NCBI RefSeq assembly: GCF_000152905.1
Contig: NZ_CH672419.1
Span: 52,850-116,849, forward strand
DNA from: Nitrobacter sp. Nb-311A
GTDB taxonomy: Bacteria; Pseudomonadota; Alphaproteobacteria; Rhizobiales; Xanthobacteraceae
Direction: 5' to 3'
Length of the DNA stretch: 64,000 bases
Shown: piece after piece, positions 1 to 64,000 of the stretch
Layout: the number at the start of each line of letters is the position of its first letter
Position numbering within the stretch: position 1 is the first letter of the stretch
Translations under genes and position numbers: made by a program
Notes under the pieces: model-generated
Database searches by the model: none
Told to the model about the DNA's origin: nothing
The model's input: only the letters and a program-made list of their open reading frames with translations

Positions 1-504
1 TTTCCTGTCGGCGGCAATGTCCAGCGGAACCATTCCTTCCGGCAAATTGCTGCCGAAACCGCAGACATGCCGGACGGAAAATACCTCCGCGGCCGCGTTC
101 ATTGCGAGATCGGCATGATCGACGCCGTCGATGTTGCCCATGGCGACGATCGCGCGCGCCCCCGTACGATTGATCGCTACAGTGAGTTCGGCCTGACGCC
201 AAAGCTGGGGCAATAACGCGACAATCAGACCGGCGCGATAAGCGGCAAGCACCGTCAGCACCAATTCGATGGTGTTAGGCAATTGTACGGCTATGACCGA
301 ATTGACCGGCAAACCGGCGTCGATAAAGTGGGCCGCCAATGCCGATACGGCCCGATCCGCCTGAGCAAAGGTCAGGCTCTGCGGCGATTGTCCCGTCACC
401 CGCAGCTTGTCGGGCGGATCGATCAGCGCCGGTCGATCCGGCTGCCGGGCGAGGATGCGGTCGAAGAGTTCATCCAGCGTGGGCGATGGATTGTTCTGGA
501 GCAC
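1..504 (-). CDS. AMP-dependent acyl-CoA synthetase/ligase, N-terminal part (runs off the window)
   Basis: Reading the minus strand from a GTG at 504 gives an open frame of 168 codons to the window edge. The product resembles the N-terminal domain of acyl-CoA/AMP-forming ligases: DELFDRILARQPDRPALID near the start, then SLTFAQADRAVSALAAHF, and the segment VIAVQLPNTIELVLTVLAAY that is typical of this family. The ATP-binding signature would lie outside the window. The GTG is four bases after the stop of the upstream solute-binding protein gene, so the two are probably co-transcribed. Substrate unknown. The start is inferred from this spacing; no strong ribosome binding site decides it. Confidence 0.75.
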   Translation of the reverse strand, partial: MLQNNPSPTLDELFDRILARQPDRPALIDPPDKLRVTGQSPQSLTFAQADRAVSALAAHFIDAGLPVNSVIAVQLPNTIELVLTVLAAYRAGLIVALLPQLWRQAELTVAINRTGARAIVAMGNIDGVDHADLAMNAAAEVFSVRHVCGFGSNLPEGMVPLDIAADRK

Positions 505-508
505 GAAA

Positions 509-2332
509 TCACTTGCTCGGCTTCGGCGGCCTTCGCCACCATGTTTCGGGGAGGTATCCAGTCAACGCGGTCGCTACTGGTCGTTCTATCCGATTCCAGC
601 GCGCGATCCATTGTTCTCGAACGTTGTAGACCGGAATTGCATAAAATCCGGACATCAGGACCCGGTCGAGCGCGCGAACCGCATCGACGAAATCCGGCCG
701 CCGCCGGGCCTTGAGCATGGCTGCGATCATGGCATCGACCGCCGGGTTCTTGACGCCCATGTAGTTTCGGGTGCCGTGGATGTCGGCGGCTTCGCTACCC
801 CAGTAGAAGGACTGTTCGTTGCCGGGCGACAGCGATTGATCCCAGCGATTCTGGATCATGTCAAAATCAAACCCGAGCCGGCGCTGATCGAACTGCACGC
901 CATCGACCGAGCGCACGGACACTTTAATGCCAGCCCGCTTGAGATCACGCGCGTAAGTGAGCGCGATGCGCTCCTGATCGCGGGTGGTCACCAGCATTTC
1001 GAAGGCGAGGGGTGCCTTGGTCGAGCGATGACGTAAAACCGTGCCGTCGAACTCATAACCCGCTTGCGTCAGAAGCGCGAGGGCAATGCGCAGGGTCTCG
1101 CGGTCCCGGCCTGAACCGTCGGTCACCGGAAGGCGGTAGCTGCCGTCGAGAATGTCGCCGCGCACGGCGGACGGAAACGGCTTCAGCAGCGACCGCTCTC
1201 CTTCGTCCGCAGCGCGTGCGTAGGCGGATAGCTCCGATCCTGCAAAGAAGCCGCCGGCGCGGCTGTAAAGTCCGAAAAAATAGTTGCGGTTGATCCACTC
1301 GAAATCAAACAGCAGCGTCAGCGCCTCGCGGACGCGAACATCGGAAAATATCGGCCGCCGCGTATTGAACACCAGATATTCCGAGGGTGCGGGCAGGCCG
1401 GTCTTGAGAGCTTCCCGAACGAGCTGGCCATTGCCCGCAGCCGGAAAGTCGTACCCCTCGTGCCAGCGCAGCGGTTCGGTCTCGACACGAAAATCATATA
1501 GACCGCGCTTGAACGCCTCGAACTGACTGTTGGCTTCCCGATAGAAGTCGAACCTGATCTCGTCGAAATTCCACAGGCCGCGATTGACCGGCAGGTCGCG
1601 CCCCCAGTAGTCCGGGTTGCGAGTCAGCGTCACACTGGCTCCAGGCTTGACCGCGGTCACGCGATACGGCCCGGACCCCAAAGGAGCGGTCATCGAGGTC
1701 TGCTCGAAAGTAGCGGCATCGATGGCATGTTTCGGCAAAATCGGCATTAAACCGAGAATCAAGGGCAGTTCGCGATCCTCGGTTCCACCAAAATCGAAAC
1801 GTACTGTGCGCTCATCGATCGCCTCTGCCGCTGCAACCTTCGAATAATATTGCCGATGATTGGGGCGGCCCTTGTCCCGGAGGAGTTGCCAGGAAAAGAG
1901 TACGTCTTCGACGCGGACGGGCCTTCCGTCGCAAAAGCGCGCCTGCGGATTGAGATGGAAGGTGGCGTAGGTGCGGGCATCGTTGGTTTCGATCTTGTCC
2001 GCCAGCAGACCGTAGAGTGTGAAGGGTTCGTCGTTGCCTCGGACCATCAGGCTTTCGACCACGAAACCCCGAATTTGCTGGAGCGCGACGCCTTTGACGA
2101 TGAAGGGATTGAGGCTATCGAAGCTGCCGGAAACACTCTGAACCAGCTTCCCGCCCTTGGGAGCGTCCGGATTGACATATGGCATCTCGCTGAAATCAGG
2201 CGGCAAGACTGGTTTGCCATGCATTGCGATGGCATAGCCTGGATTCGCCCGAACATCTTGGCATCCGGCAGCGATCAGCCCGACCGCCAGCGTCAGACAC
2301 ATTCCTGTCCGGCTGCGGTGACGCGGTCTCAT
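509..2332 (-). CDS. Family 5 extracellular solute-binding protein (YejA-like oligopeptide binding)
   Basis: A 607-residue periplasmic binding protein of the SBP_bac_5 family. The N-terminus has a basic stretch, a hydrophobic core (CLTLAVGLIAAGC) and a possible lipobox around Cys24, so it may be a lipoprotein. The mature start, with MHGKPVLPPDFSEMPYVNP followed by DAPKGG, is typical of YejA-like proteins that feed the YejABEF peptide importer. Family knowledge suggests binding of oligopeptides or related compounds. No permease or ATPase genes are adjacent in the window; the gene downstream is an acyl-CoA ligase. Family assignment is firm, substrate is not. Confidence 0.88.
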   Translation of the reverse strand: MRPRHRSRTGMCLTLAVGLIAAGCQDVRANPGYAIAMHGKPVLPPDFSEMPYVNPDAPKGGKLVQSVSGSFDSLNPFIVKGVALQQIRGFVVESLMVRGNDEPFTLYGLLADKIETNDARTYATFHLNPQARFCDGRPVRVEDVLFSWQLLRDKGRPNHRQYYSKVAAAEAIDERTVRFDFGGTEDRELPLILGLMPILPKHAIDAATFEQTSMTAPLGSGPYRVTAVKPGASVTLTRNPDYWGRDLPVNRGLWNFDEIRFDFYREANSQFEAFKRGLYDFRVETEPLRWHEGYDFPAAGNGQLVREALKTGLPAPSEYLVFNTRRPIFSDVRVREALTLLFDFEWINRNYFFGLYSRAGGFFAGSELSAYARAADEGERSLLKPFPSAVRGDILDGSYRLPVTDGSGRDRETLRIALALLTQAGYEFDGTVLRHRSTKAPLAFEMLVTTRDQERIALTYARDLKRAGIKVSVRSVDGVQFDQRRLGFDFDMIQNRWDQSLSPGNEQSFYWGSEAADIHGTRNYMGVKNPAVDAMIAAMLKARRRPDFVDAVRALDRVLMSGFYAIPVYNVREQWIARWNRIERPVATALTGYLPETWWRRPPKPSK

Positions 2333-2753
2333 CGAAAACGCCGGGTCCGTTTTGATTCGAACTTACTCACAAGAAATTTTATCACAATTGCCCCGACCTC
2401 GTATGAAAGGGATGTCGAAAACGTATGTTGCCATTGATCTTTTTCTGAGCCCTTGTATTGAAAGCCGGCAATTGACCATGATAGCGCGAACCGTCACGTA
2501 ACCGCCTCATTTCACTAAGAGACAGCCGCCAGATGGTCTGCGCCGACGCCTGCCCTTCGGGGGCGAGTCTAGTGGAGTGAAATCGACATTTTTGCCAGCC
2601 GACCGCGTCGGGAACACGAGTGTCGAATTCGGAACTCCAACAGCAATTGGGTTTGCAAGCGGTCCTTCGCTTTCACATTCGCAGAAGGCCCGCTGATACG
2701 AAACCGCGAATGTTAGAATAGGACCACTGGCGTTCAGGAAAGGGTTTTCCGCA
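2333..2753. other. Intergenic region between divergent genes
   Basis: About 420 bases separate the solute-binding protein gene (minus) and the IalB-family gene (plus). The region must hold promoters for both. I could not identify a convincing sigma-70 or other operator motif, and the short open frames here look non-coding. Confidence 0.5.
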
Positions 2754-3491
2754 ATGAATTTTCGTCTCTTGACCGCGTCCGCCTTGCTTCGCGGGCGGGC
2801 CTTTGCCCTGTTCGCCGCGGTGACGCTTGTGGCCGTTCCATTTGTGTCGGACGCTTTTGCCCAGCATCCGCCCGCCTCATCCAAAGGCAAGGCGGAAGCC
2901 GCAAAGGGAGCGCCAGCGACTCCGTCAGCGCCGGCCGACCAGCAGGTGCAGCTGATCTATGCGCCTTGGACCAAGTTCTGCCTGAAGGGTCAGGATGCAA
3001 AGGCCAAGCAGATCTGCTTTACTGGCAAGGATGGGCGGATCGAATCCGGCCAAGTCGTGATCGCAGCGGTCATCATCGAGCCGGAAGGCGAGCCGAAGAA
3101 GATCCTCCGCGTGACGCTGCCGCTCGGCATGCAACTCGTCCATGGAACACGGATCATCATCGACAGCAATCCGCCGCAGCAGAGCCCTTACGTGATCTGT
3201 TTCACCAATGGCTGCATGTCGGATTATGAACTGACGGCAGACATGCTCGCGCACCTGAAGAAGGGCCAGAACCTGATCGTGCAGGCGATCAATTCCAACG
3301 GCGCACCGCTGACATTGCCACTCCCGCTGGCTGAGTTCGCCAAGGCTTATGACGGGCCGCCGACCGATCCGAAGGCATTCGAAGAGAGCAACAAGAAGCT
3401 GCAGGAAGAGCTGCAGAAGCGGGCCGCCGAGGCGCGCGCGAAACTCGAAGCCACTCAGCGGAATGCTGGAGCACCTACCGCCAAGCAATAG
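2754..3491 (+). CDS. Invasion-associated locus B (IalB) family secreted protein
   Basis: 245 residues. A signal peptide is evident (hydrophobic AFALFAAVTLVAVPFVSDAFA, cleavage probably after AFA near residue 38), followed by a Lys/Ala/Pro-rich linker. The globular part has the IalB-family layout: W-x-K-F-C, ICFTGKDGR, LRVTLPLGMQLVHGTRIIID, and the paired-cysteine segment YVICFTNGCMSDYEL. The C-terminal about 40 residues form a charged helix (KLQEELQKRAAEARAKLE). IalB was named for a Bartonella factor in erythrocyte invasion, but homologues are widespread in free-living Rhizobiales and their role there is unclear. A strong terminator follows directly. Confidence 0.88.
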   Translation: MNFRLLTASALLRGRAFALFAAVTLVAVPFVSDAFAQHPPASSKGKAEAAKGAPATPSAPADQQVQLIYAPWTKFCLKGQDAKAKQICFTGKDGRIESGQVVIAAVIIEPEGEPKKILRVTLPLGMQLVHGTRIIIDSNPPQQSPYVICFTNGCMSDYELTADMLAHLKKGQNLIVQAINSNGAPLTLPLPLAEFAKAYDGPPTDPKAFEESNKKLQEELQKRAAEARAKLEATQRNAGAPTAKQ

Positions 3492-3516
3492 CTTTCTCGA
3501 AAGGACGAATAAAAGG

Positions 3517-3540
3517 GCGCTCCTCGCGGGGCGCTTTTTT
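3517..3540 (+). terminator. Rho-independent terminator after the IalB-family gene
   Basis: GCGCTCC (3517-3523), loop TCGC, GGGGCGC (3528-3534) form a 7-bp stem with one T-G pair, followed at once by six T residues. It lies 25 bases after the stop codon. Confidence 0.85.
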
Positions 3541-3560
3541 ATTGATGGGTAGCCGCGCCT

Positions 3561-3893
3561 TCAGTTCAGGGAGGGATTGCGAGGACGATAGCCGCCGGAT
3601 TCGTCCTGGACGAAAATCTTCGTAACCTGCGAATGCCGGATCGGCTCACCGGAGTCGTCCGACAGAAGGTTCTGCTCGGACACATAAGCCACGTATTCGG
3701 AATCCGCGCTCTCTGCAAGCAGATGGTAGAAAGGCTGGTCCTTATGGGGCCGGATATTCTCCGGGATCGAGAGCCACCATTCTTCCGTGTTGTTGAAGAC
3801 CGGGTCGATATCGAAGATCACGCCACGAAATGAAAAAATCCGATGGCTAACGATTTGGCCGATCTGGAATTTGGCGATACGCGCTTTGATCAT
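3561..3893 (-). CDS. hspQ: HspQ / YccV-like hemimethylated-DNA-binding family protein
   Basis: 110 residues, close to the usual length. The core matches the YccV/HspQ fold: AKFQIGQIVSHRIFSFRGVI, FDIDPVFNNTEEWW and the PFYHLLAE segment followed by YVAYVSEQNLL. In enterobacteria HspQ is a heat-shock protein that acts as a Lon specificity factor and was first described as binding hemimethylated DNA; function here is inferred from family. It is convergent with the IalB gene. Transcription from the UbiH-like gene upstream on the same strand is separated from it by a repeat element. Confidence 0.88.
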   Translation of the reverse strand: MIKARIAKFQIGQIVSHRIFSFRGVIFDIDPVFNNTEEWWLSIPENIRPHKDQPFYHLLAESADSEYVAYVSEQNLLSDDSGEPIRHSQVTKIFVQDESGGYRPRNPSLN

Positions 3894-3928
3894 CCTTGAC
3901 CGAATAGACCAGGACTGCGGTCGAAGCT

Positions 3929-4074
3929 AGAGCCTTTCTGCTCCTGATTGAATTGCAAGCGGGGTTCTCGGATTCTGATTTGACGCGTTTCCGTCGCGCG
4001 AACCAGTATCCACTTCGCTCGAAAACATGATCCCGAAAAGGGAAAACCGGCTTTCGGAGGAGAAGATCATGCTC
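3929..4074. repeat. Mosaic intergenic repeat (modules A/B plus RIME-like palindrome)
   Basis: A degenerate copy of the TCTGAT...ATCAGA hairpin module is followed by the module resembling GACGCGTTTTC...CACTTCGCTTGAAAA, and then a palindrome running from ACATGATCCCGAAAAG to GATCATGCTC (4025-4074). The same modules recur near 21.5, 32.0, 35.2, 44.1 and 63.3 kb. Confidence 0.75.
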
Positions 4075-4126
4075 GATCAAAAAGCTAAGGTTAGAGTCTG
4101 ATTCAGCGCAGTTGAATCCGACTCGT

Positions 4127-5347
4127 TCACGGCGACCCGAATCGGGTTTCTTTGTATGAACGTTGCCGCCACGACGGCGAAAGACCCTCGCGCATGGCAA
4201 GACGTCGGAGCGGGCCGACCTTGCTGATCAAGTGCAACCCGAGCGCGCGTGCGGTCTGGATCGGCAGGAAATCACTCAACAGCGACCGGTTCGCCATGTC
4301 GATCGCGAACGTCCGGCTTAGGACGTCGCTGCGCCGGGCCGTTTCAAATCGCGCGAGAGTCCGGGATGCGCCTGGGTCTTCGCCGCAAGCGAGAGCGTCA
4401 CGGACAACATCCGCGATGTCGGCGGCGTCGCGCAGACCAAGGTTCAGCCCCTGCGCACCGATCGGCGGTAGAACGTGGGCCGCTTCGCCGACCAGTACAA
4501 TGCGGTTGCTTGCAAAGCGCGCCGGGCGCTCGATCCCCAGCGGAAACAGATTTCGCCCCTGGCCGACCTGAAGCCGTCCAAGGATCGAATGCGACTGCCG
4601 TTCGGCGGCTTCGGCCAAATCAGCGTCGCTTAGGGCGGAAAGCCTTGTCACCTCCGTTGGAGAGGCGACCCAGACGACGCTGGAGCGGTTGCCGGGCAAT
4701 GGTACGAAAACGCAGGGACCATGCGGCGTGTGAAATTCGGTCGAGACGTTTTTGTGCGGCCGGCTATGCGCGACATTGAACGTCAATGCAGCCTGATCGA
4801 GCGCACGACGTGTAATGCCGATTCCCGCGGCCTTGCGGCAATGCGACTGCCGTCCATCGGCGCCGACGACCACATGAGCGGTCAACGTCTCTCCCTGCGA
4901 CGTCCTGATGGTGACTGCGGCTTCGTCCGGCGTTACGTGCTCAGCTTCGCCGTCGATCCGCGTGAGGCTTCCCGCTTCCGCGGCTCGCGCCTCCATGGCG
5001 GCCATCAGCGAGCGGTTTTCAATATTATAGCCGAACGCATCGAATCCGATCTCGGCAGAGGAGAAACGTACCTCCGGAGCCCGGATAAGACGCCGGGTAT
5101 CGTCGACGAGCCGCATGACACGAAGCGCCGCGGCATCGGCCTCGCAACGTGGCCATATGTCAAGCTGCCGCAACAGATCGACGGAACCGCCCAGTAGCGC
5201 CGTTGTTCGATTATCGCCATAGCCAACGCGCCGCGCGATCAGCGCTGTCCGCGCCCCGGCATGGGACAGGGCGATCGCCGCAGCCAATCCGGCCGGCCCC
5301 CCGCCCACCACCGCGACATCAAAGGCCGGTTTCGTGCTCTCATTCAT
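4127..5347 (-). CDS. UbiH/UbiF/COQ6-family FAD-dependent monooxygenase
   Basis: 406 residues from the ATG at 5347 (MNESTKPAF); the frame extends further upstream, but the Rossmann motif starts right after this Met. Visible motifs: the FAD-binding DVAVVGGGPAGLAAAIAL, the central VVGADGRQSHCRKAAGI, and the second FAD motif RIVLVGEAAHVLPPIGAQG with LNLGLRDAADI, the signature of ubiquinone-biosynthesis hydroxylases. It probably hydroxylates the aromatic ring of a ubiquinone precursor at the membrane, but alphaproteobacteria carry several paralogues (UbiH, UbiF, UbiL, UbiM) and sequence reading does not tell which this is. Divergent from the phosphatidylcholine synthase gene. Confidence 0.87.
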   Translation of the reverse strand: MNESTKPAFDVAVVGGGPAGLAAAIALSHAGARTALIARRVGYGDNRTTALLGGSVDLLRQLDIWPRCEADAAALRVMRLVDDTRRLIRAPEVRFSSAEIGFDAFGYNIENRSLMAAMEARAAEAGSLTRIDGEAEHVTPDEAAVTIRTSQGETLTAHVVVGADGRQSHCRKAAGIGITRRALDQAALTFNVAHSRPHKNVSTEFHTPHGPCVFVPLPGNRSSVVWVASPTEVTRLSALSDADLAEAAERQSHSILGRLQVGQGRNLFPLGIERPARFASNRIVLVGEAAHVLPPIGAQGLNLGLRDAADIADVVRDALACGEDPGASRTLARFETARRSDVLSRTFAIDMANRSLLSDFLPIQTARALGLHLISKVGPLRRLAMREGLSPSWRQRSYKETRFGSP

Positions 5348-5491
5348 GGATCGACAATCGGCATTCGCAGCGACATTTTCAAGCCCGCAGACGAGCAGGG
5401 TCAGAACCGGCAGGAGCCGTTCCCTGTCGCTCGCGCGGCGGACCGCCGCAACGAGCATTATACAAACCGGTTCGATTCCTGTTAGCAAGAT

Positions 5492-6232
5492 GTGCAAATG
5501 AGCCAACCAAGCCGGCAGGACCCGCTATCCAGATCCCGAACGTCGCGCGCTGCCGCGCTGTTCGTCCATGTTTTCACAGCGACTGGGGCCGGAATTGCGC
5601 TGCTCGCCATGCTCGAAGCCGTGCGGGAGCACTGGGCGGCCATGTTTGCCTGGCTGGGGCTTGCGCTCCTGATCGATGGCCTGGACGGGCCAATGGCGCG
5701 GCGGTTGAATGTCGAGGCAGCGCAGCCAAACTGGTCCGGGGAGATACTTGATCTGGTTGTCGACTTCCTCACCTACGTGTTTGTTCCTGCCTATGCCATT
5801 ATCGCGAGCGGGCTGCTGCTTCCGCTCGCCGCGCCCTTGCTGGGCGTAGGCATCGTGATCAGCAGCGCGCTCTATTTTTCCGATCGCCGGATGAAAACCG
5901 AGGACAATCACTTTCGCGGTTTTCCGGCGCTCTGGAACGCCGTGGCGTTCTATCTGTTCCTGCTGCATCCATCGCCTGCGGTATCAGCGTTTGCCATCGC
6001 TGCGCTCATCGCGCTGACGTTCGTTCCTGTCAGGGTGTTGCATCCGGTACGGGTGAAGCGGTTTCGCGGTTTCAATCTGTCCTTGATCGCAGTATGGGCT
6101 GCGCTTGCGATGGTGGCCGTTATCAACGATTTCAATGTGGCGATGCCGGTCACTGCCGCGCTTTGCGCCATTGCGCTTTACGTCGTCTGTGGCGATGCCG
6201 TGATCCGTCTCCTGAGGCCAGAGAACCGATGA
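5492..6232 (+). CDS. pcs: Phosphatidylcholine synthase (CDP-diacylglycerol:choline)
   Basis: 246 residues with about eight hydrophobic segments. The CDP-alcohol phosphotransferase signature is present as DGLDGPMARRL, then GEILDLVVDFLTY, supplying the metal-binding aspartates. The HFRGFPALWNAVAFYLF segment is typical of Pcs enzymes of Rhizobiales and Legionella, which condense choline with CDP-diacylglycerol to make phosphatidylcholine in the inner membrane. Its stop overlaps the start of the TerC gene (ATGA), so the two are translationally coupled. A start a little downstream (MSQPSRQDP) is possible. Confidence 0.9.
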   Translation: MQMSQPSRQDPLSRSRTSRAAALFVHVFTATGAGIALLAMLEAVREHWAAMFAWLGLALLIDGLDGPMARRLNVEAAQPNWSGEILDLVVDFLTYVFVPAYAIIASGLLLPLAAPLLGVGIVISSALYFSDRRMKTEDNHFRGFPALWNAVAFYLFLLHPSPAVSAFAIAALIALTFVPVRVLHPVRVKRFRGFNLSLIAVWAALAMVAVINDFNVAMPVTAALCAIALYVVCGDAVIRLLRPENR

Positions 6233-6954
6233 TTGAATTGCTGACCAGCCCGGAAGCATGGGCTGCACTCGTGACATTGACTGTGCTCGAGATTGTGCTG
6301 GGCATCGACAACGTCATTTTCCTGTCAGTGATTGTTTCGCGGATTCCGCCGAAGCAGGCGAAGCGAGCGCGCCAGATCGGACTCGCGTTGGCGGTGGTCT
6401 TCCGCATTGCTCTGCTCACCGTTCTGGTCTGGTTGATCGGCCTGACCACGCCGGTGTTAACAGTGCTGGACTTCGCATTCTCCTGGCGCGACATCATCCT
6501 GATCGGTGGCGGCTTGTTCCTGATCGCCAAGGCTACGCACGAGATCCATGGCGAGGTAGAAGCGCGTGAACACGAGGCGGACGAAACACCGAAACCACGC
6601 GCGTTCCTTTTAGTCATCGTGCAGATCATCATCATCGACCTGGTGTTCTCTCTGGACTCCATCATCACGGCGATCGGCATGGCGAAAGATCTCGCGATTA
6701 TGATCGCAGCCGTCATTATCGCATGCTTCGTCATGTACCTGTCGTCGGGGCCGGTGTCCCGGTTTGTTAGCAATCATCCAACAACGAAGATGCTGGCGCT
6801 GGCGTTTCTGGTGCTGATCGGGGTCGCGCTCGTCGCCGACGGATTCCATTTTCACATCCCGCGCGCCTATATCTACTTTGCGATGGCGTTCTCCGCGTCG
6901 GTGGAAATGTTCAATGTGCTGGCGAGACGCAATCGCGATAGGACGAGCCACTGA
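6229..6954 (+). CDS. TerC-family integral membrane protein (probable Mn2+ exporter)
   Basis: 241 residues starting at the ATG inside the ATGA overlap with pcs. It shows TerC-family hallmarks: the first helix VLEIVLGIDNVIFLSV carries the conserved acidic/Asn cluster, and the repeat-related second half carries IIIIDLVFSLDSIITAIGMA with a matching Asp pair. An acidic cytosolic loop (HEADETPKP) separates the halves. TerC proteins such as Alx, MeeF/MeeY and YkoY export Mn2+, in several cases supplying exoenzymes or preventing toxicity; that role is inferred here. No yybP-ykoY riboswitch is recognisable upstream of the pcs-terC pair. Confidence 0.88.
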   Translation: MIELLTSPEAWAALVTLTVLEIVLGIDNVIFLSVIVSRIPPKQAKRARQIGLALAVVFRIALLTVLVWLIGLTTPVLTVLDFAFSWRDIILIGGGLFLIAKATHEIHGEVEAREHEADETPKPRAFLLVIVQIIIIDLVFSLDSIITAIGMAKDLAIMIAAVIIACFVMYLSSGPVSRFVSNHPTTKMLALAFLVLIGVALVADGFHFHIPRAYIYFAMAFSASVEMFNVLARRNRDRTSH

Positions 6955-7049
6955 ACCGCGTGAAGTTCAGTTATCTGGGCGGTCGAGTTGACAACATAAT
7001 CCCGATGCCGTTCCTTTTCAGGAGTGCAGGCGGCAGGGAGGAAGGGACG

Positions 7050-8024
7050 ATGACCAGGGCGGTACGCGTTCATCACGTCGGCGGTCCCCAGGCGCTGGTC
7101 TATGAGGCCGTGGACTTACCTGCACCGGCGCAAGGCGAGGTTCGCATCAAACAACATGCGATCGGCCTGAATTTCATCGATGTGTATTATCGGAGTGGGC
7201 TCTACAAGGCGTCGGCCACGCCGTTTATCGTCGGCAATGAGGCAGCCGGCGAAGTCGTGTCCGTTGGACCAGGCGTCACCGATTTTCATCCCGGCGACCG
7301 CGTGGCTTACTATTTCGATCTCGGCGGTTATGCGACCGAGCGCAACATTCCGGCCGACAAACTGGTCAAGCTGCCCGACCACATCACGTACGAGCAGGGT
7401 GCCGTGCTGATGCTCAAGGGACTGACAGTCTGGTATCTCCTGCACAAGACCTTCAAGGTCGAGCACGGCCATCGTGTGTTGATCCATGCCGCGGCGGGCG
7501 GCATTGGGCTTCTCGCCTGCCAGTGGGCGAAGGCGCTGGGTGCGAACGTCATCGGCACCGTTGGGTCGAAGGCCAAGGCGGACCTCGCGCTGGCCAATGG
7601 CTGCGATCACGTTATCCTCTATAATGAGGAGGACTTCGTCTCACGCGTCAAGCAGATCAGCCGCAACGAATTATGCGACGTGGTCTATGACGGCGTCGGC
7701 AAGACCACCTTTCCAGGCTCGCTATCCTGTTTGCGACCTCGCGGGTCGTTCGTCAGCTTCGGCAACGCCTCCGGTCCAGTGCCGCCGTTTGCTTTGGCTG
7801 AACTTGGTCGTCGTGGTTCACTGTTCGCCACGCGCCCGAAACTGAATGACTATGTGGCGACGCGCAGTGAGCTTCTTGAAGGCGCCGATACGCTGTTCGC
7901 CGCCGTCATCAATGGCAGGCTGCACGTTCAGATCAATCATGCCTACGCGCTGAAGGACGCGGCGAAAGCTCAGACGGACCTGGAAGGCCGTCGGACGACG
8001 GGAGCCATAATCCTCAAGCCGTAA
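7050..8024 (+). CDS. Quinone oxidoreductase, MDR superfamily (QOR type)
   Basis: 324 residues. The start at 7050 (MTRAVRVHHVGGP) is preceded by a strong GGAGGAAGG ribosome binding site; the frame is open upstream but not protein-like. The GroES-like domain contains EVRIKQHAIGLNFIDVYYR and GNEAAGEVVSVGPGV; the nucleotide-binding domain has HAAAGGIGLLACQWAKALGA, the AxxGGxG form used for NADPH. Catalytic zinc ligands of classical alcohol dehydrogenases are absent, as expected for QOR. It probably reduces quinones or enone compounds with NADPH in the cytosol. It stands alone. Confidence 0.9.
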   Translation: MTRAVRVHHVGGPQALVYEAVDLPAPAQGEVRIKQHAIGLNFIDVYYRSGLYKASATPFIVGNEAAGEVVSVGPGVTDFHPGDRVAYYFDLGGYATERNIPADKLVKLPDHITYEQGAVLMLKGLTVWYLLHKTFKVEHGHRVLIHAAAGGIGLLACQWAKALGANVIGTVGSKAKADLALANGCDHVILYNEEDFVSRVKQISRNELCDVVYDGVGKTTFPGSLSCLRPRGSFVSFGNASGPVPPFALAELGRRGSLFATRPKLNDYVATRSELLEGADTLFAAVINGRLHVQINHAYALKDAAKAQTDLEGRRTTGAIILKP

Positions 8025-8202
8025 AGCTGCGCCGCAGCATCCGGACCACCCGCGAATGGAATTTTTCCCGTAACGGGTAAGAAGAGAATTTCTGTCTGGA
8101 TAAGCCGCGTTCTGAAGAATCCCATCGTTATTTTCTTCCGCGATCTTGCCCATGATGGGAACCGTCGTTCATTGTTGGTCCGTGTTGAGCCGGAGGCCAA
8201 AG

Positions 8203-8349
8203 ATGCAACAACGATCCGAGCGCCTGAACGTTAGCGCCCGTAGCCTGAACGAGCGAACGGTGGTGCGGCTCCAGACATTCGCGCTCTATGGCTCGCTCGC
8301 CCTGATCGCCGCGGTGGTGTTCGGCTCGCTCGCTGTCCATCCGTTCTGA
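8203..8349 (+). CDS. Small single-pass membrane protein, 48 residues
   Basis: Starting from the ATG at 8203, which follows a good GGAGG at about 10 bases, the product begins MQQRSERLNVSARSLNER, has one hydrophobic segment (FALYGSLALIAAVVFGSLAV) and ends in HPF. The basic N-terminus and the single helix suggest an inner-membrane protein with its N-terminus in the cytosol. I do not recognise the family. It ends eight bases before the pxpA stop on the opposite strand. The ribosome binding site and the membrane segment are the only evidence that it is real. Confidence 0.6.
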   Translation: MQQRSERLNVSARSLNERTVVRLQTFALYGSLALIAAVVFGSLAVHPF

Positions 8350-8357
8350 CGGAACGG

Positions 8358-9125
8358 CTATTTCATTGCCCTGAAGGGCGCGACCTCGATTCCATTATCC
8401 TTGAGCGCCTTGCGCACTGCGCGCGCGATACTGACCGCGCCCGGCGTATCGCCATGAATGCAGACGGTGTCCATGCGCATTTTTATTGCCTTGCCGGTGA
8501 TTGAAATAATCTCTCCGGATTGAAGCATTCTCACAACGCGGCGAGCGATATCATCCGCATGATGCAGCACCGCGCCGGGCTTGCGCCGCGACACCAGCGA
8601 TCCGTCGTCTTCGTAGGCGCGGTCTGCGAACACTTCGTGCACCATCGGCAGGCCGACAGCTTCGCCGGCCGTAACAAGGCGCGAGTTTGCAAGCGCCACA
8701 AAGATGAGATCGGGGTCGACAGCCCTGATCGCGGAAGCGATTGCGCGCGCGGTCGTGTCGTCCTCGCAGGCCACATTGGCCAACGCGCCATGCGCCTTCA
8801 CATGCGTGACCTTGTGCCCGGCCATAGTGGCGATCGCCTGAAGCGCGCCGATCTGGTACGCGACGAGGTTTTCGATTTCGCTCGGCGTAATGCCGGCGAT
8901 CGGACGTCGCCCGAAGCCATGCAGATCGCGATAGCCGGGGTGTGCGCCGATGCTGACGCCGTGCGCCTTGGCGAGATCGACGGTCTTCTTCATAGTGTCC
9001 GCATCGCCGGCATGGAAGCCGCAGGCAACGTTAACGGAGGTCGCAAGCTCGACCATGGCGGCATCGTCGCCCATCGGCCAGACGCCGAAGCTTTCGCCGA
9101 GATCGCAGTTGAGGTCGATGGTCAT
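8358..9125 (-). CDS. pxpA: 5-oxoprolinase subunit A (LamB/YcsF family)
   Basis: 255 residues from [14 protein letters not shown], the characteristic N-terminus of the LamB/YcsF family; further family motifs are [26 protein letters not shown] and [10 protein letters not shown]. PxpA acts with PxpB and PxpC in ATP-dependent opening of 5-oxoproline (pyroglutamate) to glutamate, clearing damaged glutamine/glutamate products. The pxpC gene is 26 bases upstream on the same strand and pxpB lies before it, so the order is pxpB-pxpC-pxpA. Confidence 0.93.
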
Positions 9126-9151
9126 GATTCGTCCGATATGAAGAGCGGTTC

Positions 9152-10189
9152 TTATTGCTCCAATGGCGGCCAAGTCTGCCACGTCCCGCTGTCGAATGCA
9201 TTCACCGCGGTTCCGCCGATATTGGCGTTCTGCAATGCATCATTGATGTTCGCGTTGCGTATCTCGAACACACGGTCAGGCAGCGTTCGCAACAGGTCCG
9301 CCATGGAGCGCGCCACAGTCTGCGCTTCGGCGATGGTGACCGCCTTGAATCGAAAGCTGCGGCCCACAGGAATTTGGGCGAAGCGACCGAGGTCCGAGGT
9401 AATGACGGTTGCGATTTTTGGATAGCCACCGGTGGTGCCACGATCTGGCATCAGAACGATCGGTTGTCCGCTGCCGGGAATCTGAATGCTGCCATTCACG
9501 GTGCCATCGGAAACGATGTTATGGCCGTGAAGATGTTTGATGGTCGGGCCTTCGAGACGATAGCCCATGCGATCGCTCGCCGCGGAGATTTTCCATTCGC
9601 TGCCAAGGAATAGTTCCGTAGCCTCGCCGAATTCATCGTCCTGCGGACCCATCACGATGCGGATCGGGCCGTCGGCTTGAATGGGCAGTTCGATTCCGTG
9701 TTCGATCCCAGCCCTTGCCGTATCCACATCGAGTACGTCACCGGCCTGGAACGGCCGCGGAAATGGGCTGCCTAGGCCAGCGCGGGCATTGACAGCGAGG
9801 CTGCCAAACATCGGCTCACCCTTCACTCCGCCTTCGATCGCAAGGTAGCTGAACATGCCGTCACGCGCCGCGCCGAGTGTCAGGCTGTCGCCGCCGACGA
9901 GCGTGCACGATTCGTTGAACGGAACCGATCGTCCCGAAACTTCAGCATCCCGCACCGCTCCCGTGAGCGCCACACGCACCGTGCCTTCGCGAACAGCGAA
10001 GCTTGTGCTGAATGGGCCGATTTCTATCGCTGCGGCAAAGGGCGGATTGCCGACCAGGCAGTTACCTGCAGCCAGCGCGAGGCGATCCACCGCGCCGCTC
10101 GGCGTCAGCCCATAGCGCTGCGCGCCGTAGCGCCCGCCGTCCTGAACCGAGGTCGCGGGCCCGACAGCCGTGAGGACGAGTTTGCTCAC
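9152..10189 (-). CDS. pxpC: 5-oxoprolinase subunit C (biotin-dependent carboxyltransferase/KipA family)
   Basis: 345 residues from the GTG at 10189, which overlaps the pxpB stop by GTGA; the open frame further upstream is antisense to pxpB reading and not used. Family motifs: [35 protein letters not shown], the segment SYLAIEGGV and a C-terminal [10 protein letters not shown]. Related to urea amidolyase and allophanate hydrolase subunit 2 and to Bacillus KipA. It is the partner of PxpB in the 5-oxoprolinase complex. Confidence 0.93.
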
Positions 10190-10920
10190 GGCGCCACCAA
10201 TTGAGCGACAATCTCGCCGCGTTCGGCAGCGCGATCCTGTTCCACGAATTGCTTGCCGTCGATCGCATAAAAGGTAATGGCGTCTCCGGGTTCGAGCAGG
10301 AAAACAGGATTGCGATGGAGTTGATAAGTGCGCACGGCGGTTCGTCCCAACAGGCGCCAGCCGCTGGGTCCGGCAAGGCACTGGATGCCAGCCTGAAGAC
10401 CTCCGATCGAAACTGCGCCCGATGGCGTAAGCAGACGCGGGCTCCGCAGCCGTGGGATATGCAGCGAACGATCGAGGCCGCTCAGATAGGACCAGCCCGG
10501 CGTAAACCCGAGCATGGCGACACGGTAGTCGCCGGCGACGTGGCGCGCCACGACGTCGTCAGGCGTCATGTTCAACGTGTTCGCGATATCTTCCAGATCG
10601 ATGCCGTTCTCGCCGCCATAGGCAACTGGAATGCGCCAGCGCCGGGCCGAGCTTGTCGGTGGAACGGGCAGCCGCGCGAGCATGGACAGGCGTTCCGCAA
10701 GTTCTTCGACATCGATCCGAACGGGATCGTAGTGAACGAGCAGCGATCGATAGGTCGGCACCGTTTCCGTAACGCCGTCGATCGGGGTGTCCGCGAGCGC
10801 GCGATCAAGCGCAAGAACGCGACGGTTGGCCAGTTCATCGATGACGCGGCCGAATTCCACCGTAACGGCGGCGTCACCGCTCGGCAGCAGGCGGGGAGGG
10901 GGCGGAGGCGGCGTAGCCAT
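10186..10920 (-). CDS. pxpB: 5-oxoprolinase subunit B (allophanate hydrolase subunit 1/KipI family)
   Basis: 244 residues. After a proline run (MATPPPPPPRLLPSGDAAV) come family motifs EFGRVIDELANRRVLAL, YRSLLVHYDPVRID, the central IPVAYGGENGIDLEDIA and LGFTPGWSYLSGLD, ending with the conserved NPVFLLEPGDAITF segment. It is the first gene of the pxpBCA unit and overlaps pxpC by four bases. Annotators may also call it KipI or allophanate hydrolase subunit 1. The whole unit, without a urea carboxylase partner, points to the 5-oxoprolinase function. Confidence 0.92.
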   Translation of the reverse strand: MATPPPPPPRLLPSGDAAVTVEFGRVIDELANRRVLALDRALADTPIDGVTETVPTYRSLLVHYDPVRIDVEELAERLSMLARLPVPPTSSARRWRIPVAYGGENGIDLEDIANTLNMTPDDVVARHVAGDYRVAMLGFTPGWSYLSGLDRSLHIPRLRSPRLLTPSGAVSIGGLQAGIQCLAGPSGWRLLGRTAVRTYQLHRNPVFLLEPGDAITFYAIDGKQFVEQDRAAERGEIVAQLVAP

Positions 10921-11054
10921 GGCCGATCAATAAGTTTCGTTCGTGACGGATGAAAAAGCGTTTCAGATACCGAGTTGACATGAAGGACGTATGCAATTCC
11001 AATAAATTCTTGTCGGCGGCGCGCATTGTGCGCGACAACCCGGGAGGTCAAAAA

Positions 11055-11465
11055 ATGGATATCCATCAGGCAGGTTCGCGGCCGGCAAAACCTGGGCCCA
11101 GGGAATATTTTTCCGGCACGGTTTCGGTCGAACCAATCATCGCGACCGCGAACGCACCCTCGCGCGTCCTCGCCGCGAGCGTCGCATTCGAGCCGGGTGC
11201 GCGCACCGCATGGCACACTCATCCGCTCGGCCAGACGCTCTACGTGGTTTCCGGCGTCGGGCTGGTCCAGTCCGAGGGCGGGCCGATCCGCGAAATCCAC
11301 CCCGGCGATACGGTATGGTTTTCACCGGGTGAAAAGCACTGGCACGGCGCGGCGCCAGCCACGGCCATGACTCACATCGCGGTGCATGAAGCTCTGGACG
11401 GGAGCGCCGTCACCTGGATGGAACACGTCACGGACGAGCAATATGCCGGCAAGGTTGGCGGCTGA
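11055..11465 (+). CDS. Small cupin of the manganese hydroxynitrile-lyase/CMD-like type
   Basis: 136 residues starting at 11055, five bases after a GGGAGGT ribosome binding site. A single cupin barrel carries the metal ligands in the usual places: [11 protein letters not shown] gives His54, His56 and Gln60, and [10 protein letters not shown] gives His95. The surrounding sequence ([32 protein letters not shown]) closely follows the bacterial cupins in which Mn-dependent hydroxynitrile lyase activity has been found, but the native role of these proteins is unsettled. It is divergent from pxpB with only about 134 bases between them. Confidence 0.85.
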
Positions 11466-11851
11466 CGAAATCAAAGCCCGTCATGCTGATGCGGCAGGGC
11501 TCAGGACGCAAAAACAAAAATAGACTCCGGCCTTTTGAGATCGTCGTGAGCGAAGCATGCCCTCGGGCCTGACCCGAGGAGGGAACTGGTTTGCATAAGC
11601 GGAAGGCTCTAGCCAAACGATTTTGCCCCACGGCTATAACCTCACATCACGAACATATGACCTTATACTCTCAAAAAGTCCGGAAGAGTTTGGATCGCTG
11701 AATCGCTCGATTCCCCACTCAGGAGTGGCCGACAACGGTGGAACAGACAGGGTCTGGTTTTGATCGGGCAGCCGGCTCTCTGCCACATGCATACCGCTTG
11801 AATTATCAGCGGTTTGCGCCACATAGTGCCTTTAATCCCTTGCGAGTCTCT
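11466..11851. other. Intergenic region with repeat remnants
   Basis: About 385 bases between the cupin gene and the VWA-like gene. The first half carries a repeat fragment (see 11540-11620). The second half contains an open frame upstream of 11852 that does not look like protein. No clear promoter identified. Confidence 0.5.
11540..11620. repeat. Repeat fragment with CCTCGGG hairpin (module D)
   Basis: CCTCGGG (11561-11567) and CCCGAGG (11573-11579) form a short hairpin, followed by AACTGGTTTGCATAAGCGG and AAGGCTCTAG. The same hairpin is at 22208-22226 and, in degenerate form, near 21.7 and 32.1 kb. Confidence 0.65.
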
Positions 11852-12631
11852 ATGTCCTACGATCCGGAGCCGCCGAAACGTCCCCTGAAGCCGTCGACCT
11901 GCCGGAGCCAGTTGTCCGACAGAGATGCTTCGCTGCCCGATCTGAAATCGTCGTCGTCGTCCGATATAGCTGCATTCGTGGCCAAGGCGCGTTCCATGTC
12001 GCCTTACGCGGCGGCAGGTGGCCACGGCAGGCTGATGTTCGCGCTCGACGCTACCATGAGCCGGCAGCCGACGTGGGACATGGCCTGCGCTCTACAAGCC
12101 GATATGTTTCGCGAAGCGGTCGGCATCGGCAGCCTCGACATTCGCCTCGTCTACTATCGCGGACTCAACGAATGTCGTTCCAGCGGCTGGATATCCGACA
12201 GTGCAAAGCTGGCAAGGTTGATGAGCACCATCGATTGCCGCGGCGGCAATACTCAGATTGGCAAGGTTCTCTCGCATGCGCGCAGTGAAGCGGTTGCTTC
12301 CGGTATCAAGGCTGTTGTGTTTGTCGGCGACGCAATGGAAGAGTCGATCGACAATCTTTGTGCGAAAGCCGGAGAATTGGGATTATTGAAAGTCCCTATG
12401 TTCATGTTCCAGGAAGGACATGATGCGGTCGCCGAGCAGGCTTTTCGCGAAATCGCGCGGCTGACCGGAGGCGCATGGTGTCGGTTCGATCCTGGCGCAG
12501 CGACCCAGTTGCGCGAATTGCTCCGTGCGGCCGCAGCTTACGCCGCGGGCGGCCGGGAGGCCTTGCAGCGGTTGTCGACAACTGTAACAAGTGCGACCCG
12601 GTTATTGGGCCAGATGAAGTTGGCACCGTAG
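11852..12631 (+). CDS. VWA-domain-like cytosolic protein, partner of the downstream J-domain protein
   Basis: 259 residues if started at the ATG at 11852 (MSYDPEPPKRPLKPS). A Ser/Pro-rich N-terminus leads to a von Willebrand A-like fold: RLMFALDATMSRQPTWDMA holds a MIDAS-like D-A-T-M-S at about 66-70, then DIRLVYYRGLNECRSSGW, a GGNTQIGKVLSHAR segment, and IKAVVFVGDAMEE. No signal peptide. It is followed on the same strand by a membrane-anchored J-domain gene about 87 bases away, which suggests a joint role, possibly in assembling or remodelling a complex with Hsp70. That role is inference; I know of no established function. Confidence 0.72.
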   Translation: MSYDPEPPKRPLKPSTCRSQLSDRDASLPDLKSSSSSDIAAFVAKARSMSPYAAAGGHGRLMFALDATMSRQPTWDMACALQADMFREAVGIGSLDIRLVYYRGLNECRSSGWISDSAKLARLMSTIDCRGGNTQIGKVLSHARSEAVASGIKAVVFVGDAMEESIDNLCAKAGELGLLKVPMFMFQEGHDAVAEQAFREIARLTGGAWCRFDPGAATQLRELLRAAAAYAAGGREALQRLSTTVTSATRLLGQMKLAP

Positions 12632-12718
12632 CTCGCATTGTCGTAGCGTCGCTATGCCGCCGTAGGCCGCTGCATACAGCCGCTTTCGTTGCCTGCGACA
12701 AACTACTATTTATTCGCC

Positions 12719-13444
12719 ATGCCGACCCTGATAGCAGGCCTCTTCACCTTCCTTTTTCTGTATTTGCTGCTCCAGTTGCTGCGAGCAGCAAATCCAGCGG
12801 TACTGGCGCGAGCTATCAGGCTCGCCGGCGGCATCATAGCGTTTGCGATGGCGGCTTTTATCGGCATCAAGGGCGAATTGGCGCTTGCGCTGCCGCTGGC
12901 GGCCCTCGGCGTCGGACTTTTGGGGTGGTCGCCGTCGGGCATGTCCTTTTTCGCCAGACTTCTGGGCGTGGGAATGCAGCAGCATACGACCACCGGACAT
13001 ACTTCCCGGGTTCGTTCGCAGTTTCTCGATATGGTCCTGGATCACGACAGCGGTCGTCTCGGCGGACAGATCATCGACGGACCAGACGCCGGCCGTTCAC
13101 TGGATGATTTCGACCTGCCTCGGCTTCTTGCAATGATGGCCGGCTTCGACGCGGAGAGCTGCGCGTTACTTGAAACTTATCTGGACCGCCGGTTTCCCGC
13201 CTGGCGTCATAACGCGCAAGGCGATCCGGCAGGGGGGAGGAGCGACGCGCCGCCTGGCGGAAAAATGACTGACGAGGAGGCCTATCAGATCCTTGGCTTG
13301 CAGCCGGGGGCGGGAAGGGACGAGATTCGTCGCGCGCATCGGGGGTTGATGAAGAAACTGCATCCCGACCAGGGGGGGTCGACGTATCTGGCGGCCCGCG
13401 TAAACGCGGCCAAGGATACTTTGCTTCGCACTCATCGCAGTTAA
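12719..13444 (+). CDS. Membrane-anchored J-domain protein (Tim14-like topology)
   Basis: 241 residues from the ATG at 12719; a TTG 30 bases earlier is the alternative. Two or three hydrophobic segments lie in the first 80 residues (TLIAGLFTFLFLYLLLQLL, then a Gly/Ala-rich pair). A soluble region with DEEAYQILGLQPGAGRDEI follows, and a short C-terminal J domain carries HPD at about 215-217 (MKKLHPDQGG). There is no Gly/Phe or zinc-finger region, so it is a type III J protein. N-terminal membrane anchor plus C-terminal J domain matches the layout of mitochondrial Tim14/Pam18 and the related alphaproteobacterial proteins. It probably recruits DnaK to the inner membrane. Confidence 0.82.
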   Translation: MPTLIAGLFTFLFLYLLLQLLRAANPAVLARAIRLAGGIIAFAMAAFIGIKGELALALPLAALGVGLLGWSPSGMSFFARLLGVGMQQHTTTGHTSRVRSQFLDMVLDHDSGRLGGQIIDGPDAGRSLDDFDLPRLLAMMAGFDAESCALLETYLDRRFPAWRHNAQGDPAGGRSDAPPGGKMTDEEAYQILGLQPGAGRDEIRRAHRGLMKKLHPDQGGSTYLAARVNAAKDTLLRTHRS

Positions 13445-13665
13445 CTCCAACAACGCCACCAAACGCTACACTGCGAGTTGCTACTATTCTCTGTCGGACG
13501 AGGCCCCATTTTCGCCCGCCGTTGTCCGTCGGGTCGATCGTTGTTTTGAACATTATCCGCCAATTCTTGACGAGTGGTTTGCGCGGGATGATTTCGGGGA
13601 CAGGACGTGGATCACCTACGCCTGGATCGATCCTGACGTCGCATGAACAAAAATGCGGGCTGCGA

Positions 13666-15414
13666 TCAGTTTTTGATCGTGATGCAGGATATATCCGAAC
13701 GCTTCAGGGTGCGGCACGCGGCTTCGGCCTCGTCGCGGTCGAGACCGGCGAAGCGCGCGCGATACAGTTTCTTGTTACCCTTGGCGACGGACTCAGTGAA
13801 GGGATCGGCCTTGCCCAACACCTTGGGCGCGCGACCTCGGGCCGCCTCGAGACGTTCACGCGCCTGACTCTCCGTTTCCAGTGCGCCGACCTGAATGATC
13901 CAGCCCGAATGCGACGGCACCGGTTTGAGCGCGCCATTCTTCTGAACTGTCCGCGGCTGAATCGCCGATCCGGAATCCGTATGAGCCATCGCCTGCTTTG
14001 TCGAAGAGGGAAGACTCGAAGCCGGAAGGACGCCCAGGATGCCCTGACCGGTGCCAAAGTTGGCGGGTTGCGGTGGCATGTTCGCCCGCGCTACGATGGA
14101 GCCCGACGTTTCCGGTGTCCTGTCGTGATCCGTTGTGGTGTTGCCGGCGGCTGGCGAGACAGAAGGCGCCGGGCCGGCCGAAGCCAACCTGACCGATTTC
14201 GCCCTGACCTGCACAGTCTTGACCCGCACCGGCTTCATCGGTTCGGTGGAACCGGGAACGGCGTCGATAGGCTGGGTCTCGATAACGCCGCTGGTCAACG
14301 GAGCGGGTTCAGATGTGGGCCGCCTGGGGGGCAACGCGGTGGTCGAGGCCGTTGTCAGCGAGCGGGCGGGACGTTCAGTCGGCAGTGCGACGGGTTCAGG
14401 CGCCGTGGATGCGACTTGAACGGCGCCGTCCACCTGCCTCAGGCTATTGGGTCGTGAGCGGGCCTGATCTTCGGCCGCCTTCGCATTGGCCTCCGCAGTA
14501 CTGCGTTCGGCAATGGCGGCAACCGTCCGCCGCGTCGCGGCCTTGTCGAGATTCTCGGCCAGCAGTTTACGCATGGTCGCATCGCGTGAACTGCCGCTGC
14601 GACCGCCGAGAACGACGCCGACGAGATGGCGATTACCGCGCCTGATGTTGGTGACGAGGTTGAATCCGGAGGATCGAATATAACCGGTCTTGATGCCATC
14701 GACGCCATCGACGCTGCCGATCAGGCGGTTGTGGCCCCGAACGGTGCGGCCGCGGAACGTGAAGGAGGTGGTCGCGAAGTAACGATAGTAGCGCGGGAAA
14801 CGATCCTGCAATGCACGGCCCAGCGTGGCCTGATCCCGCGCGGTAGTGATTTGATCGTCGTCGGGAAGACCGGAAGCGTTCCGATAGACCGTCCGCGTCA
14901 TGCCGAGCGCGCGAGCCTTCCGCGTCATCATTCTGGCGAAGTCGTCTTCGTCGCCCGCGATCGCCTCGGCGATGACGACCGCGGCGTCGTTGGCGGATTT
15001 CGTCACCAGTCCCTTGATCGCATCTTCGACGCGGATGGTCTGGCCCTGCCGCAAACCGAGCTTCGTCGGATCCTGCGCCGCCGCGTGCGCTGAGACGCGC
15101 ATTTCTGAGTCGAGGCTGATCCTGCCGGCGTCAAGACGTTCAAAAAGCATGTAGAGCGTCATCATTTTGGTGAGAGATGCCGGATGACGAGGACTGTCGG
15201 GATTGACGGACGACAGCGTTGCTCCCGAATTGGCGTCCACCACGATCGAAGCGAATGGCGGATTGTAGCTCTGCCGCACCTGCTGATGGTGGCGATGATG
15301 ATGACGAGCGCGCCGCGCATCCGCCTGATCGATCGTAAAAACGACGGCGACCATCGCTGCAAGTCCGAGCGCGCCAACTCGCATAGTGTGCGAAGCCAAG
15401 GTGGTGCGAAGCAT
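13666..15414 (-). CDS. D-alanyl-D-alanine carboxypeptidase with C-terminal SPOR domain
   Basis: 582 residues from the ATG at 15414, which has a GGGGAA just upstream; an ATG six codons earlier is the alternative. After a signal sequence ending near ADA and a His-rich stretch (RRARHHHRHHQQ), a peptidase S11 domain shows all three active-site motifs: SLTK at 80-83, SAN at 140-142 and KTG at 242-244. A long Pro/Ser/Thr linker follows, then a SPOR domain over the last 80 residues or so (SGWIIQVGALETESQARERL). It would trim stem-peptide D-Ala in the periplasm, and the SPOR domain should bind denuded glycan at the septum. It converges with the J-domain gene. Confidence 0.92.
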   Translation of the reverse strand: MLRTTLASHTMRVGALGLAAMVAVVFTIDQADARRARHHHRHHQQVRQSYNPPFASIVVDANSGATLSSVNPDSPRHPASLTKMMTLYMLFERLDAGRISLDSEMRVSAHAAAQDPTKLGLRQGQTIRVEDAIKGLVTKSANDAAVVIAEAIAGDEDDFARMMTRKARALGMTRTVYRNASGLPDDDQITTARDQATLGRALQDRFPRYYRYFATTSFTFRGRTVRGHNRLIGSVDGVDGIKTGYIRSSGFNLVTNIRRGNRHLVGVVLGGRSGSSRDATMRKLLAENLDKAATRRTVAAIAERSTAEANAKAAEDQARSRPNSLRQVDGAVQVASTAPEPVALPTERPARSLTTASTTALPPRRPTSEPAPLTSGVIETQPIDAVPGSTEPMKPVRVKTVQVRAKSVRLASAGPAPSVSPAAGNTTTDHDRTPETSGSIVARANMPPQPANFGTGQGILGVLPASSLPSSTKQAMAHTDSGSAIQPRTVQKNGALKPVPSHSGWIIQVGALETESQARERLEAARGRAPKVLGKADPFTESVAKGNKKLYRARFAGLDRDEAEAACRTLKRSDISCITIKN

Positions 15415-15780
15415 GTACTTCCCCGTCCCCATTTCGACTTTTAGTCACCGGTTCGTGAGGCAAAATTGTGCCGGGACCGTCTGATCTGAACGTTCGGCGC
15501 AACCGGTTCCCTAGGCGAAGTGGCAGGTCGGATTGCCGTTCTGGCTAAGAGCCTGACCCCATGGTGCTTTTTCTTTGTCACCAGGAACGCTCAAGATGTG
15601 GACATCAGGGTAGGGGGCCGGAGTTTCCAAAGAGTTAAGCAACTCTTGATGGCACCTGGCGGATTTAAGTTGAATGCTTGTTTTGCGTCGCACAATAATG
15701 CTTGAATTTCATTGTGCGATGCACTATAAAATAAATACACAAAATCGGCGGCTACCCGCCTGTAATGAAAGGAAATTATT
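15415..15780. other. Intergenic region between the D,D-carboxypeptidase and phasin genes
   Basis: About 365 bases with divergent genes on both sides. The half nearer the phasin gene is AT-rich and holds a palindrome plus direct repeat described separately. A 60-codon minus-strand frame (15511-15693) has no convincing start or family resemblance. Confidence 0.5.
15673..15724. promoter_or_regulatory. Candidate operator upstream of phasin gene
   Basis: TCGCACAAT (15688-15696) and ATTGTGCGA (15711-15719) are a perfect 9-bp inverted repeat separated by 14 bases. AATGCTTG occurs twice (15673-15680 and 15697-15704). The right arm continues into GTGCGATGCAC, itself symmetric, followed by AT-rich TATAAAATAAAT that could be a -10 region. 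Phasin genes are commonly repressed by PhaR; whether this is its site is not shown. Confidence 0.4.
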
Positions 15781-16119
15781 ATGATTAGGGTCGACGATAT
15801 CCAGCAGCAGGGTAAGGAACAATTCGACGCTGCGACGACAGCTGCGGGTGGCGTTCAAAAGGGCGTTCAGGCAATCGCTGTAGCCTTCGGCGATTACACG
15901 CGAAAGTCTTTTGAAGACGGCAAAGCATTCACCGAGAAACTCGCCGGAGCGAAATCGTGGGAACAAGCCATGGAGGCGCAGACCGAATATGCCAGAACGG
16001 CCTACGAGACGCTCGTCAATGAGTCCCAGAAGATAGGCAGCCTTTACGTCGATCTCGCCAAACAAGCCTATAAGCCGCTTGAAGATTTTGCCGCGAAGTT
16101 CGTGCCAACGGCTCGCTGA
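15781..16119 (+). CDS. Phasin family protein
   Basis: 112 residues, almost entirely helical and of typical phasin length. Family features are visible: GKEQFDAATTAAGGVQKGVQ at the start, ALTLy-free but charged amphipathic helices, KSFEDGKAFTEKLAGAKSWE, the segment QTEYARTAYETLVNESQKIG and the end LAKQAYKPLEDFAAKF. Phasins coat polyhydroxyalkanoate granules and control their number and size. The ATG follows GAAAGGAAA. It stands alone behind an operator-like palindrome and ahead of a hairpin. Confidence 0.9.
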   Translation: MIRVDDIQQQGKEQFDAATTAAGGVQKGVQAIAVAFGDYTRKSFEDGKAFTEKLAGAKSWEQAMEAQTEYARTAYETLVNESQKIGSLYVDLAKQAYKPLEDFAAKFVPTAR

Positions 16120-16148
16120 TAATTCGCGAAAAACAAAAACCCGGCCAC

Positions 16149-16189
16149 CTAAAGTTTTCACCGTTTCCTGAAAGCGATGAAAACTTTAG
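16149..16189. terminator. Perfect 12-bp hairpin between phasin and TadG-like genes
   Basis: CTAAAGTTTTCA (16149-16160) and TGAAAACTTTAG (16178-16189) are perfect inverted repeats with a 17-base loop. It sits 29 bases after the phasin stop, between convergent genes, so it may act as a bidirectional terminator or mRNA stabiliser. There is no T-run after it, so termination is uncertain. Confidence 0.5.
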
Positions 16190-16199
16190 CATGTAGACT

Positions 16200-16272
16200 T
16201 GATGCGCTTTCTTCACGCGACCCGGTATCTATCCTTCGGGCCAGGCGCGAGGACATGCTTCGCTCGAAAAGG
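16200..16272. repeat. Degenerate repeat copy (module B)
   Basis: TTTCTTCACGCGACCCGGTA resembles module B of the dispersed repeat (TTTTCTTCACGCGAACCGGTATCC) and ends near TTCGCTCGAAAA. Confidence 0.5.
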
Positions 16273-16311
16273 CCGTGCATCGGCCGAATTTTTGCTGGGC
16301 TGCCGAACGCG

Positions 16312-18048
16312 TTATTTGGCGAGGCGGAGCTGAGAGATTTGCGTGAGAATATTCTGAAAGGCGTCGGCAGTCTCGGTGGCCGACGTGATCATCTGGAAAT
16401 TCCCGTCGGAGGCGCAGTTCTGCAGCACTTGCGACAGAGGATCTTTGCTGCCGACGTTGACCTGGATCGTGAAGATGGTGACGCCGCTGTCCTTGACCTT
16501 TTGACATAGCAGCGCCTGCCGCGCATCGATCGTCGGACAGGGGCCTGAGGGGGGGCAACTGTACCAGCGGTTCTGCGTGTTCAGTCCGTCGGACAGAAGG
16601 ACGATATAGTCCTGATAGACGTATCCCGACTCTTTCCCCGGCGCGGCGATCGGACCGTTGGTCGTGCTGAGCGATTGCCATCCCCAGGCGAGACCGATCG
16701 ACTGGTTGGTATTGCCGCTGGGCGTCATCGCATCGATCTGGTTTTTCAGAGTACTCCATTGAGAACTCATGGCCGTGATGGTGGCCGGCAGACAGTCTTT
16801 CCACTGTTCGGCATAGAACTTCGTGGAGGGCGTTCCGTCGCTGCCCGTAGAGGGCGCGGTATTTGAAATATCATATTCCCGGTCGCGGTCGTTGATGCAG
16901 CCAGTCCAGCCGCCATCGTTTGCCGCAGCGGACGGCTGCGGAGCGGCTGGGGCGGCCGCTGCCGCTCCCGGGTTGTCCGTATCGCGCCAAGGGTGGAGCA
17001 CCTGGGTACAAACCTTGTTCCGGCCACTCCCGCTGCAATCACAGTGCGGGGTGGATCCGCAACTCGCGCCTGATCCCGTAGCGATGGTGTTTTTCACCGT
17101 CCGGTAGCACCCGTTGTAAAAAACGCCGGCTTTGCCCGGGATTTTGCTGCCGCTATCTACGCTGGGGCAAATGTACCCGGCATACTTTCCGCTGGAAGGA
17201 ATTCTTTTGGTGTCGCTTTTGGCTCCGCTTAAAGTTGCCGGACGGTCGGCGCAGGTGAACCCGTGGCTATTTTTTTTAAAGGGGCAGTTCGAGTCTTCAA
17301 CGATGTCATCCCAATTACTTGGCTTCGAGCCCCCGTAAGACGAGGCTGGGTCGAGGACCGGAGGCTCGCCCAGCCATTCGGCCCAGTTGATCCAAGCTGC
17401 GTTGTAATTGGACGTGTCAACGTTGACGTCCTTTGAGAACGGAATGATTGAAATATAGACGTCACCGGTTTTTTTGGCGAAAGCCGAGAGCGAATCGATC
17501 ATGTCCTTTGCCGCCCTTTGCAGCGCGGACATCTTGCCGTTGGACGACATCGAGCCGGTGTTATCGAGCACCAGCGCCACCCTCATGCGCGAGTTGCCCC
17601 ATGTGGATGTGGAACTGGTGCCGAAACTGAGTTGCGGAAAGCCGGCGATCTTCATGAAATCGGTTTGGATCGCGCCCTGTCCGGAGGCGAGGATCTTTGC
17701 CGCCGCTGATGAGCTGCTGGGAGTATAGGTCGCGCTTACGGTAACGCCGAATGCGCTTTTGTCGTTGTAAAGTGACGTAAAATAACGCTGCACCGCGTTC
17801 GTAATCTGTTGGGACGTCATGGTCGGGTTGGCCGCAGCGTCCTTGGAAACCATCAGCACCGCCGAATCCAGGGCGGCCTGCATTGAGGAGCGTGCCGCGT
17901 TCGCTCGCGTATAATCGACGGCGGCCCCCACGAATCCCAATACCGGTAGCAGGGCGATCGCGAAAATTGGTGCGATATTACCTTGAAAATCTCGACCGAA
18001 ACGCTCCAGCGAATTGCGAATCCGTTTGCAAGTTGAGCTACCAGACAT
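16312..18048 (-). CDS. TadG-like pilus-assembly/VWA protein with cysteine-rich insert
   Basis: 578 residues from the ATG at 18048 (MSGSSTCKRIRNSLERFGRD). The N-terminus is TadE/TadG-like: a basic start, then GNIAPIFAIALLPVLGFVGA at about 24-43 and AVDYTRANAARSSMQAALDS. A VWA domain begins at MRVALVLDNTGSMSSNGKM (MIDAS D-N-T-G-S at 162-166). Between the early VWA strands and the later ones lies a long insert (about 225-420) holding nine cysteines (255, 266, 294, 314, 330, 336, 338, 347, 384) and a Pro/Ala run. The VWA fold then resumes with YQDYIVLLSDGLNTQNRW and GVTIFTIQVNVG. Putative periplasmic protein linked to Flp/Tad pili by family; no other tad gene is in the window. Confidence 0.82.
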   Translation of the reverse strand: MSGSSTCKRIRNSLERFGRDFQGNIAPIFAIALLPVLGFVGAAVDYTRANAARSSMQAALDSAVLMVSKDAAANPTMTSQQITNAVQRYFTSLYNDKSAFGVTVSATYTPSSSSAAAKILASGQGAIQTDFMKIAGFPQLSFGTSSTSTWGNSRMRVALVLDNTGSMSSNGKMSALQRAAKDMIDSLSAFAKKTGDVYISIIPFSKDVNVDTSNYNAAWINWAEWLGEPPVLDPASSYGGSKPSNWDDIVEDSNCPFKKNSHGFTCADRPATLSGAKSDTKRIPSSGKYAGYICPSVDSGSKIPGKAGVFYNGCYRTVKNTIATGSGASCGSTPHCDCSGSGRNKVCTQVLHPWRDTDNPGAAAAAPAAPQPSAAANDGGWTGCINDRDREYDISNTAPSTGSDGTPSTKFYAEQWKDCLPATITAMSSQWSTLKNQIDAMTPSGNTNQSIGLAWGWQSLSTTNGPIAAPGKESGYVYQDYIVLLSDGLNTQNRWYSCPPSGPCPTIDARQALLCQKVKDSGVTIFTIQVNVGSKDPLSQVLQNCASDGNFQMITSATETADAFQNILTQISQLRLAK

Positions 18049-18527
18049 GGCTGTTACCGATCCCGTTGGTTCCAGCCGTATTTCGAACCCCTGGGCTAAA
18101 CGGGTGGTAAAGTTGTCCTGAGAAAGCAGGTAAATAGCCGCACAAATTGCGATAACCGCTTCCAAATGCCTCTCTATCGTCAATGGAGCTTAAACGGGCT
18201 TATCGGATATTCCGGGAGGGGCAGGAAGGGCCGGTTAACCATCGGCCCGGCAGTTGGTTTCGGACCGCCAGCCGTTCAGCGGCAATTGCGATCTTGCGGC
18301 GAGGCGGATACAAACCCATACTTAAACCGTCCGGGCCAGCCGACAGTCGTAACGGGATAAGCGGCCTACCGCGGCTAGGATCGACGTAGCGCGGTTGCTT
18401 GGTTGAGCCCATCGTTGATTGTGGGAAGACATCGAACGCTTGAGCCATGTTGAAGCCGCCTGTCATTCAAATAACCGGAACGTCCGTGCTGTCGGTGGGG
18501 GATGCCCCTTCAGCACCGAGAACGAGA
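18049..18527. other. Intergenic region between TadG-like and clpS genes
   Basis: About 480 bases between divergent genes. Several short frames are open, but none has a ribosome binding site with plausible protein composition. If clpS starts at the upstream codon at 18447, the gap shrinks to about 400 bases. I see no repeat or clear promoter here. Confidence 0.5.
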
Positions 18528-18860
18528 ATGAGTGAAGACGACGACCGCGCCGGTGGCCGGGGCGATCCAGCCGCTTCAGTCATCACCAAGGTCAGACCGA
18601 AGACGAAACGTCCCAATCTCTATCGTGTGCTCATATTGAACGATGACTACACTCCAATGGAGTTCGTCGTTCACGTCCTCGAGAAGTTCTTTCAAAAGGA
18701 CCTGGAAGCGGCCACCCAGATCATGCTGCATGTCCATCATCACGGCATCGGCGAATGCGGCGTGTTCACTTATGAGGTTGCCGAAACCAAAGTCACGCAG
18801 GTGATGGATTTCGCGCGCAAGCACCAGCATCCGCTGCAATGCGTGATGGAAAAAAAATAA
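18528..18860 (+). CDS. clpS: ATP-dependent Clp protease adaptor ClpS
   Basis: 110 residues from [14 protein letters not shown]; a start at 18447 would add 27 residues. The ClpS core is clear: [20 protein letters not shown], with the N-D-D-Y segment that forms the N-degron pocket, then [20 protein letters not shown] and [11 protein letters not shown]. It binds the ClpA N-domain and presents N-end-rule substrates. clpA follows on the same strand after about 230 bases, the standard pairing. The gap is large enough for a separate clpA promoter. Confidence 0.93.
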
Positions 18861-19092
18861 CTGTACTGGTCCCGTTAATTCGGAACGCATTTTTATGCGA
18901 TTTCCGGCCGGCAGGCTCAATTCGCGCGCCGCTTGGCCCAACCGCGAATGATTCGCGGCTGCAGCGTGCTATTTGTTCGCGCAAGACGGACCTTCCCCCC
19001 GGGTGGTGTATTACTATATTATTGACGAATGTTGTTGTTGCCTGACGGGGCGATGGCGACCATGATGGCCAAGAGACCCTAGAGGACGCGGA

Positions 19093-21501
19093 ATGCCAAC
19101 TTTTTCTCAAAGCCTGGAACAATCCCTTCATCGGGCGCTCGCAATCGCCAACGAGCGGCACCATCAATACGCCACGCTCGAACATCTTTTGCTTTCGCTG
19201 GTCGACGATTCGGATGCGGCGGCGGTCATGCGGGCTTGCAGTGTCGATCTCGACAAGCTGCGCGGCAGCCTGGTGAACTATCTCGAGACTGAATTCGAGA
19301 ATCTGGTCACGGCCGAAGCTGCTGACGATGCCAAGCCGACCGCCGGTTTTCAACGCGTGATCCAGCGGGCTGTAATCCATGTGCAGTCGTCCGGCCGCGA
19401 GGAAGTGACGGGCGCGAACGTGCTGATTGCGATTTTCGCGGAGCGCGAAAGCCATGCGGCCTACTTCCTGCAAGAGCAGGACATGACACGCTACGACGCG
19501 GTGAATTACATCAGTCATGGCATTGCCAAGCGCCCCGGCGTCTCCGAAGCGCGGCCGGTGCGGGGCGTGGACGAAGAGACCGAAACGAAAAGTGGCGACG
19601 ACGCCAAGAAGAAGGGCGATGCGCTTGAGACTTACTGCGTCAATCTGAACAAGAAGGCGCGCGACGGCAAGATCGACCCGGTAGTGGGGCGAAACGCCGA
19701 GATCAACAGAGCGATCCAGGTGCTGTGCCGCCGGCAGAAGAACAATCCGCTCTTCGTCGGCGACGCGGGCGTTGGCAAGACCGCGATCGCCGAAGGATTG
19801 GCGAAGCGCATCGTCGACAGCGAAGTCCCCGAGGTATTGGCGGCCGCAACCGTGTTCTCGCTTGACATGGGAACGCTGCTGGCCGGCACGCGCTATCGCG
19901 GCGATTTCGAAGAACGATTGAAGCAGGTTCTCAAGGAACTGGAAGCGCACCCGAACGCGGTTCTGTTCATCGACGAGATTCACACGGTGATCGGCGCGGG
20001 AGCGACCTCCGGCGGCGCGATGGATGCTTCCAACCTGCTCAAGCCGGCGCTGGCTGCGGGAACGATCCGCTGCATGGGATCCACCACTTACAAGGAGTAC
20101 CGGCAGCATTTCGAGAAAGATCGCGCGCTGGTCCGCCGGTTCCAGAAGATCGATGTCAACGAGCCCTCGGTCGAGGATGCCATTGCCATTCTCAAGGGCC
20201 TCAAGCCTTATTTCGAGGACTACCACAAGCTGAAATACACCAATGACGCGATCGAGGCGGCGGTGCAGCTGTCTTCGCGGTATATTCACGACCGCAAGCT
20301 GCCCGACAAAGCGATCGACGTGATTGACGAGTCCGGTGCGGCGCAGATGCTGGTGACCGAGAGCAAGCGGAAGAAGACCATCGGCATCAAGGAAATTGAG
20401 ACTACGATTGCGGCCATGGCCCGGATCCCGCCCAAGAGCATGTCGAAGGACGATGCGGAGGTCCTCAAGCATCTTGAGCAGACCCTCAAGCGTGTGGTGT
20501 TCGGACAGGATCGCGCGATCGAAGCGCTGACCGCGTCGATCAAGCTTGCACGCGCCGGCTTGCGCGAGCCGGAAAAGCCGATCGGCGCCTACCTGTTCTC
20601 CGGTCCGACCGGCGTCGGCAAGACGGAGGTGGCCAAACAACTGGCGGAGGCGCTTGGCGTCGAGCTGCTGCGCTTCGACATGTCCGAGTATATGGAACGG
20701 CACACCGTTTCGCGGCTGATCGGCGCGCCTCCCGGCTACGTCGGTTTCGATCAGGGCGGCCTGCTGACTGACGGCGTCGATCAGCATCCGCATTCGGTGG
20801 TGCTGCTCGACGAAATCGAGAAAGCGCATCCGGATGTCTATAATGTGCTGTTGCAGATCATGGACCACGGGCGGCTTACCGATCACCATGGCAAGCAGGT
20901 TAACTTCCGTAACGTGATCCTGATCATGACCACCAATGCGGGCGCTTCCGATATGGCGAAGGCTGCGTTCGGCTTCACGCGTAACAAGCGGGAAGGGGAT
21001 GATCGCGAGGCGATCAACCGTCAGTTCTCGCCTGAGTTCCGTAACCGGCTCGACGCCACTGTCTCATTCGGTCATCTCAGCACCGACGTGATTGGCCTGG
21101 TGGTAGAGAAATTCGTGTTGCAGCTCGAGGCGCAGCTTGCGGATCGTTTTGTGACGATCGATCTTTCTGATCCGGCCAAGGCCTGGTTGGTCGAACACGG
21201 CTACGACGAGCAAATGGGCGCCCGGCCGATGGCGCGGGTGATCCAGGAGCACATCAAGAAGCCGCTGGCAGACGAGGTGCTGTTCGGCAAGCTTAAGGGC
21301 GGTGGCCATGTGCGCGTCGTTCTTGTCAAAGACGAGACTGTCGCGGGCGTTGATCTCGAGAAGATCGGTTTTGAGTTCCTCGACGGGCCGGTCACCCCCA
21401 AGCCGGAGAAACTGCCCGGCGCCCGCAAGCGAACACCGCCGCGCAAACCCAGGCCAGGCGGCGGAGGCCTTGCGTCGGAGGAGCCGCTTCTTAAGGCCTG
21501 A
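19093..21501 (+). CDS. clpA: ATP-dependent Clp protease ATP-binding subunit ClpA
   Basis: 802 residues, slightly longer than the E. coli protein (758). N-domain: [20 protein letters not shown] and [14 protein letters not shown]. First AAA+ module: Walker [14 protein letters not shown], Walker [15 protein letters not shown]. Second module: [19 protein letters not shown], then [20 protein letters not shown] and the arginine-finger region [11 protein letters not shown]. No ClpB-type middle coiled coil. An extra basic, Pro-rich tail ([20 protein letters not shown]) extends the C-terminus. It unfolds proteins and feeds them to ClpP. A strong hairpin follows. Confidence 0.96.
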
Positions 21502-21504
21502 CCT

Positions 21505-21555
21505 GGAGCAGGATCCCGAAAAGTGGAAACCGGTTTTCGGAAAAGATCATGCTCC
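21505..21555. repeat. RIME-like palindromic repeat (module C)
   Basis: GGAGCAGGATCCCGAAAAGT to TTCGGAAAAGATCATGCTCC: the ends are inverted copies of each other with one mismatch, and the inner part (GTGGAAACCGGTT) is the core common in Rhizobiales. It begins four bases after the clpA stop. Other copies are at 4025-4074 and 63267-63320. Confidence 0.8.
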
Positions 21556-21593
21556 AACAAAAAGATGAGCGACGAATCCGGTTCAACGGGTAA

Positions 21594-21632
21594 AAACAAA
21601 CGGCCGGTACGCCAAGTGCCGGCCGTTTGTTT
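21594..21632. terminator. Long hairpin, likely clpA terminator
   Basis: AAACAAACGGCCGGTAC (21594-21610), loop GCCAA, GTGCCGGCCGTTTGTTT (21616-21632) pair over 17 bp with one T-G pair. The 3' arm is T-rich and the 5' arm A-rich, so it could terminate in both directions. Confidence 0.75.
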
Positions 21633-21689
21633 GTGGACAGGCGTGGCGGCTGGCTGGCTGCGGGACGCATAACAACCGGGTCCCCCCGC

Positions 21690-21800
21690 TGGTCCTTTCG
21701 AGCAAGGCAGGTCCTCGGGCTTGACTGGGGACGGATGACCGGTTCGCGTCAAACCAAAATCGCGAAACCCTGCTTCTGGTACCCATCAGAACCAGAAAAA
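21690..21800. repeat. Degenerate mosaic repeat (modules D, B, A)
   Basis: TCCTCGGGCTTGACTGGGGA is a decayed module D, followed by ACCGGTTCGCGTCAAA and TTCTGGTACCCATCAGAACC with a 7-bp hairpin TTCTGGT/ACCAGAA, a decayed module A. It lies just upstream of the YdeI-like gene and its ribosome binding site. Confidence 0.55.
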
Positions 21801-21834
21801 TTTGAGGCGTGCTGGCCGATCGTTTGGAGGTTGC

Positions 21835-22158
21835 GTGGCGAATACTTTTCTACACGGCACAGTGCACGAAGCACGAGAAGACCTTCAAGCCGCCTTGCGA
21901 TCGGATCCGAAAGTCCTTGCGCTGTGGGAAAGTCTGACGCCGCTCGGTCGGAATGAGTTCATCTGCTGGGTAGATGACGCAAAACAACCAAAGACGCGCC
22001 AGCGTCGCATTGAGCGAACCTGTGACGAACTGTTGGAGGGCAAGAAACGTCCGTGCTGTTGGGCGGGCTGCGTTCATCGCACCGACAAGGCGCCCGGCCG
22101 ATGGCAACAGGCAGTCTTGATTGAGCAGCGAGGAAGAAAAGGCCGTAAACCGGCCTGA
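21835..22158 (+). CDS. YdeI/OmpD-associated (OmdA) C-terminal domain protein
   Basis: 107 residues from a GTG at 21835, four bases after GGAGG. The central part LWESLTPLGRNEFICWVDDA with KTRQRRIERTCDELLEGKKR is the conserved C-terminal region of YdeI/OmpD-associated proteins. Those proteins usually also have an N-terminal domain, which is missing here, so this is either a stand-alone C-terminal domain family or a shortened gene. Several cysteines follow (RPCCWAGC). Function unknown; enterobacterial YdeI is linked to polymyxin and bacteriocin tolerance, but that should not be transferred. Confidence 0.68.
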   Translation: MANTFLHGTVHEAREDLQAALRSDPKVLALWESLTPLGRNEFICWVDDAKQPKTRQRRIERTCDELLEGKKRPCCWAGCVHRTDKAPGRWQQAVLIEQRGRKGRKPA

Positions 22159-22184
22159 GCAATACTTATCTTTTATTCTTGAAA

Positions 22185-22262
22185 TAGCGTTTTCGAACAA
22201 AGCATAGCCTCGGGCTTGACCCGAGGATGAACTTCAGTTCGCGTGAAGAAAACGCGTCAGAT
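22185..22262. repeat. Repeat with CCTCGGG hairpin (module D) and inverted module B
   Basis: CCTCGGG (22208-22214) and CCCGAGG (22220-22226) form a perfect hairpin. TTCGCGTGAAGAAAACGCGT follows, which is module B in reverse orientation compared with the copies at 32.0 and 44.2 kb. Confidence 0.65.
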
Positions 22263-22383
22263 CAAGATCGGAGAGTCTTCCACCGTTTTCCGTGAAGCGG
22301 TGAAGGACCCCGGGTTACTCAATGGCGGGCCTCCCGCTTCCGATGGAAGCGGAGAGTTCGCGTGTCGCTCGCGAGAACGAGAT

Positions 22384-22989
22384 TCACTTTTCCTCAGCGC
22401 TCTGCTCGTCTTCCGTGGCTGGCTCGTCATGTTGTGCTTCCGGATCAAAGAATTCGCCAGCGGCGGCGATCGCTTCGGCGGCAGCGTTGCGATCCTCCTG
22501 ACGGGTGCTGATGTCCTCCCCACGCTGGATGCGCTCGGCCTCGTCCATGCTGCGGGCGACCGTGACCGTGATTTCGGCCTCGACTTCCGGATGAACCGCG
22601 ACCGTCAGCTTCTGCTGGCCGATTGTCTTGATCGGCGCATCCAGCCAGACCTGGGGGCGGCTCACGATAATGCCATCGGCGGCCAGCGCGGCCACGATAT
22701 CGCGGACCGTGACCGAGCCAAATAGCTGCCCGGTTTCGGAAGCCTGGCGGAGGACGACGATGTCGCGCCCGTTGATCTTCTCGGCCACTTTGGCGGCTTC
22801 GCCCTTGGCCTTGATGTTGTTGGCTTCAAGCTCGGCTTTCATGCCGTCGTATTTGGCCCGGTTCTCGGCGGTCGCACGCAGGGCCTTGCCGCGTCTGAGA
22901 AGGAAGTTGCGGGCGAAACCGTCCTTGACCTTCACGACCTCGCCCATTTGCCCGAGTTTGGCCACGCGTTCCAGCAGAATAATTTCCAT
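22384..22989 (-). CDS. rplI: 50S ribosomal protein L9
   Basis: 201 residues. The N-domain is standard L9: [38 protein letters not shown] long connecting helix ([20 protein letters not shown]) and a C-terminal domain with [16 protein letters not shown] and [12 protein letters not shown] follow. An extra acidic tail of about 50 residues rich in Glu and Ala makes it longer than the 149-residue E. coli protein, as is common in alphaproteobacteria. It is the last gene of rpsF-rpsR-DUF2232-rplI. Confidence 0.96.
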
Positions 22990-23019
22990 GATCGATCCTC
23001 TTGTTCGTACTGTGTGAAC

Positions 23020-24006
23020 TCACGATTTCGGCACGATCGGCGGAGGCGTGTGCCGTTGCATGTAACGTTGCCGAAATCCGAAAATTGCGTCCGCTATGCC
23101 GATGCCTACAATCGTGATGACAGGCCATACGAACATCAGCACGATGGCGTAGACCGAACCGAGCCATAGCCCACGGTTCCGCATCGTCAGGGTGATCGTG
23201 TGCAGCACGGCGAAACCCACAAGTGCATATGTCATCATCAGGCAAGCGGTAACGATCTGGGCCAGGATCGCGGGCAATCCGCCGATGAAGCACAGTGCCA
23301 GCGCGACCATCGTCGCAACCAGCGCCATCGGCGGCAGCGTCATTGTCCTCACGTCAGGCCATGGACGCCGCAGGCGTCCGGAGGTTGCGGTGACCTTGGC
23401 GGCGAGCCACACATTGAGCGTCAGGGTCGCCATCGCGATGGTTGCGGCAGCGGCGGGAGCGATGGCCACAAACACATCGACGACCTCCGAGGCGCGATCG
23501 CCTGAGGCCGTATCCCGCACATTGGTGATGCGCAGCAGCCCGCGCCGCAGGGTATCCGCAATCGTCGACGCGTCGGAACCGAGCGTGAGAAGCGCGGCGG
23601 TCGTGGTCAGCGCAGCGAAGCAGGCGATCCAGATAAGTATGCGTCCGAGCGGATACCAGTCGACCGGGGGCGGATCGCCCGGCGCTGCGTCCACCCCTTG
23701 CGGCGACGTATCCGAGGTGGCCGGGCGGCCGAGCAGCACCAGATGCCCCAGCCACCACGCCGGCAGCGCGACTGTCAGCACGAAAGCTGCGGAATAGGAC
23801 GGGCCGAACAATACGCCCAGACTGGCGCCGGCGAAAGCGCCGCCGAGAGCAGCGCAGGCAGGCCCCCAGCCCATTGCCGCGACCATCAGCGGCAATGGAG
23901 CCAGGTAGAACAGCAACAGCGAGATCAGCGCGTCCGAAATGATCGATGCGAACATCAGCGCCGACGCGCAGCCGGCTGCGATCGCAATGAAGGGGTTCAT
24001 ATTCAT
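23020..24006 (-). CDS. DUF2232 integral membrane protein
   Basis: 328 residues with about eight hydrophobic segments, starting with MNMNPFIAIAAGCASALMFA. A TTAALLTLGSDASTIADTLR periplasmic-type loop and a C-terminal helix cluster ending in FGFRQRYMQRHTPPP are visible. DUF2232 proteins (related to YybS) are regularly encoded between rpsR and rplI in alphaproteobacteria and their function is unknown; an ECF-transporter-like fold has been suggested for the wider family. It is spaced 30 bases from rplI. Confidence 0.85.
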   Translation of the reverse strand: MNMNPFIAIAAGCASALMFASIISDALISLLLFYLAPLPLMVAAMGWGPACAALGGAFAGASLGVLFGPSYSAAFVLTVALPAWWLGHLVLLGRPATSDTSPQGVDAAPGDPPPVDWYPLGRILIWIACFAALTTTAALLTLGSDASTIADTLRRGLLRITNVRDTASGDRASEVVDVFVAIAPAAAATIAMATLTLNVWLAAKVTATSGRLRRPWPDVRTMTLPPMALVATMVALALCFIGGLPAILAQIVTACLMMTYALVGFAVLHTITLTMRNRGLWLGSVYAIVLMFVWPVITIVGIGIADAIFGFRQRYMQRHTPPPIVPKS

Positions 24007-24134
24007 CAGCTGTCCCGCTCCTTCCGAGCGGTTAGAGGTCTCGTTCGAGCCCCAACCATCGGCCTCAGGGGTAACCGGAAGCCTTATGAAACATAACGAT
24101 GATGGACGCCGGCGATGCCGCCGGCGACCGGGAA

Positions 24135-24374
24135 TTAACGGATAACGTAAGGAAGCAGGCCGAGGAAACGCGCACGCTTGACCGCGCGCGCGAGTTCGCG
24201 CTGCTTCTTGGCCGATACTGCGGTGATGCGGCTCGGCACGATCTTGCCGCGCTCGGAGACGTAACGCATCAGCAGCTTGGAATCCTTGTAGTCGATTTTC
24301 GGCGCATTCGAGCCCGTGAACGGGCAGGTCTTGCGGCGGCGGAAAAAGGGACGGCGTGCACCGGCATCAGCCAT
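24135..24374 (-). CDS. rpsR: 30S ribosomal protein S18
   Basis: 79 residues. After a short start ([20 protein letters not shown]) comes the S18 core: [20 protein letters not shown] and [20 protein letters not shown], ending LLPYVIR. The ribosomal partner S6 is encoded five bases upstream. Confidence 0.97.
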
Positions 24375-24379
24375 GATTC

Positions 24380-24799
24380 TTACTCCTCAACCACAGCGGC
24401 GGATTCCTCGCGCGGTCTGCGCGGACCGCGGTCACCGCGGAAACCACCACCACGATCGTCGCGCTCACGGTCGCGATCGGCTTTGCGCATCATCGCCGAC
24501 GGACCTTCCTCATGTTCGTCTACCCGCACGGTGAGATAGCGGATGACGTCTTCATGGATGCGTTCCTGGCGCTCGATCTCATTGACGATCGTGGCGGGTC
24601 CGTCGATGTTGAGCAGCACGAAATGCGCCTTGCGATTCTTCTTCATCCGATAGGTGAGCGAACGTACGCCCCAGTTCTCGGTCTTGGTGACCTTGCCGCC
24701 CAAACCCGTGATCGCGCCGGTGATCTGGTTGGTCAATTCCTCGACCTGCTGGGAGCTCGCATCCTGGCGCGCGAGAAAAACATGCTCATAGAGAGGCAT
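24380..24799 (-). CDS. rpsF: 30S ribosomal protein S6
   Basis: 139 residues from [15 protein letters not shown]; the upstream open stretch is not used because GGAAAGGA precedes this ATG. Core motifs include [20 protein letters not shown] and [21 protein letters not shown] charged Arg/Asp/Gly-rich tail ([19 protein letters not shown]) extends it beyond the E. coli length, which is common in this group. It heads the rpsF-rpsR-DUF2232-rplI operon. Confidence 0.97.
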
Positions 24800-25175
24800 G
24801 GATGTCCTTTCCTCAAGTTGGCGCGGATCCCGACGGCAAGCCCTTCGAGACCTTGGGAAAGGACTCGGGATAAGCTCAGAAGGCGGAAGCACGGGACGAC
24901 GGACCGATGGGCCCTGCCACATCAATATCGCCTGACAGGTGAAATTGCTGAGACCGTCCGTTCAGCTCCCGGCCGGGATCTGCGGATGGCGCGGGTTATA
25001 CGGATTTCCGGGCCGGTTGCAAGAGATAACGCCGGCCTGCGGCTCGCGGCAATCGAAAGCCGTCGAACCACGCGGTCCGTACGCCGCCGCCGCAGTTGAA
25101 GGCCGTTGCAGCCACGCGTCTTGACATCATCCGGCTTGCGGTGTCTCTCCGGCCGGGGTTTCCAGGGGCGCGCGC
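24800..25175. other. Divergent promoter region rpsF/fabD with an rpsF leader palindrome
   Basis: About 375 bases between divergent genes. Within the rpsF leader, ATCCCGA (24827-24833) and TCGGGAT (24865-24871) can pair; on the minus strand the downstream arm is directly preceded by TTGCCG, i.e. a CCG triplet. S6:S18-binding leader RNAs use a CCG triplet near a hairpin, so this is a weak candidate for autoregulation. No defined -35/-10 was assigned. Confidence 0.35.
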
Positions 25176-26135
25176 ATGACAGCGGCATTCACTTTTCCGG
25201 GGCAGGGGTCCCAGACCGTAGGCATGGGCAAGGCGCTGGCCGAGGCATTTCCCGTCGCCAAAGTCGTTTTTGACGAGGTGGATGCCGCCCTCGGCGAAAA
25301 ATTGACCGCCACCATCTGGGATGGGCCAGCTGAAACCCTGCAATTGACTGAGAATGCTCAGCCGGCCTTGATGGCGGTTTCTATTGCCGCTCTCCGCGTA
25401 CTCGAAGCCGAGGCCGGATTTTCCGTGGAGCGGGATGCCGCCTTCGTGGCCGGACATTCGCTCGGGGAATATTCCGCGCTGGCGGCCGCGGGAAGCCTGA
25501 GCATCGCCGACACGGCGCGCCTGCTGCGGACGCGCGGCCTCGCCATGCAGAAGGCGGTCCCGGTCGGCGCCGGCGCTATGGCGGCGCTGTTAGGCCTCGA
25601 TTATGAGGCCGCGATGGCCGTTGCCGACGAAGCCGCCCAGGGTCAGGTCTGCCAGGCCGCGAACGACAATGGCGGCGGACAGGTTGTCGTATCCGGCGAC
25701 AAGGCAGCAGTCGATCGGGCGGTCGAGATCGCAAAAGCCAAAGGCGCCAGGCGCGCGATGTTGCTGCCGGTGTCGGCGCCGTTTCATTGCAGGCTGATGC
25801 AACCCGCGGCCGACGTAATGGCGAAAGCGCTGGCTGACGTGACCATCAGCACGCCGGTGGTGCCGGTCATTTCCAATGTGCTGGCCGCTCCGATCACGAA
25901 CCCTGATGAAATCCGCCAGCGCCTGATCGAGCAGGTGACAGGGACCGTACGCTGGCGTGAGTCGATCGCCTATATGGCTGAACACGGCGTGACGCGCTTT
26001 TTCGAGATCGGAGCCGGCAAGGTTCTGAGCGGGCTCGTCAAGCGCATAGCGGACGGCGCCATCGGCGTGGCCGTCGGTGGACCGAACGACATCGCGCAGG
26101 CGAGGGACGCGCTGGCTGCCGCGCACTCGGCTTAA
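25176..26135 (+). CDS. fabD: Malonyl-CoA-acyl carrier protein transacylase
   Basis: 319 residues. AFTFPGQGSQTVGMGKALAE is the typical start, the nucleophile sits in VAGHSLGEYSAL (Ser95), and the second catalytic residue is in VSAPFHCRLMQPA. The end MAEHGVTRFFEIGAGKVLSG is conserved. It loads malonyl onto ACP for fatty acid elongation. First gene of fabD-fabG-acpP-fabF-mltG, divergent from rpsF. Confidence 0.97.
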   Translation: MTAAFTFPGQGSQTVGMGKALAEAFPVAKVVFDEVDAALGEKLTATIWDGPAETLQLTENAQPALMAVSIAALRVLEAEAGFSVERDAAFVAGHSLGEYSALAAAGSLSIADTARLLRTRGLAMQKAVPVGAGAMAALLGLDYEAAMAVADEAAQGQVCQAANDNGGGQVVVSGDKAAVDRAVEIAKAKGARRAMLLPVSAPFHCRLMQPAADVMAKALADVTISTPVVPVISNVLAAPITNPDEIRQRLIEQVTGTVRWRESIAYMAEHGVTRFFEIGAGKVLSGLVKRIADGAIGVAVGGPNDIAQARDALAAAHSA

Positions 26136-26153
26136 AGAAGACAGGGAGGAGCA

Positions 26154-26891
26154 ATGTTCGACTTGACCGATAGGACTGCGCTTGTGACAGGCGCGACCGG
26201 CGGTATCGGCGGCGCCATTGCGAAAGCGCTGCACGCGCAAGGGGCGACGGTCGCGATTTCCGGTACGCGCCAGGAGGCGCTGCACGCACTGGCGGGTACG
26301 CTTGGCGAGCGCGTTCATGTGCTGCCCTGTAACCTGTCGGATACGGCGGAGGTCGAGGCATTGGTGCCGGATGCCGAAAAGGCCATGGGGCGCGTCGACA
26401 TTCTCGTTGCCAATGCGGGCGTCACACGGGACAACCTGTTTGTGCAGTTGCGCGACGAGGACTGGGATGATGTGATCAGGATTAATCTGACAGCGACATT
26501 CCGCCTGGCGCGCGCAGCGACAAAACTGATGATGCGCAAACGCTTCGGCCGCATCATCGCGATCACCTCCGTGGTCGGCGTTACTGGAAACCCGGGCCAG
26601 GGGAATTACACCGCATCGAAAGCCGGGCTGATCGGCATGATCAAAACGCTAGGCGCGGAATATGCGAAGCGCGGGGTGACGGCCAACTGTATCGCGCCTG
26701 GATTCATCGCAACACCGATGACTGACGCACTGAACGAGAAGCAGCGAGAGACGATTCTGACGAAAGTCCCTGCGGGCCGCCTCGGAACGCCGGAAGATAT
26801 TGCTGCGGCTGCGGTCTATCTGAGTTCGAATGAAGCAGCCTACGTGACCGGCCAGACGATTCATGTCAACGGCGGAATGGCAATGATTTGA
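26154..26891 (+). CDS. fabG: 3-oxoacyl-ACP reductase
   Basis: 245 residues, short-chain dehydrogenase fold. NADPH site TGATGGIGGAIAKAL, NAG motif VANAGV at 85-90, catalytic Ser139, Tyr152 and Lys156 (NYTASKAG), and the conserved end AAYVTGQTIHVNGGMAM. It reduces 3-oxoacyl-ACP in each elongation round. It lies 18 bases after fabD, behind a GGGAGGAG ribosome binding site. Confidence 0.97.
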   Translation: MFDLTDRTALVTGATGGIGGAIAKALHAQGATVAISGTRQEALHALAGTLGERVHVLPCNLSDTAEVEALVPDAEKAMGRVDILVANAGVTRDNLFVQLRDEDWDDVIRINLTATFRLARAATKLMMRKRFGRIIAITSVVGVTGNPGQGNYTASKAGLIGMIKTLGAEYAKRGVTANCIAPGFIATPMTDALNEKQRETILTKVPAGRLGTPEDIAAAAVYLSSNEAAYVTGQTIHVNGGMAMI

Positions 26892-27166
26892 GGCGCTTTT
26901 GGCCCGTCCACCGGGGCTTGTGGTCAAGGCTTTCGATGTGTGATAACCGGACCAAGAACGGGTGGGCAAAGAACGCCATTGCAGGAATTTGAAACCCTGT
27001 ATATGGCGGTGCGGCGGCTGCCGTCGTTTGCCGGTCCGCACCCGCACAAGGCGGAAAAGACCGAGATCCTACACGACTGCAAATAGCGACAGGAATTAGC
27101 TAGTTTAATGCTCCACGATGGCTCGGTTTGCGGTCGGGTCCAATTGAACAAGCGCGAGGTTTAATG

Positions 27167-27406
27167 ATGAGCGAGATTGGCGAGCGGGTTAAGAAGATCG
27201 TGGTCGAGCACCTTGGCGTAGAGCCCGAGAAAGTCGTCGAGAGCGCCAGCTTCATTGACGATCTTGGCGCAGACAGTCTCGACACGGTCGAGCTCGTGAT
27301 GGCTTTTGAGGAAGAGTTTGGTTGTGAGATTCCCGATGATGCGGCGGAGACGATCCTGACCGTCGGCGATGCTACAAAGTTTCTCGAGAAGAACGCGAAA
27401 AGCTGA
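27167..27406 (+). CDS. acpP: Acyl carrier protein
   Basis: 79 residues from the second of two tandem ATG codons (27164 and 27167; [17 protein letters not shown]). The 4'-phosphopantetheine attachment is Ser37 in GADSLDTVE. Acidic and helical as expected. About 275 bases separate it from fabG, so it probably has its own promoter. A strong hairpin with a T-run lies between it and fabF, consistent with acpP being expressed at a higher level than fabF. Confidence 0.97.
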
Positions 27407-27427
27407 CGCTCTTCAGCGGTCCTAGTT

Positions 27428-27466
27428 AAGCCGGAAGGGTCGTGTTCGAACGGCCCACCGGCTTTT
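27428..27466 (+). terminator. Hairpin with T-run between acpP and fabF
   Basis: AAGCCGG (27428-27434) pairs with CCGGCTT (27458-27464); inside, GGGTCGT (27437-27443) pairs with ACGGCCC (27450-27456) around loop GTTCGA. Four T residues end the structure (27463-27466). This 14-bp interrupted stem should be an intrinsic terminator or partial attenuator reducing read-through to fabF. Confidence 0.75.
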
Positions 27467-27500
27467 CCTTATGATCTGTAAGGAAGCTGGAGTTTTCCAG

Positions 27501-28766
27501 ATGAGGCGCGTCGTCGTCACCGGACTTGGCATGGTGTCGCCGCTTGGCTGCGGAGTCGAGCCGACCTGGAAACGCACTCTCGACGGCAAGAGCGGCGCGA
27601 AGCAGATCGAGACGTTCGACGTCACCGACTTGCCGTGCCGAATCGCCTGCGTCGTCCCGCGCGGCGACGGTGCTGACGGAACCTTCAATCCTGATCAGTG
27701 GATGGAGCCGAAGGACCAACGCAAGGTCGACGACTTCATCATCTTCGCAATGAGCGCCGCCAGGCAGGCGCTCGACGATGCGGCTTGGCATCCTTCAACC
27801 GAGGAGGATCGTTGCGCGACCGGTACCCTGATCGGTTCCGGCATCGGTGGCCTTTCGGGTATCGCCGACACTGCTGTCCTCATGAAGGAGAGGGGCGCGC
27901 GCAAAGTGTCGCCATTCTTCATTCCGGGACGCCTGATTAATCTTGCTTCGGGATACGTGTCGATCGAACACGGACTGAAGGGACCGAACCATGCGGTGGT
28001 GACGGCCTGTTCAACGGGCGCGCATGCAATCGGCGATGCGAGCCGCCTGATCGCGCTCGGCGATGCCGATGTCATGGTGGCTGGTGGCGCTGAGTCGCCG
28101 ATCTGCCGCATCGGCATGGCCGGCTTCTGCGCCGCGCGGACACTGTCCACGGGCTTCAACGATACGCCGCAAAAGGCATCGCGCCCTTACGACGCCAATC
28201 GCGACGGCTTCGTCATGGGAGAAGGCGCCGGTATCGTTGTGCTCGAGGAGTATGAGCATGCACGGCAGCGCGGCGCCAGAATCTATGCCGAAATTACGGG
28301 ATACGGCCTGTCGGGGGATGGCTATCACATCACATCGCCGTCCCCGGATGGCGACGGTGCGTTCCGAAGCATGACCGCGGCCATGAAGCGCGCTGGCATA
28401 TCTCCATCGGATATCGACTATATCAATGCCCATGGTACATCGACCCCGGTCGGCGACGAAATCGAACTGAAGGCGGTAGAGCGGTTGCTGGGCAATGCTG
28501 CATCAAGAACATCGATGTCTTCGACAAAATCCTCTATCGGCCATCTGCTCGGTGCTGCGGGCGCGGTCGAAGCGATTTTCAGCATCCTTGCGATTCGCGA
28601 CAACATCGCTCCACCAACGATCAACCTTGATAATCCATCGGTTGAAACAGCGATCGATCTCGTCCCGCACAAGGCACGTCAACGGGAAATCAATGTCGTG
28701 TTGTCGAATTCGTTCGGGTTCGGCGGCACCAACGCGTCAATTATCATGCGGCGCCTCGCCAATTAA
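27501..28766 (+). CDS. fabF: 3-oxoacyl-ACP synthase II
   Basis: 421 residues from MRRVVVTGLGMVSPLGCG. The catalytic triad is visible: Cys170 in VVTACSTGAHA, His311 in INAHGTSTPVGD and His348 in SSIGHLLGAAGA. KAS II elongates acyl-ACP and controls the temperature-dependent unsaturated chain balance. Its start lies 34 bases after the acpP-fabF hairpin; mltG follows after 127 bases. Confidence 0.96.
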   Translation: MRRVVVTGLGMVSPLGCGVEPTWKRTLDGKSGAKQIETFDVTDLPCRIACVVPRGDGADGTFNPDQWMEPKDQRKVDDFIIFAMSAARQALDDAAWHPSTEEDRCATGTLIGSGIGGLSGIADTAVLMKERGARKVSPFFIPGRLINLASGYVSIEHGLKGPNHAVVTACSTGAHAIGDASRLIALGDADVMVAGGAESPICRIGMAGFCAARTLSTGFNDTPQKASRPYDANRDGFVMGEGAGIVVLEEYEHARQRGARIYAEITGYGLSGDGYHITSPSPDGDGAFRSMTAAMKRAGISPSDIDYINAHGTSTPVGDEIELKAVERLLGNAASRTSMSSTKSSIGHLLGAAGAVEAIFSILAIRDNIAPPTINLDNPSVETAIDLVPHKARQREINVVLSNSFGFGGTNASIIMRRLAN

Positions 28767-28893
28767 CGCGGGATGGAAGCAAATCCACTGTTTCGCCGCA
28801 TTCGATGATAAATCCTAGACAAGGGCGCATGCTGTTGGCCGGGGCAGGGAATTCGCCGGCCGCGATTGAACCGACAGGATTCAGGTTGCATCG

Positions 28894-30108
28894 ATGACTG
28901 AAAGGCCGCCCATCTCTCCGCGCAGTCCGCGCGCCGCGCTTGAGCCCGAACAGGTGCCGCCGCCGCCTAAGCGTTCCGCACGCGTGCGAAGCCCGCTGGT
29001 GGTTGCAGGCAATGCGATCATTACTGTCTTATTGATAGGTATGCTTGGTGCCGGCGGAATTTTTATCTACGGCAAGCAGAAGATCGAAGCGCCGGGGCCG
29101 CTTCAGGAAGAAAAGATCGTCAACATTCCGGCCCGCGCCGGGATGAACGACATCGCCGAAATTCTCCAGCGTGAAGGAGTGATCGACGACAATCGCTGGG
29201 CATTTATGGGAAGCGTACTTGCGCTGAAGGCGCGAGCGGATCTGAAGCCAGGAGAATACGCGTTCCAAAAGCAAGCCAGTCTGCGCGAAGTCATCGGCAC
29301 CATTGTCGAGGGCAAGGTGGTGCAGCATCCGGTGACTATTCCAGAGGGCCTGACCTCCGAACAGATTGTGGAGCGACTTTCGGAGAACGAGATTTTCTCA
29401 GGCTCCCTTCGGGAGATCCCGCGCGAGGGCACGTTACTGCCCGAGACATACAAGTTCCCGCGCGGCACCAGCCGCGAGCAAGCGGTTCAGCGCATGCAGC
29501 AGACACAGAAGCGCGTGCTCGCCGAGATCTGGGAGCGTCGTGCCTCGGATGTGCCCGTCAAAACACCGGAGCAACTCGTTACACTGGCGTCGATCATTGA
29601 AAAGGAAACAGGCAAGGCGGATGAGCGCAGCCGAGTTGCAGCCGTGTTTGTCAACCGTTTAAAGCAGAAGATGAAACTCCAGTCCGACCCGACAATCATA
29701 TATGGCCTGGTCGGGGGCAAAGGAACGCTTGGGCGGCCGATCAAACGCAGCGAAATCATGCAAGCCTCTCCCTACAACACCTACGTGATCGAGGGATTGC
29801 CGCCGGGACCTATCGCGAATCCCGGCCGGGCTTCGCTCGAAGCGGCGGCGAATCCGGCGCGAACCCGCGATTTGTTCTTTGTCGCCGACGGAAACGGGGG
29901 GCACAGCTTCACCGAGACCTACGAGCAGCACCAGAAGAACGTCGCCCGGTTGCGGACCATGGAGAAGCAGATTCAGAACGATGCGGTTGAGCCGACCGAC
30001 GATCCGCCGCCGGCTGCCGCGCCGGCCAGAATGGAGGCCGACCCGGCGGCTCAAGTCGAACCTTCCCCGAAACCTATCCCGCGGAAGCGAACCCGGCCTG
30101 ACCGGTAG
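28894..30108 (+). CDS. mltG: Endolytic murein transglycosylase MltG
   Basis: 404 residues: cytosolic Pro-rich N-terminus, one membrane helix (about 36-59, VVAGNAIITVLLIGMLGAGG), a LysM-like region (IPARAGMNDIAEILQREGVI), and the YceG domain. Catalytic Glu236 is in LASIIEKETGKADER, with VAAVFVNRLKQKMKLQSDPT and TIIYGL after it. A Pro/Ala-rich tail of about 50 residues is non-conserved. MltG cuts nascent glycan strands in the periplasm and sets their length. mltG downstream of fabF is common in this group. Confidence 0.94.
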   Translation: MTERPPISPRSPRAALEPEQVPPPPKRSARVRSPLVVAGNAIITVLLIGMLGAGGIFIYGKQKIEAPGPLQEEKIVNIPARAGMNDIAEILQREGVIDDNRWAFMGSVLALKARADLKPGEYAFQKQASLREVIGTIVEGKVVQHPVTIPEGLTSEQIVERLSENEIFSGSLREIPREGTLLPETYKFPRGTSREQAVQRMQQTQKRVLAEIWERRASDVPVKTPEQLVTLASIIEKETGKADERSRVAAVFVNRLKQKMKLQSDPTIIYGLVGGKGTLGRPIKRSEIMQASPYNTYVIEGLPPGPIANPGRASLEAAANPARTRDLFFVADGNGGHSFTETYEQHQKNVARLRTMEKQIQNDAVEPTDDPPPAAAPARMEADPAAQVEPSPKPIPRKRTRPDR

Positions 30109-30151
30109 GAGCCGCCGATCCTTCGCGGCACATCATCCGCAACAGAAATCC

Positions 30152-30197
30152 GATTCAGGCCGGCTCAGGTGCCGGCTGGAATCTGACTCACTTTTTT
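30152..30197 (+). terminator. Probable terminator after mltG
   Basis: GATTCAGGCCGGC (30152-30164), loop TCAGGT, GCCGGCTGGAATC (30171-30183) pair over 13 positions with one mismatch, and TTTTTT follows at 30192-30197. It would end the fabD-mltG transcript. Confidence 0.75.
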
Positions 30198-30234
30198 GAT
30201 CGAGCTTGATTTCATCCGAACCGATCTCTTTGCG

Positions 30235-30365
30235 TCGGTGCGGCCCCTCGGGGCTGGGTCATGCTCTATAGCGTTTTTTCAACCAAAGTGCCGTTCACTG
30301 GAGAACGCCTCAACCCGGAGCGTGGAGCTTCGATTCTGATACCATCAGAAGCGGAAAGGCTCTAG
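30235..30365. repeat. Mosaic repeat remnant (module A and others)
   Basis: TTCTGAT-ACC-ATCAGAA is a 7-bp hairpin with a 3-base loop, the module A hairpin, followed by GCGGAAAGGCTCTAG as in the 11.6 kb copy. CCCCTCGGGGCTGGGTCATG upstream looks like a decayed D module. Confidence 0.6.
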
Positions 30366-30458
30366 GAACAGATTTCACTCGGCCACAAAAGTTCTCTAAC
30401 GTCAAAACGATCTGTCTGGCCGAATCTCACATTCTGGGCGCTTCGGAGAAATTACGCG

Positions 30459-31346
30459 ATGGCGTTGTCGAGCATGACGGGCTTTGCAAGAAGCCACGGC
30501 GCAAGTGGGCCGTATGCGTTCGAATGGGAGTTGAGGTCGGTGAACGCCAAAGGGTTCGACTTTCGACCCCGGCTGCCGCCCGGCTGGGACGATATGGAGG
30601 CGACGATACGGAAGCGCGCGGCGCAAGTGCTATCCCGCGGGACGATCTATGCCAATCTGACGGTGAAGCGCAGCAACGCGGCTCCCCTCGTTCGTATCAA
30701 TGAGCAGGTCCTGGAATCGCTGCTGAAGGCCGCTCGGGATTTATGCGGCAAGATCGACGCGCTCGCGCCGAGTGTTGATGGTCTGCTGGCGATAAAGGGA
30801 GTTCTGGAAGTCGTTGAGCCGGAGCCCGACGATGCCGAGGAACATGCGGTGAAGATCTCCGCCGCTGAAGCTTTCGAGCAGGCGTTGCGCAGCCTGATGG
30901 ATATGCGCGAGCGTGAAGGCGCTACGCTCGGTCGCGTACTGATGCAGCGCATGGATGAGATCGAGCGTCTCGCGGGCAGGGCAGAAGCCGCCCCCGGTCG
31001 CCAACCGGGCGCAGTGATGGCTCGACTTGCCGAGCAGATCGCCGCGCTACTCGATGCATCGGACCGCTTCGACCAGGATCGGCTCCATCAGGAAGCGATC
31101 CTGATCGCCACGAAAGCTGATATCCGCGAGGAATTGGACCGCATTGCCTCGCATATTTCGCAGGCGCGCGAATTGATCTGCGGGGGCGGTCCAATCGGGC
31201 GCAAGCTTGATTTCCTTGCGCAGGAATTTAACAGAGAGGTCAACACTTGCTGCTCGAAGTCGAACGATATTGAGCTGACTAATGTCGGGCTCGAACTGAA
31301 AAACGTCGTCGAACAGTTTCGCGAACAGGTCCAGAATCTGGAGTGA
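30459..31346 (+). CDS. YicC family endoribonuclease
   Basis: 295 residues. The start MALSSMTGFARSHGASGPYA and SVNAKGFDFRPRLPPGWDDM are the N-terminal YicC signature; the C-terminal DUF1732 part contains REELDRIASHISQARELICG and KLDFLAQEFNREVNTCCSKS, ending in LELKNVVEQFREQVQN. E. coli YicC is an endoribonuclease involved in small-RNA turnover; that activity is inferred. It sits four bases upstream of gmk, a very widely conserved pair. Confidence 0.92.
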   Translation: MALSSMTGFARSHGASGPYAFEWELRSVNAKGFDFRPRLPPGWDDMEATIRKRAAQVLSRGTIYANLTVKRSNAAPLVRINEQVLESLLKAARDLCGKIDALAPSVDGLLAIKGVLEVVEPEPDDAEEHAVKISAAEAFEQALRSLMDMREREGATLGRVLMQRMDEIERLAGRAEAAPGRQPGAVMARLAEQIAALLDASDRFDQDRLHQEAILIATKADIREELDRIASHISQARELICGGGPIGRKLDFLAQEFNREVNTCCSKSNDIELTNVGLELKNVVEQFREQVQNLE

Positions 31347-31349
31347 TCG

Positions 31350-32009
31350 ATGACTGCTCACGACCGGAATTTCGATGGAGTCGAACGGCGTGGCCTGATG
31401 TTCGTGCTATCGTCGCCTTCCGGTGCCGGCAAGACCACACTGTCGAGGCTGCTGATCGAGCGCGTCAAAGGCCTGAGCCTGTCGGTCTCCGCGACCACGC
31501 GACCGATGCGGCCGGGCGAGGTCGATGGTCGTGATTATAAGTTCGTCGACGGGGCGACCTTTGCAACCATGGTCAAGCACAACGATCTGCTGGAATGGGC
31601 TGTGGTGTTTGACAATCGCTACGGCACGCCGCGCGCTCCAGTAGAGGCGGCCCTGTCATCTGGCCGCGACGTATTGTTCGATATCGACTGGCAAGGCACG
31701 CAGCAATTGCGGGAGAAGGCACGAGCTGACGTGGTCAGCGTCTTTATTCTGCCGCCGTCTGCCGCTGATCTGGAACGACGTCTGCATACCCGCGCCCAGG
31801 ATGCCGACCATGTCATCCGTGAGCGAATGGACCGCGCTACACATGAACTCAGCCACTGGGCCGAGTACGATTACATCGTCATCAACAAGAATGTCGACGA
31901 AGCGTTCTCCGAGGTCCAATCGATTCTGAAGGCGGAAAGGCTCAAGCGCGAACGCCAAACCGGATTGACGGCGTTTGTACGCGAATTGCAGCGGCAACTC
32001 GAGACTTAG
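31350..32009 (+). CDS. gmk: Guanylate kinase
   Basis: 219 residues. P-loop SSPSGAGKTTLSRLL at about 21-35, then VSATTRPMRPGEVDGRDYKF, the GMP-binding LEWAVVFDNRYGTPRAPVEA and FDIDWQGTQQLREKA. It phosphorylates GMP to GDP and is essential. It starts three bases after yicC, so translation is coupled. A repeat element follows. Confidence 0.96.
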   Translation: MTAHDRNFDGVERRGLMFVLSSPSGAGKTTLSRLLIERVKGLSLSVSATTRPMRPGEVDGRDYKFVDGATFATMVKHNDLLEWAVVFDNRYGTPRAPVEAALSSGRDVLFDIDWQGTQQLREKARADVVSVFILPPSAADLERRLHTRAQDADHVIRERMDRATHELSHWAEYDYIVINKNVDEAFSEVQSILKAERLKRERQTGLTAFVRELQRQLET

Positions 32010-32011
32010 TG

Positions 32012-32108
32012 CCGTTTCGCTTCGATTGAATCAGAAGCGGGGCTCTCAGATTTTGATTTGGCGCGTTTTCTTCACGCGGCCCCATCCTCGGGTCAAGTCC
32101 GAGGACCG
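32012..32108. repeat. Mosaic intergenic repeat (modules A, B, D)
   Basis: CGCTTCGATT-GA-ATCAGAAGCG is the module A hairpin with a 1-base gap; GCGCGTTTTCTTCACGCGGC is module B; TCCTCGG (32085-32091) and CCGAGGA (32099-32105) form module D. It separates gmk from the convergent gene. Confidence 0.75.
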
Positions 32109-32111
32109 ATC

Positions 32112-33056
32112 CTACGTCGTTGCTCCACGTGAGGCGCGCGCCAAAATCTCCATGATGTCGCGCGATTGCGCCTCGATCTCCCGGCGTGTGCGCTGCACGT
32201 CGCTACGGGACGTCTGCGCTGTATCGGCCTCCTTTTGCTTCCCTGGCGGAGGACTACCCTGGCGGATCAAATCCTCGATCAACCCCGAGCGCCCGACGTG
32301 CAAGAAGCTGCTCAGGCTCCCGAACTTGATAGCTGCGAATCCAAGGAACCCTGCAAAGGCTAGCGCGCCAGCAAGCCCACCCAGCAGCATTGATGACGAA
32401 TGAGACTGAATTTCCTCCTCGGGAGCGCTGACAACGGCTGAAGCTAAGCTTGGCTCGCTGTGTTCGCCGAACGCCTGTTTAGCAGGTTCGACTGTTGCCG
32501 AAGGAACCGGCGGATCGTTCGGAGCCTGCGGATCAGGCGTGACAGCGGCTGGTTCCGGCGGTTGCGTCGCCGCATTGACGACCGGTGCTGGAGGGGGCGC
32601 CGGATCGGGCCACTGCGTGGCAGCAGGCTGCGAGATACTCGCATTTTGCGCAGCCTCGGCGGAAGAATCCGTCGTGGAGGGCGGGGGATTGGCGTCGGCT
32701 GGATCGTTCGCGCTTGTCGCGTCATCGAACTCCGCATGTGCATTCGTAATGGACGGCCGGAGAGGCGGTGGGGACGACGTCAGCGCCGGCTTATCCGGCG
32801 CGGGAACGGACGGCGCCGGCTTTGCTGCGGTTTCCTGCGCTGTCTTTCCGCGTCCTTTGCCGAGATACCAACAGTGACGCTTCGTTCCCGGCTCGACGCG
32901 ATAGTACCAGTGATCTCCGCGCGGCGTTGTGGCGCCAGGCTTTGCCAGGCATGTATCGTCTGCGTAGGCCCGACCCTGGACGGCGACCGCAAGCATGCCA
33001 CCCGTGAATAAAGCAACCCAAAAGGTTGAGAGACGTTTTCCCGCGCGGTTTGACAT
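32112..33056 (-). CDS. Unrecognised membrane protein: secreted Cys/Trp domain, proline-rich linker, TM helix, charged tail
   Basis: 314 residues from the ATG at 33056 (MSNRAGKRLSTFWVALFTGG). I do not recognise the family. Visible parts in order: a signal peptide with probable cleavage after AYA; a small domain with DDTCLAKPGATTPRGDHWYY followed by RVEPGTKRHCWYLGKG, having two Cys and three aromatic residues likely to be structural; about 130 residues rich in Pro, Ala and Ser; a hydrophobic helix (SSMLLGGLAGALAFAGFLGF); and a basic C-terminus with a helix (SDVQRTRREIEAQSRDIMEI). The layout suggests the Cys/Trp domain in the periplasm, a linker across the periplasm or wall, and a cytosolic tail. 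Alternative starts exist upstream. Confidence 0.7.
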   Translation of the reverse strand: MSNRAGKRLSTFWVALFTGGMLAVAVQGRAYADDTCLAKPGATTPRGDHWYYRVEPGTKRHCWYLGKGRGKTAQETAAKPAPSVPAPDKPALTSSPPPLRPSITNAHAEFDDATSANDPADANPPPSTTDSSAEAAQNASISQPAATQWPDPAPPPAPVVNAATQPPEPAAVTPDPQAPNDPPVPSATVEPAKQAFGEHSEPSLASAVVSAPEEEIQSHSSSMLLGGLAGALAFAGFLGFAAIKFGSLSSFLHVGRSGLIEDLIRQGSPPPGKQKEADTAQTSRSDVQRTRREIEAQSRDIMEILARASRGATT

Positions 33057-33285
33057 GCATATCCCCGATGACAAGATTCAGAATGCTTTTTCGTTAAATT
33101 GTCGGGAAAGACTTGGGTCGCATTGCGCCGCAAATCCGGAATGGTCGAGGCGGAATTGAGGCTAATCGCCTTCTTCCCGTCCATTTTTTCAGGAGGACAG
33201 CGGCAGCCCAAGTTTCTATCGAGGCAGGTCGGAGCGGCGCAATTTAGCTGGCCGACGTTCGATGCGCACCGGGCGCCGCGCGGCC

Positions 33286-34140
33286 TTACGAATTCGAACG
33301 TAGGCCCGCCAATTCGCGAGCCATCGCAACGAATCCGGATATAGGAACCGTTTCCGCTCGCCGCGCGGGGTCGATGCCTGCGGCAGCCGCCAGCGACGCC
33401 GGATCGGCGGGCAGCGATTTGAGGCTTTGCCGCAGCATTTTCCGGCGATGCCCGAACGCGGCGGCGGCAACTTGCTCCAGCAGCCGGCGGTCGCAGGGCT
33501 CGGGACTTTCGCGGGGTATCAGCCGCACCACGGAAGACGTGACCTGGGGTTGCGGAACAAAAGCCGCGGGCGAAATGTGGAACAGAATTTTGGTCTCTGC
33601 GCGCCAGTTCGACAGCACGGCGAGGCGGCCATAGGCCTCGTCGTTTTCGCGGGCAACGATCCGTTCGGCCACCTCGCGCTGAAACATCAGAACCATGGCA
33701 TCGTACCATGGCGGCCAGGGCTCTATGCTGAGCCAGCGGATCAGAAGCGCGGTGGCGATGTTGTAAGGCAGGTTGGCGACGATCTTTGCGCGCGTCGTAC
33801 CGAGCAGGGGCTGTGGATCGAAATTCGTCGCGTCCCCGTTGACGATCGTGAGGCGATCGGGATAGCGATCCGAGATTTCTTCCAGCGGGCCGAGCGCACG
33901 TTCGTCACGTTCGATGGCGATAACATGCTTCGCGCCGGCCGCAAGCAGCGCCCGCGTCAATCCGCCGGGGCCAGGCCCGATCTCGATAACAGTTGCACCC
34001 TGAAGCTGACCGGCAGCACGCGCGATCTTGGCCGTGAGATTCAGATCAAGCAGAAAGTTCTGCCCCAGCGATTTTCGCGCCGACAACGCGTGACGTTTGA
34101 TGACGTCGCGTAGTGGCGGAAGGTCATCAATCACGCTCAT
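33286..34140 (-). CDS. ksgA: 16S rRNA (adenine1518/1519-N6) dimethyltransferase
   Basis: 284 residues. Starts [20 protein letters not shown] with the family N-terminus, then motif [20 protein letters not shown] and motif IV NLPYN at 123-127, followed by [15 protein letters not shown]. It dimethylates two adenines in the 3' end of 16S rRNA as a late 30S assembly check. It overlaps the pdxA stop by ATGA and ends the lptF-to-ksgA operon. Confidence 0.96.
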
Positions 34141-35207
34141 GCCGAATGCGTCGAAGCCGCCATCCGGGCGGCGAGCTGTAGCGCAGCGATCAGACTCGAC
34201 GGGTTGGCGCGTCCCGTGCCGGCGATGTCGAATGCAGTGCCATGGTCAGGCGATGTGCGGATAAACGGTAGTCCAAGCGTGACATTGACCGCGCGATCGA
34301 AAGCCAGCGTCTTGACCGGAATCAGAGCCTGATCGTGATACATGCAAATGGCGCAGTCATAAGTCCGGCGCGCGGCCTCATGGAACATTGTGTCGGCTGG
34401 AAGCGGACCTTTGACGTCGATTGCCTCAGTGCGCAGGGTTGCGACAGCCGGCGCAACGATCGTCTGATCCTCGGTTCCGAGCGAACCGTCCTCTCCCGCA
34501 TGAGGGTTCAATCCGGATACGGCTATGCGAGGGTTGGAGATTCCGAACCGCGAGCGCAGGTCCGCAACGACAATGCGGACGGTATCAACAATCATGCGGC
34601 TCGACAGCGTTGTGATCGCGTCCCGCAAGGGCAGGTGGATCGTGACGGGCACTACCGCAAGGTCAGGCGACCACAACAGCATTACCGGTTGCGGCGGGCT
34701 GGCGTTCGCTGCCGCCAGTTCGGCGAGAAATTCGGTGTGGCCAGGATGGGCGAAGCCCGCCCGGTAAAGCACGCTCTTGGCAATCGGATTAGTAACCACG
34801 GCTCCCGCGTGGCCTGCCACAACGTCATTGACCGCTTGCCGGATCGATCCGATCGCAGCGCCGGCGCTATTGTCGTCAGGATCGCCGGGTTGCGCGGTTG
34901 CCGGATGACCCGTGGCGGCAATCGGAAGCGCTTCAGTGAATATCTCGGAGACGTCTCTCTGGCCGACCTCCGCCAAGGGAAGATCAAGCAAGGGAAGATC
35001 TAGTCCGAGCAGTTTTGCTCGGGCTGCGATGAAGGTGCGATCGCCAAGAAGATAGAAGGGAGGAACGGCATCGCTATTGCGGCGCAGCCAGGCCGCGATC
35101 GTGATATCCGGTCCGATGCCGGCCGGCTCACCCAAGGTCAATGCAATCGGTTTCACCACGCTGTGGCTCCGGCGCGGCTTTTGATCCAAACTCATGCCGC
35201 CGTTCAT
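34137..35207 (-). CDS. pdxA: 4-hydroxythreonine-4-phosphate dehydrogenase
   Basis: 356 residues; an ATG four codons later is a possible start. PdxA motifs: [40 protein letters not shown] with HTEF metal/substrate histidine, [15 protein letters not shown] and [20 protein letters not shown]. It catalyses a step in pyridoxal phosphate synthesis. The pdxA-ksgA pair next to surA and lptD is the common gammaproteobacterial and alphaproteobacterial order. Confidence 0.95.
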
Positions 35208-35220
35208 GACATCCGCCGCA

Positions 35221-35272
35221 TTCTACCGTTTCGCGCGAACCGTTATCCACTTCGCTTGAAAACGTTCCAGGC
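35221..35272. repeat. Module B repeat between surA-like and pdxA genes
   Basis: CCGTTTCGCGCGAACCGTTA then TCCACTTCGCTTGAAAACGT matches module B copies at 4.0 and 44.2 kb. It lies inside the lpt-surA-pdxA-ksgA transcription unit. Confidence 0.65.
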
Positions 35273-35323
35273 AGGTCGCGAATGTCGAACTCAATCCACT
35301 AATTCCTACAGACCAGGCGGACG

Positions 35324-36283
35324 TCATTTGTTGCCGTTCTCAGGGCGACCCTCGCGATATTCGATCATCGCGGATCTTCGAATATTTTCCAGGTAGGACT
35401 TGGATCGCTTCTCATACTTGTCGGCGAACATTTTTTCCCGGATTTCCCTTTTCTTCGGAGTGTCCACGCTTGTGACCTTCTTTTCGCATACCGCTACCAT
35501 TTCGATGCCTTGCCGCGTGATTTCCGGCGGGGTCAGATGCCCCACTGGCGTCTTGTCGAGTAAATCACGAAGCGGAGGCGGGAGGTCGGCGGACGTTTTC
35601 GTGACCCTATCGCGCAGGGTGGCGTTCCGCATCGCCTTGACAATGCGAATAGCGTCCGCGCAGGACTGAACACGCTCGCGCAAGGAATTGGCCTCGTTGC
35701 GCCGCGCCTCCATCACGGAAGCCGCCGCGCCGCGCGGAACGATCAGGACGACCGGGCGCATCTGGTATTCGACCCCCTCGATTTTCGATTGATCCTCGCC
35801 GCTATTTTTTAGCGCTTCATTGACATCACGATCGCTCACAAGCAGGCTTTCCTTGAAGCGGCCGCGCACGAGGCTTCCCCAGACCAGATCAGCTCGCAGG
35901 CGCGCCTTGATCGTGTCCGGGCGAACGCCCTGAGAGGCGAGCGATTTCGTCAGTTGTTCGGGCGACATCCCCATACGCGCGCCCATATTGGCGTATGCAC
36001 GATCAATATCTGCTGAAGTCGGGTTCACGCCGAACTTCTTGGCCTCCTTGATCTTCACCTTTTCGCCGATCAACTCGTCGATCACCTCCTGCCGTGACGC
36101 AGATTTGTGGGTGGATATCTTAATCAGGCGGCTGCGCTGCTCGATATCAAAAGTCGTGATCGGCTCGCCATTGACCATGACCGCGACCGACTGTGCAGAC
36201 AGCGGCGAGTTAAAGCTCACGAACGAAAGAAACGCGAATACGGCGAGACGGCTGAACGGCCGGAAGAGCGAGGTCATTTTCAT
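35324..36283 (-). CDS. SurA-like periplasmic chaperone/peptidyl-prolyl isomerase
   Basis: 319 residues. Signal peptide ending LSAQ, then the SurA N-terminal segment VAVMVNGEPITTFDIEQRSR with the usual G-E-P-I-T helix start and EVIDELIGEKVKIKEAKKFG. A degenerate parvulin-like half (YQMRPVVLIVPRGAAA, and IEMVAVCEKK near the end) is visible, with much less match to the PPIase active site. SurA helps deliver outer-membrane proteins, LptD among them, and the gene follows lptD. I infer chaperone function; isomerase activity is doubtful. Confidence 0.85.
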   Translation of the reverse strand: MKMTSLFRPFSRLAVFAFLSFVSFNSPLSAQSVAVMVNGEPITTFDIEQRSRLIKISTHKSASRQEVIDELIGEKVKIKEAKKFGVNPTSADIDRAYANMGARMGMSPEQLTKSLASQGVRPDTIKARLRADLVWGSLVRGRFKESLLVSDRDVNEALKNSGEDQSKIEGVEYQMRPVVLIVPRGAAASVMEARRNEANSLRERVQSCADAIRIVKAMRNATLRDRVTKTSADLPPPLRDLLDKTPVGHLTPPEITRQGIEMVAVCEKKVTSVDTPKKREIREKMFADKYEKRSKSYLENIRRSAMIEYREGRPENGNK

Positions 36284-36366
36284 GTCAATGCACTAGCAGG
36301 TCTATTGTCGTCGATGTCTGAGTTCGTCGGGCACAGCCTGCTTCTTCAAAGTGCCACCACTTGAAA

Positions 36367-38862
36367 TTAGCGGATGCCAGATCCGGTCGACCCTCCGCGG
36401 GTCTGACCCAGGGTTCTCAGCCCAAGCTGAAGCATGAAAGCATGGTTAAGCTGGGGCGGAGTTGCCCCCGCGGAATAAATGTATGAGGTCACGTAGTTGA
36501 GACCGAGAACAAAACAATCGTCCACATATCCCGCACCGACCGCATACTGATTGATTTGATTGGCTTCCAGGTCCCAGCGCGCCGCACCCTGCACGACCCA
36601 GTTGGATGCAACCTTTATGGAACCGCTGCCCAGAATACCTCGGCGCCTTGCGAGAAACCCGAGGGCGGGCTGCTCCGCATAATCGCCATACAACACGCTC
36701 CCGGACCACCGGTTGAAGCTGGCGCGGCCTTCGGCCTCGAAGCGCTGCACGTTCAAGGTCGCTTCATCGATTCGCGCGCGGGTGCTGAACGTGAAGATGC
36801 TGTTAGGTGAATAATTGACGCTCGTTACGTAGTCGGATTGCGCACGCTGCAAGCCGGAATTGACGCCGGTATTGGTGATATCCGCGACGGCGAACGAGTT
36901 CAGGCCGAACAGATGATAGGACTGTCCGAACAGAAAGTTGATTGCGCCGCCATGATCGAATTGAGTCGTCGCCTGTGCGCCCACGTTGGCGCGGCCGCCG
37001 CCCTCGACACGGTCATAACCGGAAAACTTGTCCACGCTGAACAGGTTGCTGGCGTCGAAGACGAGGCTTTGCGCATCCTCGTTCGGCAGCCTGCCGGCAT
37101 AGCTTTCGTTGGGGCGGACGATGACCTGTGCGATCGGCTCGATCGTTGTGGTGCCCCACGGCTGAACGTTGATGAACGGATAGCGGTATTCGACGCCAAC
37201 CACCGGCATGAGGCGGACTGTCTGCGTGGTGCCGGGCTGTATGAAATTGGACACGCCCGGCTGGTTCGAAATATCGGCGTTGATCGCGTCGGCGCGAAGT
37301 GACGCGAACGGCGTCCAGATCTGGCCGAAGGAATCGGTGAACGACTTCCGCCACTGCGCCTGCGCGGTCAGACGCGTATAGGTCCCCGGAATGCCTCGAA
37401 GCAAACAATTGGTTGGCGTTCTCGCCGCCGGGTCAGCCGACGTCGGCGCGCATACGAACGAGGTGTTCGCCAGCGTCGAGATCGGATCGAACTGCGGCTG
37501 ATCACGGGCGAGATTGACGAAGTTGAACTTGTAACTGAACTCGCCGCCAATAACCGAATGGTTGATGACATTCGAATAGTCGATGACCGGCGCGACCACC
37601 GGAACCAGGCTCTGATTGCCCGAGAAGCTCAGGTAGTGGATCGCGCGAGCGTCGAAGTAGCTACGGTTGCCGACACCGGTCAAATAGAGTTGCGAGATCG
37701 CTTCGGTCGGCAGAGTCAGGAACGACTGCATCGGGTCCCTGTACTGCCTCAGCCGGTAGTCGGAGAAGAAGAAGTAGTCGCTTAACAGGACGCCGTCCCA
37801 ACCCCAAACCCATTTGTCGTTCAAGGCAAACTGGCCTTGGGTATCCACACCACCGCGGAAGTCCCGGTTGCCGGGACGCGAACCGAAGGCGTCCGGATCA
37901 AGCTGATTGATGCCATAAGCACGGATCTGATAGGCGCCGTCCTCGAAACGCTGCCGAAACTCACCTTGCATCAACACGCCTTGCCGCGTGGTGAACCGGG
38001 GGGAGAGGGTGAGGTCGTAGTTTGGCGCCAGCGCGAAATAGTAGGGGACCTCGACCCCGACCCCGAAGAAGCTATAGGTGCTCACGCCCGGCATCAGGAA
38101 GCCGCTTTTGCGCTTCACAGTCGGATCTGGCGTCGAGAAGAAAGGCATATAGGCCATAGGCACGCCGTAGAATTCCAATCGGGCGTCCTCGAAGTACAAC
38201 ATCTTCTCGGTCTGATTGTGAATGATGCGGGCACCCTTGACCTGCCAAAGCGGGGGCTTTTTCGGATTCTCCCTGCAGGGCGCGCAGGCTGTGTAGACGC
38301 CGTTCTCGAAAACCGTGTAGTTGCCCTGGGTCCGATCGGCGCGGCTTGCGGCCATGCGGGTCGCATCAGCCGTATCAACTCTCAGCGAATCGACGAATCC
38401 ATCCCGGTAGTCGTCGCTCAAATCGAGGATGCTGGCGTAGGTCACCTTGCCGTCCGCATCGGTCATGCGGATGTTGCCTTCGGCATGGAGCCGCTTGGTT
38501 TTCTGATCGTAGATGACCTTGTCTGCCTCGACGCTCGTGCCGTTGTAGAACATCTGCACATTGCCGACGGCCGATATGCGGGAATTGTTGTAGTCGTAGT
38601 CGAGCTCGGTGGCTTGAACGAGCATCTGCCCATCGCTCTGCCTTGGCGCCGGCGCGGGCTTGGGCGGACGAGGATTGTAAGTGAAGCTTTGCGCCACGGC
38701 CGGAGTGGTAGCGACGACGTCCGTCACGGCGGCTGCAATCAGTCCGAGAACGGCCGCCGTCAGCGACGCCGGAATCACGGACGCGCCGGACCGACGGCGG
38801 CGCGGCAAGACGCGCCGCTCGCGAGCGGTCGAACATTTACGGAGGGTGGCGATTGCAGCCAC
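36367..38862 (-). CDS. lptD: LPS-assembly protein LptD (outer-membrane translocon)
   Basis: 831 residues from the GTG at 38862, which shares one base with the lptG stop and has AGGAGG seven bases before it. A signal region ending TTPAVAQ is followed by an OstA/LptA-like domain (VQATELDYDYNNSRISAVGN, VYDQ-type repeats such as VIYDQKTKRLHAEGNIRM) and a long beta-barrel part starting at YFEDARLEFYGVPMAYMPFF. It terminates in LRTLGQTRGGSTGSG. It inserts LPS into the outer leaflet. A strand-specific ATG upstream (38928) would lie inside lptG and is not needed. Confidence 0.93.
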   Translation of the reverse strand: MAAIATLRKCSTARERRVLPRRRRSGASVIPASLTAAVLGLIAAAVTDVVATTPAVAQSFTYNPRPPKPAPAPRQSDGQMLVQATELDYDYNNSRISAVGNVQMFYNGTSVEADKVIYDQKTKRLHAEGNIRMTDADGKVTYASILDLSDDYRDGFVDSLRVDTADATRMAASRADRTQGNYTVFENGVYTACAPCRENPKKPPLWQVKGARIIHNQTEKMLYFEDARLEFYGVPMAYMPFFSTPDPTVKRKSGFLMPGVSTYSFFGVGVEVPYYFALAPNYDLTLSPRFTTRQGVLMQGEFRQRFEDGAYQIRAYGINQLDPDAFGSRPGNRDFRGGVDTQGQFALNDKWVWGWDGVLLSDYFFFSDYRLRQYRDPMQSFLTLPTEAISQLYLTGVGNRSYFDARAIHYLSFSGNQSLVPVVAPVIDYSNVINHSVIGGEFSYKFNFVNLARDQPQFDPISTLANTSFVCAPTSADPAARTPTNCLLRGIPGTYTRLTAQAQWRKSFTDSFGQIWTPFASLRADAINADISNQPGVSNFIQPGTTQTVRLMPVVGVEYRYPFINVQPWGTTTIEPIAQVIVRPNESYAGRLPNEDAQSLVFDASNLFSVDKFSGYDRVEGGGRANVGAQATTQFDHGGAINFLFGQSYHLFGLNSFAVADITNTGVNSGLQRAQSDYVTSVNYSPNSIFTFSTRARIDEATLNVQRFEAEGRASFNRWSGSVLYGDYAEQPALGFLARRRGILGSGSIKVASNWVVQGAARWDLEANQINQYAVGAGYVDDCFVLGLNYVTSYIYSAGATPPQLNHAFMLQLGLRTLGQTRGGSTGSGIR

Positions 38863-39959
38863 TATCCGTCCTCCTGATACAGCAAGACCAAAAAGCCAGT
38901 GAGCCCGCCGACGCAGACGGGTAGCCATGCCGCAGCGATTGGATTCATCAGCTCGGCCTTGCTCAAATCCTCAGTTACCTTGGACAGGACATAGAGCAGA
39001 AAGCCCGAACCCACGCCACTTAAAACCATCTTTTGCACCCCGCCGAAGCGGAAGAACCGGAGGCTTACCGAGGCCGCCAGCATCACCATTGCAGCCAGCA
39101 AAAACGGCTGTGCGATGAGTTTGTGGTATTGGAGCCGGTATCCTGCGGTGGCAAACCCTGAACTCTCGGAAGACTTGATATAACCCGGAAGTTGCCAAAA
39201 TGACACAGTTTCGGGGGTGGAGAAACTGTTTTGGACCTGCGCTGGCGTCAGACTGGTCGAAAGGACGAAGGTTTCCTGTTCGACCGGCGGGTTGTCGAGC
39301 GTAAACCGGCGAACGCCTTTGAACAGCCAGCGGCCGTCCTCCAGGGCTGCCTCGCGCGCCTCGATACGTTCCTCGAACCTGGAATGGGGATTGAATCTGA
39401 ACACGGTGAGCCCTGTCAAGCGCACGCCCTGCTGCTCACTGCGCGCCGCGTTGATGATGGCCTGGCCGTCGTCGGTCACCTGATTGATCCAGAAGCCGGA
39501 TGCGTCCTGAAGACCGCCTCCGGAGACACCGCCGAACAGTTCGGCCTCCATGCGCTTGGACAATTCCCGCAGGTTGGCGGATAGCGGATTGTAGACCGTG
39601 GTGGCGAGGGCGCCGAGCACGATCGCGCATGCGAGCGCCGGCGAGATGAATTGCCACGCCGAAACGCCAGCGGCGCGGGCCACCACCAGTTCAAGCTGCC
39701 GCGACAATGCGAGATAGCACGTCATGGCGCCGATCAGGACACAGAACGGAGTCAGTTTCTCAAGGAGTTGAGGCACCCTGAAAAGCGATGTTTCCGCAAC
39801 CACGAGCGCCGATGCCGATGCGAGCCCGGACGTCCTTCGGACCATTTCGATGTAATCGACAAGAACGAGTAGCAGAAAAATGCTGACGAACACGCCGAGC
39901 GCAGCCACCAAGAAGCGGCCAGCAAAATAACGACCCAACGTGTTCGTCAACATGCTCAT
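38862..39959 (-). CDS. lptG: LPS export ABC transporter permease LptG
   Basis: 365 residues from MSMLTNTLGRYFAGRFLVAA, chosen because the ATG overlaps the lptF stop as ATGA; a second ATG lies two codons on. YjgP/YjgQ family with about six membrane helices in two groups (FVSIFLLLVLVDYIEM, and PFLLAAMVMLAASVSLRFF at the end) and a periplasmic jellyroll between. It forms the inner-membrane LptB2FG complex that extracts LPS, with LptB encoded elsewhere. The motif of its end GLTGFLVLLYQEDG runs into the lptD start. Confidence 0.93.
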   Translation of the reverse strand: MSMLTNTLGRYFAGRFLVAALGVFVSIFLLLVLVDYIEMVRRTSGLASASALVVAETSLFRVPQLLEKLTPFCVLIGAMTCYLALSRQLELVVARAAGVSAWQFISPALACAIVLGALATTVYNPLSANLRELSKRMEAELFGGVSGGGLQDASGFWINQVTDDGQAIINAARSEQQGVRLTGLTVFRFNPHSRFEERIEAREAALEDGRWLFKGVRRFTLDNPPVEQETFVLSTSLTPAQVQNSFSTPETVSFWQLPGYIKSSESSGFATAGYRLQYHKLIAQPFLLAAMVMLAASVSLRFFRFGGVQKMVLSGVGSGFLLYVLSKVTEDLSKAELMNPIAAAWLPVCVGGLTGFLVLLYQEDG

Positions 39960-41128
39960 GCGACGGCCGGTCTCTTCCCCAGCAGGCGGAGGAGCCGCGC
40001 GTTGGATCTGTTGATCGCCTCTATTAACGCAGCGGGTGGTTCGAGCACTATTCCAGCAACGATCACCCGCAGGCTGATGCCAATTGCCCCGAAAAGAAGC
40101 AGGTATTGCAGGAGCGCCGCGAGGGGCGATTTCACAGTCATGACGGAAAGCGCGAAACCGGCCATACGAAGCCCGAACACGGCTGCAATTGCCGCCCCCA
40201 TGGAGAAATTGCGACTCTGACGCGTGGTACGCGGTGTTCCAAGGAACGCGAAGGTCAGCGCGGCAAAGACAAACGGATAGATCGGGGCGGTGAATCGATC
40301 GTGAAGCTCGGCGCGGAATTGGCCTTGTAGCTGCTGAACCACCGGGTCGTTCTGATCGGGAACGATCAACTCCCAAAGATAACGCTCGCGAATGCCATAA
40401 ACAACGTCATGCCCTCGATTGGAGAATTTCGACATGTCGAACGCATAGCGGTCAAACGCGACCATGGCCGGTTCGCGCTTGCCGGTCTCGAATCTCTCCA
40501 AGTGCCCGTCTTCCAGGACGAGGAACGAGCCCTTGTCGTTCTTCATCACCGTTCCGTGGTCAGCGATGATGCTGAGGCGTTCATCCGAATTACGGCGATC
40601 ATCAATGAAAATTCCGGCGAGCTGGCCACCAGGTTGTCGTTCCCGAATACGAATTGTCAGATTCGGATCGAGTTGCGCAAATCGGCCGGGCTGCAAAACG
40701 TTCGCCAGAACGTCGGCGGTGATCTCGGCGTCCCATCGCTTCAACCGACGCATCCCGTCAGGTGCAAGGTAGGCCGCGATGAATGCCACCAGCAAGGCCA
40801 CGATCACCGTTGCGTAGATGAACGGCCGGAAAAGCCGGAACGGCGACAGGCCGGCGGCATTCATCACAATGATTTCCGAATCCGTAGCAAGCTTGTGGAG
40901 GGTGTGCGAAATCGCGATCATCAGCGCGATCGGGGAGATGATCAGCACCAGTACCGGGATGGCAAGGCTAGTAATCCCCAGGAACGTCAGAATGGTCTGT
41001 CCCTGGCTTGTCATCAGGTCGATCCCGCGCAACGCCTGCGTAATCCAGATCACGCCCGTCAGGCTGACCAGGACTACCACAAACGACGCCAGCGTCGTCC
41101 GGAAGATATACCTGTCGATAGACCCCAT
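39956..41128 (-). CDS. lptF: LPS export ABC transporter permease LptF
   Basis: 390 residues from MGSIDRYIFRTTLASFVVVL. YjgP family: about six helices (IPVLVLIISPIALMIAISHT, then RLFRPFIYATVIVALLVAFI), and the periplasmic jellyroll between residues about 130 and 270. Partner of LptG in LPS extraction. First gene of the operon lptF-lptG-lptD-surA-pdxA-ksgA; the pepA gene is divergent. Confidence 0.93.
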   Translation of the reverse strand: MGSIDRYIFRTTLASFVVVLVSLTGVIWITQALRGIDLMTSQGQTILTFLGITSLAIPVLVLIISPIALMIAISHTLHKLATDSEIIVMNAAGLSPFRLFRPFIYATVIVALLVAFIAAYLAPDGMRRLKRWDAEITADVLANVLQPGRFAQLDPNLTIRIRERQPGGQLAGIFIDDRRNSDERLSIIADHGTVMKNDKGSFLVLEDGHLERFETGKREPAMVAFDRYAFDMSKFSNRGHDVVYGIRERYLWELIVPDQNDPVVQQLQGQFRAELHDRFTAPIYPFVFAALTFAFLGTPRTTRQSRNFSMGAAIAAVFGLRMAGFALSVMTVKSPLAALLQYLLLFGAIGISLRVIVAGIVLEPPAALIEAINRSNARLLRLLGKRPAVA

Positions 41129-41488
41129 CGGTCTGAACGATCCCCAATCCCTCAGGCAGAACATCCGGAAGCGATCAGGCCGCAACCGGGGCTTCCCCCT
41201 GCATCCTGCATGTTTTACCTGACTCGTCTCTCAGTACCATCCCTTTGATCTGTCAACAAAATGGCTGAGCCTTAATGTCCGGCGATTATAGTTAAAATCC
41301 GAGATATGTGACCCTGGGGCCACGACGGCGCAAAACTAAATTGCGCTCCGAGGCGAATTGCAGCAACGGCGCCGAACGCTGATCCGATGGCGGACCTTGG
41401 CAGCGTTGCCTTTGACAGGCCATAGTCGGTAACTCACACGCTGGCCCGATTCCGACGCTGCCCCACCCCTGATCCTGGAGGTTTTCCG
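41129..41488. other. Divergent promoter region lptF/pepA
   Basis: About 360 bases. It contains an AT-rich stretch (TATAGTTAAAATCC near 41290) that could belong to a pepA promoter. No repeat or palindrome stands out. Confidence 0.45.
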
Positions 41489-42988
41489 ATGCCCGACGCC
41501 GTCAAGGTCGGCTTTGTTCTCTTTTCGACCGCTTCGCGCGGGACCCTCGTGGTATTCTGCGATGATGCGCTGAAGTTTGGCCAGGCCGCGAGCAAGGCGC
41601 TTGGATCGTCAGCCGGACTTGTCAAACGGGCGGCTGCAGCCAATCAGTTCAAAGGCAAAAGCGCGACCACGCTCGATATTCTCGCGCCGGAGGGGCTCAA
41701 GGCTAATCGGCTGATCGTCGTGGGCGCCGGCAAAACGTCGGCTCTTAAGAGCAGCGATTTCCTGAAATTCGGCGGTGTCCTTACGGGAAAGATTCGGAGC
41801 GATAACGGCGGCGTCACGATCATTGCAGAACTGCCATCCGCAACGATGACTCCGGATCAGTCGGCGTCACTGGCTTCCGGCATCCGGTTGCGGGCTTACA
41901 AATTCGATCGTTACAAGACGCGGAAGAAGGACGACGAAGCGGCATTGCACGCCGATATATCGATCGCGGTCGCCGACGTCGCCGCGGCGAAGAAAGCTTT
42001 CGCGCCGGTCAATCACGTTGTCGAGGGCGTCATTATCGCGCGTGATCTGGTGAACGAACCGCCGAATATACTCTATCCAGAGGAATTCGCCCGGCGCGCG
42101 AGCCGGTTGCGCGCAGTGGGAGTCAGTATCGGCGTTCTTGACGTCAAGGCCATGACCAAACTTGGCATGGGGGCGCTGCTGGGCGTGGGGCAGGGATCGG
42201 CGCGGCCCAGCCGGACGGTTGTCATGCGCTGGAATGGCGGCAAAAAGGGCGAACCGCCAGTCGCTTTCGTCGGCAAGGGAGTCTGCTTCGACACCGGCGG
42301 AATCTCGATCAAATCCGCCGGCGGCATGGAGGACATGAAGGGCGACATGGGCGGAGCGGCCTGTGTGGTGGGATTGATGCACGCGCTCGCCGCGCGCAAA
42401 GCCAAAGTGAACGCCGTCGGCGTCATCGGGCTTGTCGAGAACATGCCGGACGGCAAGGCGCAACGGCCCGGCGATATCGTGAGGTCAATGTCTGGACAGA
42501 CCATCGAGATCATCAACACCGATGCCGAGGGCCGGCTGGTTCTCGCAGACGTGCTCTGGTACGTCGTTCGCAAGTTCAAGCCCAAGGTGATGGTTGATCT
42601 CGCAACGCTCACCGGCGCGATCATGGTGGCGCTCGGCACCCAGCACGCCGGCCTGTTCTCAAACAACGACGAATTGTCCGAGCGACTGACCAAGGCGGGT
42701 TTGGAGACCGGCGAGCGGGTCTGGCGGATGCCGCTTGCGCCTGAATACGACAAGCTGATCGACTCGCAGTTCGCAGACATGAAAAACACGGGCGGGCGCT
42801 ATGGGGGCTCGATCACGGCTGCTCAATTCTTGCAACGGTTCATCGACGGTACGCCGTGGGCGCATCTTGACATCGCGGGGACGGCGATGGGAGCTCCCAA
42901 ATCCGACATCAATCAAAGCTGGGGATCCGGATTCGGCGTGCGGTTGCTGGATCGCCTCGTCGCGGAGCATTACGAAACGCAGCGATGA
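41489..42988 (+). CDS. pepA: Leucyl aminopeptidase (PepA, M17 family)
   Basis: 499 residues. N-terminal domain, then catalytic part with [19 protein letters not shown], the metal-binding [20 protein letters not shown] and DMKGDMGGA, and the M17 signature [16 protein letters not shown] at about 343-358. The end [16 protein letters not shown] is conserved. Hexameric zinc/manganese exopeptidase. Its stop overlaps the holC start (ATGA), a widely conserved arrangement. Confidence 0.95.
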
Positions 42989-43437
42989 CGGAAGTACTAT
43001 TTTATCATTTGCAGAACACGTCGCTTGAAAAGGTTCTGCCACCGCTGCTCGAGAAAACCTTCGAGCGCGGATGGCGGGCTGTCGTCCACACAACGTCTGA
43101 GGAGCGCGCCGATGCGCTCGATGCGCATCTATGGTCCTATCGTGACGATTCTTTCCTGCCGCATGCGACATGGCGGATCGAGGACGCAAGCGAACAGCCG
43201 ATTGTGCTGACAGTCGACGGCCGCAATCCCAACGGGGCCACCGTCAGGTTTTTAATCGACAGCGCCCCGCTTCCGGAAAGTCCTGATACCTATGAGCGGC
43301 TGGTGCTGATCTTCGATGGCGACGACAGTGTCGCGCTGGACGCCGCGAGAGCGGTCTGGACAGAATGCAAATCGCGTGGATTTGAGGCAACCTACTGGCA
43401 GCCCGACGAAAGAGGACGCTGGCAGCGTTACAAATAG
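42985..43437 (+). CDS. holC: DNA polymerase III chi subunit
   Basis: 150 residues starting in the ATGA overlap with pepA. Motifs: [37 protein letters not shown] and [20 protein letters not shown], ending [18 protein letters not shown], as in HolC. Chi links the clamp loader to SSB through the SSB C-terminus. Length and context are typical. Confidence 0.92.
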
Positions 43438-43572
43438 TCAACTAGAGCGGTTGTAATTTAATGAGACTTGAAGCTTTCTGATCTGACACTAAGGTCCAGC
43501 CATGGTCGCGCCGCAAATTCGTGGTTGGGACAGGCTTTTTACGATTTACGATCCGCCGGGATAGAATTCGTC

Positions 43573-44136
43573 GTGGGACAGCCCAGATTTTGCCGAAGGG
43601 CCCTGATGTCGCTCCTTCTGATGGCGCCGCTTGTGTCGGGCTGCGGCAGCGCATCGGATATGTTTTCGACCGGTCTGCTATCGAAGGACGCCGAATGGTT
43701 TTCGCGATCCGGCAGGGTGTTCATCAAGAACGTTTCGATTGAAGCGCCGCCGCTTACGCCGGACAAGCCGGTCACGCCGGACGACCTCATCAGCGCGGAC
43801 GGTCTTTGCCCCGGCATGGCGCCGCCGATCGGAACAGGTGAATCCAGCGCGCTCTCCGATAGCTCCGCAGATGCTCCGACAACCCCGGCGTTCGCAGCAT
43901 CGGGTACGGTGGCATTGGGTCATACCGAATGCGACGTAACGCGCGGCATCGGCGCCGCGCCGGACAATGTCCATCTTTCCAACAACCCGGGAGGCGATCG
44001 TGTTGCGGTCTTGACGTTCCTGAAGGGACCCCGCGCCGGAATCTACACCTTTACGGCGGGACGTCTGTCCTCGATCGAGCGAGCGCCAGAACCAGCCGCA
44101 TCTCCGAAGCTGGAGCGGCGAGCGAAAAGACGGTAA
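43573..44136 (+). CDS. Probable lipoprotein of unknown function
   Basis: 187 residues from a GTG at 43573, or 176 from an ATG at 43606; the long upstream open frame begins TTG and is unlikely. The N-terminus is a lipoprotein signal: RRALMSLLLMAPLVSGCGSA with a lipobox L-V-S-G-C. The rest has a DKPVTPDDLISADGLCPGMA region, a Ser/Ala/Thr-rich stretch, and a conserved-looking segment with two Cys (GHTECDVTRGIGAAPDNVHL), then VAVLTFLKGPRAGIYTFTAG. The end is basic. No family recognised. It follows holC by 135 bases and may be co-transcribed. Confidence 0.68.
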   Translation: MGQPRFCRRALMSLLLMAPLVSGCGSASDMFSTGLLSKDAEWFSRSGRVFIKNVSIEAPPLTPDKPVTPDDLISADGLCPGMAPPIGTGESSALSDSSADAPTTPAFAASGTVALGHTECDVTRGIGAAPDNVHLSNNPGGDRVAVLTFLKGPRAGIYTFTAGRLSSIERAPEPAASPKLERRAKRR

Positions 44137-44147
44137 GGGCGGGGAAC

Positions 44148-44236
44148 AGAGCCTTTCTGTTTCTGATGGAATCAGAAACAGGGTTCAATCCGACGCGTTT
44201 TCCTCACGCGAACCGGTATCGACTTCGCTTGAAAAT
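44148..44236. repeat. Mosaic intergenic repeat (modules A and B)
   Basis: CTGTTTCTGAT (44157-44167), loop GGA, ATCAGAAACAG (44171-44181) form a perfect 11-bp hairpin, the clearest module A in the window. CGACGCGTTTTCCTCACGCG then ACTTCGCTTGAAAAT is module B. Located between convergent genes, so it might also end transcription. Confidence 0.75.
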
Positions 44237-44265
44237 GCTACGAGTTCTTCCGCGGCGGTTTTTCG

Positions 44266-46146
44266 TCAACCCGGGGTTTTGTCGTAAGACGAACTGGCCT
44301 CCAGCCATTCCTCTTCCGCCCGCCGCAGGGCGTCGGCTGCGCTAGAGCGCGCCTTTGTGAGTTGCGCCGCCTGCTTCGGCTCACGCTTGAACAGGTCCGG
44401 CAATGCAAGCGCGACGTCGATTTTTGCGATGATTCCGGTGATTCGCTCGATCTCTGCCTCGGCGGCCGTGATCTTCTGTTTGAGCGGCGCCCGCCGCTCG
44501 ATCTTCTCTCGCCGCGGTTTGTCACGGGCGTCGTCGCGCTCGCCGGACGACCCGCGGTCGCGGCTATTTATGCGGAGGCCTCGTGCCGACAAAACCGCGC
44601 GGCGGTAATCGTCGAGGTCGCCGTCGTAAGAAGTGACGGTGTGGTCCGCCACAACCCATAACCGGTCAGCGCAGGCCTCAATCAGATAGCGGTCATGCGA
44701 GACCATAATGACAGCGCCGGGATATTCGTTGATCGCTTCGGCAAGCGCGGCTCGGCTGTCGATATCGAGATGGTTGGTCGGCTCGTCAAGAATGATCATG
44801 TTGGGGGCGAAGAACGTCGCGAGTCCGAGCAGAAGGCGCGCTTTTTCGCCACCTGAAAGGCTTCGAACGAGGGTGTCGCCCGCCTTGCCGGAAAAGCCTA
44901 TGCCCCCCACGCGGGCGCGGATTTTCGTTTCCGGGGCATCCGGCATCAGCCGCCGCACATGATCATAGGGCGAGCCGTCGAGGTCCAGTTCGTCGGTCTG
45001 GTGCTGGGCGAAATAGCCGATTGATAGCTTGTCGGCGCGCACTACCTTGCCGGCGAACGGTTGCAGCTTGCCGGCGAGCAGCTTCACGAGCGTGGACTTG
45101 CCGTTGCCGTTAGCGCCGAGCAGGGCGATGCGATCGTCCTCGTCGATCCGCAAGGTCACGCGTTTGAGAACCGGCGATTTCGGATCGTAACCTACGACCG
45201 CCTCGTCAACGGCGATGATCGGCGGCGACAACAGCTTGTCCGGCACGGGAAAGGAAATCTCGCGCACGTCCTGCGTGACCAGCGCGGTCACGGGCTTCAT
45301 GCGTTCGAGCATCTTCACGCGTGACTGCGCCTGGCGCGCTTTCGAAGCCTTGGCCTTGAAGCGATCGACGAAAGCCTGGAGCCGCTTGCGTTCATCAGCC
45401 TGACGCCTGGCGTGCTTGGCGTCGAGCATCTCACGGGCGGCGCGCTGTTCCTCGAAGGAGGAATAGGTGCCTTTGTAGAGCGAAAGCCTGCCGCGATCGA
45501 GGTGCAGAATCTGATCGACGGACGTGTCGAGCAGATCGCGGTCGTGACTGATGACGATCACCGTGCGCGGGTAGTGCGCGAGGTGGTCTTCCAGCCAGAG
45601 CGTTCCCTCAAGATCGAGGTAATTGGTCGGCTCGTCCAACAGCAATAAATCGGGTGAAGCAAAGAGGGTGGCCGCAAGCGCGACGCGCATACGCCAGCCG
45701 CCTGAGAATTCGGAACAGGGGCGGGCCTGATCCGCGGTTGAAAACCCGAGACCGCTCAGGATCGACGCCGCCCGTGCGGGTGCGGAATGGGCGTCGATAT
45801 CGACCAGACGCGTCTGGATGTCCGCGATGCGGTGCGGGTCGCGGGCAGTTTCGGCTTCACGCAGCAGCGTATGGCGTTCGACGTCGGCCCTAAGCACCAC
45901 CTCGATCAGGCTTTCAGGGCCGTCGGGAGCTTCTTGCGCGAGGCTACCGACGCGCCAGCGTGGCGGAATGGCAATGGTCCCCGTTTCCGTCGGCAGTTCA
46001 CCGCGTATGGCATGGAACAGCGTCGATTTTCCGACGCCGTTACGCCCGACGAAGCCGACGCGAGCGCCGGGCACGATCTGAACAGAGCTATGGTCGATCA
46101 GCAGCCGTCCGGCGATACGGATCGAAATATCGGTGATGGACAGCAT
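44266..46146 (-). CDS. ABC-F family ATPase (YheS/Uup-like)
   Basis: 626 residues, two ABC domains on one chain and no membrane segment. First: Walker A GFVGRNGVGKSTLFHAI, signature FSGGWRMRVALAATLFA, Walker B LLLLDEPTNYLDLEGTLW. Second: ALLGANGNGKSTLVKLLAG, LSGGEKARLLLGLATFF, MIILDEPTNHLDIDSRAALA. The linker between has a basic coiled region (KHARRQADERKRLQAFVDRF). ABC-F proteins act on ribosomes (translation rescue or antibiotic resistance); a C-terminal coiled coil over the last 80 residues fits the Uup/YheS group. Confidence 0.92.
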   Translation of the reverse strand: MLSITDISIRIAGRLLIDHSSVQIVPGARVGFVGRNGVGKSTLFHAIRGELPTETGTIAIPPRWRVGSLAQEAPDGPESLIEVVLRADVERHTLLREAETARDPHRIADIQTRLVDIDAHSAPARAASILSGLGFSTADQARPCSEFSGGWRMRVALAATLFASPDLLLLDEPTNYLDLEGTLWLEDHLAHYPRTVIVISHDRDLLDTSVDQILHLDRGRLSLYKGTYSSFEEQRAAREMLDAKHARRQADERKRLQAFVDRFKAKASKARQAQSRVKMLERMKPVTALVTQDVREISFPVPDKLLSPPIIAVDEAVVGYDPKSPVLKRVTLRIDEDDRIALLGANGNGKSTLVKLLAGKLQPFAGKVVRADKLSIGYFAQHQTDELDLDGSPYDHVRRLMPDAPETKIRARVGGIGFSGKAGDTLVRSLSGGEKARLLLGLATFFAPNMIILDEPTNHLDIDSRAALAEAINEYPGAVIMVSHDRYLIEACADRLWVVADHTVTSYDGDLDDYRRAVLSARGLRINSRDRGSSGERDDARDKPRREKIERRAPLKQKITAAEAEIERITGIIAKIDVALALPDLFKREPKQAAQLTKARSSAADALRRAEEEWLEASSSYDKTPG

Positions 46147-46263
46147 GTTTGTTTTTCACCGCTGCGTCGGCCAAACGCAATTCATTTATGATTATTCAGG
46201 CGTAAAGGCATGATTGTTCGGGAGTAAAGACGGCGAAAGCTGCCAAAACGACGCGGAAGGACC

Positions 46264-46437
46264 TCAGTTGGGGTCATCCTGGGCACGCAGCTGCTGCAAC
46301 AGAGCCTGGAGTCGGATGGGCAATTCTGAATCTTCCGGCCGCACGTCCGTGCGCAGCCGCTCGCCGATCGCTTTCACGACCACTTTGCTGGTCTGCGGAT
46401 CAATTCGATCGGCCGTTTGAGCAATTTGGTCGGGCAT
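46264..46437 (-). CDS. Short conserved-looking hypothetical protein, 57 residues
   Basis: Starting at an ATG at 46437: MPDQIAQTADRIDPQTSKVV, then VKAIGERLRTDVRPEDSELP and a Leu-rich helix IRLQALLQQLRAQD. A longer frame to 46575 exists, but its upstream part is Pro/Arg-rich and unlike protein. No family recognised. It sits between the M23 peptidase and the ABC-F gene on the same strand, with normal codon use. Modest confidence that it is real. Confidence 0.5.
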   Translation of the reverse strand: MPDQIAQTADRIDPQTSKVVVKAIGERLRTDVRPEDSELPIRLQALLQQLRAQDDPN

Positions 46438-46654
46438 TTCGGTTCCGTGTCCGTACAGGGCGCGCGCGCGAGAGGGCGCTGTGGTGTTAAGTCCCGGAGC
46501 GGTAAATTGTTTCGGGGTATGCCTCTGAGGTGAAGGATCTGCAAGCCCGAAGATCGCGGCCGATGTGGAAATCACGGTTCAAATGTCAGGGTCCCGCAAA
46601 TCGAAAGAGGCCGGTCGGACTTTCGCGCACGAGACCGCAAGTCGTTATTTTCGG

Positions 46655-48022
46655 CTAGCCATTGTTCAAGCGCGCGCCCGCGCGCAGAAATTTCTGAGGA
46701 TCGACCGCGTCCCCCTCGATCCTTGTTTCGTAGTGCAGGTGGGGACCGGTCGAGCGGCCCGTCGACCCGACCTCTCCCACCACCTGTCCGGCCTTGACGG
46801 ATTGGCCCACCTTCACGTTGATCGCCGAAAGGTGTCCGTAGCGGGTCGACAAGCCATTGCCATGATTCACTTCGACCATCCGGCCGTAACCACCCGTCCA
46901 GTTCGCGGCGATGACCTTTCCGTTCGCCGTCGCACGTACGGAATCTCCTGTCGTAGCGCGGAAATCGAGCCCGGTGTGCATTGCAGGTCGTCCGACGAAC
47001 GGATCGACGCGAACGCCGAAGCCGGAGGTGAATTCGAGTTCGCCCACGACCGGCTTGCGATAGGGAACCAGGGCGAGAGCTCGATCGAGCCGATCGATCT
47101 GCGCACGCGTCAGGTTGATACGGTGAAGCTGGCGCTCAAACGGACCCGAATCGGATCGTAACTTGACAGGCACATAGGGTCCGCCCGTGCCGGGATACAG
47201 CGTGCCGGCGGCCATCTTCGCTACGTTTAGTCCGAGATCGGAGAAAACTCCACGCATCCGGCGCAGGCGGGAATCCATGCCATCCGCGATCGAATTCAAC
47301 TCGGCGATCTGGCGGCCCTCAACCTGATCGAGCGAGGATTCCAGTTGCATCAGTCTGTTGGTGTCGCCGGTGACGTTCGTTAGCGGAACCGGTTTTGGAC
47401 GATTGTTGGCCGGCTGGCGAAAGTCAAAAGGCGCGTTTCGATCGGGTGGCGCCTCGGAAGTAGCAGTATCGTTGATCGGGGAGGGCTTTCCAGACTGCGC
47501 GGAGCCGGCATCAGCGTCGCGTCCCGCCTTCCGGACCGATCCTCTGATCGACCCTGTTACTGAAACCTCGGATAGGGCATTCAAGGCACCTGCGCGAGAC
47601 TCAAGCACCGTTTGACGGCGCATGAGTTCGTCGAGCTTTCTTTCAAACTGTTCCTGATCGAGCAATTGACGACTGGTGGTGCGATCGACCTGCGAGCGCA
47701 ATGCGGCAATGCGATCTTCGTAGGCGTATTGCATGTCCGCCTGCCGCGCGATGAGCCGCGTCAGCACATCATCACGGAAGGCGAAGTATGTTGCAGTCGC
47801 GGCCGACCAGATCCCGAGCAGCGTAACTGTTCCAACCGCAATCCAGAACACGACGGGGCCAAATCGAACCTGTCTGCCGCCATGAGCAAAAGTGTAGCCG
47901 CTCCGCTTTCCTTTTGTTCTTGACGACAAGCCAGCCGCTGTCGCGTGGCGGGATGGATGATGGTGGTGAGCGTGATGCGGCGGATACTCGGCAAATTGAC
48001 TGGAACGGTACGACATCGACAC
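46655..48022 (-). CDS. M23 family metallopeptidase (murein endopeptidase-like)
   Basis: 455 residues. A His-rich cytosolic N-terminus (PPHHAHHHHPSRHATAAG) precedes one membrane helix (about 54-78, FGPVVFWIAVGTVTLLGIW). A coiled region follows, then a Pro/Ser linker, and the C-terminal peptidase M23 domain with zinc ligands in MHTGLDFRATTGDSVRAT (H-x3-D) and GPHLHYE (H-x-H). These enzymes, including EnvC/NlpD-like and MepM-like members, cut or bind peptidoglycan in the periplasm. Whether it is active is not shown, but the ligands are complete. Confidence 0.9.
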   Translation of the reverse strand: MSMSYRSSQFAEYPPHHAHHHHPSRHATAAGLSSRTKGKRSGYTFAHGGRQVRFGPVVFWIAVGTVTLLGIWSAATATYFAFRDDVLTRLIARQADMQYAYEDRIAALRSQVDRTTSRQLLDQEQFERKLDELMRRQTVLESRAGALNALSEVSVTGSIRGSVRKAGRDADAGSAQSGKPSPINDTATSEAPPDRNAPFDFRQPANNRPKPVPLTNVTGDTNRLMQLESSLDQVEGRQIAELNSIADGMDSRLRRMRGVFSDLGLNVAKMAAGTLYPGTGGPYVPVKLRSDSGPFERQLHRINLTRAQIDRLDRALALVPYRKPVVGELEFTSGFGVRVDPFVGRPAMHTGLDFRATTGDSVRATANGKVIAANWTGGYGRMVEVNHGNGLSTRYGHLSAINVKVGQSVKAGQVVGEVGSTGRSTGPHLHYETRIEGDAVDPQKFLRAGARLNNG

Positions 48023-48116
48023 TCCTGTGCCGACCTTGAAACAGGCTTCAGGCGGCTCAACTTCGATGCTGATTTGAACCGTTCATGGTTAATTTTCAGA
48101 AAATGGCTGTGCGTCC

Positions 48117-48680
48117 TTACAGTTTCCGCGCTGCCGCGAGCACGTCATCCGCGTGACCGTCAACCTTGACACCGCGCCAGATACGAGCGATCCGTCCGGC
48201 CGCGTCCACCAGCACCGTTGTGCGAAGAACCCCCATGAAGGTCTTTCCATACATAGATTTTTCGCCCCAGGCGTCATATGCTTCCAGCACGTCGTGCTCT
48301 TCGTCCGATAGGAGAGGAATGGAGAGCTTATGCTTGTTTCGAAACGATTCCTGTGCCTTTACGGAGTCGGCTGACACGCCCATCACCATCGTTCCACTGG
48401 CCGCGAACGCTTTTGCCAGCCGGGTGAAATCCATGGCTTCCCTGGTGCAACCCGGCGTGCCTGCGCGCGGATAGAAAAAGATCACAATCTTCCTTCCGGC
48501 GAAATCGGCGAGCGAAACTAGGGTGCCGTCTTCCCGAGGCAGGCTGAATGGCGGTGCCGGGGAGCCTTCCGCGAGTGAGTGGTTGACCTTGCGGGCTGGT
48601 TTTATGCGGTTGACCGTTGCAGCCCGTGTTGTTCCAAAATTGTCCGGCTTGGAGGATTTCTTGCGTATCTTCTTGGACAT
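48117..48680 (-). CDS. bcp: Peroxiredoxin of the BCP/PrxQ type
   Basis: 187 residues from MSKKIRKKSSKPDNFGTTRA; the basic N-terminal extension of about 35 residues is unusual. Core: APPFSLPREDGTLVSLADFA, then IFFYPRAGTPGCTREAMDFT with the peroxidatic Cys in TPGC. The second Cys five residues later of E. coli BCP is missing (Ala/Met there), so this would be a 1-Cys-like or alternative-resolving type. C-terminal FMGVLRTTVLVDAAGRIARI is conserved. It reduces hydroperoxides. It is divergent from the 1210-residue AsmA-like gene. Confidence 0.88.
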   Translation of the reverse strand: MSKKIRKKSSKPDNFGTTRAATVNRIKPARKVNHSLAEGSPAPPFSLPREDGTLVSLADFAGRKIVIFFYPRAGTPGCTREAMDFTRLAKAFAASGTMVMGVSADSVKAQESFRNKHKLSIPLLSDEEHDVLEAYDAWGEKSMYGKTFMGVLRTTVLVDAAGRIARIWRGVKVDGHADDVLAAARKL

Positions 48681-48975
48681 ACGCCTTCCTTTCGTCGCTT
48701 TCCAACGCTCAATATCCGTTCGACTTGCTGCGGATACCAAGGGCGAATCGATCAGACTGCCGCCGCTGTGCATGACTGCCGGCCACGGTTACAAGGGATT
48801 CGACGAATTGTCCGCCCGACTTTCTGCGCGAATATGCACCAGGGGCCGGATGACGCGTAACACGCTAGATCGGGGACCAGCCGAGGGGCCGTCACAGGAA
48901 TGTTTTTCCGGAAGCGGCGCGCGGACCGATACCGATAAGGGCGAAAGCTCCGGACCAGGCGGGCACTAATGGGCA

Positions 48976-51900
48976 ATGACTAAAAAGACGCCGACACGAA
49001 ATCCAAATTTGCACGGCGGTCATCAGGTCTCGCAAGGAGAAGGTGCCGGCTGGAATGAGCACGACGACGAACTCGAAAGCCGTCGCGTACGTCGGTTACT
49101 GTCGCGGTCGGATTCGAGGTTCCACAGGCTAGGCGACCGACTCGTGAGATTCAGAAACTGGCTGGCGGGAGAACGCTGGGTCAGACGGCTTGCGGTCACC
49201 ATCTTGATCCTGACGGTCATGTTTGCGGGTGGCTTCGGCGCGCTCTGGTGGCGTCTCGGCGCTGGTCCCGTCAATCTCAACATAGTGACGCCCTGGCTTG
49301 TCGCCGCGATCGAGGAAAATATTGGCCACGACAACACGGTGGAAATTGGCGGCACGCAGATCGAGCGCGCTGGCAGAATTCGTATCGCGGTTCGTATTCG
49401 TGACGTTGTCGTCCGCGACCGCGATCATGTCATCATCGCGAGTGCTCCCAAGGCCGAGGTTAGACTGTCCGGTATAGCGCTGTTGACCGGCCGGTTGCGT
49501 GCGGAAAGTCTCAATCTGGTCGACGCTGAACTTGCGGTCCGGATTACGCCGGACGGCCACGTCACTGTGTCGACAGGTGATAACGCCAAGCCGCTTGCCG
49601 CGGGCGTCGCGCCAACGCGACGATCCGACCTGCCGTCGACGGCCGTATCCGCCGGACCATCGTTGCCGAAACAGGGAACGCAACCATTTTCCGAGTCCCC
49701 GACGGCAGAGCCGCCGATTTCCGAAAACAGCGGCAATGCAGGCGTAATGTTGGCGGGATTGGATTGGCTCGATAGCCTGGGCGTAAAAGGGCTTGACGGC
49801 CAGAACCTCAACGAGATCGGTCTGAAGAACGGGAGGCTGGTGGTTGATGACCAGCAGCGCGGCAACCGTTGGAGCTTTAGCAACATCAGTCTGAGCCTTC
49901 GCCGGCCAAGCGGGGGCGGCGTTTCATTCACTGTCAGCGAAGGCGGCAGTAAGGGGTGGTCGCTTCACCTCACGGTCGGACCGCCCGCGAATGGTGTCCG
50001 TCCGGTTGATCTCCAGGCCGCCGGTATTCCCGCAAAGAACATTTTGCTGGCTCTGCGCATCAAGGATCTCACTTACAGCGCCGACATGCCGCTGAGCGGC
50101 GAGCTGAAGGGCGAAATCGGTCGCGACGGCTTGCCCACCTATTTGCGCGGCAGTCTGTTCGCCGGCAAAGGCACAATCATCGATTCTGACACGCCGGATT
50201 ATCCCATGGCGATCGATCAGATCGAAATGAACATGGAATGGGATTCGGGGCGGCGTGTTCTGGTAGCGCCATTCAAGATCGTGTCCGGCGAGAATAGATT
50301 TACGCTGCTTGCCCGTCTCCAGCCGCCGAATGGCAATGTTCCGGACTGGCAGTTGGGGTTGAGCGGCGGCACAATCGTGCTCGCCGGCTTCGACGGCGAG
50401 GCGCCTCTGATCTTCAACCGCATTTCGATCAACCTGCGTTTCGACACCGAGCACAGACAGGTCGTTCTGACTCAAGCCGACATCAGCAACGGCGAGATCG
50501 GCGTCGCAGGCACCGGCAGCATCGACTATTCGGATGCGCCACGGCTGAAACTCGGCTTTGCCGGAACGCCGATGTCCGCCGGCACCCTCAAGAGTATGTG
50601 GCCGGCTCTGATCGTGCCGGAGTTGCGCGAATGGGTCATCCAGCGAATTGATCGAGGCTTTCTCCAGCGCATTGAAGTCGGCGTGAATTCGCCGCTTCAC
50701 AATCTGTCGAGACGCGGGCCGCCAATGCCGGATGACGGGCTTTCGGTTGACATCCTTGCCCGCAATGTGACCCTGCATCCCGTTGATGAATTGCCATCGG
50801 TCCACGATGCCGACTTAAAGGCGCGGGTGACAGGAAGAACGGCGACGGTAACGATCGGGCAGGCCGTTGCCGATACCCCGTCGAGCCGCAAGCTCAACAT
50901 TTCCGACGTCGTTTTCGAAGTGCCGGATTTGGCCCCCAAACCGGCGCCCGCAAGAGTAAAATTCAGGGTTGACGCTCCCGTGCCCGCAGCCGCCGAAATT
51001 CTCGCCTCCGATCGCCTCAGCGAATTCAGCGATAATCTTATCGACCCGAATTCCAGCAAGGGAACGGTTACGGCGCAGATCGCTTTGGGCCTGCCGATCA
51101 CGCGACAGATCACCAAGGAGGACACGACTTATTCCATCACCGCCGATCTCACGGGCTTCGCCGCCGATCGGCTCGTCATGAATCAGAAGCTTGAAGCCAA
51201 TACGCTGAAAGTGACCGCCAACAATGCAGGATACCAGGTCAAGGGCGACGTCAAGATCAACGGTCAACCTGCTTCGCTGGACTACCGCAAGCCGGCCGAT
51301 GGCGATGCAGACATCAAGTTGCAGGCCACGCTGGATGATGCGAGCCGCGCAAAGCTGGGAATCGATCTCGGCGCGGGAGCGACCGGTTCGATTCCCATCA
51401 AGCTGGCCGGGAAGATTGGCGGCGACAAGGATAACAAGTTCGCTATCGATGCCGATCTGACATCCTTGAAACTCGACAATATTCTGCCCGGTTGGGTTAA
51501 GTTACCGGGAAAGTCGGGACACGCGATGTTTAATGTTGTGCAGAAAGCGCAGTCCACGCGGCTGGAGGACATCGTTATCGACGGCAGCGGCGTCATGATA
51601 AAGGGATCGCTGGAGATCGATCAGAACGGCGATCTGTTGAATGTGAATTTTCCGGTTTACGCGCCGTCAGAAGGCGACAGAGCTACTCTGAAGGCGGAGC
51701 GAAACTCTGACGGCGTGTTAAAGGTCGTCATGCGCGGCGACGTATTCGACGGCCGCGGCTTTCTCAGATCAGCAATCTCAGGCAAGCAGGCCGACGCAAA
51801 AAGCAAGGCCAAGAGCATCGACTTCGACATCGACCTGAAGATCGGCGCCGTCGCCGGATTTTACGGCGAAGCCATTCGCAGCGCGGACGTGAAAATGGCC

Positions 51901-52608
51901 CGGCGTAACGGGTCGGTCCGTAGTTTCACCATGAGCGGCAAAATCGGACGTAATACATCCCTCTCGGGCGATCTGCGCGGGCGACCGCAGGGTCGCGACG
52001 TCATTCTGATCGAGACCAACGACGCGGGCGCGTTCTTCCGCTTTACCGATACCTACGGAAAAATGTTTGGCGGTCAACTCGCGCTAGCCATGGATCCGCC
52101 GACCGCCGAGCCCCGCGCCAAGCAGGGGCTGATCAACGTTCGCGATTTTACGATCAAGGGCGAGGCAGCTCTGGATCGCGCCGCGGCGAGTGGCCCTCGG
52201 ACCGCTCAGAACGGTATTTCATTTTCGCGTCTGCGCGCTGAGTTCACCCGGCAGAACGGACAACTCACCGTCCGCGACGGCGTCGTCAAGGGGCCGATAA
52301 TCGGCGCGACCATCGAAGGCCAGATCGACTATCCCGCCAACGAAGTTCGCATGAGTGGCACGTTCGTCCCTATGTACGGACTCAATAACATTTTTGGACA
52401 GCTTCCGGTCGTCGGGCTTATCCTTGGTGGCGGTAGTGACGAGGGATTGATCGGCGTGACCTATGAGGTGGTGGGAACTCCGGGACAACCGCAACTGCGC
52501 GTCAACCCGATCTCGGCCATGGCGCCTGGCTTGGTGCGAAAGATCTTCGAATTCCAGACCGGCCGATCGGCTAACCAGATCGAGTTTCCATCACCGATCG
52601 GCAATTGA
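48976..52608 (+). CDS. AsmA/DUF3971-family inner-membrane protein (YhdP-like)
   Basis: 1210 residues: cytosolic start, one membrane helix (VRRLAVTILILTVMFAGGFG, about 69-88), then an enormous periplasmic part of repetitive beta-strand character. DUF3971 features: GPVNLNIVTPWLVAAIEENI and the C-terminal YGLNNIFGQLPVVGLILGGG followed by EGLIGVTYEVVGTPGQPQLR. AsmA-like proteins such as YhdP and TamB form a beta-groove for phospholipid passage from inner to outer membrane. That fits a bulky protein with one anchor. It is not clustered with lpt genes here. Confidence 0.9.
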   Translation: MTKKTPTRNPNLHGGHQVSQGEGAGWNEHDDELESRRVRRLLSRSDSRFHRLGDRLVRFRNWLAGERWVRRLAVTILILTVMFAGGFGALWWRLGAGPVNLNIVTPWLVAAIEENIGHDNTVEIGGTQIERAGRIRIAVRIRDVVVRDRDHVIIASAPKAEVRLSGIALLTGRLRAESLNLVDAELAVRITPDGHVTVSTGDNAKPLAAGVAPTRRSDLPSTAVSAGPSLPKQGTQPFSESPTAEPPISENSGNAGVMLAGLDWLDSLGVKGLDGQNLNEIGLKNGRLVVDDQQRGNRWSFSNISLSLRRPSGGGVSFTVSEGGSKGWSLHLTVGPPANGVRPVDLQAAGIPAKNILLALRIKDLTYSADMPLSGELKGEIGRDGLPTYLRGSLFAGKGTIIDSDTPDYPMAIDQIEMNMEWDSGRRVLVAPFKIVSGENRFTLLARLQPPNGNVPDWQLGLSGGTIVLAGFDGEAPLIFNRISINLRFDTEHRQVVLTQADISNGEIGVAGTGSIDYSDAPRLKLGFAGTPMSAGTLKSMWPALIVPELREWVIQRIDRGFLQRIEVGVNSPLHNLSRRGPPMPDDGLSVDILARNVTLHPVDELPSVHDADLKARVTGRTATVTIGQAVADTPSSRKLNISDVVFEVPDLAPKPAPARVKFRVDAPVPAAAEILASDRLSEFSDNLIDPNSSKGTVTAQIALGLPITRQITKEDTTYSITADLTGFAADRLVMNQKLEANTLKVTANNAGYQVKGDVKINGQPASLDYRKPADGDADIKLQATLDDASRAKLGIDLGAGATGSIPIKLAGKIGGDKDNKFAIDADLTSLKLDNILPGWVKLPGKSGHAMFNVVQKAQSTRLEDIVIDGSGVMIKGSLEIDQNGDLLNVNFPVYAPSEGDRATLKAERNSDGVLKVVMRGDVFDGRGFLRSAISGKQADAKSKAKSIDFDIDLKIGAVAGFYGEAIRSADVKMARRNGSVRSFTMSGKIGRNTSLSGDLRGRPQGRDVILIETNDAGAFFRFTDTYGKMFGGQLALAMDPPTAEPRAKQGLINVRDFTIKGEAALDRAAASGPRTAQNGISFSRLRAEFTRQNGQLTVRDGVVKGPIIGATIEGQIDYPANEVRMSGTFVPMYGLNNIFGQLPVVGLILGGGSDEGLIGVTYEVVGTPGQPQLRVNPISAMAPGLVRKIFEFQTGRSANQIEFPSPIGN

Positions 52609-52692
52609 TCGCTTGCCGGGTTGGCCGCGCGAGCGCATGCGGTGAAACGCCGGTCGTTTTGATCCGCAGCGCCACGGGTGCTGGGGCACACT

Positions 52693-53949
52693 CTATGCAG
52701 GCCGCAGCAATACGTGGCGTTTCTTGCCCATTGAGAGCTTGATCACGCCTTCGGGTGTAAGATGGTCTGGAGTCAGAATCATCTTTTCATCGGCGACGGC
52801 AACATCATTGACGCGAAGGCCACCGCCCTTGATCTGGCGGCGCGCTTCGCCGTTCGAGGCGACGAGGCGTGCTCTTTCGGAAAAGGCGACAAGCACGCCG
52901 ATGCCTCTTTCGAGTTCGTCATGCTTAATGTCCACCGTTGGAAGGCTCTCCGCGATCGAGCCTTGCTCGAAAGTGGTGCGCGCAGTGTCGGCGGCTTTCT
53001 CGGCCTCGTCGCGCCCATGCAGAAGTGCGGTCGCTTCCGTCGCCAGCACCTTTTTGGCCTCGTTGATCTCGGCGTCTCGCAACGCGGCGAGCTTCGCGAT
53101 CTCGCTCATCGGCAGGATCGTGAACAGCTTCAGGAATCTGCCAACGTCGGCATCCTCGACGTTGCGCCAGTACTGCCAGAAATCGTAAGGGCTGAAGGCA
53201 TCCGCATTGAGCCAGACCGCGCCTTGCGCGGTCTTTCCCATCTTCGCGCCTGACGCCGTCGTCAGCAGCGGCGTCGTCAGGGCGAACAGCTGAGGCGTTC
53301 CCATGCGACGGCCGAGATCGACGCCGTTGACGATATTACCCCACTGGTCCGAACCGCCCATCTGCAACCGGCAGCCGACCCGGCGCGATAGTTCGACGAA
53401 ATCATAAGCCTGGCAAACCATGTAGTTGAACTCGATGAAGCTCATCTCCTGTTCGCGCTCAAGGCGGAGGCGAACGGAGTCCATCGTCAGCATCCGGTTG
53501 ACCGAGAAATGCCGGCCGATGTCACGCAACGTCTCGATCCAGTTGAGCTTGGTCAGCCATTCGGCATTGTCCAGCATCACCGCGTCGTTCGGGCCCGAAC
53601 CGTAACGCAGCACCTTGTCGAACACGCCGCGAATGCTGGCCTTGTTGGCCTCGATCTCCGCGACGCTGCGGATCGCGCGCGATTCATCCTTGCCGGAGGG
53701 ATCACCGACCATGGTGGTGCCGCCCCCCATCAGTGTGATCGGCTTGTTGCCGCTCTGCTGCAGCCAGTAGAGCATCATCATGGTCAGGTAGTTGCCGATG
53801 TGCAGTGACGGCGCGGTGCAATCGTAGCCGACGTAAGCCGTTGCCTCGCCTTTTGCCGCCAATGCATCAAGACCCGCGAAGTCGGAGCACTGATGGATGA
53901 AGCCCCGTTCCTGAAGGATGTTGAGAAAATCGGACTTGAAGGCCGACAT
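52693..53949 (-). CDS. tyrS: Tyrosyl-tRNA synthetase
   Basis: 418 residues. The class I HIGH motif is HIGN (50-53) in [17 protein letters not shown], with [17 protein letters not shown] and [17 protein letters not shown] for tyrosine binding, then the KMSKS equivalent KMGKT. A C-terminal S4 RNA-binding domain is present ([20 protein letters not shown]). Divergent from anmK. Confidence 0.96.
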
Positions 53950-54099
53950 GGCTATAGGACCCTGATCGTTCTTGTTAGGCTCTGTCGCAAACGCGATTCC
54001 GGTGCATCATGGCCGGACGCCGCCGCCAGGCTTCGCTGTGTGCCATTATAAGAAGTGCGCATTCTGCACAAGCCGGCAACCACTGGAGACAGCAAGGCG

Positions 54100-55197
54100 A
54101 TGATGAAGGCGATCGGTCTGATGAGCGGCACCTCTCTGGACGGCATCGATATCGCCTTGATCGAAACCGACGGTGAGCGGGTAGGGGCGTTCGGGCCGAC
54201 CGACTACCGCTCCTACACGGATCGCGAACGCATTCTGTTGCGCGAGGCTCTCGCGGAGGCCGTCAACCTTTCGCAGCGCGACGCGCGGCCGGACGCGATC
54301 GGCGATGCCGAGCACGTCGTGACCCTGGCGCACGCCGAAGCTGTTGCGGCCTTCATCGCGCGGAACAGCATCAGGCGTGAGGATCTCGATATCGTCGGCT
54401 TTCACGGCCAGACGGTTTTGCATCGGCCGGCGCAGCGGCTGACCGTGCAGATCGGTAATGCGGCTGCGTTGGCGGAAGCAATCGGCGTTCCGGTGATGCA
54501 CGATTTTCGCGCGGCTGACGTCGCCGCCGGCGGGCAGGGAGCGCCATTCGTCCCTGTCTATCATCGCGCGCTGGCGCAGTTGCTCGGCGGCGGTCCGATC
54601 TGCGTCGTCAATATCGGCGGGGTTTCCAATGTCACCTATATCGATGGTGCCGACTCACTGATCGCCTGCGACACCGGCCCGGGTAATGCGCTGCTCGATG
54701 ATTTCATGCTGCGCGTGACGGGCGAACCGTTCGATCGCGACGGCAGGCTGGCGGCGCAGGGCCGCCCCGACGCGGACTGGATCGCGCGCGCCTTGAAGCA
54801 CCCGTTCTTCGCGCTGCCCCCGCCCAAGTCTCTCGACCGCAACGATTTCGCCTCGCTTGTCCCGCGCGACATGACGCCGGCCGATGGTGCCGCCACCCTG
54901 ACGGCCTTCACCGCTGCGGCCATCGCGCGGATCGTTCCGCTGCTGCCGAAGAAACCAGAAAGATGGATCGTCGCAGGCGGCGGGGCCCGCAACCCGATCA
55001 TGCTCGAGGCGCTGCGGGAAAGGGTGGCGCCGGCAACAGTCGAGCCCGCGGATGCGCTCGGGTGGTCGATTGATGCGATGGAGGCGCAAGCCTTCGGCTA
55101 TCTCGCGGCGAGAGGACTGAAAGGCTTGCCGCTGAGTTATCCTGCGACCACCGGGGTGCCCGTGCCGATGACCGGCGGCGTGATCGTGCGGCCCTAG
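54100..55197 (+). CDS. anmK: Anhydro-N-acetylmuramic acid kinase
   Basis: 365 residues from MMKAIGLMSGTSLDGIDIAL (two ATG in a row; the second may be used), behind GGAG and AAGG. AnmK motifs: AIGLMSGTSLDGID, VGFHGQTVLHRPAQRLTVQI, the metal/ATP site CVVNIGGVSNVTYI and DTGPGNALLDDFM, with IVAGGGARNPIMLEALR near the C-terminus. It phosphorylates and hydrolyses anhMurNAc in cell-wall recycling. Spaced about 150 bases from tyrS, which is transcribed the other way. Confidence 0.95.
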   Translation: MMKAIGLMSGTSLDGIDIALIETDGERVGAFGPTDYRSYTDRERILLREALAEAVNLSQRDARPDAIGDAEHVVTLAHAEAVAAFIARNSIRREDLDIVGFHGQTVLHRPAQRLTVQIGNAAALAEAIGVPVMHDFRAADVAAGGQGAPFVPVYHRALAQLLGGGPICVVNIGGVSNVTYIDGADSLIACDTGPGNALLDDFMLRVTGEPFDRDGRLAAQGRPDADWIARALKHPFFALPPPKSLDRNDFASLVPRDMTPADGAATLTAFTAAAIARIVPLLPKKPERWIVAGGGARNPIMLEALRERVAPATVEPADALGWSIDAMEAQAFGYLAARGLKGLPLSYPATTGVPVPMTGGVIVRP

Positions 55198-55308
55198 CGC
55201 GCACTCCGCAAAAATGGATGCCGGTTTTGCGATCAGAGTACGCGCAAGTTATTAGCCTCGTCTGCGATGTTATGCCCTGGACGCGATGCGGCATGAATAC
55301 CGCACACG

Positions 55309-55956
55309 CTAGCGGATGTTGGCGAGCCGCATATCCAGATAGCTGGTGACCGTTTCCATCAACGGCTCCATTTTGTCCTCGAAGAAATGGTTTGCACCGG
55401 CGATGGTTTGCTGATCGATCACAATGCCCTTCTGGGTCTTCAATTTCTCGACCAGCGTCGTGACATCCTTGGCGGGCGCGACGATATCCTTCTCGCCGTG
55501 GACGATGAGGCCTGACGACGGGCATGGCGCCAGAAACGAGAAATCATAGCGGTTGGGCTCCGGCGCGATCGAGATGAAGCCTTCCACCTCGGGCCGGCGC
55601 ATCAGCAACTGCATTCCGATCCAGGCCCCAAAGGAAAACCCGGCAACCCAGCAAGCCCGCGCCTCCGGGTTGATGGTCTGCGCCCAATCGAGCGCCGCCG
55701 CAGCGTCCGATAATTCGCCGGTGCCGTGGTCAAACGAGCCCTGGCTGCGGCCCACGCCGCGAAAATTGAAACGCAGCACGGAAAAACCGCGCGCCACGAA
55801 AGCATAGTAGACCTGATAAACGATCGGATGGTTCATGCTGCCCCGGAATTGGGGGTGGGGATGCAAGACCATCGCTATTGGGGCATTTTTCTGCTTCGCC
55901 GGGTGATAGCGGCCTTCGAGACGGCCGGCGGGACCAGTAAATATGACTTCAGGCAT
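55309..55956 (-). CDS. Alpha/beta hydrolase (dienelactone hydrolase-like)
   Basis: 215 residues from MPEVIFTGPAGRLEGRYHPA. Family features: AMVLHPHPQFRGSMNHPIVY, the segment SVLRFNFRGVGRSQGSFDHG, the nucleophile elbow WVAGFSFGAWIGMQ (G-F-S-F-G, Ser), and SSGLIVHGEKDIVAPAKDVT with the acid, then GANHFFEDKMEPL with the His. The catalytic Ser, Asp and His are all present. Substrate unknown. Divergent from the SUF operon start, about 200 bases apart. Confidence 0.88.
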   Translation of the reverse strand: MPEVIFTGPAGRLEGRYHPAKQKNAPIAMVLHPHPQFRGSMNHPIVYQVYYAFVARGFSVLRFNFRGVGRSQGSFDHGTGELSDAAAALDWAQTINPEARACWVAGFSFGAWIGMQLLMRRPEVEGFISIAPEPNRYDFSFLAPCPSSGLIVHGEKDIVAPAKDVTTLVEKLKTQKGIVIDQQTIAGANHFFEDKMEPLMETVTSYLDMRLANIR

Positions 55957-56155
55957 CGGAATCCTTGGCAAATCGGGCCGCTCACCGGGCGGGTTCTGTT
56001 CACAGCCTGACGAGAGGGCATCATGCCTACCGCACGGCGGTCCAGAAAGTGGCCAGTGAATACCGCCGCGTTCTAGCATAGGGCGAGGGGCGAAAAGCAA
56101 GCATCTTGCGCGACTTTGTCTGCATCCGCCGAAAATGTCGTATAGTCGCAACCAC

Positions 56156-57316
56156 ATGCAGAAACGAACTTATCTCGACTGGAATGCAACCGCACCGCTT
56201 CGGCGCGAGGCACGCGCGGCAATGGCTGCGGCATGGGAGGTCTTCGGTAACCCTTCATCCATTCACGCGGAAGGCAGGCGAGCGCGGGGGCTGATAGAAG
56301 AAGCGCGGACTATCGTCGCGGAGGCTGTAGGAGGCGAACCCCGCAACGTTATCTTTACCTCGGGTGGAACAGAGGCCAACGCCCTGGCATTAACTCCTAT
56401 TGTTAGAAAATCAAATCAAGACATTGATAATATTATAATTTCATCCATAGAGCACGCGTCGGCCCTGGCAGGAGGACGGTTTGCGCCGGATCGAGTTAGG
56501 TATTTGCCTGTCCACCGCTCAGGATTGGTGGATCTCAATGCCTTGCGGACGATGCTTGCGCAGGGACCTCCGGTCCTGGTCTCGATCATGCTGGCCAATA
56601 ATGAAACCGGCGCCATCCAGCCAGTCGCCGAAGCCGCTCACCTGATCCGCGAAGCAGGTGGTCTGCTGCATGTCGACGCGGTTCAGGCAATCGGAAAGAT
56701 TTCTATTGATATCAATGCATTAAATGCAGATTTTCTATCGCTGTCTGCGCACAAAGTCGGCGGCCCGAAAGGGATGGGCGCGTTGGTCCTCGCAGAGAAC
56801 CAGATGCGTCCAAGTGCGTTGATACGAGGAGGCGGTCAGGAGCGCGGCGGGCGTGCCGGCACCGAGAATGTACCCGGCATCGTAGGTTTTGGGGCCGCTG
56901 TGATGGCTGCGGAAGCAAGCCGCGTCACTGATATGGCCCGAATTCAGACCCTGCGCAACCGGCTTGAGGAGGGCTTGGGGCAGACGCAAGGCGGCGTGAT
57001 CTTCTCACAGGAGATTGCGCGCCTGCCCAATACGACACTTTTCGGAGTTCCTACCTTGAAAGCGGAGACGGCCGTGATCAGATTCGACCTTGAAGGGGTG
57101 TCTGTCTCGTCAGGTTCCGCATGCTCGTCGGGCAAAGTGCAGCCCTCGCATGTCCTAAAGGCAATGGGATACGGTCCGGAAATAACGAGGAGCGCCATAC
57201 GATTTTCGCTGGGCTGGGAGACGACGGAGGCGGACATCGATCGAACTATTAAGACTTGGCGAAAGCTTTCAGGTGCACTACTAAGGAGAGACGAAACAGG
57301 GCTTGAACCATTCTAA
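56156..57316 (+). CDS. Cysteine desulfurase, NifS/IscS-like (class V aminotransferase)
   Basis: 386 residues from MQKRTYLDWNATAPLRREAR (an ATG seven codons earlier is possible). PLP Lys200 in LSAHKVGGPKGMGAL, substrate-binding TSGGTEANALAL, and the sulfur-carrying loop SSGSACSSGKVQPSHVL with Cys323. It would mobilise sulfur from cysteine. It heads the SUF operon 81 bases before sufB, although a separate SufS is also present. Two short stretches (56390-56452 and 56699-56740) are far more AT-rich than the rest, with codons such as ATA, TTA and AGA. Confidence 0.9.
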   Translation: MQKRTYLDWNATAPLRREARAAMAAAWEVFGNPSSIHAEGRRARGLIEEARTIVAEAVGGEPRNVIFTSGGTEANALALTPIVRKSNQDIDNIIISSIEHASALAGGRFAPDRVRYLPVHRSGLVDLNALRTMLAQGPPVLVSIMLANNETGAIQPVAEAAHLIREAGGLLHVDAVQAIGKISIDINALNADFLSLSAHKVGGPKGMGALVLAENQMRPSALIRGGGQERGGRAGTENVPGIVGFGAAVMAAEASRVTDMARIQTLRNRLEEGLGQTQGGVIFSQEIARLPNTTLFGVPTLKAETAVIRFDLEGVSVSSGSACSSGKVQPSHVLKAMGYGPEITRSAIRFSLGWETTEADIDRTIKTWRKLSGALLRRDETGLEPF

Positions 57317-57335
57317 GACGGTTTCTTCCTTAGAA
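57311..57335. promoter_or_regulatory. Palindrome between NifS-like gene and sufB
   Basis: TTCTAAG (57311-57317) and CTTAGAA (57329-57335) are perfect 7-bp inverted repeats with an 11-base spacer. The left arm overlaps the TAA stop of the desulfurase gene (57314-57316). It may be an operator for a Fe-S/iron regulator or just a weak hairpin. Confidence 0.35.
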
Positions 57336-57397
57336 TTGCAGCAAGCGCCAAGAATTCAATCCACCGTGGTCCTTGAAACCGCGAGCGGAGGTAAGTG

Positions 57398-58879
<1,482 letters not shown>

Positions 58880-58884
58880 CCCCA

Positions 58885-59002
58885 CGTCACTGCGAGCTCG
58901 CTGCAAAGCTGGCTTTTGTGCCGGTTTTGCGCCGGGCGAAGCAATTTACCGATGGAAACGCCGGATTTGCTTCGCCGCACGAGCACGCTCCTCGCGATGA
59001 CG
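58885..59002. repeat. Long inverted repeat of the CGTCATTGCGAG type between sufB and sufC
   Basis: CGTCACTGCGAG (58885-58896) and CTCGCGATGACG (58991-59002) are the outer arms; GCGAAGCAATTTACCG (58936-58951) and CGGATTTGCTTCGC (58962-58975) the inner arms. This matches the palindromic element common in Bradyrhizobium and Rhodopseudomonas genomes, where it is usually intergenic. Confidence 0.75.
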
Positions 59003-59021
59003 TAACGATAGCGAAGGATGT

Positions 59022-59774
59022 ATGATGCCGTTGCTTGAAGTCAAAGACCTGCAGGTCCGTGTCGAGGAGCGTGAGATTCTTCACGGCCTGTCGCTGACCG
59101 TGAACAAGGGCGAAGTCCATGCGATCATGGGGCCGAACGGCTCCGGCAAATCAACGCTGAGCCATGTCATCGCGGGCAAGCCCGGCTACGAGGTCACCGG
59201 CGGCCAGATTCTGTTCAATGGCGAAGACCTGCTGGAGATGGAGCCAGACGAGCGCGCGGCGAAAGGCGTCTTCCTCGCTTTTCAGTATCCCGTGGAAATC
59301 CCAGGCGTCGCCACCATGACCTTCCTGCGCACCGCGTTGAACGCGCAGCGCAAGGCGCGCGGCGAGAGCGAATACTCGACGCCGAATTTTCTGAAGAAGG
59401 TGCGCGACGTCGCCGCGTCCCTGAACATTCCGCAGGACATGCTGCGCCGGGGCATCAATGTCGGCTTTTCGGGCGGCGAAAAGAAGCGCAACGAAGTCCT
59501 CCAGATGGCGCTGTTCGAGCCAAGTCTGTGCATCCTCGACGAAATGGATTCCGGACTGGATATTGACGCGCTTCGCGTTGCGGCCGACGGCGTCAATGCG
59601 CTGCGATCGCCGGATCGCGCCATGGTCGTCATCACCCACTACCAGCGGCTTCTCAATTACATCGTGCCTGATTTCGTGCACGTGATGTCGAAGGGGCGTG
59701 TCGTGAAGAGCGGAAATAAGGATTTGGCGCTGGAGCTGGAAGCGTCCGGATATGCACAATTCGAAGAAGCGTAA
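59022..59774 (+). CDS. sufC: Fe-S cluster assembly ATPase SufC
   Basis: 250 residues; ATG at 59022 or the next one at 59025. Walker A GPNGSGKSTLSHV, Q-loop region FLAFQYPVEIPGVATMTFLR, signature GFSGGEKKRNEVLQMAL, Walker B CILDEMDSGLDIDALRVAAD. Cytosolic ABC ATPase driving the SufBC2D complex. It is 143 bases after sufB, the gap holding a palindromic repeat. Confidence 0.97.
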   Translation: MMPLLEVKDLQVRVEEREILHGLSLTVNKGEVHAIMGPNGSGKSTLSHVIAGKPGYEVTGGQILFNGEDLLEMEPDERAAKGVFLAFQYPVEIPGVATMTFLRTALNAQRKARGESEYSTPNFLKKVRDVAASLNIPQDMLRRGINVGFSGGEKKRNEVLQMALFEPSLCILDEMDSGLDIDALRVAADGVNALRSPDRAMVVITHYQRLLNYIVPDFVHVMSKGRVVKSGNKDLALELEASGYAQFEEA

Positions 59775-59838
59775 TTCGGAAGCGGCCTACAGTTTCGGAC
59801 GAGATCATGCGGAAAATATGATCTGAACGGATTTGATC

Positions 59839-61161
59839 ATGGATGTTGCATTGGTAAAGCCGACTACGGAACGCGCGACCAGGGAACTGTTTGCCGCGGC
59901 GCGCGACCGTCTGCCGGGATCCGGTCCGGTGAGCGAGGCGCGGCAGGCTGCATTCGACGATTTCGCCCGGCGAGGCTTGCCGTACCGGCGTATCGAAGAA
60001 TGGAAATACACCGACTTGCGCACGCTGTTGCGCGAGATTGCGCCGCTTGCCGCCACGCCCGATCAGGCGGCATTAGCGCGCGCAGCCAAAGCTGTCGTCG
60101 CGCGTGACGCGAAGGGTGCGTACAAGCTGGTGCTGGTTGATGGAGTATTCGCGCCGCAGTTGTCGGATCAGACGCCGGAGACCGGCGTCGAAGTGCGGGC
60201 GCTGCGTAACATTCTGGAGAACAACGACGTCGCCGCTCGCGCTGATCTGCTGATCACAACCGCGGCATCCGATACGATGATCTCTCTCAATACTGCATTG
60301 GCCACCGATGGCGTTGTCATCGATGTGGCCGAGAATTTGAATCTGAGCAGGCCGCTCCATATCGTCCATATCACGACCCAATCCAGCACGGCGGCGTTCA
60401 CGCGTTCGTTGCTGCGGCTGGCAAACGGAGCACATGCCACGCTGATTGAAAGTTTCGTCGCGGCCGAGGGCGCAGCTGCGTATCAGGCTCATGACTCGGT
60501 CGTGTTGTGGATCGGGGACGGCGCCGAGCTGCAACATGTTCGCCTTGTCGAAGACGCCCATGACGCCGCCAACATTTCGACCGCGATCGTCACGATTGGC
60601 GCCAAGGCGCGGTTCAACTCACTCAATCTCACGTGCGGCGCGGCGGTGAGCCGGTATCAAGGCTTCATCAAGTTCGGCGGTGAGGGGTCTCACGCCGACG
60701 TCAACGGCGTCAATCTGCTCAATGGCCACCAGCATGGAGATACGACGCTGGTGCTGGATCATGCCGTGCCGCATTGCAGCAGCAACGAGGTGTTCCGTGC
60801 TGTCCTGGACGATCAGGCACACTCGGTGTTTCAGGGCAAGATCATCGTGCAGCCCGACGCGCAAAAGACCGACGGCAAGATGATGACGCGGGCTTTGTTG
60901 CTGTCCGATGGCGCCGAAGCCGATAACAAGCCAGAACTCGAGATTTTCGCTGATGACGTCACCTGTGGTCATGGCGCGACAGTCGGCGCACTCGACGAAA
61001 GCCTGCTGTTTTATCTGCGCGCACGAGGTCTTTCGGAAAAGGAAGCGCAGGCGCTTTTGATTCAGGCGTTTGTCGGCGAGGCGGTCGAATCCGTTGCAGA
61101 TGATGGCTTGCGTGATGTCGTTATCGAGGCCGCCGAGCGGTGGCTCGCGGCAAGAGGGTGA
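59839..61161 (+). CDS. sufD: Fe-S cluster assembly protein SufD
   Basis: 440 residues from MDVALVKPTTERATRELFAA. Motifs: RRGLPYRRIEEWKYTDLRTL (the SufD N-terminus), the SufB-like beta-helix in SVVLWIGDGAELQHVRLVED and DAQKTDGKMMTRALLLSDGA, ending with the conserved LFYLRARGLSEKEAQALLIQ. Scaffold partner of SufB. sufS follows at once. Confidence 0.95.
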   Translation: MDVALVKPTTERATRELFAAARDRLPGSGPVSEARQAAFDDFARRGLPYRRIEEWKYTDLRTLLREIAPLAATPDQAALARAAKAVVARDAKGAYKLVLVDGVFAPQLSDQTPETGVEVRALRNILENNDVAARADLLITTAASDTMISLNTALATDGVVIDVAENLNLSRPLHIVHITTQSSTAAFTRSLLRLANGAHATLIESFVAAEGAAAYQAHDSVVLWIGDGAELQHVRLVEDAHDAANISTAIVTIGAKARFNSLNLTCGAAVSRYQGFIKFGGEGSHADVNGVNLLNGHQHGDTTLVLDHAVPHCSSNEVFRAVLDDQAHSVFQGKIIVQPDAQKTDGKMMTRALLLSDGAEADNKPELEIFADDVTCGHGATVGALDESLLFYLRARGLSEKEAQALLIQAFVGEAVESVADDGLRDVVIEAAERWLAARG

Positions 61162-61181
61162 ACAAGAGAGACAAAGAGCAA

Positions 61182-62426
61182 ATGACGCATCCGGCGGTGG
61201 CCAACGGTTCCTATGACGTCATGCGCGTGCGCGAGGATTTTCCGGCGCTGGCGATGAAGGTTTACGGCAAGCCGCTGGTCTATCTCGACAACGCCGCCTC
61301 GGCGCAGAAGCCAAACGCTGTGCTCGATCGGATGGCGGAGGCTTACAAGACCGAATACGCCAACGTCCATCGTGGGCTGCACTACCTCGCCAACGCCGCA
61401 ACCGAAGCCTATGAAGGCGGCCGCGCGCGGGTCGCGCAGTTTTTGAATGCAAGACGAACCGAGGAGATCATCTTTACGCGTAATGCCAGCGAGGCGATCA
61501 ACCTCGTGGCATCGTCATGGGGTGAGCCGAACATCAAGGCGGGCGACGAAATCTTGCTCTCCATCATGGAGCATCACTCCAACATCGTCCCATGGCATTT
61601 CCTGCGCGAGCGCCATGGCGCCGTCATCAAGTGGGCGCCTGTCGACGACGACGGCAATTTCCTGCTCGACGAATTTGAGAAGCTGCTGACGCCAAAGACG
61701 AAGCTCGTTGCCATCACGCAGATGTCGAACGCGCTCGGTACTCTCGTTCCGGTCAAGGACGTGGTGAAACTGGCTCATGCGCGCGGCATTCCGGTTCTGG
61801 TGGATGGGAGCCAGGCTGCCGTGCATCTTGCCATCGACGTGCAGGACATTGACTGCGATTTCTATGTCTTTACCGGTCATAAGCTCTACGGCCCGACCGG
61901 GATCGGCGCGCTATATGCAAAGCATGATCATCTCGTCGCCATGCGTCCCTACAACGGCGGCGGCGAGATGATCCGTGAAGTTGCGCAGGATTGGGTCACC
62001 TACGGAGATCCACCGCACAAGTTCGAGGCAGGCACGCCCGCGATCGTCGAGTCGATCGGGCTTGGCGCTGCGATCGATTACGTCAATTCGATCGGGAAGG
62101 CGCGCATCGCGGCGCACGAACATGATCTTCTGACCTATGCCCAGGAGCGGCTGCGCGAAATCAACTCGCTGCGCATCATCGGCACCGCGCGCGACAAGGG
62201 GCCCGTGATCTCGTTCGAGATGAAAGGCGCGCATCCCCACGATGTGGCGACCGTTATCGACCGCGCCGGCATTGCAGTCCGCGCCGGTACCCATTGCGTG
62301 ATGCCGCTTTTAGAGCGTTTCAACGTTTCGGCGACCTGCCGCGCTTCGTTCGGCATGTATAATACGCGCGAGGAAGTCGATCATCTGGCGCAAGCGCTGA
62401 TCAAGGCACGGGAGTTGTTCTCATGA
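61182..62426 (+). CDS. sufS: Cysteine desulfurase SufS
   Basis: 414 residues from MTHPAVANGSYDVMRVREDF; a GTG at 61158 overlapping the sufD stop as GTGA is a possible start. PLP Lys234 in FTGHKLYGPTGIGAL; catalytic Cys372 in RAGTHCVMPLLERF; also LVYLDNAASAQKPNAVLDRM and NASEAINLVASSWG. The SufS type, which needs a SufE or SufU partner; none lies in the window. The stop overlaps the sufT start (ATGA). Confidence 0.95.
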   Translation: MTHPAVANGSYDVMRVREDFPALAMKVYGKPLVYLDNAASAQKPNAVLDRMAEAYKTEYANVHRGLHYLANAATEAYEGGRARVAQFLNARRTEEIIFTRNASEAINLVASSWGEPNIKAGDEILLSIMEHHSNIVPWHFLRERHGAVIKWAPVDDDGNFLLDEFEKLLTPKTKLVAITQMSNALGTLVPVKDVVKLAHARGIPVLVDGSQAAVHLAIDVQDIDCDFYVFTGHKLYGPTGIGALYAKHDHLVAMRPYNGGGEMIREVAQDWVTYGDPPHKFEAGTPAIVESIGLGAAIDYVNSIGKARIAAHEHDLLTYAQERLREINSLRIIGTARDKGPVISFEMKGAHPHDVATVIDRAGIAVRAGTHCVMPLLERFNVSATCRASFGMYNTREEVDHLAQALIKARELFS

Positions 62427-62803
62427 GCGACACTGCCGAACTGGTTGTAAACAAGACCTGTCACATGCAGACCAGCTCCGCGCTCTCCGCGGAAGAAACC
62501 GAGCGCATGGGCACGGGAATCGTGGCCGCGTTGAAAACCGTGTTCGACCCGGAAATTCCGGCGGACATTTATGAACTCGGCCTGATCTACAAGGTCGATA
62601 TCAAGGACGATCGCGCCGTCGACATCGAGATGACGCTGACGTCGCCGAACTGTCCATCGGCGGCCGAACTGCCGACCATGGTTGAGAACGCCGTCGCGAG
62701 CGTTCCCGGCGTCGGGGTGGTCAATGTCAGCATCGTCTGGGAACCCCAGTGGATGCCCGATCGGATGACCGACGAGGCTCGCGCTGTTCTCAATATGTGG
62801 TGA
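62423..62803 (+). CDS. sufT: SUF system assembly protein SufT (DUF59/MIP18 family)
   Basis: 126 residues from the ATGA overlap with sufS. DUF59 core: ALKTVFDPEIPADIYELGLI, VDIEMTLTSPNCPSAAELPT (the conserved Cys is in SPNCPSA) and VWEPQWMPDRMTDEARAVLN. SufT helps maturation of [4Fe-4S] proteins; it is regularly placed after sufS in alphaproteobacteria. The N-terminal extension, with one extra Cys (KTCHMQTSSA), is variable. Confidence 0.92.
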   Translation: MSDTAELVVNKTCHMQTSSALSAEETERMGTGIVAALKTVFDPEIPADIYELGLIYKVDIKDDRAVDIEMTLTSPNCPSAAELPTMVENAVASVPGVGVVNVSIVWEPQWMPDRMTDEARAVLNMW

Positions 62804-62862
62804 CTTTTACACACGCGCTCCGATGCTATGATCGGGCTTGATTTGCCGTCAGGATTGACCAG

Positions 62863-63267
62863 ATGACAGACATGACGCCAAGCACACCAGCAGCCAAACC
62901 TAAACCCCGGCCGCGTCCACAGGTCATGCGGCTGACTGACGCCGCCGCGGCTCGGGTCAAGGAACTTGCCGCGCGCGCCGATTCGGAGATCGTCGGCCTT
63001 CGGGTCGGCATCAAGAACGGCGGCTGCGCGGGTCAATCCTACACGGTAGAATACGCCCACGATATCAGACCGACGGACGAGGTGGTTGAGGACAAGGGCG
63101 TCAAGATTCTGGTCGACCCCAAAGCAGTGCTGTATCTGCTCGGCACCGAGATGGACTACAAGGCTGAGAAGATGCAAGCCCAGTTCGTCTTCAACAACCC
63201 CAACCAGGTTTCAGCCTGCGGGTGCGGTGAATCCGTGCAGCTCACGCCCGCCAAAGTCGACGGATAG
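62863..63267 (+). CDS. sufA: Fe-S cluster A-type carrier SufA/HesB/IscA-like
   Basis: 134 residues. After a Pro/Lys-rich start (KPKPRPRPQVMRLTDAAAAR) come the three ligand cysteines of A-type carriers: Cys55 in GIKNGGCAGQSY and Cys119, Cys121 in NQVSACGCGESV. VDPKAVLYLLGTEMDYKAEK is conserved. It should pass clusters from SufBCD to apoproteins. The last gene of the SUF set, 59 bases after sufT. Confidence 0.93.
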   Translation: MTDMTPSTPAAKPKPRPRPQVMRLTDAAAARVKELAARADSEIVGLRVGIKNGGCAGQSYTVEYAHDIRPTDEVVEDKGVKILVDPKAVLYLLGTEMDYKAEKMQAQFVFNNPNQVSACGCGESVQLTPAKVDG

Positions 63268-63330
63268 AGCATGATCCCGACCCGAAGGGCCGCGGCGTCA
63301 GCGCAAAGTGGAAACCGGTTCGCGCCAAGA
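63267..63330. repeat. RIME-like repeat with internal insertion (module C)
   Basis: GAGCATGATCCCGA (63267-63280) and AAAGTGGAAACCGGTT (63305-63320) are the two parts of module C, but they are separated by about 24 extra bases (CCCGAAGGGCCGCGGCGTCA region) compared with the copy at 21505-21555. It starts at the sufA stop codon. Confidence 0.65.
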
Positions 63331-63397
63331 AAATGCGGCATAGCCCGTTCGAAGAGCGGCGTCGTTTCGCTGTAGCGTTTCGAGCGAATGGGGCGCG

Positions 63398-64000
63398 TCA
63401 GGCCACGCGAATCGCGGCGTCATTGAAGTATTCGGGATCGGTCTCGCAGACGGCACGGTTGCGACCGCTGCGCTTGGCTGCGTACAGACAGGCGTCGGCT
63501 CGCTCCATCAGTGAGTCCGGGGTGTCGCCGGGGCGAAGCATCGAGACGCCGATCGAGATGGTGACGCGGCCCAGGATCTCGCCTGTCGATTTTTTCTTCA
63601 GTTCCTTGGCCATCACGGCGCGACGAACATGATCCGCGACCGTCAGCGCCTGCTTCAGCGCGGTGCTTGGCAGCACGACCGCAAATTCTTCACCGCCGTA
63701 GCGCGCGGTGATGTCCTGCCCCTTGATGTTCTGCTTCAATGACATCGCCACCAACCGCAGGACCTGGTCGCCGGTCAGGTGTCCGTAATTATCGTTGAAA
63801 GACTTGAAGTGGTCGATGTCGAACATCAGAAGCGACAGCGGTTCGCCTTCGCTCGCCGCCAGCGCGACGGCATCCGCCACGGCTCGATCGAAATACTTAC
63901 GGTTGCCGAGACCGGTGAGCGGATCTGTCATGCTCTCGGCTCTGATGGCCTCAAGACTGTGCTGCAGATTGTGGATCTCGGTCTTCGAAAGCTCCAGCCG
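63398..64000 (-). CDS. GGDEF-domain diguanylate cyclase, C-terminal part (runs off the window)
   Basis: The frame is open through 64000 without a start, so the gene continues beyond the window. Visible: a helix before the domain (NLQHSLEAIRAESM), then DPLTGLGNRKYFDRAVADAV, FDIDHFKSFNDNYGHLTGDQ and the active site RYGGEEFAVVLP. The usual inhibitory RxxD five residues ahead is KGQD here, so product feedback may be weak. The end SLMERADACLYAAKRSGRN is typical. It would make cyclic di-GMP. Upstream sensory domains are unknown. Confidence 0.9.
   Translation of the reverse strand, partial: RLELSKTEIHNLQHSLEAIRAESMTDPLTGLGNRKYFDRAVADAVALAASEGEPLSLLMFDIDHFKSFNDNYGHLTGDQVLRLVAMSLKQNIKGQDITARYGGEEFAVVLPSTALKQALTVADHVRRAVMAKELKKKSTGEILGRVTISIGVSMLRPGDTPDSLMERADACLYAAKRSGRNRAVCETDPEYFNDAAIRVA

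Follow-up and report, generated by a model that had tools for sequence, protein, structure and literature searches.

A 64,000-nucleotide stretch of the Nitrobacter sp. Nb-311A genome (hereafter the window; the host assembly is 4.1 Mb in 44 contigs) contains a gene for an apparently exported, membrane-anchored protein with a small N-terminal Cys/Trp hairpin. Judging from its sequence, this hairpin is not an orphan but part of a small, undescribed domain family, since the same hairpin was found in two further protein types of Bradyrhizobium-type genomes, namely the HWVYRMDGHRKCWF short-loop paralogs and the YWSYRLIDGRKCWYEG small exported-looking proteins. The gene is under purifying selection, which is strongest in the hairpin domain, the transmembrane (TM) helix and the C-terminal helix. 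Many genomes of Bradyrhizobium, Nitrobacter and their relatives encode this protein, for which there is no family name; proteins of this general build, in which a Pro-rich arm connects a small exported domain to a TM anchor, are familiar. A preliminary description of the gene had put forward a lineage-specific, unrecognised protein. This part of the description holds, and its view of a single protein was incomplete, as the hairpin occurs in two other architectures and the linker carries conserved motifs.

Gene structure and protein layout

The complete ORF spans positions 32112–33056 on the minus strand, with the ATG at 33056 and the stop codon at 32112–32114, and codes for 314 amino acids; the ORF call is corroborated by the purifying selection described below. 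By eye, an SD-like GGGGA was read 5 nt upstream of the ATG (33062–33066, minus strand). The ORF coordinates, and the presence of the HWYYR (residues 49–53) and HCWYLG (residues 61–66) motifs, agree with the preliminary description.

All features of the protein are given in minus-strand coordinates. A signal peptide at residues 1–32 (32961–33056) was recognized from a basic n-region, a hydrophobic core and the A-Y-A that stands before DDTC. It is followed by the Cys/Trp hairpin domain at residues 34–68 (32853–32957), which was delimited by alignments and the profile and is predicted to form a two-strand hairpin, and by a Pro/Ala-rich linker at residues 69–218 (32403–32852), with 42% Pro+Ala, 60% Pro+Ala+Ser+Thr, a net charge of -13 and pLDDT values below 50 except at residues 182–185. 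Two short motifs lie in the linker: SITNAHAEF at residues 102–110 (32727–32753; family pattern S[VI]x[ND]A[RH]AE) and QWPDP at residues 148–152 (32601–32615; family pattern [RQ]W[PSAN]). The TM helix at residues 219–247 (32316–32402) was assigned by hydropathy, by the low dN/dS of the segment and by a helix at residues 220–255 of the full-length model. The tail covers residues 248–314 and ends in a putative amphipathic helix at residues 284–311 (32124–32207), for which the model, a hydrophobic moment test and a conserved motif provide the evidence. The signal peptide, motif domain, linker, single TM helix and helical tail had all been anticipated in the preliminary description. Its basic tail was borne out only in part, the 67 residues being only weakly basic with 11 K/R versus 9 D/E, and the linker measures approximately 150 residues instead of the approximately 130 that had been claimed.

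We infer that the N-terminus of the window protein is exported. Bacterial lipoproteins carry Ala, Gly or Ser ahead of the first Cys of the lipobox. The residue that precedes the invariant Cys in 33 aligned rows was Glu, Thr, Asp or Asn in 30, Ser in two and Gly in one; since it is Thr in the window protein, a lipoprotein was rejected.

Gene order and purifying selection

The window gene faces gmk in convergent orientation, and 229 bp separate it from ksgA, which lies upstream. Gene order was compared among 40 loci, hand-picked from the single-sequence and order-wide profile matches and hence not a random sample. Convergence with gmk was observed in 26 of these (25 by tblastn, and L109 by a profile match together with the motif), and 23 of the 26 stretches include ksgA, at varying distance, on the opposite flank of the gene. 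In at least L080 and L082, the gap to gmk is large enough for an ORF or contains one. The remaining 14 of the 40 loci comprised four short-loop paralogs and 10 long-type copies located elsewhere. Ten gmk-linked stretches were read in detail, and in eight of them what we take to be a zinc alcohol dehydrogenase-like gene lies between the gene and ksgA; such a gene is absent from the corresponding gap of the window (33057–33285). No neighbor was seen as a constant functional partner in the 40 loci compared by tblastn or in the 10 read in detail, consistent with the earlier statement that the gene lies between gmk and ksgA without one. The conserved flanking blocks include what are presumably envelope genes (mltG; surA, lptD, lptG, lptF), which weakly favors an envelope role.

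A separate observation concerns the gap between gmk and the gene (32005–32112), which is occupied by one copy of a dispersed repeat, roughly 70–105 bp long, that has no Rfam match at the gathering threshold. At least 41 matches to this repeat, the gap copy included, are present in the genome, 40 of 217 candidates having been scored, and two more copies lie in the window at 3928–4000 and 22208–22275.

Comparison with the N. vulgaris ortholog (76% identity) yielded a dN/dS of 0.31 overall, with values of 0.10 for the domain, 0.10 for the TM helix and 0.17 for the C-terminal helix, versus 0.42 for the signal peptide, 0.43 for the linker and 0.33 for the remaining tail. Two further relatives gave overall values of 0.31 and 0.33; because overall dS exceeds 1 in the two more distant pairs, their dN/dS values are rough. 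In each of the three pairs, dN/dS was smaller in the domain, TM helix and C-terminal helix than in the signal peptide, the linker and the remaining tail, apart from one TM value that is undefined. The overall and domain dN/dS values against N. vulgaris, together with the adjacency to gmk kept in 26 of the 40 loci, show that this is not a chance ORF.

Conservation and predicted structure of the hairpin domain

The domain has the signature C-x12-HWYYR-x8-CWYL within 35 residues. Residues C36, P40, H49, W50, Y52, C62 and W63 were invariant in 33 aligned sequences, and equally so in a 30-row alignment. A profile scan of the collected loci gave 77 distinct matches, 72 of which possess both cysteines and Trp63; the other five were weak, partial matches from outside the host family, in which one or both Cys columns are gapped, and substitution of a Cys by another residue was not seen in any of the 77. 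At position 49, Arg or Trp replaces His in nine of the 77 matches. The motif is thus conserved in relatives, as the preliminary description had supposed. Since the Cys pair is invariant in a domain that is presumably exported, a C36–C62 disulfide is likely.

AlphaFold modeling of the domain fragment produced a two-strand hairpin (fragment residues 16–23 and 28–35) whose predicted strands carry HWYYR and HCWYL. The model was built from seven sequences and is of modest confidence, with block pLDDT values of 71, 75, 81 and 62 for residues 1–40 and a mean of 67.7. The full-length model displayed helices at residues 5–27, 220–255, 259–265 and 284–311, the last with block pLDDT values of 79 and 81 at residues 291–310; because its mean pLDDT was only 43.7, it was left out of the fold search and Foldseek was run with the domain fragment alone. 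The best hit had an E-value of 4.8, and a 35-residue hairpin gives little signal in such a search. The domain profile returned no match among PDB sequences at E up to 10.

Searches with the window protein gave no match in Pfam or PADLOC, a best E of 6.5 in NCBIfam that fell over the low-complexity linker, and a best E of 0.9 in PHROGs. When 31 family members were scanned singly, scattered matches were made by one to three members each, with best E-values of 0.013 in Pfam and 0.0032 in NCBIfam. The reading of the protein as one of no known family therefore withstood the family, PDB sequence and fold searches alike, including the profile and structure searches with the N-terminal domain, in which no characterized family was matched. 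The open-licence literature held no relevant title on the motif or the protein among the matches listed, and a report may be in print elsewhere.

The hairpin in other protein types

The window domain and the CWYEG proteins share the signature C-x(n)-W-x-[YW]-R-x(6,8)-C-W-Y. Profile comparison with hhalign, in which the pairwise E-values are not database-scaled, assigned probabilities to the window domain of 98.5 for the short-loop type and 96.8 for the YWSYRLIDGRKCWYEG type, and of 90.4 between these two.

The HWVYRMDGHRKCWF short-loop paralogs resemble the window protein in the hairpin, in a DARAE-type linker motif (6 of 6) and in a TM segment (4 of 6 by the cut-off used; four of eight short-loop proteins fell below the hydropathy cut-off and were dropped). 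They differ in having a loop of six residues, as opposed to eight in the window type, and a tail of 12–47 residues in the four with a TM segment; moreover, they did not adjoin gmk in the four loci examined. Three paralogs had no match in Pfam, and the neighbors of the short-loop genes gave no functional hint.

The YWSYRLIDGRKCWYEG proteins, with the consensus YWSYRLIDGRKCWYEGKPxLSKSLLxWP, likewise have a loop of six residues versus eight, and are distinguished by an extra LSKSLLxWP strip and by the absence of a TM segment after the domain. This type was detected in 3 of 297 genomes at E below 1e-20, and the one protein compared with Pfam had no match. The two types are found together in one genome (G122), with one HWVYRMDGHRKCWF and one YWSYRLIDGRKCWYEG-type copy and 1.3 kb between the motifs. 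Loci combining YWSYRLIDGRKCWYEG with LSKSLLxWP are L067 (plus strand), L115–L118, L160 and L161, and a similar FExRWxxRV stretch closes the proteins of L160 and L161. A search with the second hairpin type also gave weak matches in other families; six of these loci (L162–L166 and L169) were scanned, a loose motif was seen in L162 only, and the matches were judged to be due to chance.

Plasmid p195_1 of Bradyrhizobium sp. 195 encodes a protein (L158, 5857–6588) that distantly matches the domain region, with 33% over 54 residues at E 6e-3. The protein is annotated as hypothetical, the plasmid is typed as conjugative, and this copy gave no functional hint. With regard to the alignments, L019 and L024 were omitted from A2 and L027, L029 and L034 from A3; L032, L033 and L035 are outside A1–A3, of which L032 and L035 duplicate L003 and L006.

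Linker, TM segment and C-terminal helix among relatives

A pattern requiring both cysteines retrieved 69 distinct proteins, 61 of which have the eight-residue loop and are referred to as the long type. A hydrophobic TM segment was present in 58 of the 61; the other three (L024, L111 and L134), which are short frames, were set aside. The distance from CWY to the TM segment ranged from 123 to 187 residues in the 58 proteins, with a median of 157.5. For 56 of the 58, net charge was more positive over the 25 residues that follow the TM segment than over the 25 that precede it, a bias that fits a cytosolic C-terminus.

Three patterns were counted in the 26 gmk-linked orthologs, with permutation of each linker or tail as the shuffling control. 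The pattern [ND]A[RHPL][AT][ED], mostly seen as SVANARAE, occurred in all 26 (0.6 after shuffling), [RQ]W[PSAN], typically RWP, in 20 (1.8 after shuffling), and a C-terminal EIExLL-type pattern, typically EIEQLL, in 23 (2.0 after shuffling). Because the proteins are related and the patterns were drawn up with the same sequences in view, these counts speak for conservation and not for independence. Since short motifs are common to the gmk-linked orthologs, the linker is not featureless. Among nine copies with a TM segment that are not linked to gmk, the same three patterns were found in two, none and three, respectively. The helical hydrophobic moment of window residues 289–308 was matched by 395 of 10,000 shuffles; in the C-terminal segments of ten relatives, the corresponding fraction was below 0.05 in eight and not in two.

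Distribution

A single-sequence search of the host bacterial family found a match in 51 of 149 genomes at E up to 0.01. The profile search, in which up to the best 30 candidates per genome were scored, found a match in 95 of 248 genomes and none in 153; 92 of the matches were at E below 1e-8, a count that omits G041, G073 and G889 (best E 2.8e-4 to 0.0086). In the order, 25 of 397 genomes had a match at E up to 0.01, and the 16 strong matches (E below 1e-17) were all in the host family. The nine matches from other families (E 0.001 to 0.008) extended over no more than 24 of the 39 profile positions, in-frame stops interrupted four of them, and all were judged to be chance. Among 398 genomes of the phylum, 10 matches were obtained at E up to 0.001, again all in the host family. 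Up to the best 19 candidates per genome were scored in the order and phylum searches, and absence from a genome is, with such limits of 19 or 30, not absolute. Within these family, order and phylum sets, the gene is thus lineage-specific as had been suggested, and the distribution in the order, which the preliminary description had named as a check, points the same way.

The host genome gave no convincing second copy in the profile search, the next best E being 0.07; the single-sequence search gave a stop-broken match at E 0.0022. Within the genus, the gene is present in seven of the nine genomes shown. It is absent from G061 and G102, in whose gmk–ksgA stretches tblastn with the protein found nothing better than E 1; both genes are in place there, with aligned ends 24 bases apart.

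Proposed function

We tentatively regard the window protein as an inner-membrane-anchored envelope tether or scaffold, which would connect a cytosolic partner with a ligand in the cell wall or outer membrane. The signal peptide would export a 35-residue, probably disulfide-stapled β-hairpin, and the protein would span the inner membrane once in a type I orientation, with an exported N-terminus and a cytosolic C-terminus. The presumably disordered Pro/Ala linker, of 120–190 residues, would hold the hairpin off the membrane and could reach peptidoglycan or the outer membrane; the linker lengths measured in the 58 proteins are compatible with a crossing of the periplasm. Aromatic and basic residues of the hairpin (H, W, Y, R, W, Y) may bind an envelope ligand, most likely a glycan, as their conservation suggests, and the linker motifs and C-terminal amphipathic helix, likewise conserved, may bind protein partners and so couple an envelope feature to a cytosolic one. 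The gene itself, its conservation, layout, motifs, selection and distribution are shown by the data; we infer the export, the type I topology and the disulfide from the sequence features; the ligand, the partners and the tether role are guesses. In favor of a tether we count the constant layout with its charge bias, the cysteine pair, the predicted hairpin, the low dN/dS of the domain, TM helix and C-terminal helix, the linker and tail motifs and the amphipathic C-terminal segment. Against it speak the Foldseek search, which gave the hairpin no structural match pointing to glycan binding, the absences from genus and family genomes taken up below, the limited basis of the hairpin model and low pLDDT of the full-length one, and the motifs, whose patterns were written with the sequences in view and are missing from most copies not linked to gmk.

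A wider form of this proposal is somewhat more doubtful. In this form, the hairpin would define a family of ligand-binding domains, so far undescribed, that the Nitrobacter/Bradyrhizobium lineage uses in at least three architectures, and the gmk-linked protein would be a linker specific to the lineage that spans the envelope and, by way of defined short motifs, joins a cytosolic partner to peptidoglycan or the outer membrane. If this were true, the repertoire of domains on display in the bacterial periplasm would gain a small, probably disulfide-stapled hairpin, and the invariant residues, conserved motifs and natural absences would provide well-defined handles on an envelope protein.

The natural absences also bear on a rather unlikely reading, in which the protein is a lineage-specific accessory with a minor or redundant envelope role and its adjacency to gmk is inherited gene order without any specific partner. 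The loss from two of nine genus genomes, where gmk and ksgA have been brought together, and the lack of a match in 153 of the 248 family genomes fit such a role, and for the same reason no basic envelope function depends on the gene; however, the dN/dS of 0.10 for the domain and TM helix versus N. vulgaris and the conserved motifs argue for a specific, selected function. We consider it unlikely that the protein is a TM sensor, in which the hairpin would detect the periplasmic redox state or a small molecule and signal to a cytosolic partner bound to the C-terminal helix. The Cys pair shared by all 72 domain matches of full length and the conserved motif of the C-terminal helix are what a sensor would display, but a disordered linker of 123–187 residues would transmit conformation badly and couple the domain poorly to the TM helix, and the loci examined revealed no regulator gene as a constant neighbor. 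Least probable is a shed ectodomain, in which cleavage of the linker (e.g. at SVANARAE or RWP) would make the hairpin a released or surface-bound factor: conserved short motifs inside an otherwise variable linker and the same hairpin in YWSYRLIDGRKCWYEG-type small exported-looking proteins, where no TM segment follows it, agree with this reading, but shedding alone leaves unexplained why the TM and C-terminal helices are constrained about as much as the domain.

Resemblance to known layouts

The envelope tether that we favor has the outline of two described protein types. TIGR04211 SH3-and-anchor proteins (YgiM type) possess a signal peptide, a small exported beta domain, a variable region and a C-terminal TM anchor, and the predicted layout of the window protein is alike in each of these parts. 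Membership was rejected: one of the 31 members of the hairpin family matched at E 0.58, the window protein had no match at E up to 1, and the SH3 domain was unmatched.

FimV/HubP polar landmark proteins are described in PMC12918733 as having an exported domain, a TM region and a cytosolic C-terminal region with a conserved end. The likeness would lie in the single-span type I layout of exported domain, TM helix and cytosolic C-terminal region. Unlike these proteins, the window protein had no Pfam match to a LysM-like domain, nor was there one among the matches of the 31 members; the extensive acidic cytosolic region contrasts with the short window tail and its slight excess of K/R over D/E; and a C-terminal TPR/FimV domain was not seen in the window protein, which matched nothing in Pfam and nothing meaningful in NCBIfam. 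The window protein was hence not assigned to FimV/HubP in spite of the similar predicted layout. At the level of sequence, the hydropathy and charge bias of the window-type proteins fit a single TM segment with an exported N-terminus of the FimV/HubP type.
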